From a virus, in the IMG/VR virus record IMGVR_UViG_3300030117_001716, positions 1 to 33,113 of that record: 33,113 bases of DNA. The stretch is one strand, 5' to 3'. Positions 1 through 33,113 of the stretch are shown piece by piece. The notes beneath the pieces were generated by a model. It did no database searches and was not told the origin of the DNA. It saw only the letters and a program-made list of their open reading frames with translations. Both the position numbers and the translations under genes were made by a program. Numbering within the stretch: position 1 is the first letter of the stretch; the number at the start of each line of letters is the position of its first letter.

Positions 1-1
1 C

Positions 2-622
2 AGATACCAAGCAAAAATTATAAATCTTGGAACCATGTATGGTATGGGAGTTGGTAAGTTAGCATCTACTTTAGGAGATATACCTTTTGAAGAAGCCAAA
101 GCAATACGAAATGAATATGATGAAAAGGTTCCTTTTATTCGTGCCCTAGCATCCTCTGTAATGGATGCGGCTTCTAAACGTTGTGAGGTTAGAACTTTGT
201 TAGGACGTAAATGTCGTTTTCCAATGCGTGAACCCAAAGGTTTTTCAATTAAGTCAAAAACATTAATCCATGCAGAAAAGCTAGAGGAGCAATGGAAGGA
301 AATCATAGATACCCCGTTAGAAGAGAGACCAGATGATTGGCACAAAAAAAATCCACAAAACTATCAGGTTGCTTTTGTGTACAAGGCTCTTAACCGATTA
401 ATACAAGCATCAGCGGCAGATCAAACTAAAAAAGCTATGCAGAACTGTATTGGCAATGGTCATTGGCCCATGCTTACTGTTCACGATGAACTTTGTTTTT
501 CTATAGAGAGTGATAAACAAGTTGTTGAAATTAAAGATATTATGGAGAACTGCGTACCAAAAATGAAGATACCTTCTAAGATAGATGTAGGACTAGGAGA
601 GAATTGGGGGTTAGCTAAATAG
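2..622 (+). CDS. polA: DNA polymerase I (family A), C-terminal part, 5' end outside window
   Basis: Replicative family A DNA polymerase; only the last 206 codons are present and the reading frame is open from base 2. The visible part begins with motif B (O-helix): R, then K four residues later, then INLGTMYG; the fingers helix that binds the incoming dNTP. Motif C, VHDE, is at bases 479-490 and supplies the catalytic Asp. The conserved helix NRLIQASAAD (bases 392-421) lies between them. The residue equivalent to E. coli Phe762 is Leu (codon 26-28). The ATG at 35 is internal, not a start. The gene is the only long + strand gene here and its stop overlaps the end of the opposing late cluster by 8 bp. 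Identification is firm; no exonuclease domain can be judged because the 5' part is missing. Confidence 0.97.
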   Translation, partial: RYQAKIINLGTMYGMGVGKLASTLGDIPFEEAKAIRNEYDEKVPFIRALASSVMDAASKRCEVRTLLGRKCRFPMREPKGFSIKSKTLIHAEKLEEQWKEIIDTPLEERPDDWHKKNPQNYQVAFVYKALNRLIQASAADQTKKAMQNCIGNGHWPMLTVHDELCFSIESDKQVVEIKDIMENCVPKMKIPSKIDVGLGENWGLAK

Positions 623-1448
623 TAGAACCATCATAATCGTCTTGAGCAAAACCTCCGTATCCACCAAGGTCATCATCACTATCCACATCAGAGCTTACTC
701 CAGAACCTTGTGCGGGATCTCCGGGGAAACCTGCACTAAATATTCCAGAACCTTGTACGGGATCTCCTGGACGGCCAGCACGACCCATATCATAATTACC
801 ATAAGCTGCATTAAACATATCGTCTCTAACTTTATCCATTATACCTTCATTGTATATGTTTAAAATATTTTGACTTTGTTCTTGTAGTGATGGTGTAAGT
901 GGAATCATAGAAGAAAGAAAATTTAAAAAACCAAGCTGGTTCTTTTTTGGAACTCCGTAGTCGTCAAGCTGTTTGTTTAATTGAGAAAGATTTAAAGCAT
1001 TAAAAGCACCTTGACCAAGAATACCAGCTACAGGAGTAACCTTACCAAGGGCGGATGCTATTTTAAGTCCTGCTTTTCCAATATTTAATGGATTTGGATT
1101 TTCGAAAGTATCTGTTACTGTTCTCGCAACAGGAGCTATAATATTATCCTCTATAGCTCCTGTTAAATTCATTATTCCTCTCGTAAAAGCATTATCAGGA
1201 AGTGGATATTCATTTACTGTATCAAAAGGTTCTTTTTCATCAAATCTTAAATTATCTATAGCATTTATAGTTGCTCGAATAGTAGGATCATTAATACCAA
1301 TTTCTTGTAAACTTTGTGAGTCAGGAACTAAAGAATTAAGTACTTGAATTGGAGTTTGAGGAGGAGACTGCAACTCCTCATAAGGAACTGGATCGTTACT
1401 TATTTGACCAGATCTTCTCAATAACGCTTCTGAAATAGTATTAGCCAT
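615..1448 (-). CDS. Hypothetical virion-type protein, last gene of the late cluster
   Basis: A 277-aa protein I do not recognise. I chose the ATG at 1448 because it overlaps the stop of the upstream zinc-ribbon gene as TAATG and has AGGGAG about 10 bases upstream; a longer reading adds 8 residues. The middle is Ala/Gly/Leu-rich with short hydrophobic stretches. The C-terminal 60 residues are Gly/Asp-rich and hold an imperfect duplication (GRPGDPVQGSGIF / GFPGDPAQGSGV). Its place downstream of the large internal virion proteins and the endolysin suggests a virion or lysis-related accessory role, which is inference only. It ends inside the DNA polymerase gene on the other strand with no terminator between. 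Confidence 0.75.
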   Translation of the reverse strand: MANTISEALLRRSGQISNDPVPYEELQSPPQTPIQVLNSLVPDSQSLQEIGINDPTIRATINAIDNLRFDEKEPFDTVNEYPLPDNAFTRGIMNLTGAIEDNIIAPVARTVTDTFENPNPLNIGKAGLKIASALGKVTPVAGILGQGAFNALNLSQLNKQLDDYGVPKKNQLGFLNFLSSMIPLTPSLQEQSQNILNIYNEGIMDKVRDDMFNAAYGNYDMGRAGRPGDPVQGSGIFSAGFPGDPAQGSGVSSDVDSDDDLGGYGGFAQDDYDGSTI

Positions 1449-1579
1449 TAGATAGAAACTCCCTGACAGCAATCACCGTCCGTGATTGATTTACAATTAA
1501 CGCACTGATAGTGTCCATGGACAAAGATCTTTGATTCACGGCACCCACAACTAAGACAACGATTCCCAAGTTCGTCCAT
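1448..1579 (-). CDS. Small zinc-ribbon protein
   Basis: A short protein with four cysteines in the arrangement CxxC-x14-CxxC (CLSCGC and CVNC), followed by a DCC near the end, typical of a single zinc ribbon. Three ATG starts are in frame (1651, 1618, 1579); I chose 1579 (43 aa, MDELGN) because it puts the ribbon near the N-terminus and overlaps the endolysin gene least (29 bp), but no start has a convincing ribosome binding site. It ends in a TAATG overlap with the next gene. Function is unknown; similar miniature zinc ribbons can bind nucleic acid or RNA polymerase. A second protein with the same cysteine spacing is at 32529-32708. Confidence 0.7.
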   Translation of the reverse strand: MDELGNRCLSCGCRESKIFVHGHYQCVNCKSITDGDCCQGVSI

Positions 1580-2000
1580 CAAACCGCTTTGAATCTTTTC
1601 TGTTTCTGTCTTCAACATAACTACAATGCACCCATCCTGAGTCTGGCACATCCTTCTTATAAAATTCTAATATCAACTGGTCATAATCTAAATTATCTTT
1701 TACCCACATTGCAAGTTCAAGATTAGGAACACCAGGTATTTCAAAATCAACAGCTTGACCTTGTATATGCTGTGATTTACTGGAAGATCCAATTTCCGTG
1801 TTTAAAGGTAAAGAACGGAAACCACTCGAAGGTGTAAACGGTATACCGTAATGAACCCTAACGGGTTCCAGTATGTTCTCGCATACCCTTTTTAAATTTT
1901 CTATTTCTCTTTCGTTAGGTTCGTTTTTAATACCCTTACGAACTGCTGTCTCGGATCTAGTCAGTTCTTTTAAAGAGAAGTGTGTTGAAAGTCTTATCAT
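1551..2000 (-). CDS. Endolysin, peptidase M15 (zinc D-Ala-D-Ala carboxypeptidase-like)
   Basis: A 149-aa zinc peptidase expected to cut the peptide part of peptidoglycan at lysis. The M15 signature is clear: SGFRS near residue 59, then SQHIQGQAVDF with zinc ligands His78 and Asp85, and WVH with the third ligand His125. There is no signal peptide, so it should depend on a holin, which is encoded far upstream at 29436-29843. The ATG at 2000 overlaps the stop of the preceding gene as ATGA, indicating coupled translation. Peptidases of this fold also occur as virion-associated lysins, so a role in entry cannot be excluded given the neighbouring internal virion genes. Confidence 0.92.
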   Translation of the reverse strand: MIRLSTHFSLKELTRSETAVRKGIKNEPNEREIENLKRVCENILEPVRVHYGIPFTPSSGFRSLPLNTEIGSSSKSQHIQGQAVDFEIPGVPNLELAMWVKDNLDYDQLILEFYKKDVPDSGWVHCSYVEDRNRKDSKRFDGRTWESLS

Positions 2001-5000
2001 CTATTTTCCAATCCCATTAATTGTCGAATTAATCTTTCTCTTTCAACAGAAGATGCTGTAATAGGCTTTTGTTGATTAAAAGCAGGTTCTGAAAGAAGTG
2101 GAGGAATTTTAAAATTATCTCGTGCTTGTCTTGTTACTTGAACAGGTTGTTGAGCAGTTATTTGTTCTGTAACATTTTGTATTTGTCTACCTACAGTTTT
2201 TTCTTGTTCCTTCTCATCAACGATGTCAGGAAATAACATTCTTGCGGATGCACCATAAGCAACACCTAAAGCTCTTTCTAAATTTTTAATGGTGTTAACG
2301 TCTCCCGTAGGACGAGCAATTAAATTGGTATAAAGTCTGCTTCTTAAAATACTACCCATTGTTTTTAAACCTAATATTGTTCCTAAAACATTAATAGGTT
2401 TTATAAACATAGCACCCATTGTTAAACTTCTTGCAAGATTAGCTGTTTCTAAACCTCCAAGATTAGCTAAAGGTCGCATGGAAACTGCTTCAGCTTTTCT
2501 AGCAAGAGTTTGCATACTATCTATAAATTCTTTTCCAAACAAAGCTTCCATTTTGTCTCGGCCCATGCCGTCAAGAACTTTCATAATTTTATCGTGTTGT
2601 CTTCCGCTCATAACATCTTTTATAAATTCTGGAGAAACTGTTCTTTGAGGTCTTCCAAGAAAACCCGTTCTTACAACTGTAGATGTTTCATCTCCTAAAG
2701 AACCTATTGCACGAGATAAAATTTCATCCTTAACAGAATTCATAGTGTCAGAATTAGCTCCTAATATCTTTTTAGCCTGACGTATGGTGTCTGTGTTTCT
2801 TGTTACCAAAGAAACTACTTTATCTACTTCGCCAGACCTTGCAGCAGTTTCTAAAGATCTAAGAAAAGGAAGACCTTTTATACTTTCAGCTTGTTTGGTC
2901 ATAGAAGAAATAGCTTCTATCTGTTCTGTTATAGGACGACCTGCAAGAGATCTTAATTCAGCCTCCCCTATGTCATCTCCAAGCAATGAAAGATCAGATA
3001 GACTTTTCATTACGGAGTTATAATTACGTCCAAATAAAACAGGAGCGGTGCTTCCAAGTTCCCTAATTTTAGAAACCACTTTTAAAGGATCTGTTCTACC
3101 AAAAATATTTGTTGTATCAGATGATTGAATAGCTCTCTCCATCCATCTTCTAGCCAAACTATTACGGACAGATTCCGTGTAATTAGACCCTGCACTTCTT
3201 GCCGCAGCTACTTCTTCTGCTAAATCAACTTCTCGAGCAAATTTATCTTGATAGAATTTAGATAAACTATCATTAGGATTTTCTGAAACAATATCTTTTA
3301 AATTTTTTACTGTTCCATCTTGAAGTTTTATTTTTGTATTTGGGACAATATCAATAAAAGTTTCAGGAATAACACGAGTTCCTAGACCAGCTTCTGGTCG
3401 AGTAGATTCTAGTAGATCAGTTAAGAGTTTTGCTCTATTGGGGACAATTACTTCATCTAAAACAGCCTCTGGATCAACTAACCGACCTCCTCTTCTAGAA
3501 CTTGAAATTAAAGACTCAGCAAAAAGAGTTTGAAACCTTTCCATTCCTTTTGCATAAAAATCATTTGCTTCTCTAAGAGCTTCAAAACCAGCTTTTTGAT
3601 CTTTTATCCCTTTAGCTGAAATAAATCTTCCTGAACTATCTCTCGCAGCAGACCCTGAAGGAAGTTTACTTATAGATTCTAAAAAAGAAGCTTCAGCATT
3701 AAGCATAATGTCATCAACTGATTTTTTTAATTGAGTTAAAATAGCTCTGTCAGGAGAACCTACAAGAGAAGGATCATATGAAGCTTCTCTTAAAGCTGTT
3801 CTAATAGAGTTCATCGTGTCAACAGAAACTTTTCCATCAGTGTCACCCAATCCAGATATAACTCTTCCTAGACTAGAGTCTTTAATAGCTTGTCCTGTAA
3901 CTACACTTGCATCAGCTAAATCATTTAATTTTTTTTGAAGAGGCTTTACTAATAAAATATTTTTTTCCCCTAGTAAGGAATTAGCCCTTGTATACATTTC
4001 ATCTGAAGCTTCATCAAAAGCACGTTTTGCAACCTCAACACCTTTTACAACAGACTCCCCTCCTACAAAATCATCTGATCCAAAACGAGATATAAGAGAG
4101 TTTATTTCTTTTTCTACAGTATTCTTTAATGTATCATTAGCTCTTTTGGCAACTTCTTGAGGTGTAGAATACATCTTCTCAATATCTGTTTTTAAAGCGT
4201 CTAAAAATTCTTCTGAAGTTTTAGAGGCTTGTTTATCTGGAACTCCTGATTCTTTTAAAAAGTTTAAATAAGCTGTTTGCAAATACTTAGCGTTTTTGGT
4301 AGCTATCCTAGAATTAGGAAAAACACCTTCATAGAAAGCTTGAGCTCGACCTAGTAGGGGGGCGAGATTAATAGCTCTAAGTGTAGGAGCACCTTGAGCA
4401 ACTCGTCCTGTAACAGGATCTACTTCTCCTTGTAATACTTCTCTAGCCAACCCTCTAGTAACATTAGCCTCATCAGTTCCAGGACCTTTAAAAAGTCTCC
4501 CAAGACTTCTAGCTATAACCCTTCCAGCACCTTCTCCAAGAGAACCAGCTAAAAATTCAAAGCCAAGATTTTTAGCATCTTCTCCTAAAGTTTGATCTCT
4601 TACACCTTGAGCGTATTCAATAGCCTCATCAGCAACGTATCCTAAAGAACTAGCCCCGCCTACAAGGAGCATAGCAGCGGGTATACCTACTCCTGTAGCA
4701 CCTATGGCCGCCGCAGTTCCAAAAAGAATAGGAGTCCCAGCTTCTCCTATAAAATCTATTACATCCTCTCCTGTAATGCCTTCTTCATCAATAGCTAACT
4801 TAGTTGTTCCTTCTTTACCCTTTAAGTTATATTGTTGTTTTACATCTTCAGAAATTTTATTTAAGTCTAGAATAAACTTGCCTTGATCATCTTGCAGTAT
4901 TCCTTCTTTAGGAACACCCATTCTAATAAGGTTTAATCTTTTTTCTCTGGGATTATCGCCTCTAGCAAAATTTAATCTAAATAAGTTATCAGTCACACCT

Positions 5001-5179
5001 GTTTCGTAATCAATATTCTCAACAGGTTGTTCAATAGGAGCTTGCTCTGGTTCAGGTACAGGTTCTTGTTCTGGAAAAGATGAGGCGATAGCACTCATCT
5101 CTTCTTCGGTTGGTTGATCTCCGGCTATTCGAACACTTATGAGTTCACCGCTAGGAGTTCTAACAGTAATCATTCCCAT
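1997..5179 (-). CDS. Large internal or ejection-type virion protein (1060 aa), hypothetical
   Basis: A very long protein of unknown family. The N-terminus (to about residue 60) is acidic and Pro/Glu/Gln-rich. Around residues 145-185 a Gly/Ala-rich hydrophobic stretch (GTAAAIGATGVGIPAAMLLVG) could cross or insert in a membrane. The rest is mostly helix-forming and charged, with many Ser/Arg/Glu residues. Size, membrane-like segment and position (last of four long genes after the nozzle and fibre genes) resemble the ejection proteins of P22- or T7-like phages; this is by analogy only. The ATG at 5179 has AGGAAA six bases upstream and overlaps the preceding stop as TAATG. No lytic transglycosylase motif was recognised. 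Confidence 0.8.
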   Translation of the reverse strand: MGMITVRTPSGELISVRIAGDQPTEEEMSAIASSFPEQEPVPEPEQAPIEQPVENIDYETGVTDNLFRLNFARGDNPREKRLNLIRMGVPKEGILQDDQGKFILDLNKISEDVKQQYNLKGKEGTTKLAIDEEGITGEDVIDFIGEAGTPILFGTAAAIGATGVGIPAAMLLVGGASSLGYVADEAIEYAQGVRDQTLGEDAKNLGFEFLAGSLGEGAGRVIARSLGRLFKGPGTDEANVTRGLAREVLQGEVDPVTGRVAQGAPTLRAINLAPLLGRAQAFYEGVFPNSRIATKNAKYLQTAYLNFLKESGVPDKQASKTSEEFLDALKTDIEKMYSTPQEVAKRANDTLKNTVEKEINSLISRFGSDDFVGGESVVKGVEVAKRAFDEASDEMYTRANSLLGEKNILLVKPLQKKLNDLADASVVTGQAIKDSSLGRVISGLGDTDGKVSVDTMNSIRTALREASYDPSLVGSPDRAILTQLKKSVDDIMLNAEASFLESISKLPSGSAARDSSGRFISAKGIKDQKAGFEALREANDFYAKGMERFQTLFAESLISSSRRGGRLVDPEAVLDEVIVPNRAKLLTDLLESTRPEAGLGTRVIPETFIDIVPNTKIKLQDGTVKNLKDIVSENPNDSLSKFYQDKFAREVDLAEEVAAARSAGSNYTESVRNSLARRWMERAIQSSDTTNIFGRTDPLKVVSKIRELGSTAPVLFGRNYNSVMKSLSDLSLLGDDIGEAELRSLAGRPITEQIEAISSMTKQAESIKGLPFLRSLETAARSGEVDKVVSLVTRNTDTIRQAKKILGANSDTMNSVKDEILSRAIGSLGDETSTVVRTGFLGRPQRTVSPEFIKDVMSGRQHDKIMKVLDGMGRDKMEALFGKEFIDSMQTLARKAEAVSMRPLANLGGLETANLARSLTMGAMFIKPINVLGTILGLKTMGSILRSRLYTNLIARPTGDVNTIKNLERALGVAYGASARMLFPDIVDEKEQEKTVGRQIQNVTEQITAQQPVQVTRQARDNFKIPPLLSEPAFNQQKPITASSVERERLIRQLMGLENR

Positions 5180-7707
5180 TAAACATTTCCTGTTCTTCGA
5201 ATATCATAGATGATATTTCCTTGAGGATCTTTTTCTTCTGTTTTGAAAAGAGTAAATGGACTTAATTCAGCAGATCTTTGACGAGCTTGTCCAATTTTTC
5301 TTTCTCGAACGTTTTTTGATGGATCAACAAGACCAGTTTCGTTAAATGTTCCACCATAATCTTTAACAGCTTCTGCAAAAGTGTTATCAAGGTTTTCTCT
5401 GTTTCTTCTTAAAACACCTCGTATTTCATTGACTCTTTGTAATAGTAGATCTTTACTAATTGACGATGCTCCAATCCACTTGAATCCACCTTCTTTAGTA
5501 TCTTCAGCCATTCCAAGAGCTGATGCAATTAATCTACGATCACCATCTGAAATAGTTTTACCCGACTCTCCTAAAAGTAAAGGAGCCATCCTTATCGCTA
5601 AGAAACGAAGTTGAGTGTTATATAAGGCTTGGTCACTGAGATTTCTTTGTTTTTCATTTCCTTCTTGAGAAAGTCTAAGACCTTCATTAAATTCTTCTTT
5701 ATTTTTGTAGTATTTATTGTGATCGTCATCGTCTGTTGATATGGCAGCAGTTTTTAAAAGGTTAAATTTGCCCTTACCAAAAGCCCGTTGAAGATCATAA
5801 AATCTACCAGCAAGTGAATTAAATCCAGTTACTTTTTCATTGGGCCGAGTGAGAAGATCCGCTGAGTTATTTGCAATAGCCAACAGACTATCGTTAGTTC
5901 CTGCAGCTTCAAAATATCGACTTGTTAAGGCACCTGGATTTCGAACGATGGGTTTTCCTCCAAATCCGGGTTTTGGAAAAGCAACTTCCAATTTAACAAT
6001 ATTTCGATCGTTTAGTTTAACTTCAACTGTTTTTGTTTTTTCGTATCCTTGTCCTTTAGCTTCTAAATTTGCTGCTTTTTCATTAGACATCGCCTTCCAA
6101 ACAGCTATTGGCACTAAAGCTTGATTTGTAACAGTGTTTATTTCGTTAACGGTTTTATCACTAAATCTGTTCCAACCCTTCTTATAAGTAACTGGTTGTC
6201 CATCAGATCCTGTAACTGTTATGTCTTTATCCAAATAGTAAGTGTTCTTAGCTCTTTCTTCTGCTCGTCTTTCAGCTTCGAGCTTGTCACGTTTGCTAAA
6301 GGCGTATTTTGCGCCAGCCATTTTTGCAGAACGTAAATATTTTTCTGCTTCTTTTTCATCTTTAATAATTTCTGGAAGGGTCTTTACAACACCTTTTGCA
6401 ATGTTACGAATTGCATTCGGATCTTCACCAGCAGCTATTGCGGCTCCCATCATTAAAAGATTATATCCAGCGGTTTTTTCGCTACGTTCATATTCAGGCA
6501 TAGCTTCTGTAAACTCTTTAATCGCAGACTCTATAGAAAAAGGATTTGATCCAGGGTCCTTCAACACTTCCTCATCTTGACCTCCAAGATCTACATTTTC
6601 TTGTGCTACTAATTCATCAGAAGCATCTTTTCCAAAATTTTCAACATCAGTAACGGCAGTTTCGCTGGATTTATTTACAAGAGAATCACTCTTTTTTTGA
6701 TCTGCCTTACCAGATGAATCAAAATCCTTTTCAACTTGAGTAACATCTATGTCTCTTCTTGACCTAAAAGATGGTGTTCCTGTCAAATCTAAAGTAGAAG
6801 GAACCGATATATCAGCATCTTTCCTTTCTGCTTCTCTCATATCAGATTGAGCCTTTGCAATATCTTTTTCAACATCGCTTGCAGCTACGCTATAACCAAC
6901 TTCGTATTTATCAAAAACATCTTTTGCAATACGCTCAGACAATTTGTCTCCTGTAATATTAGGAGATTCTGCAATAGCTATTTTAGCAATATTACTTATT
7001 TCTGAGCCAAGCTGATCATCTGATACACCTTGAACTTCTGGAGCTCTTCTAAGAGCATCGTTAACAGCAGATATTTGACCAAGACTGTTAATGAAACCAG
7101 TTTCTCTTTTACTTAAAGCTGCCTGTCCGAAATCAACAAGACTTTCACCTAATTTTTGGTTAACTTGACTCAATCCTCGAGCCGCTTGATCTAAAAAATC
7201 TAAAGGAGCCCTTAAAACATCAACAATAGGTCTACTAGGACCTTTCTCTTGTCCAAGACCAAAAGGTCCTGGGCGTGATAGTTGAGCACCAAAAAAACCA
7301 GCCCCTGAACCAGCCTCATACGGAAACATATCTTTAACAAGTTCTCCAGGACCTTTTTCTAGTCTTTCTCTTAATTCTATTGGAGGAGCTCCTATACCAA
7401 TTTGTGTTCTTCTTCCAGCTCTTGGAGCAAATTCTTTTTCTTCAAAGGTATTAGGATTAAAATTAAAACTCACTCTAGGAGTAGTACCACCCGTCTGAAA
7501 ACGTGCAATACCACCTTGGGCCATGGGCATTGCACCGCCCATCATTGGTGCAAGGATCTCCTGAGAAACAGCATCTATCAACGGTTCTGAAGAGGCTAAT
7601 ATTCCCGAAGGTTCTTTTTTCATAGGAGTGCTTATAGGTAGCATACCACCACCCGCAAACATTTTACGTTCCGCTAAAACAGACCTAACTGGTGATCTTC
7701 TTCTCAT
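5179..7707 (-). CDS. Large internal virion-type protein (842 aa), hypothetical
   Basis: An unrecognised long protein. The N-terminus is basic (MRRRSPVRSV) then Gly/Met-rich with MAQGGIARFQTGG near residues 62-74, a kind of glycine motif also seen in small proteins of this genome. Residues about 250-400 are strongly charged and probably disordered or coiled. Residues 714-726 read ESGKTISDGDRRL, matching a repeat in the small protein at 23615-23887. It lies between two other long genes and its stop overlaps the next start as TAATG. A role as internal or ejected virion protein fits position and length but is inference. Confidence 0.78.
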   Translation of the reverse strand: MRRRSPVRSVLAERKMFAGGGMLPISTPMKKEPSGILASSEPLIDAVSQEILAPMMGGAMPMAQGGIARFQTGGTTPRVSFNFNPNTFEEKEFAPRAGRRTQIGIGAPPIELRERLEKGPGELVKDMFPYEAGSGAGFFGAQLSRPGPFGLGQEKGPSRPIVDVLRAPLDFLDQAARGLSQVNQKLGESLVDFGQAALSKRETGFINSLGQISAVNDALRRAPEVQGVSDDQLGSEISNIAKIAIAESPNITGDKLSERIAKDVFDKYEVGYSVAASDVEKDIAKAQSDMREAERKDADISVPSTLDLTGTPSFRSRRDIDVTQVEKDFDSSGKADQKKSDSLVNKSSETAVTDVENFGKDASDELVAQENVDLGGQDEEVLKDPGSNPFSIESAIKEFTEAMPEYERSEKTAGYNLLMMGAAIAAGEDPNAIRNIAKGVVKTLPEIIKDEKEAEKYLRSAKMAGAKYAFSKRDKLEAERRAEERAKNTYYLDKDITVTGSDGQPVTYKKGWNRFSDKTVNEINTVTNQALVPIAVWKAMSNEKAANLEAKGQGYEKTKTVEVKLNDRNIVKLEVAFPKPGFGGKPIVRNPGALTSRYFEAAGTNDSLLAIANNSADLLTRPNEKVTGFNSLAGRFYDLQRAFGKGKFNLLKTAAISTDDDDHNKYYKNKEEFNEGLRLSQEGNEKQRNLSDQALYNTQLRFLAIRMAPLLLGESGKTISDGDRRLIASALGMAEDTKEGGFKWIGASSISKDLLLQRVNEIRGVLRRNRENLDNTFAEAVKDYGGTFNETGLVDPSKNVRERKIGQARQRSAELSPFTLFKTEEKDPQGNIIYDIRRTGNV

Positions 7708-7709
7708 GT

Positions 7710-8729
7710 TTACGTTCCAAACAATTTACCTAATGGATTTTCTAAAGCTCTATTCAAACCAAGAGCACCGATTCCCAATCCTATAGCCTGTGATAAAGGA
7801 CTTGGCTGTGGTGCTGTACCCACAGCTAATGTGGATGCAGAAGAACCTATCTGAGGCTTGAATATATCACTCATAAAACCAATACGCTGAAACGGTTCAT
7901 AAGCCTGTTGAAGCTGTGTTTGTCTGGCAGCATCAAGCTGTCTTTGTGCTTGAGTCTGACCTATAGCTCCTAATTGTGATTCAAGTTGCGCCTGTTGCGA
8001 CAAAAGATTTGCACCTGCACCACCTAAGTTAGCTTGAGCTGTACCTAATCCAGCAATACCTCCTCCCAAACGAACAGCTTCTGTTCCTCGAGCAGATCCT
8101 AAACCACCTAGCAATTGAGAAACTCCTTGTTGTCTACGCTGTTGATTTTCAAAGGCAGTCTGGGCAGCATTTTGTGCCTGATTGTAATTACGACTTAAAT
8201 CTTCAAAAATTCTACGGCTTTGTATATCTGCTAGGTTTCTTCCTAATTCAGCTTCCTGAAGAGCAAAACGACTTCCACGTGTAGGACTTACCTGATCAGC
8301 TCTGTCTCTTAAAGCCCTACGCTGTATTTCTGCTTGTCGATTCATTTCTGCAAGAGCATTTTGTGTAACAGCTTGCTGATACGGATCCATAAAAGAAGCA
8401 ATGCCCGTTGGGTCAAAAGTCTGTGCTGTTCCAGCCGCTTGAGTTGCAGCATCTGTGAACAGTTGATCAACACCTGATCCTACATTTTGCAGAGTGCTTA
8501 ATCCTGTGCCAATGGTTCCTCTAGCATCTGTTATATAATCTTGAAAGGAACCGATACCCCCAGCCGTTGCCATGGCCTGTTGCGTTAAAGGATCAAGAGA
8601 AGCTACTTGAACAGCGGGTATGTCTACAGGTGTTTCTCCACGAGCAAAACTTGACTCCAATAGTTTCTTTTGAAACTCTTCCAGAAAAGGAGCTTGGCGT
8701 ACAATTTGTTCTGTTACAGTGTCAGCCAT
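7710..8729 (-). CDS. Ala/Gln-rich internal virion-type protein (339 aa), hypothetical
   Basis: Rich in Ala, Gln, Leu and Arg; residues about 110-270 are almost entirely helix-forming and likely coiled coil (for example NRQAEIQRRALRDRADQ). The C-terminal 60 residues contain a Gly/Leu hydrophobic patch (SQAIGLGIGALGLNRAL). Helical, Ala/Gln-rich proteins of this size next to larger ejection-type proteins are common in short-tailed phages, where they may form part of a trans-envelope channel; function here is inferred from context. The ATG at 8729 overlaps the preceding stop as TAATG. Confidence 0.78.
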   Translation of the reverse strand: MADTVTEQIVRQAPFLEEFQKKLLESSFARGETPVDIPAVQVASLDPLTQQAMATAGGIGSFQDYITDARGTIGTGLSTLQNVGSGVDQLFTDAATQAAGTAQTFDPTGIASFMDPYQQAVTQNALAEMNRQAEIQRRALRDRADQVSPTRGSRFALQEAELGRNLADIQSRRIFEDLSRNYNQAQNAAQTAFENQQRRQQGVSQLLGGLGSARGTEAVRLGGGIAGLGTAQANLGGAGANLLSQQAQLESQLGAIGQTQAQRQLDAARQTQLQQAYEPFQRIGFMSDIFKPQIGSSASTLAVGTAPQPSPLSQAIGLGIGALGLNRALENPLGKLFGT

Positions 8730-10138
8730 TATGCTGTTCCTTTCTCAAACCTATTCATCATATCATACATTCTTGCGGCTCCTAAATCTCTATCTCCATT
8801 TCCAGCATTTCTCACTGCTTTTGCTGTCATTACAAATTCACCATCAGAAAGCATTGCAGGGATACTATCTGAAGTACCTGTTCCTGGTCCTACGATTTCT
8901 CCTCCACCCGCTACTTCTGTTATGTTAGATAGAGGATTCGCATTAAACATACTTGCTAATTGAGAAGCACTGTAAGAAGGTGTGCCATACCAAACATTTT
9001 TTAATGATTGTGCGGCAGGAGAACTCTTATCCTGTATACTTTTCCATTGTTCATAAGCTCTTCTTTTTGGACTATCTGGTAACCTTTCAAGCTGTTCTGC
9101 TACACTTAATTCATCAGGAGTTAAAGCATCTGCAGCTAAATAGGCTCCTATACCAAGAGCTCCTGCTCCAGCTAAACTTGCAGGTGTTCCTGTTAATTTA
9201 TCCCCTGTTATAAAACTGCCAAAACGCTCTAATAAACCTTTTTCAGTTGCTTCTTTAGTTGCTTCTTTAACTATTTCTGTAGGTGCTGGTCCTTCATAAG
9301 ATAATGTTAATCCAGAACCAAGATCATCATCACCACTAGAACCAATCAGATTAAGATTGCCAGAACCACCACTAAAAATACCATCTCCTTTAGCTACTGC
9401 CATATCTCTTTGTGGTACAAAAGAAGGAGATGGGTTAGCTACTGATCTACCTTGAAGACGACTAAAGTTTTCAGCAGACATTCCTCCTGTAGGAGGAAAG
9501 CTTATAAGACCAGAACCAAATAATGTAGGACCAAAGATGCCCTGTGCTAACGGATTTGAAGGACCAGAAGAAGCAAGATTACTTAAAGCGGTAAAAGGTT
9601 CTGTAAGACCTTTACTAAGACCACCTAGAAAAGTGCCTGTAGGACTCATTGCACCCGAAACTCCTCGACCAAGAGCTCCGATACCATAACTAAGAGCCAT
9701 GGATTTAAGAACGTCTGATGCAGAACCACCTGTTAAAGAAGTGGTTAATCCTGATGCAAGAACACCACCAATACCAGGAGCAATCGCATTACCTATGATT
9801 GGAGCCGCAACAGGTAAAATCTTTTTAGCAACCTTTTTAACGGCTTTAAATATTTTTTTAAAGAAAAACTCAGGCTGACCTGTTATAGGATTGATTGAAT
9901 TAAGTTGATTGCCCACCACATAACGATCTGGGTTTTTAATACCCATTGTTATCATTTGTTTAAACAAATCTTCTTTTAAACCCGGATTTGCATCTAATAC
10001 TTCTTTGGGTACAACAGTTTCACCTTCTGCAGCGTGAACCATATAGTTATCACCATAACGACCTAAAGTAGCTAAACCATTAGCTAAAACTTGTGCATTA
10101 GGTTCACCTGAAAACTTGGGAGAAGTATCTGTCATCAT
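8729..10138 (-). CDS. Internal virion-type protein with cationic amphipathic segment (469 aa)
   Basis: Unknown family. Residues 93-110 (KKIFKAVKKVAKKILPV) are a strongly cationic amphipathic helix that leads straight into a hydrophobic Gly/Ala stretch (to about 130), the layout of a membrane-active peptide. A short motif near the N-terminus (HAAEGETVVPKEVL, 35-48) is echoed near the C-terminus (LSDGEFVMTAKAVR, 430-443); the C-terminal version with the preceding GPGTGTSDSIPA is familiar from many phage virion proteins. Two adjacent ATGs at 10138 and 10135 are possible. Probably an internal protein that contacts the host membrane at ejection; the sequence supports membrane activity, not the exact role. 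Confidence 0.8.
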   Translation of the reverse strand: MMTDTSPKFSGEPNAQVLANGLATLGRYGDNYMVHAAEGETVVPKEVLDANPGLKEDLFKQMITMGIKNPDRYVVGNQLNSINPITGQPEFFFKKIFKAVKKVAKKILPVAAPIIGNAIAPGIGGVLASGLTTSLTGGSASDVLKSMALSYGIGALGRGVSGAMSPTGTFLGGLSKGLTEPFTALSNLASSGPSNPLAQGIFGPTLFGSGLISFPPTGGMSAENFSRLQGRSVANPSPSFVPQRDMAVAKGDGIFSGGSGNLNLIGSSGDDDLGSGLTLSYEGPAPTEIVKEATKEATEKGLLERFGSFITGDKLTGTPASLAGAGALGIGAYLAADALTPDELSVAEQLERLPDSPKRRAYEQWKSIQDKSSPAAQSLKNVWYGTPSYSASQLASMFNANPLSNITEVAGGGEIVGPGTGTSDSIPAMLSDGEFVMTAKAVRNAGNGDRDLGAARMYDMMNRFEKGTA

Positions 10139-10140
10139 AG

Positions 10141-10461
10141 TTAAGAAATCTCCAAAACGCTGGCAAAGGCATTAATCTTCGAAGCTGTATCACAGTTTAA
10201 TTTCAGCGTATCACCAGACTCTAAAACAAAAGGTCCAGAGAGAGACGTATCAGCATCTGCGGCAATACTGGCTTTTTCTAATATAGCAGTTGCCGATGCA
10301 GAACTATCGGTTATCTTAGGAAATACCACAATAGTTCCAGAATGACTATTATAAAGATTTAAGTTCTTAATCAAAGCTGTTGTTGCTGTCGGACAAGTAT
10401 AAATTGTGACATCTCCTGTCGATCCAACTACTGTTGCTACATTTTTATAGATATTAGCCAT
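10141..10461 (-). CDS. Small beta-rich virion-type protein, hypothetical
   Basis: A 106-aa protein (MANIYKNVA...) rich in Thr, Ser, Ala and Val with no charged clusters, suggesting a compact beta fold such as a decoration or tail-surface subunit. I chose the ATG at 10461 because it overlaps the stop of the upstream 55-aa gene as TAATG; a longer reading from 10476 would overlap that gene further. It lies between the nozzle-like gene and the internal virion genes. No specific function can be assigned. Confidence 0.78.
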   Translation of the reverse strand: MANIYKNVATVVGSTGDVTIYTCPTATTALIKNLNLYNSHSGTIVVFPKITDSSASATAILEKASIAADADTSLSGPFVLESGDTLKLNCDTASKINAFASVLEIS

Positions 10462-10628
10462 TATTCCATAAACCAAGTTAAACTATTATTGTCATCTTGA
10501 CTCGTAATTTGTTCTGGAAACTCTATTTTTGTTAATGCCATCTCTAAATCTCTTAAAATCCTTACAAAAGTAACTGAATCATACTCTGAAGGAGCTAAAG
10601 GCATTGATTGTTCTAAAAGTTTTACCAT
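10461..10628 (-). CDS. Small conserved-looking protein, 55 aa
   Basis: A short gene linked at both ends by TAATG overlaps: its ATG uses the last base of the stop at 10628-10630 and its own stop overlaps the ATG at 10461. The product begins MVKLLEQSMPLAPSEYD and ends TWFME, is acidic, and has one predicted helix (FVRILRDLEMALTK). It fills what would otherwise be a 166-bp gap in a tightly packed cluster. No family recognised. A short protein between the nozzle and virion genes may be an assembly factor; that is a guess. Confidence 0.72.
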   Translation of the reverse strand: MVKLLEQSMPLAPSEYDSVTFVRILRDLEMALTKIEFPEQITSQDDNNSLTWFME

Positions 10629-12919
10629 TAACGTCTGCCATCTGGACGAATATTTAGGCGTAAATCACCCAATGTCCATGTTAAATCTGTTACATTACTT
10701 TCAATTCTAACAACAGCTTGTCTTGATCTACTACGAATAAACGATTGTTGAGTTGTTGAAGTAATTTCGTTAGTTGAGGTTGTTGAAAGACTGTCTCCTG
10801 GAAAGTTTCTTGTCTTTAAAATATAATTGACAGAAGCAGTTGAATCTGAACTTGTAATATCAATATCGGGTATGAGACGATCTACAAACATAAACTGTTC
10901 TCCATCTCCAAGATCAAAATCAGAAGACTCAATAAAAGAAGTCATTGCTGATCCGTCATCATTGTTACCGCTTTCATGAACATACACAAAATTTGTACCG
11001 CTTGAGTTTTGTCCACAGGCTCTAGGATTATCATGTAGACCATAATCAACCCAAGCAGTTCGAGATAAAGTTCCCAAATCCCAAGTATTTTCTGTAAAGT
11101 TATACTTTACATAGCGATCTATCTCTAATGAACTAGCACTGGGATAAAACCAAAAAACCTCATCGAACATTTTATTAGAAGCGGCAAAACATTTAAAGTT
11201 TTGTTCAAGATTTATGTCATCAAAAACATATCTCAAAAGGGTGCATGGAATTGTTTGAACGCTACCTGTATAAGCATAAAAGTTTTCACGATCAATCCAG
11301 AATACTTTATCTCCAACAGTTGTTGCTGCATTTGGTCCTAATATGGAAACGTTATTTGCAACCATATTCAGAGAAAATACATTTTCCCCTCCTACATGAG
11401 CTAAAGAATGAAGAGATGTATCTGTCCAAATTAAAACTTCCTGACGAGTTTTTTGTGCCGTTAGAATTTCAGAACCAGATGAAACGTGTAAATCTCCCGC
11501 ATTTCCTGTAACAGTAGGGGTCCAATCAAAAATATTGTCATTGACAGTATTAGACCAGCGAACAAGTAACATGTCCTGATCGGATCCTCCTAAAGGATTA
11601 CAAGCAAAACAAAGAACATGCTGTTTTGGTCCAACCATTATTCTTCTTGTTATAGTAGGAGCATCAGAAGCACCAGATTGAGAAGCAAGGCTGGAAGCAC
11701 GATTACCCACACCTAATGTTTGATCCCAAAAATAAGGTGTTCCATCAAAGGCATTAAATAATAAATCTTCTTCATAATTATCTTGTGACCACAAACGAAT
11801 ATTAGATCCAACTTCTGCTGAAGTAGAAGAAGCATCTCCCCATCCAATAAAGTCATTTGCCTCTTTAACAACTACTCCGTCACTATGAGATACGGCTGTA
11901 GTTCCTCGAACTCCTCTAACAACTCCTGCATCAATCGTATTAGATGATTTGCCTGTATATTGAATTAATTCATCATCAATTAATATGAGACCAACAAAAG
12001 TAACCGTATCACCGTTAGATGAACTAGCGGCGGTGGTCCCATCATCTCCTCTTATTATATCACCAAATATATTGTTAACATTACTTCCATATCGAATGTT
12101 CTCACTACCTATTTTAATAGTGCCTTTACTAGGAAAACCTGAAGAATCTGCAACAGGTATTGTAGTATCAGATGCTGTTCGATTAGAAGATGTTGTTGTG
12201 CTTGCTGTTTCAAAGTTTGAAGCACTTGTCAAAGTAAAAGAAGTATCAGAATTACTAATTCCACCAGAATCATTTAAGGTAGTCTGAGAATACCCTGTAG
12301 AATATCCTGACCAAGAACCTGCACCCCAACCATTTCCTGCTATAACAGTTTCAAGACCTGTGTTTATCTGATAAACAGCTACCACAGAAGAACCACCCCC
12401 CGCAGTGCTACCTGAAGAAGCTGATCCTGTTGTGGATATGGTATAAGAATCAGAATCAATAAGAGTTATCTGATGTTCAGCATTTATTAAAGATGCATTT
12501 ATGCCATCTGTTGTAGTGGCACCGCTAAGAGTTACAAAATCTCCGTTAACAGCTCCATGTGATGGAGCAGAAACTGTAATTACACCACTACCCGCAGAAC
12601 CTGTCGTAAGAGGATTTGATCCTAATGCAGTTGTTGCTCTGATAGGAGTTATATCGTTATATCCACCACCTTGTTCTATATAGAATTTAAACTGAGTGCC
12701 TAAACCCATAAATTTAGCACCCGCAAAAGAAGACCACACATGAAGAGATCTTCCTATCCCTTCAATAAGATTACTGCTAAGACGAACCCACCCGCCTAAC
12801 TTTTCAGGTCGTCCTTTTCTAAAGCGAATTAAATTTGAATTAAACCAGCCATTTTCGGAGGCATAACTAGTAGTTTCTCTATTAACGCCTGGCCTAAAGT
12901 TTATTTTAGCTAATGGCAT
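10628..12919 (-). CDS. Large tail structural protein, nozzle or gp10-like (763 aa)
   Basis: The N-terminus (MPLAKINFRPGVNRETTSY, then WFNSNLIRFRKGRPEKLGGW) is the hallmark of a widespread short-tailed-phage structural protein that I associate with the tail nozzle or P22 gp10-type packaged-DNA stabilisation group; the link is by pattern, not by search. Two kinds of inserted beta domain are visible: residues 107-177 (GSGVITVSAPSHGAVNGD...SYTI), and a duplicated unit at about 255-355 (IKIGSENIRYG...RGDDGTTA and ILIDDELIQYTG...RGVRGTTAVSHSDG). The region from about 370 on looks like a beta-propeller-type core. It follows the adaptor genes and precedes the internal proteins, as expected for a distal tail part. 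Confidence 0.82.
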   Translation of the reverse strand: MPLAKINFRPGVNRETTSYASENGWFNSNLIRFRKGRPEKLGGWVRLSSNLIEGIGRSLHVWSSFAGAKFMGLGTQFKFYIEQGGGYNDITPIRATTALGSNPLTTGSAGSGVITVSAPSHGAVNGDFVTLSGATTTDGINASLINAEHQITLIDSDSYTISTTGSASSGSTAGGGSSVVAVYQINTGLETVIAGNGWGAGSWSGYSTGYSQTTLNDSGGISNSDTSFTLTSASNFETASTTTSSNRTASDTTIPVADSSGFPSKGTIKIGSENIRYGSNVNNIFGDIIRGDDGTTAASSSNGDTVTFVGLILIDDELIQYTGKSSNTIDAGVVRGVRGTTAVSHSDGVVVKEANDFIGWGDASSTSAEVGSNIRLWSQDNYEEDLLFNAFDGTPYFWDQTLGVGNRASSLASQSGASDAPTITRRIMVGPKQHVLCFACNPLGGSDQDMLLVRWSNTVNDNIFDWTPTVTGNAGDLHVSSGSEILTAQKTRQEVLIWTDTSLHSLAHVGGENVFSLNMVANNVSILGPNAATTVGDKVFWIDRENFYAYTGSVQTIPCTLLRYVFDDINLEQNFKCFAASNKMFDEVFWFYPSASSLEIDRYVKYNFTENTWDLGTLSRTAWVDYGLHDNPRACGQNSSGTNFVYVHESGNNDDGSAMTSFIESSDFDLGDGEQFMFVDRLIPDIDITSSDSTASVNYILKTRNFPGDSLSTTSTNEITSTTQQSFIRSRSRQAVVRIESNVTDLTWTLGDLRLNIRPDGRR

Positions 12920-12950
12920 TTACCTACCCATTCTAGATTAACGTTTGCAT

Positions 12951-13244
12951 CTAGCTTGGCTCAGTAGGCCATGTTATGGTCCCCTGAACACTTGTATCAT
13001 CATATTTTGAAGGCAGATCCCTGAGTTCCTGACGATAGGTTTTCCAGTTGTCAGATAAAGACAAATCACTGCAAGCTCTCCAATCGCAATCTGCTAATTT
13101 TTGATTTCTTTGAGTTCTAAGTGAGACCCAAGCCCTAGTGTGCGCTTCATCATTATACGATTTTATCTCCGCGTCACGAGCGGCTTGTTCTGCATCTGTT
13201 AGTTCAACTTCAACGCCATTCACAACTTTTTTATCATTTGCCAT
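12951..13244 (-). CDS. Phage tail assembly chaperone-like protein
   Basis: A 97-aa protein whose second half (QRNQKLADCDWRACSD, then WKTYRQELRDLP, then ITWPTEPS at the end) matches the conserved pattern of the phage tail assembly chaperone family (Phage_tail_APC). Such proteins are usually encoded beside tail fibre genes and help fibre folding or attachment. Here it directly follows the fibre gene at 13253-14977, which supports the call. The N-terminal 40 residues are acidic and probably a helix. Confidence 0.8.
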   Translation of the reverse strand: MANDKKVVNGVEVELTDAEQAARDAEIKSYNDEAHTRAWVSLRTQRNQKLADCDWRACSDLSLSDNWKTYRQELRDLPSKYDDTSVQGTITWPTEPS

Positions 13245-13252
13245 TTGATTAC

Positions 13253-14977
13253 CTATGCCGCTTTTAATCTATAAAAATAAACGTTACCTGTTGCAATATT
13301 AGCAGAAGCAAAAAATATTTTTACCGCTGTATTCGCCTCTGCCGTGGATCTAAAGCCAACAAAATTTTGTTCAATCATAGTACCACTATGGTCTTTTCCA
13401 CCAACGTTTCCATACAATATAGTTCGTTCACTTGTAGCAGGATTTAAGATATGAAGATCACAAAATATTTGTTCTCCAGTTGCAGTTCCTCCCCCCTGAC
13501 CGATCACTCGAAACTGACTAGCAGATGTAGATGTTTCTTTTGTAAGATTTGTTCCTAAAAATCCACCAACTATGTACTGATAACCAGATGTTGCATAACT
13601 TGGTCCAGAAGTACCTACTTGTACGTAAAGGTCCTGATTATTGCTTGCTGGAACCAAATTACTTGCAATGAGACGATAATGGTAACCTGATTCCATTGTT
13701 TCTAAAGATACAAGAGAAGTTCCACTACAAGTCGTTGCGCTTAAAAGTTCGTAGCCACTTCCACCACTAGCAGCCGCCCATTTTAAACCAGATGCTTCGG
13801 AAGAATCTGCTGTCAATACAGTATCATTGCTACCTACTGCTAATTCAACAGGATCTGTTGCACCATCTCCCGCAACTATACTGCCCTTTGCTAAAGCAGA
13901 CATTGCCGTAATTGCACTCGTCCCGGACCCTAAAAGTATGCCACCATCCGTAAGGCTGCTGGCTCCAGTCCCTCCGTCAGCAACAGGCACATCTGTACCA
14001 CCCGCACGATATATTAAATTTCCTTCTATAGAAAGATTACCTGATGATGATCTTGCCAGAGTTGTATCTGAAGCGTGCCCTATTTCAAGAGCATTAGTTG
14101 ATACATCACCAACAACATTAACATTTGTTGTGCCAGTAGGTATTTCCAATACATCTTCGTCAGCATCATTCTTTATGGTAACATCATTTGTTGATCCCTG
14201 ACCTGTAAGGATCAAACCTTCAGCAGCCGTATATCCCATTGCTGCATTATCACCCGCAGAAGTATCTCCATCTGCATTAACAGTAGATGCAGTAACATCC
14301 CCAACTATGTCAACGTTAGTTCCACCTGTTGCAATTGTAATTACGTCTGCATCAGCATCGTTCTTAATAGTTACATCATTTGTGCTTCCCTGACCTGTAA
14401 GGATCAAACCTTCAGAGGATGTGTGACCGATAGAGGCATCATCTCCTGCGGCAGTATCTCCAGTTACATTAACCGTTCCAGCAGATGTAATATCTCCAGA
14501 AGCAGTTAAAGTAGCTAACTGTAAATTGGAAATAGCATCTACAACAGCAGCACCAGATCCCGCACCATCCATATAAACAATAGCAGATTTACCATTTGCA
14601 ATTGTTATATTTGCTCCAGATCCTTGAGATACAATTACTGAATAAGGACCACTTGATCCTGAGTCCGTAGTTGAATTTATCATAATAAAATATGCAGAGG
14701 TGGTGTTAGGTGCTACCGTTACAGTGTTATTAGCACCAAGAGCCCCTGTAAATTGTATTACGCGGAACATTCCATCTTGAAGGTTTTCTGTTCCTGAATC
14801 AGGAGAAGCTTCTCGAACAGTCAAAGTATGAGTTGATCCAGAAAGACCAACTGCTTTAAAAGAAGCTATTCTATCAAGAATATCAAAGTTGTGATTAGTT
14901 GTAGTTCCCCAAGCTCCTGACTGATCTCCAGAGCCAATCTTTTCTATGCCAAAACTTGTTGTATATGATGATGCCAT
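13253..14977 (-). CDS. Tail fibre or spike protein (574 aa)
   Basis: The N-terminus (MASSYTTSFGIEKIGSGDQSGAWG, about 40 residues) is the familiar virion-attachment end of marine phage fibres. A long Thr/Gly/Asp/Val-rich beta region follows (to about 400), with an almost exact 64-residue duplication around the phrase GLILTGQGSTNDVTIKN. PVADGGTGASSLTDGGILLGSG near 330-350 is a motif common in phage fibres. The C-terminal 170 residues look like a separate globular domain (receptor-binding head). It is followed by a tail assembly chaperone-like gene. AGGAA lies upstream of the ATG at 14977. Confidence 0.88.
   Translation of the reverse strand: MASSYTTSFGIEKIGSGDQSGAWGTTTNHNFDILDRIASFKAVGLSGSTHTLTVREASPDSGTENLQDGMFRVIQFTGALGANNTVTVAPNTTSAYFIMINSTTDSGSSGPYSVIVSQGSGANITIANGKSAIVYMDGAGSGAAVVDAISNLQLATLTASGDITSAGTVNVTGDTAAGDDASIGHTSSEGLILTGQGSTNDVTIKNDADADVITIATGGTNVDIVGDVTASTVNADGDTSAGDNAAMGYTAAEGLILTGQGSTNDVTIKNDADEDVLEIPTGTTNVNVVGDVSTNALEIGHASDTTLARSSSGNLSIEGNLIYRAGGTDVPVADGGTGASSLTDGGILLGSGTSAITAMSALAKGSIVAGDGATDPVELAVGSNDTVLTADSSEASGLKWAAASGGSGYELLSATTCSGTSLVSLETMESGYHYRLIASNLVPASNNQDLYVQVGTSGPSYATSGYQYIVGGFLGTNLTKETSTSASQFRVIGQGGGTATGEQIFCDLHILNPATSERTILYGNVGGKDHSGTMIEQNFVGFRSTAEANTAVKIFFASANIATGNVYFYRLKAA
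14196..14415 (-). repeat. Direct repeat within the fibre gene
   Basis: A 28-base stretch is repeated exactly at 14196-14223 and 14388-14415, offset 192 bases (64 codons, in frame). Flanking sequence is also similar, so the whole 64-residue unit is duplicated. This is expected for a repetitive fibre shaft and a likely site of length change by recombination. Confidence 0.85.
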
Positions 14978-14987
14978 AATTTTATTC

Positions 14988-15449
14988 CTATGCCGCTATT
15001 TTAACCCAGTTTGGTGTTTGTGAATCATCAATAGAACTATAATTTGGTGTTTGTGAATCATCAATAGAACTCCAAACTAAAGCATTGCTAACTTTTCCTT
15101 CTGCTGAAACCCCTGTGACAGTAAAAGATATATTTACTTGTGTGCTTCCAATAGCACTTGACGCTGAAACTCCACTTGGCGAAAGAATAGAGTTTGTAAT
15201 AATAGTAGACGATCCGATTGCACTTGCTGTTGAAACTCCACTTGGAGTGACCGTAACAGGAACAATAACCGTAGTAGAACCAACTGCACTTGCCGCTGAA
15301 ACTCCAGTAACACTTACAGTAACAGGAAGACTTACAACAGCAGACCCAATCGCACTGGCGGCTGAAACACCTGTAACAGCAAGAGGGATGGGACTGTTCC
15401 AAGCCCCTTCATTCCAAGATCCTCTATTCCAACCAGTAAGAGACGACAT
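14988..15449 (-). CDS. Repeat-containing virion-type protein (VTGVSAASAIGS repeats)
   Basis: A 153-aa protein made almost wholly of repeats. After an N-terminal WNRGSWNEGAWN segment, the phrase GVSAASAIGS recurs five times at residues 27, 49, 71, 93 and 113, a period of about 22 residues, each followed by a Val/Thr beta stretch. It ends with an 11-residue tandem duplication (SSIDDSQTPN). No charged core, no catalytic residues. A beta-solenoid or stacked beta-strand fibre element is likely; it sits just upstream of the fibre gene. The family is familiar from marine phages but I know no assigned function. Confidence 0.8.
   Translation of the reverse strand: MSSLTGWNRGSWNEGAWNSPIPLAVTGVSAASAIGSAVVSLPVTVSVTGVSAASAVGSTTVIVPVTVTPSGVSTASAIGSSTIITNSILSPSGVSASSAIGSTQVNISFTVTGVSAEGKVSNALVWSSIDDSQTPNYSSIDDSQTPNWVKIAA
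15010..15071 (-). repeat. 33-bp tandem duplication at the end of the repeat protein gene
   Basis: A 29-base sequence occurs at 15010-15038 and again at 15043-15071, an exact tandem copy with a 33-base period (11 codons), encoding the repeated SSIDDSQTPN phrase at the C-terminus. The identity at DNA level suggests a recent duplication. Confidence 0.85.
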
Positions 15450-15958
15450 TACGCAATCCTAATTATCGCATTGTTTGCATCATTAGCAGGATACTGAATA
15501 GTAAAGTCTCCTGCACTTGAAGATTTATCTCCCCCAAAATTAATTACAGCAACCGCAGGATCTGCTGCATGATTTGTAGTTGCTCCAGTCCCTGCTGTTG
15601 AAAGAGTTGAATTGTATATTAAGGCTCCTCTAGCATCAGATATAGTAGATGATGAAAAAGTTGTATCAGCAAAATCTACAAAAGCAGTAGGGACCGAACT
15701 GCTATTATCCGCAAGTCCAATGGTAACACTGCTAAGAGCCGCTCCTCCAGCAGAATAATTTGTTCCTGATACTTCATTACTGGTTGTATATCCTGTAGTA
15801 TCAGCATCAATAGATGAACTGTTTGTAAACATGGCAATTTTAAAAGTATCCGCTGATATTGAACTAGAACCTGTTCTGGTAGCTGTAGTCAAACGATGTA
15901 TACCAGCCAATATTTCTCTTTTAAAAGTACCGCACATTGCAGAAGAACCAACGGCCAT
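15449..15958 (-). CDS. Virion structural protein, hypothetical (169 aa)
   Basis: A Ser/Thr/Ala-rich beta-type protein. The N-terminus FKREILAGIH and the following DTFKIAMFTNS, TSNEVSGTNYSAGGAAL, FVDFADTTFSSSTISDARGALIYN form the conserved pattern of a common phage structural protein of unknown exact place in the particle. It starts one base inside the stop region of the upstream gene and ends in a TAATG-type overlap with the repeat protein. Likely a tail or surface subunit. Confidence 0.8.
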   Translation of the reverse strand: MAVGSSAMCGTFKREILAGIHRLTTATRTGSSSISADTFKIAMFTNSSSIDADTTGYTTSNEVSGTNYSAGGAALSSVTIGLADNSSSVPTAFVDFADTTFSSSTISDARGALIYNSTLSTAGTGATTNHAADPAVAVINFGGDKSSSAGDFTIQYPANDANNAIIRIA

Positions 15959-16248
15959 TACAACCTCCTTATAATCTCTGCCATATCTTCATGGCCTTGT
16001 TGTCTCATAAGAGCCCATATAGTAGTTCTTTCGCTCTGGGCCATTCTATTCATATAGAAAATAAGTATTTCCTTCAACTTATCTCTATGTGCTATCGCTT
16101 GATCCCGTATAACAGGAGGAGCATCTTTAGATACTACCATAATTTTATTCATAGCCATTTCTGCCATTTCCTCTGGAGAATGACCTCTATTGTTACTTGT
16201 AAATACAAAAGGATCTGGAATACTAGTGTGACTTTCACCGTCAAACAT
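15958..16248 (-). CDS. Small conserved phage protein (96 aa), hypothetical
   Basis: A mainly helical protein; residues 25-96 form one or two long helices ending QQGHEDMAEIIRRL. It contains PPVIRDQAIAHRDKLKEIL. The ATG at 16248 overlaps the preceding stop (TAATG). It lies between adaptor-type and fibre-type genes, so an assembly or head-tail junction role is possible. I do not recognise a named family. Confidence 0.75.
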   Translation of the reverse strand: MFDGESHTSIPDPFVFTSNNRGHSPEEMAEMAMNKIMVVSKDAPPVIRDQAIAHRDKLKEILIFYMNRMAQSERTTIWALMRQQGHEDMAEIIRRL

Positions 16249-16892
16249 TAAGCAACATCCCTTCTAACTCTATCATACCTATACTGATCTCTAGTTTGAA
16301 GACCTTCACCAAGATTTTTCAACCATTGAAGTGATTCTTGGAACCTAGCATTATAAAGTTGAAGCAAATCAGCCTCTCCTTTCATAAAGGTATACGCCTC
16401 TACTAAACTACCGTATAGAAGAGCAAGTTCCGCATTATCCCCCAAATAACTTGTTCCATCTCCACTGGCAGTAATAGAAGTAGGTCTGTAAAAATAATGA
16501 AGCTCCATCGTGTAGTTTGAGTCAGGAGTAGGAGCTAATAAAAAAGTGTCGTTATCCCAATCTGCATAAAACCTGGGAGTTCCTGTTGTAGCTGGATTAG
16601 GTGTAAAATCTTGTAAAGCCGTAACATTTTTATACAAAAGAAACTCTTTGCTAGAAGAATTAATTACACTCAAAGAATTTTGAGCTAGAAAATCAGTTGG
16701 TTTAGATAAATACTGATTTCCAGATGTAGCAGAACCTTGAACATTTTTTCTAAATACATCTAATTGACATTCTTTAAGAATACGTTCTTCTGCATTTAAA
16801 ATAAAACGAGGTAACTGATTAACAAAAGTCGTTTCCGTATTTTGTGTATAATCTTGGATAGCTGTTTTTAAAGTTGTAAATGTATACGCCAT
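16248..16892 (-). CDS. Head-tail adaptor-like protein (214 aa)
   Basis: The N-terminus (TLKTAIQDYTQN, then FVNQLPRFILNAEERILKEC) is the conserved pattern of the short-tailed-phage adaptor family (SU10-adaptor type), which joins the portal to the tail. The middle holds LHYFYRP and the C-terminal part is helical (EAYTFMKGEADLLQLYNARFQESL). I chose the ATG at 16892 (MAYTF), two bases after the upstream stop, rather than a GTG at 16901. Position downstream of capsid genes and upstream of the nozzle gene agrees. Confidence 0.82.
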   Translation of the reverse strand: MAYTFTTLKTAIQDYTQNTETTFVNQLPRFILNAEERILKECQLDVFRKNVQGSATSGNQYLSKPTDFLAQNSLSVINSSSKEFLLYKNVTALQDFTPNPATTGTPRFYADWDNDTFLLAPTPDSNYTMELHYFYRPTSITASGDGTSYLGDNAELALLYGSLVEAYTFMKGEADLLQLYNARFQESLQWLKNLGEGLQTRDQYRYDRVRRDVA

Positions 16893-16893
16893 A

Positions 16894-17397
16894 TCATGCA
16901 CTCACTGTTACAGGACCTACAGAAGAAAATCCACCGCCACCTTTTATATTTCCTGTTGTGGCAGTTCCGCTTCCAGAAGTAAAAGTATAACTGTTATCAT
17001 CTACCTTAGTAATAGAGAAGCCAGAAGAATTTTCTAAAGCAGATTCTGTAAAGCCATCGAAAGCCTCTACTTTCCTAAATCTCACTGTATCTCCTGTTAC
17101 TCTACCATGATTTATTTCTGTAACGGTAATAATTGCAGAACCACTAGATCCAGATTTAAACGAATTAAACGGTAACAAAACTTCAACAGCGGGTTCTGTT
17201 CGAGCTGGTCTGCTTAATTTTAAGGCTTGAGGATCTGCTAAAACTTTTCGAGGCTCCAATTGTGGTTGTTTAGCTTCATACTCATCTTTACCAACTAAAC
17301 TACCATTCCACTCTAAAATCATGTTGTTTAACTTGTACGCTCTGCCAGATCTATCTGATATCCCTAAAGCATATTTTCCAGAAGCATATCTAGGCAT
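16894..17397 (-). CDS. Conserved marine phage virion protein with C-terminal beta domain (167 aa)
   Basis: Residues 1-70 (MPRYASGKYALGISDRSGRA, then ILEWNGSLVGKDEYE and HPQLEPRK-like QPQLEPRKVLADPQAL) form a conserved basic module found in many marine phages. Residues 82-157 are a separate beta domain (GSAIITVTEINHGRVTGD...ITKVDDNSYTFTSG) closely similar in spacing to the insert at residues 107-177 of the nozzle-like protein. It lies between the two adaptor-type genes, so a head-tail connector part is likely. No enzymatic residues seen. Confidence 0.8.
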   Translation of the reverse strand: MPRYASGKYALGISDRSGRAYKLNNMILEWNGSLVGKDEYEAKQPQLEPRKVLADPQALKLSRPARTEPAVEVLLPFNSFKSGSSGSAIITVTEINHGRVTGDTVRFRKVEAFDGFTESALENSSGFSITKVDDNSYTFTSGSGTATTGNIKGGGGFSSVGPVTVSA

Positions 17398-17398
17398 T

Positions 17399-18298
17399 TT
17401 AAATACTAAGCGAAGAATAACTAGGAACCAATCGCAAAGCGGTTCTTTCTCCGTCCTCTGAAGCAGCCCTTTGAAATTCTTCTTCGTAAATATCTTTTAG
17501 AAGACCTATCCTTTGAGGTGCTTTTTTAACAGATATATAATACGCTAACCCAGCTACTAAACAGGGCAAAAATCTAAAAGGTAAATCAGCGGTGTTAACA
17601 CCAGCATCTACATCCTGAATGCGTCTAATTCTGTAATAGATTAATTGATCTGTTGAGTTTTCAGGAGTAGGCCAAAGAGTAACAGTAGGTGTTATTTGTC
17701 GATCTACATAAAATTGAGAAGGTCTAGCCTGAGTTGTTTTTTCAGGAGTGCTAAGATAATCCCCTCTATTTATTCTAGTTATAGATATATCTGTACCACT
17801 TCTTCTAATGACAGCTTCGAGCATGTCTACCGTAGATTGAACATCTGATAAACTAGGGTTTGCACTAATTGTAGTAGTTGCAGAACTACTAGAACCTGTT
17901 ATGTTTTCTCCTGCTGTAAAATTTCCAGAAGGCACAGTTATTCTAATTGTTGTAGAACTAGGCTTATCAATAACAGATGCTGTAACACCACTAGTAGCTC
18001 CTGTAATAGTCTCACCCACACTTAAATTAGTTGAAGCTCCTACAGTAGCTGTTATATATCCAATTGGATAAGTATCAATAGAGGAAGAGGAAGATAATCG
18101 AGCTAAAGGTTGAGTAACCTGTTCCACCGTCCACAGATTTAACCCTCTATTAGCCCATTCTGCAAACAAAAGATTTAGAGACCGCCTAGAAGTAGCCGCA
18201 TCATAACCTGTTCTAAACTCTAGGCCACACCTTTCAAAAGCCTCTTCTGTAACTTCGGCCATGTCTAGGTTAAAATCTACCGAACCAGAAGTTGCCAT
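17399..18298 (-). CDS. Adaptor-type structural protein with inserted beta domain (299 aa)
   Basis: Residues 1-65 (DFNLDMAEVTEEAFERCGLE, RRSLNLLFAEWANRGLNLW) and residues 160-299 (MLEAVIRRSGTDISITRI, TLWPTPENSTDQLIYYRI, DLPFRFLPCLVAGLAYYIS) make up a helical/beta body seen in phage tail adaptor-type proteins. Residues about 80-150 are a Thr/Ser/Gly beta insert (VGETITGATSGVTA and AGENITGSSSSATT, an internal duplication). Probably part of the portal-tail connector together with the gene at 16248-16892. Assignment is from pattern and position. Confidence 0.8.
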   Translation of the reverse strand: MATSGSVDFNLDMAEVTEEAFERCGLEFRTGYDAATSRRSLNLLFAEWANRGLNLWTVEQVTQPLARLSSSSSIDTYPIGYITATVGASTNLSVGETITGATSGVTASVIDKPSSTTIRITVPSGNFTAGENITGSSSSATTTISANPSLSDVQSTVDMLEAVIRRSGTDISITRINRGDYLSTPEKTTQARPSQFYVDRQITPTVTLWPTPENSTDQLIYYRIRRIQDVDAGVNTADLPFRFLPCLVAGLAYYISVKKAPQRIGLLKDIYEEEFQRAASEDGERTALRLVPSYSSLSI

Positions 18299-18307
18299 AA
18301 TTAAATC

Positions 18308-18520
18308 CTATCCAAAAAGAGCCAAACGAATACCAACAGCAAGCTGTCCCAATATTAAAATACCTACCCCCCAGAGAATTTTAGTAATTAAATCCAATGA
18401 CTTTTGAAGATGAAGTAAGTCATTAGATTTTATAGTTTCTATCCTCTCAGAAAGAACTTTTAATTCCCCTTGTATCTTGACGAGTTCTAACTCGTTTTTT
18501 CTGTCAAGATTTTTAGCCAT
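18308..18520 (-). CDS. Small coiled-coil membrane protein, XhlA-like
   Basis: A 70-aa protein: residues 8-45 form a heptad-like charged helix, followed by one membrane helix at residues 46-68 (ITKILWGVGILILGQLAVGIRLALF). This layout is that of the haemolysin XhlA group, membrane-anchored cell-lysis helpers. It is isolated from the holin at 29.6 kb and lies between adaptor and decoration genes. It could instead anchor a virion or assembly factor at the membrane. Moderate confidence in the fold, low in the role. Confidence 0.72.
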   Translation of the reverse strand: MAKNLDRKNELELVKIQGELKVLSERIETIKSNDLLHLQKSLDLITKILWGVGILILGQLAVGIRLALFG

Positions 18521-18524
18521 TTTT

Positions 18525-18929
18525 TTAATATTGTTTCAAACAGTGAAGGACTATTGAATAGGTATCTCCACTGCTGTGTCCTACGGTAGTTAATTGGATG
18601 TCTCCAGTATTACCGCCTGATGCTGCAACATTTGGAAGACCACTCATATCAGAATATTCTAACGTATCAGAGTAATCTGCCGGAAGTTCTGCTGCAATAA
18701 CATCTGTAGTAGCATCCCAGAGAAGTTTTACACCCATACCAACATTGGTAAAAACAATTTTTTTAATTCTAACACCTGTGCAAGCTGTTCCGTCTTGCAA
18801 AGAAGAAAGTTCCGAAACATCCACTTTTGTTACAGCAGACTCTCCTGTTCCATCACTAGTGTTTGTAAGATAAAAAATAGCCTTTTTAGGACCATCTTCA
18901 ACTGTAGTAGCCGTTACAGCATCAGCCAT
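18525..18929 (-). CDS. Conserved virion-type protein (134 aa), hypothetical
   Basis: A beta-rich protein with the phrases TVEDGPKKAIFYLTNTSDGTG, KVDVSEL, GVRIKKIVFTNVGMGVKLLWDATT; the pattern is widespread in phages but has no function known to me. TNVGMGVKLLWDA suggests a jelly-roll-like surface subunit. It follows the terminator of the gene at 18976-19524 and is preceded by a good ribosome binding site (AGGAGA, bases 18935-18940 on the - strand). Perhaps a head decoration or tail surface protein. Confidence 0.78.
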   Translation of the reverse strand: MADAVTATTVEDGPKKAIFYLTNTSDGTGESAVTKVDVSELSSLQDGTACTGVRIKKIVFTNVGMGVKLLWDATTDVIAAELPADYSDTLEYSDMSGLPNVAASGGNTGDIQLTTVGHSSGDTYSIVLHCLKQY

Positions 18930-18947
18930 TGTTATCTCCTTTTAAAA

Positions 18948-18972
18948 GAAGGGGGATGAATCTCCCCGCTTC
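18948..18972 (-). terminator. Terminator after the 182-aa virion gene
   Basis: On the - strand GAAG-C-GGGGA, loop GATTCA, TCCCC-CTTC forms a hairpin of nine base pairs with one bulged C, starting four bases after the stop at 18976 and followed by TTTT. It fits a factor-independent terminator, probably leaky, since the ribosome binding site of the next gene follows at once. Confidence 0.75.
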
Positions 18973-18975
18973 AAT

Positions 18976-19524
18976 TTATGCAACTTGTACGTATTCAATG
19001 ATAAACGTAAAAGAACCTTGTGTTGTAGCATCTACCGTGTTTGTAATATTACAAAAGATAGTTCTTTCCGCTGATGTGTACTGAACAGAAGCAGGTGCAG
19101 TGGTTGCATCCTGTGTTTGTAAAACAAGATCCGTAGTTGTCACGTTACCTATTACAACTGTGGTTCCACCATCTAATATCTCATCTGTCTGTGCCGCAAC
19201 AATTTGAGCACCAGAACTAGAAGTTCCAACTTCGTAGCCAATATCACCAGTTCCAATAACAGGAGCTGTAACACAGAATATTTTAATGTCAGTAATAATT
19301 GTGTTTGCAGGTTGAGTGAACTCACCAATGTTATCGCTATCACCAGCCGTGGTGTTAACGGTAACACCAGTAGCAAAGCCAACATGTTTTACAAATTTAT
19401 TAGTTACTATTCCTGTTGATGCAACATCAAAAGTGTTTGTAGTGGCCCCTGTTGTAGCATTAACGTTAATTACTTCAAATCCGTTTTCAGAGCGAACGGG
19501 ACCTGTAAAAGTTGTATTTGTCAT
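18976..19524 (-). CDS. Virion structural protein, head decoration or fibre-type (182 aa)
   Basis: Thr/Val/Gly-rich with few charges. The N-terminus (MTNTTFTGPVRSENGFEVI) is typical of marine phage virion proteins encoded just after the capsid gene; the rest is beta-rich (HVGFATGVTVNTT, TDIKIFCVTAPVIGTGDIGYEVG). It has its own structured leader (19525-19607), a very strong ribosome binding site (GGAGG) and its own terminator, which suggests a product made in large amounts. A capsid decoration or head-fibre role is the best inference. Confidence 0.8.
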   Translation of the reverse strand: MTNTTFTGPVRSENGFEVINVNATTGATTNTFDVASTGIVTNKFVKHVGFATGVTVNTTAGDSDNIGEFTQPANTIITDIKIFCVTAPVIGTGDIGYEVGTSSSGAQIVAAQTDEILDGGTTVVIGNVTTTDLVLQTQDATTAPASVQYTSAERTIFCNITNTVDATTQGSFTFIIEYVQVA

Positions 19525-19535
19525 ATTACTTCCTC

Positions 19536-19566
19536 CTTACGAGAGTAACCCTAGAGTCTTCGTAAG
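19536..19566 (-). promoter_or_regulatory. Hairpin in the leader of the 182-aa virion gene
   Basis: A perfect 7-bp inverted repeat (CTTACGA / TCGTAAG) with a 17-base loop ends directly at the GGAGG ribosome binding site of the gene starting at 19524. Further upstream on the transcript a second repeat (CCCTAG / CTAGGG) and a nested stem (AGCG / CGCT) can compete with it. Likely a 5' leader structure that protects the mRNA or sets translation level. Confidence 0.5.
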
Positions 19567-19609
19567 CGTCTGCTGGGACAGTCGCTAGGGCTTTTATTCC
19601 CAGAAAATA

Positions 19610-19631
19610 GGGGGAGAGATAACTCTCCCCC
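19610..19631 (-). terminator. Terminator after the major capsid gene
   Basis: A perfect 9-bp GC-rich hairpin (GGGGGAGAG, loop of four, CTCTCCCCC) starts seven bases after the capsid stop and is followed on the - strand by TATTTTCTGG. This is the clearest factor-independent terminator in the window and would insulate or protect the 3' end of capsid mRNA. Confidence 0.88.
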
Positions 19632-19637
19632 ATTGCT

Positions 19638-20546
19638 TTATGCGCCTTTAGATCCATACACACAACGAGGATCAGAGAAACCGAAGCTATAACGCTCACG
19701 GGCTTTGAACCTTACATTGCCAGTATCGAAATCGCCTTCCATCTTTGTGGACATAGGCATACGCTCAAAATGAACGAAGCCACGAGGAGCATCCGTCTTA
19801 ATGAAGAACGCATCTGTGTCCGTCAAATAATGGTTAACAACATAACCCTGCGGAAGCATACCCATGTTACGTATTGCATTAACATCGTTGTCCGCAGAAC
19901 CTGGACGAAGAGTGGACTCAAGAAGACGATCCGCAACAAATTGAAGACTTGGTGGGACAATCAGTTTTAATCCACGAACCGATACTTTAAGACCACGCTC
20001 ATCAACAAAAGCTGAAATGTCAATAAGAGCATTCTCAAGACTGGTTTCGTTTAGGTCAGCATCAGTGCTGGGTTCATTACGAAGCGTACCGTTATTTACA
20101 AGTGGATGGTCTGTAGCACAAAGCTCTTTTCCATCACCTCCTGTAAAGTTGCTATCAAAAGCATTGTTTAGTACTGCAGCAGCTTTCACTTGTTTAGTGT
20201 TAGACATGCTACGAGCCAAAGCTTTTGTGTAGCGAGAAGCAAGACGGTCATAAAGATTATCTTCAATTGCTTCCTCTGTAATAGAAAAGGCAAGTGATAT
20301 AGTCTCATGCGTATACCGTGCTGTGTACGCTTCTTGTGCATCATCAAAAGAAACTGCGGAACCTTCCTGTTTAACGGGTGCTGACCCAAAACCAGAAAGC
20401 ATCACTTCTTCTTCAAAGGCACGCTCTGAAGACTCAGTGTCATATATTTCCGTAGATTCATCTTCATACCGGGCATACTCAAGGCCGAAAAGGGCGTTGA
20501 GACCTGGCTCTAGCTCTTTAGCTAGTTGGGCTCTACTAATAGCCAT
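19638..20546 (-). CDS. Major capsid protein, HK97 fold
   Basis: A 302-aa capsid subunit. The pattern ISRAQLAKELEPGLNALFGLEY at the N-terminus, ETISLAFSITEEAIEDNLYDRLASRYTKALARSM (the spine helix region, residues 80-115), ATDHPLVN (about 143-150), GLKLIVPPSLQFVADRLL and PRGFVHFERMP are those of Mu-gpT-like/HK97-type capsid proteins of marine short-tailed phages. The length agrees with a protein lacking a cleaved N-terminal delta domain; scaffold is a separate gene (21702-22589). A consensus AGGAGG ribosome binding site precedes the ATG, a terminator follows the stop, and its G+C and C-ending codons look higher than in neighbouring genes, all consistent with very high expression. Confidence 0.93.
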   Translation of the reverse strand: MAISRAQLAKELEPGLNALFGLEYARYEDESTEIYDTESSERAFEEEVMLSGFGSAPVKQEGSAVSFDDAQEAYTARYTHETISLAFSITEEAIEDNLYDRLASRYTKALARSMSNTKQVKAAAVLNNAFDSNFTGGDGKELCATDHPLVNNGTLRNEPSTDADLNETSLENALIDISAFVDERGLKVSVRGLKLIVPPSLQFVADRLLESTLRPGSADNDVNAIRNMGMLPQGYVVNHYLTDTDAFFIKTDAPRGFVHFERMPMSTKMEGDFDTGNVRFKARERYSFGFSDPRCVYGSKGA

Positions 20547-20558
20547 TTTCTAATCCTC

Positions 20559-21203
20559 CTATACGCCAGTGGTTGACGGAGTACCAGCTACGATAGCACC
20601 GTTGTTACTGTTAAAGTGATTGTTTAAGCGTACGACCATGCCAATGCCAGCGGCTGCAAAATCAGCGTTCTCAGGATCGTCTACCCAACCCATAATCCGC
20701 ATATGAAGAGCGGCTGTTGTAGCGATAGTACTCACAGCCAAACGGCCAAGAGAAACGCCAGTAGAATCCGTTCCTGTTGTAGCGGTTGAGAAATTAGCAT
20801 TTGCAAAAACTGCAGCACGAGCTCCAGCTTCATTGGTTAAAGAAGCATCCGTTGCAATTACATAAAGTTGCATTGGATCATCATTAACAAACGCTTTTAC
20901 GGGGTGATTACTATCAGCCCCAGACCCCGGCCAGGACCTACTGAACACGGGTTTTCCAGTGGTACTAGAAACATATTCGCATCCTTGAAATACACCAAGC
21001 AAACCAACTGTTCCACCTGCAGCCGCACCCACAACGTCAATAAATCCCGTTGAAAGGGGAATGACAGGTGTTCCTGAGTAAATTTTATTGGTATTGCCAT
21101 TAGCAATTTCATAGAAAGGATAGTTATTAGTACCAGTGGAGTTAGCGGCACTGCCCTGTTTAATTAGAGGGCGTAGACCAAAGCTTCCATTACTGTTAGC
21201 CAT
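20559..21203 (-). CDS. Capsid-associated virion protein, decoration-like (214 aa)
   Basis: The N-terminus (MANSNGSFGLRPLIKQGSAANSTGTNNYPFYEIANG) followed by KIYSGTPVIPLSTGFIDVV and GLLGVFQGCEYVSSTTGKP matches a common virion protein encoded next to the capsid gene in marine phages. Gly/Ala/Thr-rich and beta-type. It starts behind AGGAGA and lies 12 bases upstream of the capsid gene, presumably on the same transcript. A decoration or cement role is the usual guess; not proven. Confidence 0.82.
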   Translation of the reverse strand: MANSNGSFGLRPLIKQGSAANSTGTNNYPFYEIANGNTNKIYSGTPVIPLSTGFIDVVGAAAGGTVGLLGVFQGCEYVSSTTGKPVFSRSWPGSGADSNHPVKAFVNDDPMQLYVIATDASLTNEAGARAAVFANANFSTATTGTDSTGVSLGRLAVSTIATTAALHMRIMGWVDDPENADFAAAGIGMVVRLNNHFNSNNGAIVAGTPSTTGV

Positions 21204-21213
21204 TTTCTATCTC

Positions 21214-21699
21214 CTAGTCCTCTTTTTGAGGACCTCCAAAAGTTACACGAGACTGCCTTTCAGGATTACTGATAGGCATTGCTGGATGTTGTTCACGAGC
21301 TAACTCATTATCAACAGCAGCCATTTGATTGTTGGTCATGTCACGAAAATATTTGTCACGTTGCTCAACAACCTCAATCGGAATCCTTGCAAGTAAAAGA
21401 CCACCTACACCTATAACACCAGCATGTTTACCGTCATCAATAGTTGGAGCTTCAAAATCAGGGTATTCATCACCACGAACCAGTTCCCATCCCTCTCGAG
21501 ATCTTGCTGATACGTTTTTACGGTCATCAAAACCCATCACGTTAGCCCTAATCCACCGATGCTTGTATCCTTCTGGAGCTGGCGGTGCGTCCAACATGGA
21601 CGGTGGCTTCCAAGGTTCATTGCGTGCTTGCCTTGCACGAGTTTGATTGGCTCTTGGCGTTCTCGTAGACTTTTGGCGAGTTGTGTTCTCAGTATTCAT
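21214..21699 (-). CDS. Conserved marine phage head-module protein (161 aa), hypothetical
   Basis: Residues 1-30 are very basic and Thr/Arg-rich (TRTPRANQTRARQARNEPW), probably disordered and nucleic-acid binding. The core (GYKHRWIRANVMGFDDRKNV, GWELVRGDEYPDFE, GVIGVGGLLLARIPIEVVEQR) is conserved among marine phages by my recollection, without assigned function. It lies between scaffold and decoration genes, so it is probably an assembly or minor head protein. Confidence 0.78.
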   Translation of the reverse strand: MNTENTTRQKSTRTPRANQTRARQARNEPWKPPSMLDAPPAPEGYKHRWIRANVMGFDDRKNVSARSREGWELVRGDEYPDFEAPTIDDGKHAGVIGVGGLLLARIPIEVVEQRDKYFRDMTNNQMAAVDNELAREQHPAMPISNPERQSRVTFGGPQKED

Positions 21700-21701
21700 G
21701 A

Positions 21702-22589
21702 TTAATCCCTCACATATTTAGCATATTCTTCAAGTGGTACATTTAACCTCTTTGCAATAGCAACTTGAGAAGGTGTTAATCGCACAGTTTTTCGTCCACT
21801 TCTATTGCGGGATGCAGAAGACTCGGCTGACGCAACCTTACGGCTTCCCCCGTTATTTTTAGACTTAACATCAAACTTCTGAGGAAATTCAGATCTAAGT
21901 CTTTTGTCCAATTCAGCATAGTATTCATCAGACTGAGGGTCAAACCCTTCATCTTCAATTAATCGTCTATGAATACCAAAAGCACCATATGTCATAACTT
22001 CATCCTGACCAAACCATTCATTTTCTTGCGCCCAAGCTTCGGCTTTAGGATCAGGAGGAGGAGCAGGAGGGGCAGAAGGTGCTGATGTTGTTTTACTTTT
22101 TTCCTCAGATGTTTCACGTGAAACATTTTCTTTTTCCGCTCTAACGGCTTTTAAAGTTCCCTTTTCAACACTGAGAGTTGCTAAAGCTTCTTGAGCTTCA
22201 ACAATTTTATCAACGTCCCCCGTCTCATGAGCTTGCTTTAAAATTTCTTTTGCAGATTCAATTTGATTAGAAACTCTGCTTTCAAACTGTTCTTGATAGC
22301 CTTTATCTAAGGATTGAATACGTTCTTTTAAACTATCATTTTCCTTACGAACATTTTCAGCATATTGAATAGCTGTTTGCTTTTGACGTTCCTCTTCTCG
22401 AAAACGTTTTGTCAAATTGTTTATTCTGCTTTTTACACCAGAACTATAATCATCAAGTTCCGTTTCAGAAGCTGGTTCAGCAGATACTTTAGTAGTTTCA
22501 GTACCTTCTCCTTTGGAATCCTCTGAAAGATTTACATCTACTGCATTTTCTTCAGTGTCACCAATATCAATTTTAGTTTCTTCAGGCAT
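21702..22589 (-). CDS. Scaffolding protein
   Basis: A 295-aa acidic, highly charged protein with long coiled-coil (residues about 45-155), a Pro/Ala/Ser linker (SAPSAPPAPPPDP, about 168-182) and a more basic C-terminal end, the usual design of a phage scaffold that binds the inside of the capsid shell through its C-terminus. It lies two genes before the capsid gene. No protease active-site motif is visible here or in the neighbours, so it is probably released intact as in P22/T7-like phages. A perfect parS site (22110-22125) is embedded in the codons for NVSRET near residue 157. Confidence 0.87.
   Translation of the reverse strand: MPEETKIDIGDTEENAVDVNLSEDSKGEGTETTKVSAEPASETELDDYSSGVKSRINNLTKRFREEERQKQTAIQYAENVRKENDSLKERIQSLDKGYQEQFESRVSNQIESAKEILKQAHETGDVDKIVEAQEALATLSVEKGTLKAVRAEKENVSRETSEEKSKTTSAPSAPPAPPPDPKAEAWAQENEWFGQDEVMTYGAFGIHRRLIEDEGFDPQSDEYYAELDKRLRSEFPQKFDVKSKNNGGSRKVASAESSASRNRSGRKTVRLTPSQVAIAKRLNVPLEEYAKYVRD
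22110..22125. promoter_or_regulatory. parS-like ParB-binding site 1, inside the scaffold gene
   Basis: TGTTTCACGTGAAACA, a perfect 16-bp palindrome identical to the bacterial parS consensus bound by ParB. The palindrome extends by one base on each side. It is in the linker-flanking part of the scaffold gene, encoding NVSRET. Confidence 0.85.
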
Positions 22590-22618
22590 GGTTTATCTCC
22601 ATGGTCACTTTCTTCTTT

Positions 22619-23107
22619 CTATACATGTTTAATATCGTCAGGTTCTAAAATAGTAGCAATAACCTCATCATCATTAATGATTCGGATCTCCCCTCCATCA
22701 ATTCTAAATCGAGCACCAGCATATCTGCCAATACATACCCAATCTCCTTCTTTACACCAAGGATTAACTTCAGGGCCAAATTTACTGGGATCTTGATAAG
22801 CAAGAGGACCAACCCTCAATACATACGCCACCACAGTAGCAAGAGCTTCTCTGTCACGAACTGAATCAGGAATATAAACACCTCCTTCTGTTGTGGCTTT
22901 ACCCATGTATGGCATGACAAGAAGTCGCCATCCTGTAGGTTGTGGAAGTCTCTCTTTTAATTTTTTGGAAACAAGAGAAGGGTCAAGAACTTTATCATCT
23001 CTATTAATGTAAGCTGATGTTACATTTGTTTCTTTACTTTTCTTTTTAGATTTAGCTTTCTTTTGCGAATCCATAATATGATCTGGAACGTATAGTGTTT
23101 TAGCCAT
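22619..23107 (-). CDS. GroES-like co-chaperonin (Cpn10)
   Basis: A 162-aa protein. Residues 1-50 are a basic extension (QKKAKSKKKSKET). Residues 55-162 match Cpn10/GroES: PTGWRLLVMPY at the start of the barrel, KATTEGGVYIPDS as the mobile loop that contacts GroEL, then the barrel strands GDWVCIGRYAG and IINDDEVIATI. It would cap host GroEL and favour folding of phage capsid protein, as known for T4 gp31-type cofactors. It is in the head module, directly upstream of scaffold. The mobile loop keeps the GG-hydrophobic-hydrophobic core, so GroEL binding is likely. Confidence 0.9.
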   Translation of the reverse strand: MAKTLYVPDHIMDSQKKAKSKKKSKETNVTSAYINRDDKVLDPSLVSKKLKERLPQPTGWRLLVMPYMGKATTEGGVYIPDSVRDREALATVVAYVLRVGPLAYQDPSKFGPEVNPWCKEGDWVCIGRYAGARFRIDGGEIRIINDDEVIATILEPDDIKHV

Positions 23108-23298
23108 TAGTCCTCCGATGACTGCAAGAGATCTTTAATCTCTTGTTCTGCAAACTCTAATCCTATTAGTTCTCCGACTAATTGCCTATAAGACTCCATG
23201 TCTTTAGGATTGCCGTGAAGGATTGAGTCTTGGGTTAATTCTATGCGACCTTGTATAGACTTTAATATAGAATAAGCAAAGGTCGTTGGATCTGCCAT
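23107..23298 (-). CDS. Small conserved phage protein (63 aa), hypothetical
   Basis: An acidic helical protein (MADPTTFAYSILKSIQGRIE, ESYRQLVGELIGLEFAEQEI) without recognised domain. Its stop overlaps the co-chaperonin start (TAATG). The pattern of a helix, a short SYRQLVG turn and a second helix is common in small marine phage head-module proteins of unknown role. Confidence 0.75.
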   Translation of the reverse strand: MADPTTFAYSILKSIQGRIELTQDSILHGNPKDMESYRQLVGELIGLEFAEQEIKDLLQSSED

Positions 23299-23300
23299 TT

Positions 23301-23615
23301 TTAAAAAGATCCTCTAAAGTTTTTACCTTTTATGGCCCCACCCTTAGAGTACTTGATAGGTCCACGTTTAGTTTCTTTCATAACTCCACCACGCATGTAA
23401 CCAAGTTCGTCTACAGACCCACCCATTTCATACATTTGAACTTCTAATTTTTCTCTAGCTTTTTCTGATTGTTCTGGAGTAGATTTTTTAAGAATAATCA
23501 TGGACTGTTCAACATCATAAGGATTTTCTTCTTCTTTAGAAGTAGTTATCCCCATAGCCTCAATAACATCAGCATCAGAAACTTCTTCTTTTTGATCCTC
23601 TAAAGTGCTTCCCAT
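23301..23615 (-). CDS. Small protein with acidic N-terminus and basic glycine tail (104 aa)
   Basis: Unknown. Residues 1-40 are acidic; residues 70-104 are basic and Gly-rich (YMRGGVMKETKRGPIKYSKGGAIKGKNFRGSF). The tail ends with -GSF and is a looser form of the GG...K/R...F tail on several neighbours. Linked to the upstream gene by TAATG. Perhaps an assembly or packaged minor protein; no function can be given. Confidence 0.73.
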   Translation of the reverse strand: MGSTLEDQKEEVSDADVIEAMGITTSKEEENPYDVEQSMIILKKSTPEQSEKAREKLEVQMYEMGGSVDELGYMRGGVMKETKRGPIKYSKGGAIKGKNFRGSF

Positions 23616-23887
23616 TAGAAAACCCTCGTTTTCATAGCCATGCCGCCATCGTTGCGGTTTAGCATTTCTTCAAGCATACGTTTCTTAGAAGCTTCAGTAT
23701 CACTGTCTGAGGGGGAACTTTCTAATAATCTACGCATCAAACGAAGATCACCGTCAGACATCATAGAACCACTCATTTTACGCATTGCACGAAGACGATC
23801 AGCATCAGAAATTGTTCTTCCAGACTCGTCCATCATTATACGCCTTGCACGAGCAAGATCATTATCAGAAATTGTTCTTCCACGCAT
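23615..23887 (-). CDS. Small protein with three ISDxD repeats and GGxxxKTRVF tail (90 aa)
   Basis: Three tandem units fill residues 3-55: GRTISDNDLARARRIM, GRTISDADRLRAMRKM and GSMMSDGDLRLMRRLL. The second unit with its preceding residues (DESGRTISDADR) nearly matches GESGKTISDGDR in the 842-aa internal virion protein. The tail is DGGMAMKTRVF. The gene ends and begins in stop/start overlaps. No known family; the shared motifs suggest it is part of, or docks onto, the virion interior. Confidence 0.75.
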   Translation of the reverse strand: MRGRTISDNDLARARRIMMDESGRTISDADRLRAMRKMSGSMMSDGDLRLMRRLLESSPSDSDTEASKKRMLEEMLNRNDGGMAMKTRVF

Positions 23888-24183
23888 TAGAATGTTCCTT
23901 TTCCATCATTGTCATTGTAAGTAAAACCCTTAACTTGAGCAGGAGGAGTTCCCTGAATACGAGCCATGCCTCCATCGGCCATATAACCCATTTTATTTCT
24001 AACTTCAGTCGGTAATTTTGCTAGTCCTGGATTTTTAGCTTCATCTACTTCTTTTAAAGCTGAACCGCCCTTTTTCATATTCATATCATTCATTACACTT
24101 GCTTTTTTCATAAGATTACTCGCTTCCCTTTTAGAAATGCCCATTTGCTCTGACATCTGGTTTTTCATTCTACTTCTAGCCAT
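23887..24183 (-). CDS. Small basic protein (98 aa), hypothetical
   Basis: Basic, Met- and Lys-rich. Contains GISKREASNLMKKASVM, KNPGLAKLPTEVRNKMGYM and ADGGMARIQG; ends with DNDGKGTF. The ATG at 24183 overlaps the preceding stop as TGATG; a TTG at 24186 is less likely. The phrase GLAKLPTEVRNKMGYMADGG is a conserved module in small marine phage proteins by my recollection, with no known role. Confidence 0.75.
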   Translation of the reverse strand: MARSRMKNQMSEQMGISKREASNLMKKASVMNDMNMKKGGSALKEVDEAKNPGLAKLPTEVRNKMGYMADGGMARIQGTPPAQVKGFTYNDNDGKGTF

Positions 24184-24494
24184 CAAAAAATCCTCACTTT
24201 TTTAACAACACCACCATGACCACGTTTTCTTCTAACAGCTTTAACTCTTCTAGGCTTGCCAGCAGGTTGTCCTAACCTTTTCTTTTGAGCAATTCTAGAC
24301 TTTTTTTCAGAAGATGTTAATTCACTTGCTGTTTTAGGAGTTTTTTTAGATACACGCTTACTAGGTCTGCAATAAGGAGTACCTCTTTTCTCACCTTTCT
24401 GTCTTCCACAAGGTTTACCAGTTTTTACGTCAACCCAGTTCTCTTTGAACCAACGTTTAAGATCTAAACCTTTTTTTGTCTTTCGGACAGCCAT
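24183..24494 (-). CDS. Small lysine/arginine-rich protein, DUF5872-like (103 aa)
   Basis: Residues 7-45 (KKGLDLKRWFKENWVDVKTG, PCGRQKGEKRGTPYCRPSKR) match a short conserved domain I associate with DUF5872, seen in phages and large DNA viruses: WFKExWVDV followed by PCGR and YCRP, with two cysteines. The rest is a very basic disordered tail ending GHGGVVKKVRIF. Net charge is strongly positive, so nucleic-acid binding is likely. It is in a run of basic genes coupled by overlaps. Confidence 0.78.
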   Translation of the reverse strand: MAVRKTKKGLDLKRWFKENWVDVKTGKPCGRQKGEKRGTPYCRPSKRVSKKTPKTASELTSSEKKSRIAQKKRLGQPAGKPRRVKAVRRKRGHGGVVKKVRIF

Positions 24495-24688
24495 TAAAAC
24501 ATCCTAGCTTTACGAACTCTAGAAATTACCGCCCCACCGACACCACGTTTTGTTTTATTACCGTAGTTTTTAGCACCTACCTTACGGCACTTTGCAATCG
24601 CACCAGAAGCATAGGCACTAGGAAAAACTCTATAACGAGCTTTTACTTTGTGATAACAGGCATCTTTCTTAGACTTGGTTTTAGACAT
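24494..24688 (-). CDS. Small basic protein with CYHKVKARY motif (64 aa)
   Basis: Starts MSKTKSKKDACYHKVKARYRVFPSAYASGAIAKCRKVG; the CYHKVKxRYxVxPSAYASGxxxKCRKVG module is a conserved short domain of phages and giant viruses, usually listed as uncharacterised. The ATG at 24688 overlaps the upstream stop (TAATG). The tail is GVGGAVISRVRKARMF, a further example of the basic tail ending in Phe. Strongly basic; DNA-binding or packaged role is inferred. Confidence 0.78.
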   Translation of the reverse strand: MSKTKSKKDACYHKVKARYRVFPSAYASGAIAKCRKVGAKNYGNKTKRGVGGAVISRVRKARMF

Positions 24689-24987
24689 TAGCACCTCCAC
24701 CTTCTACGAGCTTGCCTAATACGAGAATTAGGATCATTACGGGTTTTAGCAGAACTTTTCTTCAACTGACCCAGAGATCTAGCACAAAAACTTTTTCTAC
24801 GTTTAGCAGCTTTACTACCGGGCTTTACCTTTCCAGTAACTGCCGTTTTTAATTTAGATCCAGGATTAGCCTTTCTATATGCAGCAACACCTTTCTTTGT
24901 CATTCCTGCACCACTTTTGGTAGGGCGATAGTTAGCACCCTTACCTTTTGTAGTTCTTCTAATCTGTTTTTCTGTTCTCTTTGCCAT
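24688..24987 (-). CDS. Small basic protein, DUF6321-like (99 aa)
   Basis: Contains KSGAGMTKKGVAAYRKANPG, LKTAVTGKV, GSKAAKRRKSFCARSLGQLK and SRIRQARRRWRC, the pattern I associate with the uncharacterised DUF6321 family found in phages and large viruses. Very high Lys/Arg content. It lies directly downstream of an intergenic parS site (24990-25005). A role in binding packaged DNA is plausible; not shown. Confidence 0.78.
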   Translation of the reverse strand: MAKRTEKQIRRTTKGKGANYRPTKSGAGMTKKGVAAYRKANPGSKLKTAVTGKVKPGSKAAKRRKSFCARSLGQLKKSSAKTRNDPNSRIRQARRRWRC

Positions 24988-24989
24988 AT

Positions 24990-25005
24990 TGTTTCACGTG
25001 AAACA
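24990..25005. promoter_or_regulatory. parS-like ParB-binding site 2, fills an intergenic gap
   Basis: TGTTTCACGTGAAACA, identical to the site at 22110. It occupies 16 of the 18 bases between the start of the gene at 24987 and the stop of the gene at 25006, so the gap consists of almost nothing else. Confidence 0.85.
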
Positions 25006-25677
25006 TTACTTTTTACTGTATAAATTGTCAAAAGTTACAGATGGATCCATATAACTACCATCAGATTCTGCGCTATGTGTCCATTGACTTGGCCTAAAAT
25101 CAGGAGCTCCTTCTCCTGTTTCCCACAAAGCGGGACTTGTCGCTCTAACTCTATTATTGGGTAACGCTACTATGTTCCCTGTCCATTCTCCTGCATCTGT
25201 AAGTTCAATTACATGACTTTGTTTATGCTGGGCAGGATCATCTGAAATAGAAGATCCTGTATAATCAACTGTAAACATGTATTTACCCGTATAAAATTCA
25301 CCATCTATCTTACAAAGCCAAGGACTAGAATTAGTTCGATCATAAACTATTACAGCATGATCTCTAGAACTACAGTCCCATGGTTGAGCAAGATGTGTTA
25401 CCATTCTTTCAGGCCATTCCTCTAATGGCGTATCTGCTACGAGAGCAGTAATAGGCATTCTAGCCCACATAGCACCCCCGTGAATGTTTTCTTCGTCCGT
25501 ATCGTCACTTTCACAGCCTGTAAAAATAACTTGAAAGCTTAAACAACGATCTGGAATTGTATTAACCGCTATAACCATCGCATGAAGAAATTCTCCATGA
25601 TACTTATTGTGATTATGCGTAAACTCTCTTCGCACCCAGCAATGAAAATGCGGGATGTTGCTTTGTAAATATGCCAT
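25006..25677 (-). CDS. Conserved marine phage protein (223 aa), hypothetical
   Basis: MAYLQSNIPHFHCWVRREFT, HGEFLHAMVIAVNTIPDRCL, FQVIFTGCES, HGGAMWARMPITALVAD and HAVIVYDRTN form a strongly patterned, probably enzyme-like or compact beta protein, rich in His, Trp and Cys. By recollection it is conserved across marine phages but without known function. It is the only non-basic protein in this stretch, sitting between two basic-protein genes and adjacent to the parS site. No catalytic motif recognised. Confidence 0.78.
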   Translation of the reverse strand: MAYLQSNIPHFHCWVRREFTHNHNKYHGEFLHAMVIAVNTIPDRCLSFQVIFTGCESDDTDEENIHGGAMWARMPITALVADTPLEEWPERMVTHLAQPWDCSSRDHAVIVYDRTNSSPWLCKIDGEFYTGKYMFTVDYTGSSISDDPAQHKQSHVIELTDAGEWTGNIVALPNNRVRATSPALWETGEGAPDFRPSQWTHSAESDGSYMDPSVTFDNLYSKK

Positions 25678-25679
25678 GT

Positions 25680-26012
25680 CTAGCGTCTAACGCCACCACG
25701 AGCCATACCTTTCTTTTTCATAGCACCGCCCATTTTGCGCTTCACACCGCCACGGGCCATACCCTTCTTTTTCATAGTACCACCCATTTTGCGCTTCACA
25801 CCGCCACGGGCCATACCCTTTTTCTTCATAGCACCGCCCATTTTGCGCTTCACACCGCCACGAGCCATACCTTTCTTCTTCATAGTACCGCCACGAGCCA
25901 TACCCTTTTTCTTCATAGTACCGCCACGAGCCATACCTTTCTTCTTCATAACCATCTTTTTTTTCCTTGTACCAGTTAACTGTTTGGGGATATTTGAACG
26001 AGATATAGTCAT
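25680..26012 (-). CDS. Lysine-rich repeat protein (MKKKGMARGG repeats)
   Basis: A short leader (MTISRSNIPKQLTGTRKKKM) is followed by six copies of MKKKGMARGG, four of them separated by VKRKMGG. Nearly a third of the residues are Lys or Arg, with no acidic residues in the repeats. Probably disordered, binding DNA or the inner capsid. The ATG overlaps the upstream stop (TGATG). The DNA repeats make the gene prone to length change. Confidence 0.78.
   Translation of the reverse strand: MTISRSNIPKQLTGTRKKKMVMKKKGMARGGTMKKKGMARGGTMKKKGMARGGVKRKMGGAMKKKGMARGGVKRKMGGTMKKKGMARGGVKRKMGGAMKKKGMARGGVRR
25684..25955 (-). repeat. Tandem repeats encoding MKKKGMARGG units
   Basis: Near-identical units of 30 or about 57 bases (short and long spacing) run through the gene; units differ mainly at synonymous positions such as the Lys codons. 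Typical of slippage or unequal recombination. Confidence 0.85.
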
Positions 26013-26344
26013 CAGAATACTCTTGTTTTTATAATAATTCCACCACGATTTTTAGCACGATGTTTCTTTCTTAGTTCTTCTTTCGCCTTACGAGCAATTT
26101 GAGCTTGTTTCGGTTTATTAGCAAATTTACTTCTCTGTTCCATAACAGTAAGAATTTGTATCTTTCTAGCGTAAGGTTTCTTTATACGTTTAACTTTATT
26201 AGCTGTTGCCTTTGCGTCAGCAATAGTAGCATACTTTATAGGAACAGTATCTTTAGGGTTTTCGTCCGTATACAGTCTTCTACCTGATCCTTTAGGTTTT
26301 TTACCTGTTCCTACCTTTGGATCTTTTCGTGATGAACTAGACAT
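26012..26344 (-). CDS. Small basic conserved phage protein (110 aa) with GGIIIKTRVF tail
   Basis: VGTGKKPKGSGRRLYTDENP, KDTVPIKYATIADAKATANKV, RIKKPYARKIQILTVMEQRS: a basic module common in marine phages by my recollection, function unknown. The tail NRGGIIIKTRVF shares its last five residues with the protein at 23615-23887. It belongs to the run of small basic genes between portal and scaffold. Likely virion-associated or DNA-binding, by inference. Confidence 0.78.
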   Translation of the reverse strand: MSSSSRKDPKVGTGKKPKGSGRRLYTDENPKDTVPIKYATIADAKATANKVKRIKKPYARKIQILTVMEQRSKFANKPKQAQIARKAKEELRKKHRAKNRGGIIIKTRVF

Positions 26345-26352
26345 AATAACCC

Positions 26353-26568
26353 CTATTTTAAAATAAGTTTTACAATGTGCTTTTCGCCCAAATACAACTC
26401 TAACTCTGCCTTAGATTTTAGGCATTCAAATCTAACATTACCACCCGTTTTTATTTGCCTCATGGCAACCCGTTTTCCCTTTAAGCAGGTAGACATGGAT
26501 TTTTGTATGCGATGTTCTTTGATTTCGTTATCAACTATCATCAGTAAAGCTATCACGGTTTCAATCAT
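26353..26568 (-). CDS. Small protein with N-terminal hydrophobic segment (71 aa)
   Basis: Residues 1-13 (METVIALLMIV-like) are hydrophobic, then a charged segment with two cysteines (STCLKGKRVAMRQI, VRFECLKSKAELEL). The N-terminus is short for a full membrane helix but could be a signal or anchor. Its ATG overlaps the preceding stop as ATGA. The pattern recurs in marine phages without a known function; a periplasmic lysis accessory is one possibility. Confidence 0.72.
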   Translation of the reverse strand: MIETVIALLMIVDNEIKEHRIQKSMSTCLKGKRVAMRQIKTGGNVRFECLKSKAELELYLGEKHIVKLILK

Positions 26569-26945
26569 TTTTGAATCTCGTTATCACTTTTGTAATGCAT
26601 ATCCCGTGCTTTATCCTTTAACTCTTCAATGTCTTCCAACGCTTTTTCAAGCTGTTTTTCAACGTGCGTGAGCATCACCTGGTTATGAATGTTCTTATCC
26701 AAAAGTTCTTGATGCTTCTCAACCGTTTCATACAGGTCTTCGAGAAGTAAAAACTGTTCCTTATCCACCGTTGTTTGTTCTGAAGCCTTGAGCAGATCAG
26801 CGTTCATAAGCTCTCTTGATGTTTCAAGAGAAGTTAGTCTGGCAGTTATCTCTGTATATGCAAAAATACCCATAGATACACCTATGATTATGCCCACCAT
26901 GTTTTTAATTGGCATAGCGACTGATGTTTCTGAGCTAACTTTCAT
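26565..26945 (-). CDS. Membrane-anchored coiled-coil protein (126 aa)
   Basis: One membrane helix at residues 13-32 (KNMVGIIIGVSMGIFAYTEI) is followed by a long coiled coil to the C-terminus (residues 35-120), rich in Glu, Leu and Lys. This is the design of inner-membrane spanins and related lysis helpers, but no partner lipoprotein is visible. Overlaps the preceding 35-aa gene by ATGA. Confidence 0.75.
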   Translation of the reverse strand: MKVSSETSVAMPIKNMVGIIIGVSMGIFAYTEITARLTSLETSRELMNADLLKASEQTTVDKEQFLLLEDLYETVEKHQELLDKNIHNQVMLTHVEKQLEKALEDIEELKDKARDMHYKSDNEIQK

Positions 26946-27049
26946 TTTTTCTTCTTAGAACCCCAACACCTACGCCAAAGCCAGGCATCTAATGTGCTTA
27001 TACAGGAAGCTACCTTTCTCATACATTTGCTATGAAATATAAACTCCAT
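26942..27049 (-). CDS. Tiny cysteine/tryptophan/lysine-rich protein (35 aa)
   Basis: MEFIFHSKCMRKVASCISTL, then DAWLWRRCWGSKKKK: three Cys, three Trp and a KKKK end. Its ATG shares bases with the portal stop (TAATG) and its stop shares bases with the next start (ATGA), so it is locked into the cluster on both sides, which argues that it is translated. Its basic, aromatic, amphipathic character suggests membrane association. No family recognised. Confidence 0.65.
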   Translation of the reverse strand: MEFIFHSKCMRKVASCISTLDAWLWRRCWGSKKKK

Positions 27050-29439
27050 TACTGCTTTCTTTCTTGTTGCTCCATACGTTCTCTATTTACTTCTGCACGT
27101 AAAAGCGCAATGTCTTCTTGAGAATCCATCTTTTCTCTTACAAGTTCTTGACGCTCCTGTTCTTTCTTTTGATCAAATAAGTGCTGTACAGCAAACTCTT
27201 CAGACTTACGTTGTATATCAGAAGCCTTAATATCAAGCTCTTTAGAACGAAGTTGGACAAGAGGATCTACTTCACCCTCTGGCGGTGGCATAAAGGCTGT
27301 CATAACTTCCTCTGTATATTGAGCAGTTAGCTCTGCAACCTTTGCCTCCACATCCATTTGAGGAGGTTGTTGTCCCATTTGCATCGCTTGTTCCATAACC
27401 ATACGCATTTCCGCATCAGCTACACCACGAGCTTTAAAAGCAATGTGTTCACATATATGTGCTTGAAGCAGTCCGAAAACAGGAGGAGAGGCCGCAACAA
27501 TAGGTGTTTTCATGAATATAATGTGAGCTGTTATATGAGCATCATGATCCTGTGTTGGAAAAGCTTGCAAAGTTTCTTGTATAATTGCCTTGGCATTTTC
27601 AATGGATGGATCCGTAGGCTGTTGAGGTTGAGGAGTTGGTAACAACGCCTCTATGTTATGAACTCCTATAGCCTCATAAATACGCCTGTAAGCCTCGTGA
27701 AGATTATGCATCTGAGGATTACTTTGAGCTAATTGTAATTGTGTTTGTGCTAACGCTAAACGTTGAGACATTGAAAAAATATTAGGATCTGAAACAGGTA
27801 TAACATCCACTCGCTCATCAAAGTCTACCTGCTTAATCATCGTCTCTCCACCATAAACATTATATGGATACATAGGAGGAAGTGATTCTGCAAATACACG
27901 ACCTAACATTTTAAATTCTTGTTTCTGAGCATAGTGAAGTCTTTTATGTATGGCTGACATCACCTTCGATCCGCGCTCCAAAAGAGCAACCGTTGTACCA
28001 ACAGCGGCTGATTGATTTCCATCCCCAACCTGCATATCGGCAATGGCTGCAAATCTTCGACCTGCATCCACAACAAAACCCAGTAAACCCATTAACGTCT
28101 GACTAGGCTCCTTGTACGGTAACGGTAAGATACTTTCTCGTAAAGCACCACCGGGTACATCAATATCGCGAAACTCACCAGGAGACAAAGGCTCATCAGC
28201 GTCACGAATTCTAATACCACGAGCTTTAAAACCAGCGGGAAGATTAGCAAGTGTTCCAGCATCAATTAACTGCCTTAAAATAGAAGTTGCAGAACGACCT
28301 AATCCACCAATCATGTGCAAAAGGCCAAACCCATAAAAACCTAAACCTGGTAGAAACTTGTAATGTGCAAAGTATTGTATCTTTCGATAGTAGTCGTCAC
28401 CCTCTCTCCAGTTTCTTCTAATAGATAAAATATTAGAACTGCCCTCATCAATAGTTACAATGTAAGGAAGTTTAATTCCTGTTTGTTCCCCATCAATAGG
28501 ACTGGTATGTTCAAACCCAGGTAAATCAAGATCAGTGTGAACTTCAAGAATGGTGCAGTCTTGATCGTCAGCACCCGTCTTTTCAACACCCATTAACTTA
28601 CGTTCTTTTTCTTTTAGTTCATCATCTGAATCATACGCGGTAAGTTCAATGTCTCTGTAAAATCCTGCAGCTTGAAACTTACGAACATCATTTGTATTCA
28701 TTCGAATTACATGAGTAATACGAGAAGCAGAATTTAAATCTGTGGCACTGTACGGAACAAGAAGATCATCCGCAGGGACAAACCGAGATACAGCTCGATC
28801 TAAAATATCATCGAAATATATTTTTTTAAAAGCACTTCCGGCCAAAGGTAAATAAAATAGTAAGCGATCCATCTCAGGATCATATTCATCCATAACATGT
28901 GTTATTTGATAATTCATAAATTCCTGAACACGTTGAGCTTGCATCTCAACTTCAGGTGTTGCTGCACCAACAACCTGAGTTCGAACAGGACCAGAACTAG
29001 GAAGAAGTTCTCTATAGGCTTGCGCCTGAAACTGTGTAACAGCCTCTGCTATAATTGGATGAGTAACACCACTTGACCCTCGAAAAGGTTCCTCACGTGT
29101 TTCATATTTAATACCAAGAAGATCTAAACCATCCGTATAAGCATCTTCCCATTCCTGACGGCCACTTTTATCATCTTCATAATATCCAACCAGTTCTGAA
29201 GAAATATCCATCAGAACTCTTTCATCCATAATTTCAGCTAAATTAGCATCAGGCTCTGACTGAAGCTCTTCATTAACTATTTCACCAAAGTTCAAAAGAA
29301 CAGATCCATCCTCTTCTTCCGTTACTTCTGTAGGATCCTCGATTTCTTCAACCTCTATTTCTTCTTCATCATCACCTAAAGGTATCCCTTGAGAAGGCAT
29401 GGAGGTATCTATTAATGAAATAGGTTCATCAGCCATCAT
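27049..29439 (-). CDS. Portal protein, P22-type
   Basis: A 796-aa portal, the dodecameric channel for DNA at one capsid corner. Pattern: acidic N-terminal arm (residues 20-70), then FRGSSGVTHPIIAEAVTQFQ (about 119-138), PLAGSAFKKIYFD, RNWREGDDYYRKIQYFAHYK, and the helical stem region (GRSATSILRQLIDAGTLANL, ALLERGSKVMSAIHKRLHYA). The C-terminal 120 residues are a charged coiled coil (barrel-like extension). Length is at the large end for portals, as in P22-like phages. Either of two ATGs (29439 or 29436) can be used; both overlap the holin stop. Confidence 0.93.
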   Translation of the reverse strand: MMADEPISLIDTSMPSQGIPLGDDEEEIEVEEIEDPTEVTEEEDGSVLLNFGEIVNEELQSEPDANLAEIMDERVLMDISSELVGYYEDDKSGRQEWEDAYTDGLDLLGIKYETREEPFRGSSGVTHPIIAEAVTQFQAQAYRELLPSSGPVRTQVVGAATPEVEMQAQRVQEFMNYQITHVMDEYDPEMDRLLFYLPLAGSAFKKIYFDDILDRAVSRFVPADDLLVPYSATDLNSASRITHVIRMNTNDVRKFQAAGFYRDIELTAYDSDDELKEKERKLMGVEKTGADDQDCTILEVHTDLDLPGFEHTSPIDGEQTGIKLPYIVTIDEGSSNILSIRRNWREGDDYYRKIQYFAHYKFLPGLGFYGFGLLHMIGGLGRSATSILRQLIDAGTLANLPAGFKARGIRIRDADEPLSPGEFRDIDVPGGALRESILPLPYKEPSQTLMGLLGFVVDAGRRFAAIADMQVGDGNQSAAVGTTVALLERGSKVMSAIHKRLHYAQKQEFKMLGRVFAESLPPMYPYNVYGGETMIKQVDFDERVDVIPVSDPNIFSMSQRLALAQTQLQLAQSNPQMHNLHEAYRRIYEAIGVHNIEALLPTPQPQQPTDPSIENAKAIIQETLQAFPTQDHDAHITAHIIFMKTPIVAASPPVFGLLQAHICEHIAFKARGVADAEMRMVMEQAMQMGQQPPQMDVEAKVAELTAQYTEEVMTAFMPPPEGEVDPLVQLRSKELDIKASDIQRKSEEFAVQHLFDQKKEQERQELVREKMDSQEDIALLRAEVNRERMEQQERKQ

Positions 29440-29843
29440 TTACTCACTTTCTTAAACTTTTCAAAAGTTCTAAGACCACCCAAACCGAGTAATCCCATCA
29501 GAATAGGCATCATTTCTCCAAGATCCATTTTCGGTAAATCAACTAAATACCCTGTCTGAGCTAAAATAAAACTTAAAATCGGAGTTATTACATACGCCCA
29601 CGTCAAAGCAAATCCACATACCCAGCCGATAAATGGCCTCCACCCGGACACAAAAACAGATCTATGGGCAGCTTCCGTTTTGTTAATATCTAACTGAGCA
29701 AGATCAATCTTTGCAAGATGAGTTGCAAGCTGTTTCTCAAGATCCCGCTCTGCTTTCGCACGAGCCTCTTTATCTTCAGGCAAAAAACGTCCAACAACTT
29801 TAGTAACTGCTGGAAGTAGACTAGGTAATAATGCTTGTATCAT
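29436..29843 (-). CDS. Holin, 3-TM gene-transfer-release type
   Basis: A 135-aa protein matching the GTA_holin_3TM family: acidic/basic helix at residues 22-60, HRSVFVSGWRPFIGWVCGFA (60-79) leading into a membrane span to about 97, and a second span ending in MPILMGLLGLGGLRTFEKF (112-130). It would permeabilise the inner membrane so the endolysin at 1551-2000 can act. AGGGGG six bases before the ATG is a strong ribosome binding site. A perfect parS site lies 18 bases upstream of the start codon. Confidence 0.92.
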   Translation of the reverse strand: MIQALLPSLLPAVTKVVGRFLPEDKEARAKAERDLEKQLATHLAKIDLAQLDINKTEAAHRSVFVSGWRPFIGWVCGFALTWAYVITPILSFILAQTGYLVDLPKMDLGEMMPILMGLLGLGGLRTFEKFKKVSK

Positions 29844-29861
29844 GTGTAACCCCCTATCAAA

Positions 29862-29877
29862 TGTTTCACGTGAAACA
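29862..29877. promoter_or_regulatory. parS-like ParB-binding site 3, upstream of the holin
   Basis: TGTTTCACGTGAAACA, third perfect copy; here the palindrome extends to 22 bp (29859-29880). It lies in the 73-base gap between the holin start and the upstream gene, right before the holin ribosome binding site. ParB or another dimeric protein bound here could affect holin expression. Confidence 0.85.
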
Positions 29878-29916
29878 TTTTACTTCTTTTTCTTATTTCC
29901 CTTAGTTAAATCCATT

Positions 29917-30267
29917 TTAATCCTGCCTTGGATGTCTGGAGTTGTGAATATGCTGTAAATGCCTAACCTGATCCTGTAGCACTTTTAGCTCTGCTTTCAT
30001 AGTAGCAAGTTCCCTGTTTTTTATCTCTAAAGATTTTACACTATTGATCTCCTTTAAAACAGCTATTTGACTAGAAAAAACTGCACGCTGACTCTCAGCA
30101 TCATCCAAACGAGTGTCAAAGTCAGCTTTGTAACGGTCAAAGTTTCTGTGGAATTGTTCGAGGTCCTTCATGACTTGACTGAGATTTGATTTCACAACCG
30201 CATATCCTCCTGCGATTGTAGCAAGCAACATCACACCTTGTATTGCGTGAGAAGCATTTAGTTCCAT
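29917..30267 (-). CDS. Membrane-anchored coiled-coil protein, spanin-like candidate (116 aa)
   Basis: A membrane helix near the N-terminus (residues 8-26, AIQGVMLLATIAGGYAVV) and a long coiled coil (about 30-105) ending in a His-rich stretch (HLQHIHNSRHPRQD). The layout is that of an inner-membrane spanin subunit, and the gene is directly upstream of the holin, which supports a lysis role. No outer-membrane lipoprotein partner is visible. Starts in a TAATG overlap. Confidence 0.75.
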   Translation of the reverse strand: MELNASHAIQGVMLLATIAGGYAVVKSNLSQVMKDLEQFHRNFDRYKADFDTRLDDAESQRAVFSSQIAVLKEINSVKSLEIKNRELATMKAELKVLQDQVRHLQHIHNSRHPRQD

Positions 30268-30806
30268 TATGAAGCTCCTTTTTCAGCGGCCCAGACCAAA
30301 AACCACCATAATGCTCCAAGCGCACCTACCACAACTACCGACTGCCAGACGTACATCCACACTTTTTGCCAAAACTCTCTCGACTCTTCTTTTTTGAGAG
30401 CTTCCTTTTCTTTTCTTTTTCTCGCTCGTTCTTTTTTGAGTTTTATTTTTTCTTCACGCTTCTCGATAATAAGGTCCCAGGTTTTTGTTTCGCCATAAGG
30501 AACTGGATATTTTCTGTTTATTTCATATTCAAGATCTTTCAGGGAAGCTTCCAACTGTTTCTGCTGGATCACCTCATTTGCAACGGTGGAGATGTCCGTA
30601 TCTTTACCACCATCATGAGCTCTCTTTTCCAGAATGCCCTGATTTCTTTTAGCAACCGAATCCGTTGGCTTCTTAACGTTCTTTTCATGTGCCTCTTTGG
30701 CACTAAAGACAGAATCCAAAGACTTCGTAATCTCTGAAATATCTTTAGCACCCTTGACTAATAACTTCGTACCCGCAATAGCAGTAGCAATTGTCGCAGG
30801 GTCCAT
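30267..30806 (-). CDS. Coiled-coil protein with C-terminal membrane anchor (179 aa)
   Basis: A helical, Lys/Glu-rich protein: MDPATIATAIAGTKLLVKGA at the N-terminus, a charged coiled coil (about 60-145, including KREEKIKLKKERARKRKEKE) and a Trp-rich membrane helix at residues 148-172 (VWQSVVVVGALGALWWFLVWAA). Such tail-anchored proteins are common between terminase and portal in marine phages; a role at the membrane is likely, function unknown. G-rich ribosome binding site (GAGGGCGG) before the ATG at 30806. Confidence 0.78.
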   Translation of the reverse strand: MDPATIATAIAGTKLLVKGAKDISEITKSLDSVFSAKEAHEKNVKKPTDSVAKRNQGILEKRAHDGGKDTDISTVANEVIQQKQLEASLKDLEYEINRKYPVPYGETKTWDLIIEKREEKIKLKKERARKRKEKEALKKEESREFWQKVWMYVWQSVVVVGALGALWWFLVWAAEKGAS

Positions 30807-30830
30807 AACCGCCCTCTTCCAAATAATGTT

Positions 30831-30995
30831 TTATAGGTAACCTTTTTCTTTCAGAACAAAAGCCCCTACGCCTATAACAATACCCAACAAAACAACCAAA
30901 GAAGTGTTTGTCAGGACACCTATTCCAACAACTGAAACAGCAATGGCCGCATACGTTGAAGGCTCACGCATACGGTCCTCAATCCATTTTTTCAT
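30831..30995 (-). CDS. Small two-helix membrane protein (54 aa)
   Basis: MKKWIEDRMREPSTYAAIAV, then two hydrophobic stretches (about 15-28 and 32-48) and a KEKGYL end. A classic ribosome binding site (AGGAGA, six bases before ATG) supports the start. The REPSTYAAI phrase followed by hydrophobic helices is common to small marine phage membrane proteins, which may act as holins or antiholins; function here is inferred only. Confidence 0.82.
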   Translation of the reverse strand: MKKWIEDRMREPSTYAAIAVSVVGIGVLTNTSLVVLLGIVIGVGAFVLKEKGYL

Positions 30996-31004
30996 GAGAA
31001 TCTC

Positions 31005-32465
31005 CTAATAATATTGTCTCGCTTGCAAACGAGCCATAGGTTCGTCTTCTTCTTCATCGCTGTCAAGTCGAAGAAACCCCCCTTTACGGTATCTAATAAG
31101 TGCCATGGACATACTATCACAAAAGTCATCATGTTCGCCATTGGGAAATGCAGCACACTCCTCGATGACTTCCTCCGAAAATTTTCTCTCTGGAGCCCAC
31201 ACCTTGCCAGACTCAAATATAGGCGCAACCATATGCATCCTCGTATGCTTATCACGACCCTTGGACGGTGTATAATTCACAACAGGTATACCCATAATCC
31301 TTAACTCGTCCGTGAGCGGTGTTCCACTGGCCTTGGCCTCAATCAATACCATGTCAGGCTCCCAGTAATCATACTCCTCCATCGCCTGGGATTTCAACTC
31401 AGGAAAATCCCAGCGTCCACGCTTCGCATCCATGAGAATTATGTTGTCAGGACCACCCTCCTCCGGCTGAAATATACCCCACGTGGTAATCGCAGAGTAA
31501 TCAGCCGTCTCCTTCTTGCTAAAAGCAGTATCATAACTCTGCATAATATAACTAACAGGAGGTATGGACTCCTTCTCCCACTTGTTCCACCACTCCTTCT
31601 TTATAATCGCACCCTCTTCAGCCGTGGGATTCTGCTGCCACTGAGCGTTCCACTTGCCAACCGATAACGAAGCCTTGACCTTTAATAACTCATCCTTGTT
31701 CCAGAACTCCGGCCAAAGAACATTGTCACTCGGAAGTATGGCCGGAAACTCCACAACATCCCACTGATCCGACATCACATCATTCGCCTGAGACCGAATC
31801 AACTTACCCGTCAAATCCTTCAACGACCACCTCGTCATAACAACAACTATCGAACCACCCGGCTGTAACCGCTGACGAGGACCAGAAGTATACCACTCAT
31901 ACGCATTCTCTAACGCACTGTCCGATAAAGCATCCTGCTCCGAATGCGGATCATCAATAATCAGCAAATCCGCACCACGACCAGTAATCGCACCACCAAC
32001 ACCCGCAGCAAAATACTCACCACCCTGACCCGTCTCCCAACGACCAGCAGCCTTCGAATCCGCACGCAAATCAACATCAGGAAATATCTCACGGTATATA
32101 TCAAGCTCCATAAGATTCCTTACCTTACGACCAAACCGAACCGCTAACTCCGCAGTGTGAGTCGTCTGAATAATCTTTAACTCTGGATTCTTGCCAATCA
32201 ACCAAGCCGGTAAAAGATAACTCGCAAACTCAGACTTGGTATGCCTCGGAGGCATGTTGACAATGATCCGTGAACCAGGACTAACCGCCAGCTTCTCAAA
32301 CTGCCTCGCTACCTGCTTATGATGAGTCCCCTCAATAAAACCATCATAAACATGCTTCACAAAAGCCATGAAATCATTCTGAGCAATATCCCGTACAGAA
32401 AGCTTGCGCTTGGCCTCTTCTAAAGCCAAAATCTCACGCATTATCTCATCAGAAGCATTTAACAT
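31005..32465 (-). CDS. terL: Terminase large subunit
   Basis: The DNA-packaging motor, 486 aa from the ATG at 32465 (a longer reading adds a hydrophobic, unlikely N-terminus). ATPase: Walker A-type MPPRHTKSE (71-79), Walker B LLIIDD (167-172). Nuclease: YDTAFS with Asp312, IEAKASGT with Glu376, and EHDDFCDS with Asp446/447. All expected catalytic acidic residues are present. Walker A has Thr where most relatives have Gly (RHGKS). It is the first gene of the leftward late cluster. No small terminase subunit is recognisable nearby. Confidence 0.95.
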   Translation of the reverse strand: MLNASDEIMREILALEEAKRKLSVRDIAQNDFMAFVKHVYDGFIEGTHHKQVARQFEKLAVSPGSRIIVNMPPRHTKSEFASYLLPAWLIGKNPELKIIQTTHTAELAVRFGRKVRNLMELDIYREIFPDVDLRADSKAAGRWETGQGGEYFAAGVGGAITGRGADLLIIDDPHSEQDALSDSALENAYEWYTSGPRQRLQPGGSIVVVMTRWSLKDLTGKLIRSQANDVMSDQWDVVEFPAILPSDNVLWPEFWNKDELLKVKASLSVGKWNAQWQQNPTAEEGAIIKKEWWNKWEKESIPPVSYIMQSYDTAFSKKETADYSAITTWGIFQPEEGGPDNIILMDAKRGRWDFPELKSQAMEEYDYWEPDMVLIEAKASGTPLTDELRIMGIPVVNYTPSKGRDKHTRMHMVAPIFESGKVWAPERKFSEEVIEECAAFPNGEHDDFCDSMSMALIRYRKGGFLRLDSDEEEDEPMARLQARQYY

Positions 32466-32528
32466 TATTACGCTCAAGGTATAAAATAAACAACATAACA
32501 AAAACATACACAAAAAGGAAGATCATTA
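32466..32528. promoter_or_regulatory. Divergent intergenic region, likely start of the late cluster
   Basis: Sixty-three AT-rich bases separate the terminase start (-) from the small zinc-ribbon start (+). It should contain promoters for both directions. A TATAAAAT-like sequence lies at 32481-32488 (+) and on the - strand TTGTGT and TATTTT are 18 bases apart, but neither is convincing. The ribosome binding site AAGGAAG of the + gene is at its right end. Confidence 0.4.
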
Positions 32529-32708
32529 ATGGGAGAAATAATAGATCTGGGACCACCGTCCAAGGGACCCGCAGAACTAACATGCGTCAACTGCTCTGGA
32601 AATACATTCTTCATATTCCCAGATTCCATCGTAACCTGTACCCAGTGCAACTACATCATGGAAATACAACAAAAACTCAGACTTGTAGACATCATTGATG
32701 GTCCATAA
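32529..32708 (+). CDS. Small zinc-ribbon protein on the opposite strand (59 aa)
   Basis: MGEIIDLGPPSKGPAELTC, then CxxC-x14-CxxC (CVNC at 19-22, CTQC at 37-40), with a helical C-terminus (IMEIQQKLRLVDIIDG). AAGGAAG seven bases before the ATG is a strong ribosome binding site. This is the only + strand gene apart from the polymerase, divergent from terminase. The ribbon has the same cysteine spacing as the protein at 1448-1579. DNA- or RNA-polymerase-binding regulator is a fair guess. Confidence 0.8.
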   Translation: MGEIIDLGPPSKGPAELTCVNCSGNTFFIFPDSIVTCTQCNYIMEIQQKLRLVDIIDGP

Positions 32709-32804
32709 ATGGTAAGTTGTACACCGACAACGGTGCAATGACAAATGTCCACGGTTATATGTTCAAAACACTACACTACTCTACGTCTCTAGCAAGGTGG
32801 CGGT

Positions 32805-32858
32805 CCGCCCGAATGGGGCGGGGTCGGTCGGCCTTCCCGTTAAAATTTGAGAAGGCCG
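32805..32858. other. GC-rich hairpin island between convergent small genes
   Basis: In AT-rich surroundings, two perfect stems lie close together: CCGCCC / GGGCGG with a 5-base loop (32805-32821) and CGGCCTTC / GAAGGCCG with a 14-base loop (32829-32858). The second begins eight bases after the stop of the - strand gene at 32866. Neither is followed by a clear T tract. It may terminate transcription from both sides or be a structured RNA or DNA element. The rest of 32709-32804 shows only a short CACCG/CGGTG stem at 32722-32735 and nothing else I can name. Confidence 0.5.
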
Positions 32859-32865
32859 TGGAACC

Positions 32866-33009
32866 TTATTTAGATTGTTTGCGAGTTGATAAGATATGCT
32901 TGGCTATTCCTAGCCTTTGGTTTTCTTCAAGCGTATTAAGCCAAGAATGCATGGACAATGCTTTGACTATTGCTTTCAATTCCCATGTTGGTCTTTTATC
33001 TAAATTCAT
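32866..33009 (-). CDS. Small conserved-looking phage protein (47 aa)
   Basis: MNLDKRPTWELKAIVKALSM, then HSWLNTLEENQRLGIAKHIL and a basic end. The phrase RPTWELKxxVKALSxHSWLNTxEEN followed by a helix recurs in short proteins of marine phages as I remember them; function unknown. A hairpin (33017-33036) covers the likely ribosome binding region just upstream. It begins a - strand unit outside the late cluster, separated from it by the GC-rich hairpins. Confidence 0.72.
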   Translation of the reverse strand: MNLDKRPTWELKAIVKALSMHSWLNTLEENQRLGIAKHILSTRKQSK

Positions 33010-33016
33010 TTACTTT

Positions 33017-33036
33017 CTCACTTTCTAAAAAGTGAG
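33017..33036 (-). promoter_or_regulatory. Hairpin over the ribosome binding region of the 47-aa gene
   Basis: A perfect 8-bp inverted repeat (CTCACTTT, loop of four, AAAGTGAG) ends eight bases before the ATG at 33009. It contains the T tract of the adjoining terminator and the GTGAG that is the best ribosome binding candidate, so the two structures compete or stack. Could tune read-through and translation. Confidence 0.5.
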
Positions 33037-33050
33037 GGGACAATGTCCCC
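33027..33050 (-). terminator. Terminator of the gene entering from the right
   Basis: On the - strand GGGGAC, loop ATT, GTCCCC is followed by TCACTTTTT, a typical factor-independent terminator. It lies 15 bases after the stop codon at 33065 and so supports a real gene end there. Confidence 0.75.
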
Positions 33051-33064
33051 CCATGATTTAAGGT

Positions 33065-33112
33065 TTATTGAAATATTCCAAAGTCCTCATTGATACCCAT
33101 GAATTGGAAGTC
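33065..33112 (-). CDS. C-terminal end of an unidentified gene, cut by the window
   Basis: Fifteen codons and a TAA stop are open to the right edge, ending GINEDFGIFQ. The terminator just downstream supports a true 3' end. Too short to identify. Confidence 0.45.
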   Translation of the reverse strand, partial: DFQFMGINEDFGIFQ

Positions 33113-33113
33113 T

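Follow-up and report, generated by a model that had tools for sequence, protein, structure and literature searches.

Exact parS copies among the late genes of a podophage

Three exact copies of TGTTTCACGTGAAACA, the 16-bp palindrome that is the bacterial consensus for chromosomal parS, lie in the packaging and head region of a phage in which no ParB was detected. These are very probably genuine chromosomal-type parS sites under selection, through which a phage lacking ParB would load the ParB of its host on this region. The window (the whole stretch of DNA analysed, 33,113 nt) corresponds to bases 1–33113 of a linear virus record of 33,715 bp, and the copies occupy 22110–22125, 24990–25005 and 29862–29877, the three positions given in a preliminary description of this DNA. 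Tolerating up to three mismatches revealed no fourth copy in the window, and the search for more sites that the description had proposed, extended to the whole 33,715-bp record, returned no further exact copy. Its statement that the number of copies is beyond chance was borne out: 100 dinucleotide-preserving shuffles of the window, with three mismatches allowed, gave a mean of 0.20 matches and a maximum of 2, and three were never reached (0/100). The sites and the genes around them are as follows.

22110..22125, no strand: parS site; exact match, window-specific, intragenic
24990..25005, no strand: parS site; exact match, same junction in six relatives, apparently ancestral in the window clade
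29862..29877, no strand: parS site; exact match, window-specific
19638..20546, minus: major capsid protein (tblastn against annotated capsids: DSL-LC04 74%, HTVC023P 69%)
21702..22589, minus: scaffold-like gene carrying site 22110 (phrog_28737, function unknown; position before the capsid gene)
22619..23107, minus: co-chaperonin GroES (phrog_3188; Cpn10)
24688..24987, minus: small basic protein, DUF6321, directly downstream of site 24990 (Pfam PF19846)
25006..25677, minus: gene directly upstream of site 24990, PHROG label 'ferredoxin' (phrog_3704, E=4e-31)
27049..29439, minus: portal protein (phrog_1216; SU10_portal)
29436..29843, minus: holin-like gene (phrog_3427, E=5e-30)
31005..32513, minus: terminase large subunit, terL (phrog_38, E=1e-106; Pfam Terminase_6C)

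As first described, the sites fall among late genes, which we place on the minus strand. None is beside a replication origin or parAB genes; their neighbours are terL, portal, small genes and the scaffold-like gene. Site 24990 takes up the interval between the stop codon TAA of ORF 25006–25677 and a point 2 nt before the ATG of ORF 24688–24987. Site 29862 is in a gap between terL and portal, 18 nt upstream of the holin-like gene, while site 22110 is read in frame within the scaffold-like ORF, where it codes for VSRET in a variable linker.

The window is part of the genome of a podophage that has the pelagiphages HTVC027P and HTVC023P as distant relatives. TerL, portal and capsid assign it to the type of these two phages, and GroES and DNA polymerase A are also present. 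Its TerL is ~63% identical to that of HTVC027P and its capsid 68% (68–74% across HTVC027P, HTVC023P, 023Pt_psg01 and DSL-LC04); no match at the nucleotide level was found among cultured phages. Phages of the HTVC027P/HTVC023P type (~58–61 kb genomes) share homologous TerL, portal, GroES and capsid and the gene order with the window phage but differ from it in lacking a true parS. Since complete genomes of HTVC027P/HTVC023P-like type measure 57–62 kb, the window record holds slightly over half a genome. The GC content of the window is 0.39, and the range among relatives (0.37–0.61) suggests that these phages have several hosts. A search for the host of the window phage through TerL, in Alphaproteobacteria and then the whole phylum, gave no close match.

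A run of small basic ORFs separates portal from GroES. Within this hypervariable run of tiny basic ORFs, ORF 25680–26012 consists of repeated lysine-, arginine- and glycine-rich units. The gene labelled 'ferredoxin' and a gene of HTVC027P annotated as PurM match one and the same ORF of a relative (G443), and thus one of the two labels is probably wrong.

Conservation and placement of parS in relatives

Relatives were gathered by TerL alone and were therefore unselected for the presence of parS. In the window clade, parS was found at two or fewer mismatches in 15 of the 16 loci that fully span terL to groES, mostly 4.2–8.4 kb after the terL start, which is just past the portal gene. In the sister clade (that of L086), it was present at the same threshold in 8 of 11 loci, 16–150 bp upstream of terL. 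Sixty composition-matched control palindromes, made from the shuffled half-site, gave no locus with an exact or one-mismatch copy in any set. Across 31 non-redundant contexts (flanks <60% alike), the 16 core columns averaged 1.87 bits and the flanks 0.18 bits. Of 42 window-clade sites, only 15 were entirely enclosed by an ORF on the same strand, whereas this held for 93% of random positions between portal and groES, and sites often fell exactly between a stop codon and the following ATG. The earlier claim that the sites are canonical parS under selection is upheld by the contrast between core and flanks, the empty controls and this enrichment at junctions. Several relatives carry the variants TGTTCCACGTGGAACA (both arms changed), TGTTCCACGTGAAACA or TGTTTCACATGAAACA, some of them symmetric, and all three are recognised parS forms. 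Most relatives keep a single site, but three loci (L459, L467 and L472) have two different parS forms 23–24 bp apart, in G443 sites flank terL (1.8 kb upstream, 0.5 kb downstream), and the site of G447 is between terL and portal.

The conservation check proposed in the preliminary description gave a divided answer, with site 24990 shared and relatives' sites confined to a constrained zone, and sites 22110 and 29862 private to the window. The junction that holds site 24990 also carries a copy in L125, L126, L127, L129, L130 and L146, and a decayed one in L133. The homologous regions of L125–L127 hold no counterpart of sites 29862 and 22110, and at the position of the latter relatives carry other residues. 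On this comparison, only 24990 is ancestral in the clade and the other two were gained in the window lineage; the gain of two extra exact copies argues for current selection. Some sub-clades have no site (for example, L490–L497, L518 and L506), and none was found at two or fewer mismatches in HTVC023P, 023Pt_psg01, DSL-LC04, Caulobacter phage RW or the part of CRP-901 that was covered, so parS is not essential. On the TerL tree, presence and position classes together require 11 changes and presence alone 6, counts that are descriptive because site-bearing loci were let in more freely than empty ones.

The terL leader of the L086 clade is conserved apart from the sites, which vary in their offset and occur on either side of an AT-rich element resembling a promoter; some relatives share this leader yet have no site. 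Placement is thus tolerant of position but confined to one module, a pattern consistent with a loading and spreading protein rather than with a classical operator. Insertions may simply be tolerated in the terL leader and in the zone of small genes after portal, and this possibility lessens the weight of position as evidence for gene control.

Apart from parS, loci L442–L516 of the L086 clade have a near-palindrome, AGGGGCCCCT (variants AGGGTCCCCC and AGGGACCCCT), which precedes the start codon of terL by a few bases and is conserved whether parS is present or not. It is possibly a packaging, promoter or RNA element.

Search for ParB and the likely reader of the sites

The ParB domain (PF02195) was absent from the window record, in agreement with the first reading of the window, and from 24 relatives. 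The same was true of 40 family records that include the complete HTVC027P, HTVC023P, 023Pt_psg01 and DSL-LC04, and of 19 more, giving 0 of 84 (the window and 83 others). Among these parB-less records are near-complete or complete genomes of 55–62 kb that carry parS. The PF02195 search recovered ParB in 10 of 14 control genomes, and a ParB profile built from SAR11 genomes found no match in the complete relatives. The relative G897 (58,115 bp) bears one parS just upstream of terL and is effectively complete, since its first bases recur near its end; no ParB, ParA, integrase, partition or replication-control family was among the 25 of its 29 Pfam families that were listed. ParA-like families numbered 0 in the 28 window ORFs scanned, from a record that is incomplete, and 0 among the listed families of G897.

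ParB is encoded in 14 of 18 SAR11 genomes, most of which hold one core parS ~1–1.5 kb from parB. SAR11 bacteria are the hosts of the nearest cultured phages, and the host of the window phage may differ. In two SAR11 genomes with a phage TerL (G052 and G350), no site was present in the regions examined. Given a SAR11 ParB with a core parS nearby and no ParB in the phages, host ParB is most likely the natural reader of the phage sites. It is also the best reading because the sites are selected, occupy a constrained zone and occur in relatives without ParB. Between the two options originally offered, host ParB recruited by the phage or a phage ParB encoded elsewhere, the evidence favours the former.

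Proposed output and rival explanations

On the phage genome as on the chromosome, ParB dimers would recognise the palindrome, form closed clamps with CTP and spread for kilobases along the DNA. Spread over the terL–portal–capsid module, ParB would restrain late transcription while phage genomes are few; replication would then dilute a fixed pool of ParB and free the late module. Titration of ParB away from the host centromere would be a secondary effect. That lytic marine phages use host ParB in this manner, as a copy-number-sensing brake on packaging and head genes, is a tentative proposal, possible rather than probable. ParB of Pseudomonas aeruginosa represses promoters next to the intergenic parS3 and parS4, but not beside intragenic parS (PMC5521831), and the ParB proteins of F and P1 silence genes across kilobases (PMC7333895); restraint of the late module is therefore the output that we favour. 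The intragenic position of site 22110 counts against gene control.

The sites could instead act as a centromere decoy: every replicating phage genome would be a catalytic loader of ParB, and together they would strip it from the few parS sites of the host and disturb host segregation and division to the benefit of the phage. With one core parS on most SAR11 chromosomes, the host site would be outnumbered by tens of phage copies; ectopic parS far from the origin harms Caulobacter crescentus and P. aeruginosa (PMC7333895), and two additional sites were gained in the window phage. A decoy would need no fixed position, yet the sites stay in the TerS–terL–portal–groES zone, near terL in one clade, and most relatives have only one, which leaves this explanation somewhat unlikely. 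We also regard as unlikely, and a little more so, that parS-bound ParB loads host SMC, engages ParA or does both, and so condenses or positions phage DNA near the packaging module for replication or packaging. ParB–parS does load SMC and organise chromosomal DNA (PMC10197239) and the sites are close to the terminase and portal genes, but G897, a complete relative, shows no partition or replication-control gene among its listed families and some relatives do without a site. A different reader or role of the 16-mer is improbable, whether as the target of a phage regulator, as an RNA hairpin or as a linker at which mosaic modules recombine. Placement at stop/ATG junctions is typical of linkers or intercistronic hairpins; however, the palindrome is that of chromosomal parS, known variants included, its contexts are unrelated (terL leader, gene junctions, a coding linker), the stem letters lack the drift expected of a pure hairpin and an Rfam search gave no match.

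The window record covers 33.7 kb of a genome type of ~58 kb, and a phage-plasmid with a standard partition system could have its own ParB outside the fragment. The absence of PF02195 from all 84 family records, near-complete and complete parS-bearing genomes of 55–62 kb included, and of ParA and integrase from the families listed for G897 makes this highly improbable. With the SAR11 profile also negative on complete relatives, we rejected a phage-encoded ParB elsewhere, for which the preliminary description had advised a parB search, and the plasmid-like carriage that it had considered finds no ParA, integrase or partition family among those listed for G897. Chance or coding coincidence does account for one case: the 14-base parS core of HTVC027P, at position 16412 of its record, consists of codons of a conserved nuclease motif, FHVKHP. 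Third-position identity among 15 FHVKHP homologues is 0.70 at the site and 0.72 elsewhere, a normal synonymous drift that indicates no constraint at the DNA level, and HTVC027P was discarded as a parS carrier. For the window and L086 clades, where sites are mostly non-coding or at junctions, the DNA is exact and the 60 control palindromes gave 0 matches, this explanation is refuted and its probability is negligible.

Relation to known systems

Chromosomal parS of ParABS systems (Hyphomonas neptunium, Caulobacter and Bacillus subtilis) has the same 16-bp palindrome and the same variant forms, and in both settings there are few sites per replicon. The phage sites differ in that they are on a virus without parB, and with no parA found, in the packaging and head region rather than beside an origin. 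Phages P1 and N15, cluster A mycobacteriophages and cyanophage Mic1 likewise carry a ParB-type centromere. These, however, have their own ParA/ParB, system-specific centromeres and inheritance as prophages, as described for the private centromeres of mycobacteriophages (PMC3585329) and Mic1 (PMC7156551), whereas the sites reported here are of the host type and no Par genes were found with them. The repression proposed for the late module resembles the clamp-mediated repression near the site by KorB of plasmid RK2 and by P. aeruginosa ParB at parS3/parS4; in those cases the repressor comes from the same replicon, whereas the window phage would borrow that of its host. A genome survey of HTVC023P-type phages makes no mention of parS or ParB (PMC9599517). 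Our literature search, whose scope left aside preprints and most subscription journals, found phage-encoded ParABS and no host-type parS in ParB-less phages.

Few DNA sites are as widely conserved across bacteria as parS. A phage bearing this sequence can therefore reach the segregation machinery of the chromosome in almost any new host with no need to bring a protein of its own. If the proposal is correct, ParB would be added to the few host chromosome-maintenance proteins that lytic phages exploit, and these phages would offer a simple test case for ParB spreading that controls genes or for extra centromeres that harm the cell.

parS in cultured and unrelated phages

The cultured pelagiphages offer no instance of these sites. 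The Alcaligenes phage vB_Af_QDWS535, which is distantly related (capsid 47%), has TGTTCCACGTGGAACA at 47934, in a 54-aa ORF (47878–48042) that is the first rightward ORF of the late strand, ~2.2 kb before terL on the circular map. No ParB was detected in QDWS535, which is a single but testable cultured case.

In the whole viral collection, TGTTTCACGTGAAACA occurs in at least 120 contigs, against 0 and 11 for two scrambled palindromes, and ParB is present in 4 of 50 unrelated parS-bearing viral contigs. These counts suggest a wide occurrence among phages of parS unaccompanied by parB. In unrelated contigs, the ORFs that flank parS encode, among others, phi29-like packaging proteins, microvirus-like proteins and two cell-cycle regulators of the GcrA type; several phage groups may commonly carry host-type parS. 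A second phage group, whose TerL is 27% identical to that of the window, has three to five exact parS copies within ~1 kb (L047, 10535–11462; L020, 2657–3444; L056, 240–961), and the cluster of L047 is just upstream of terL.
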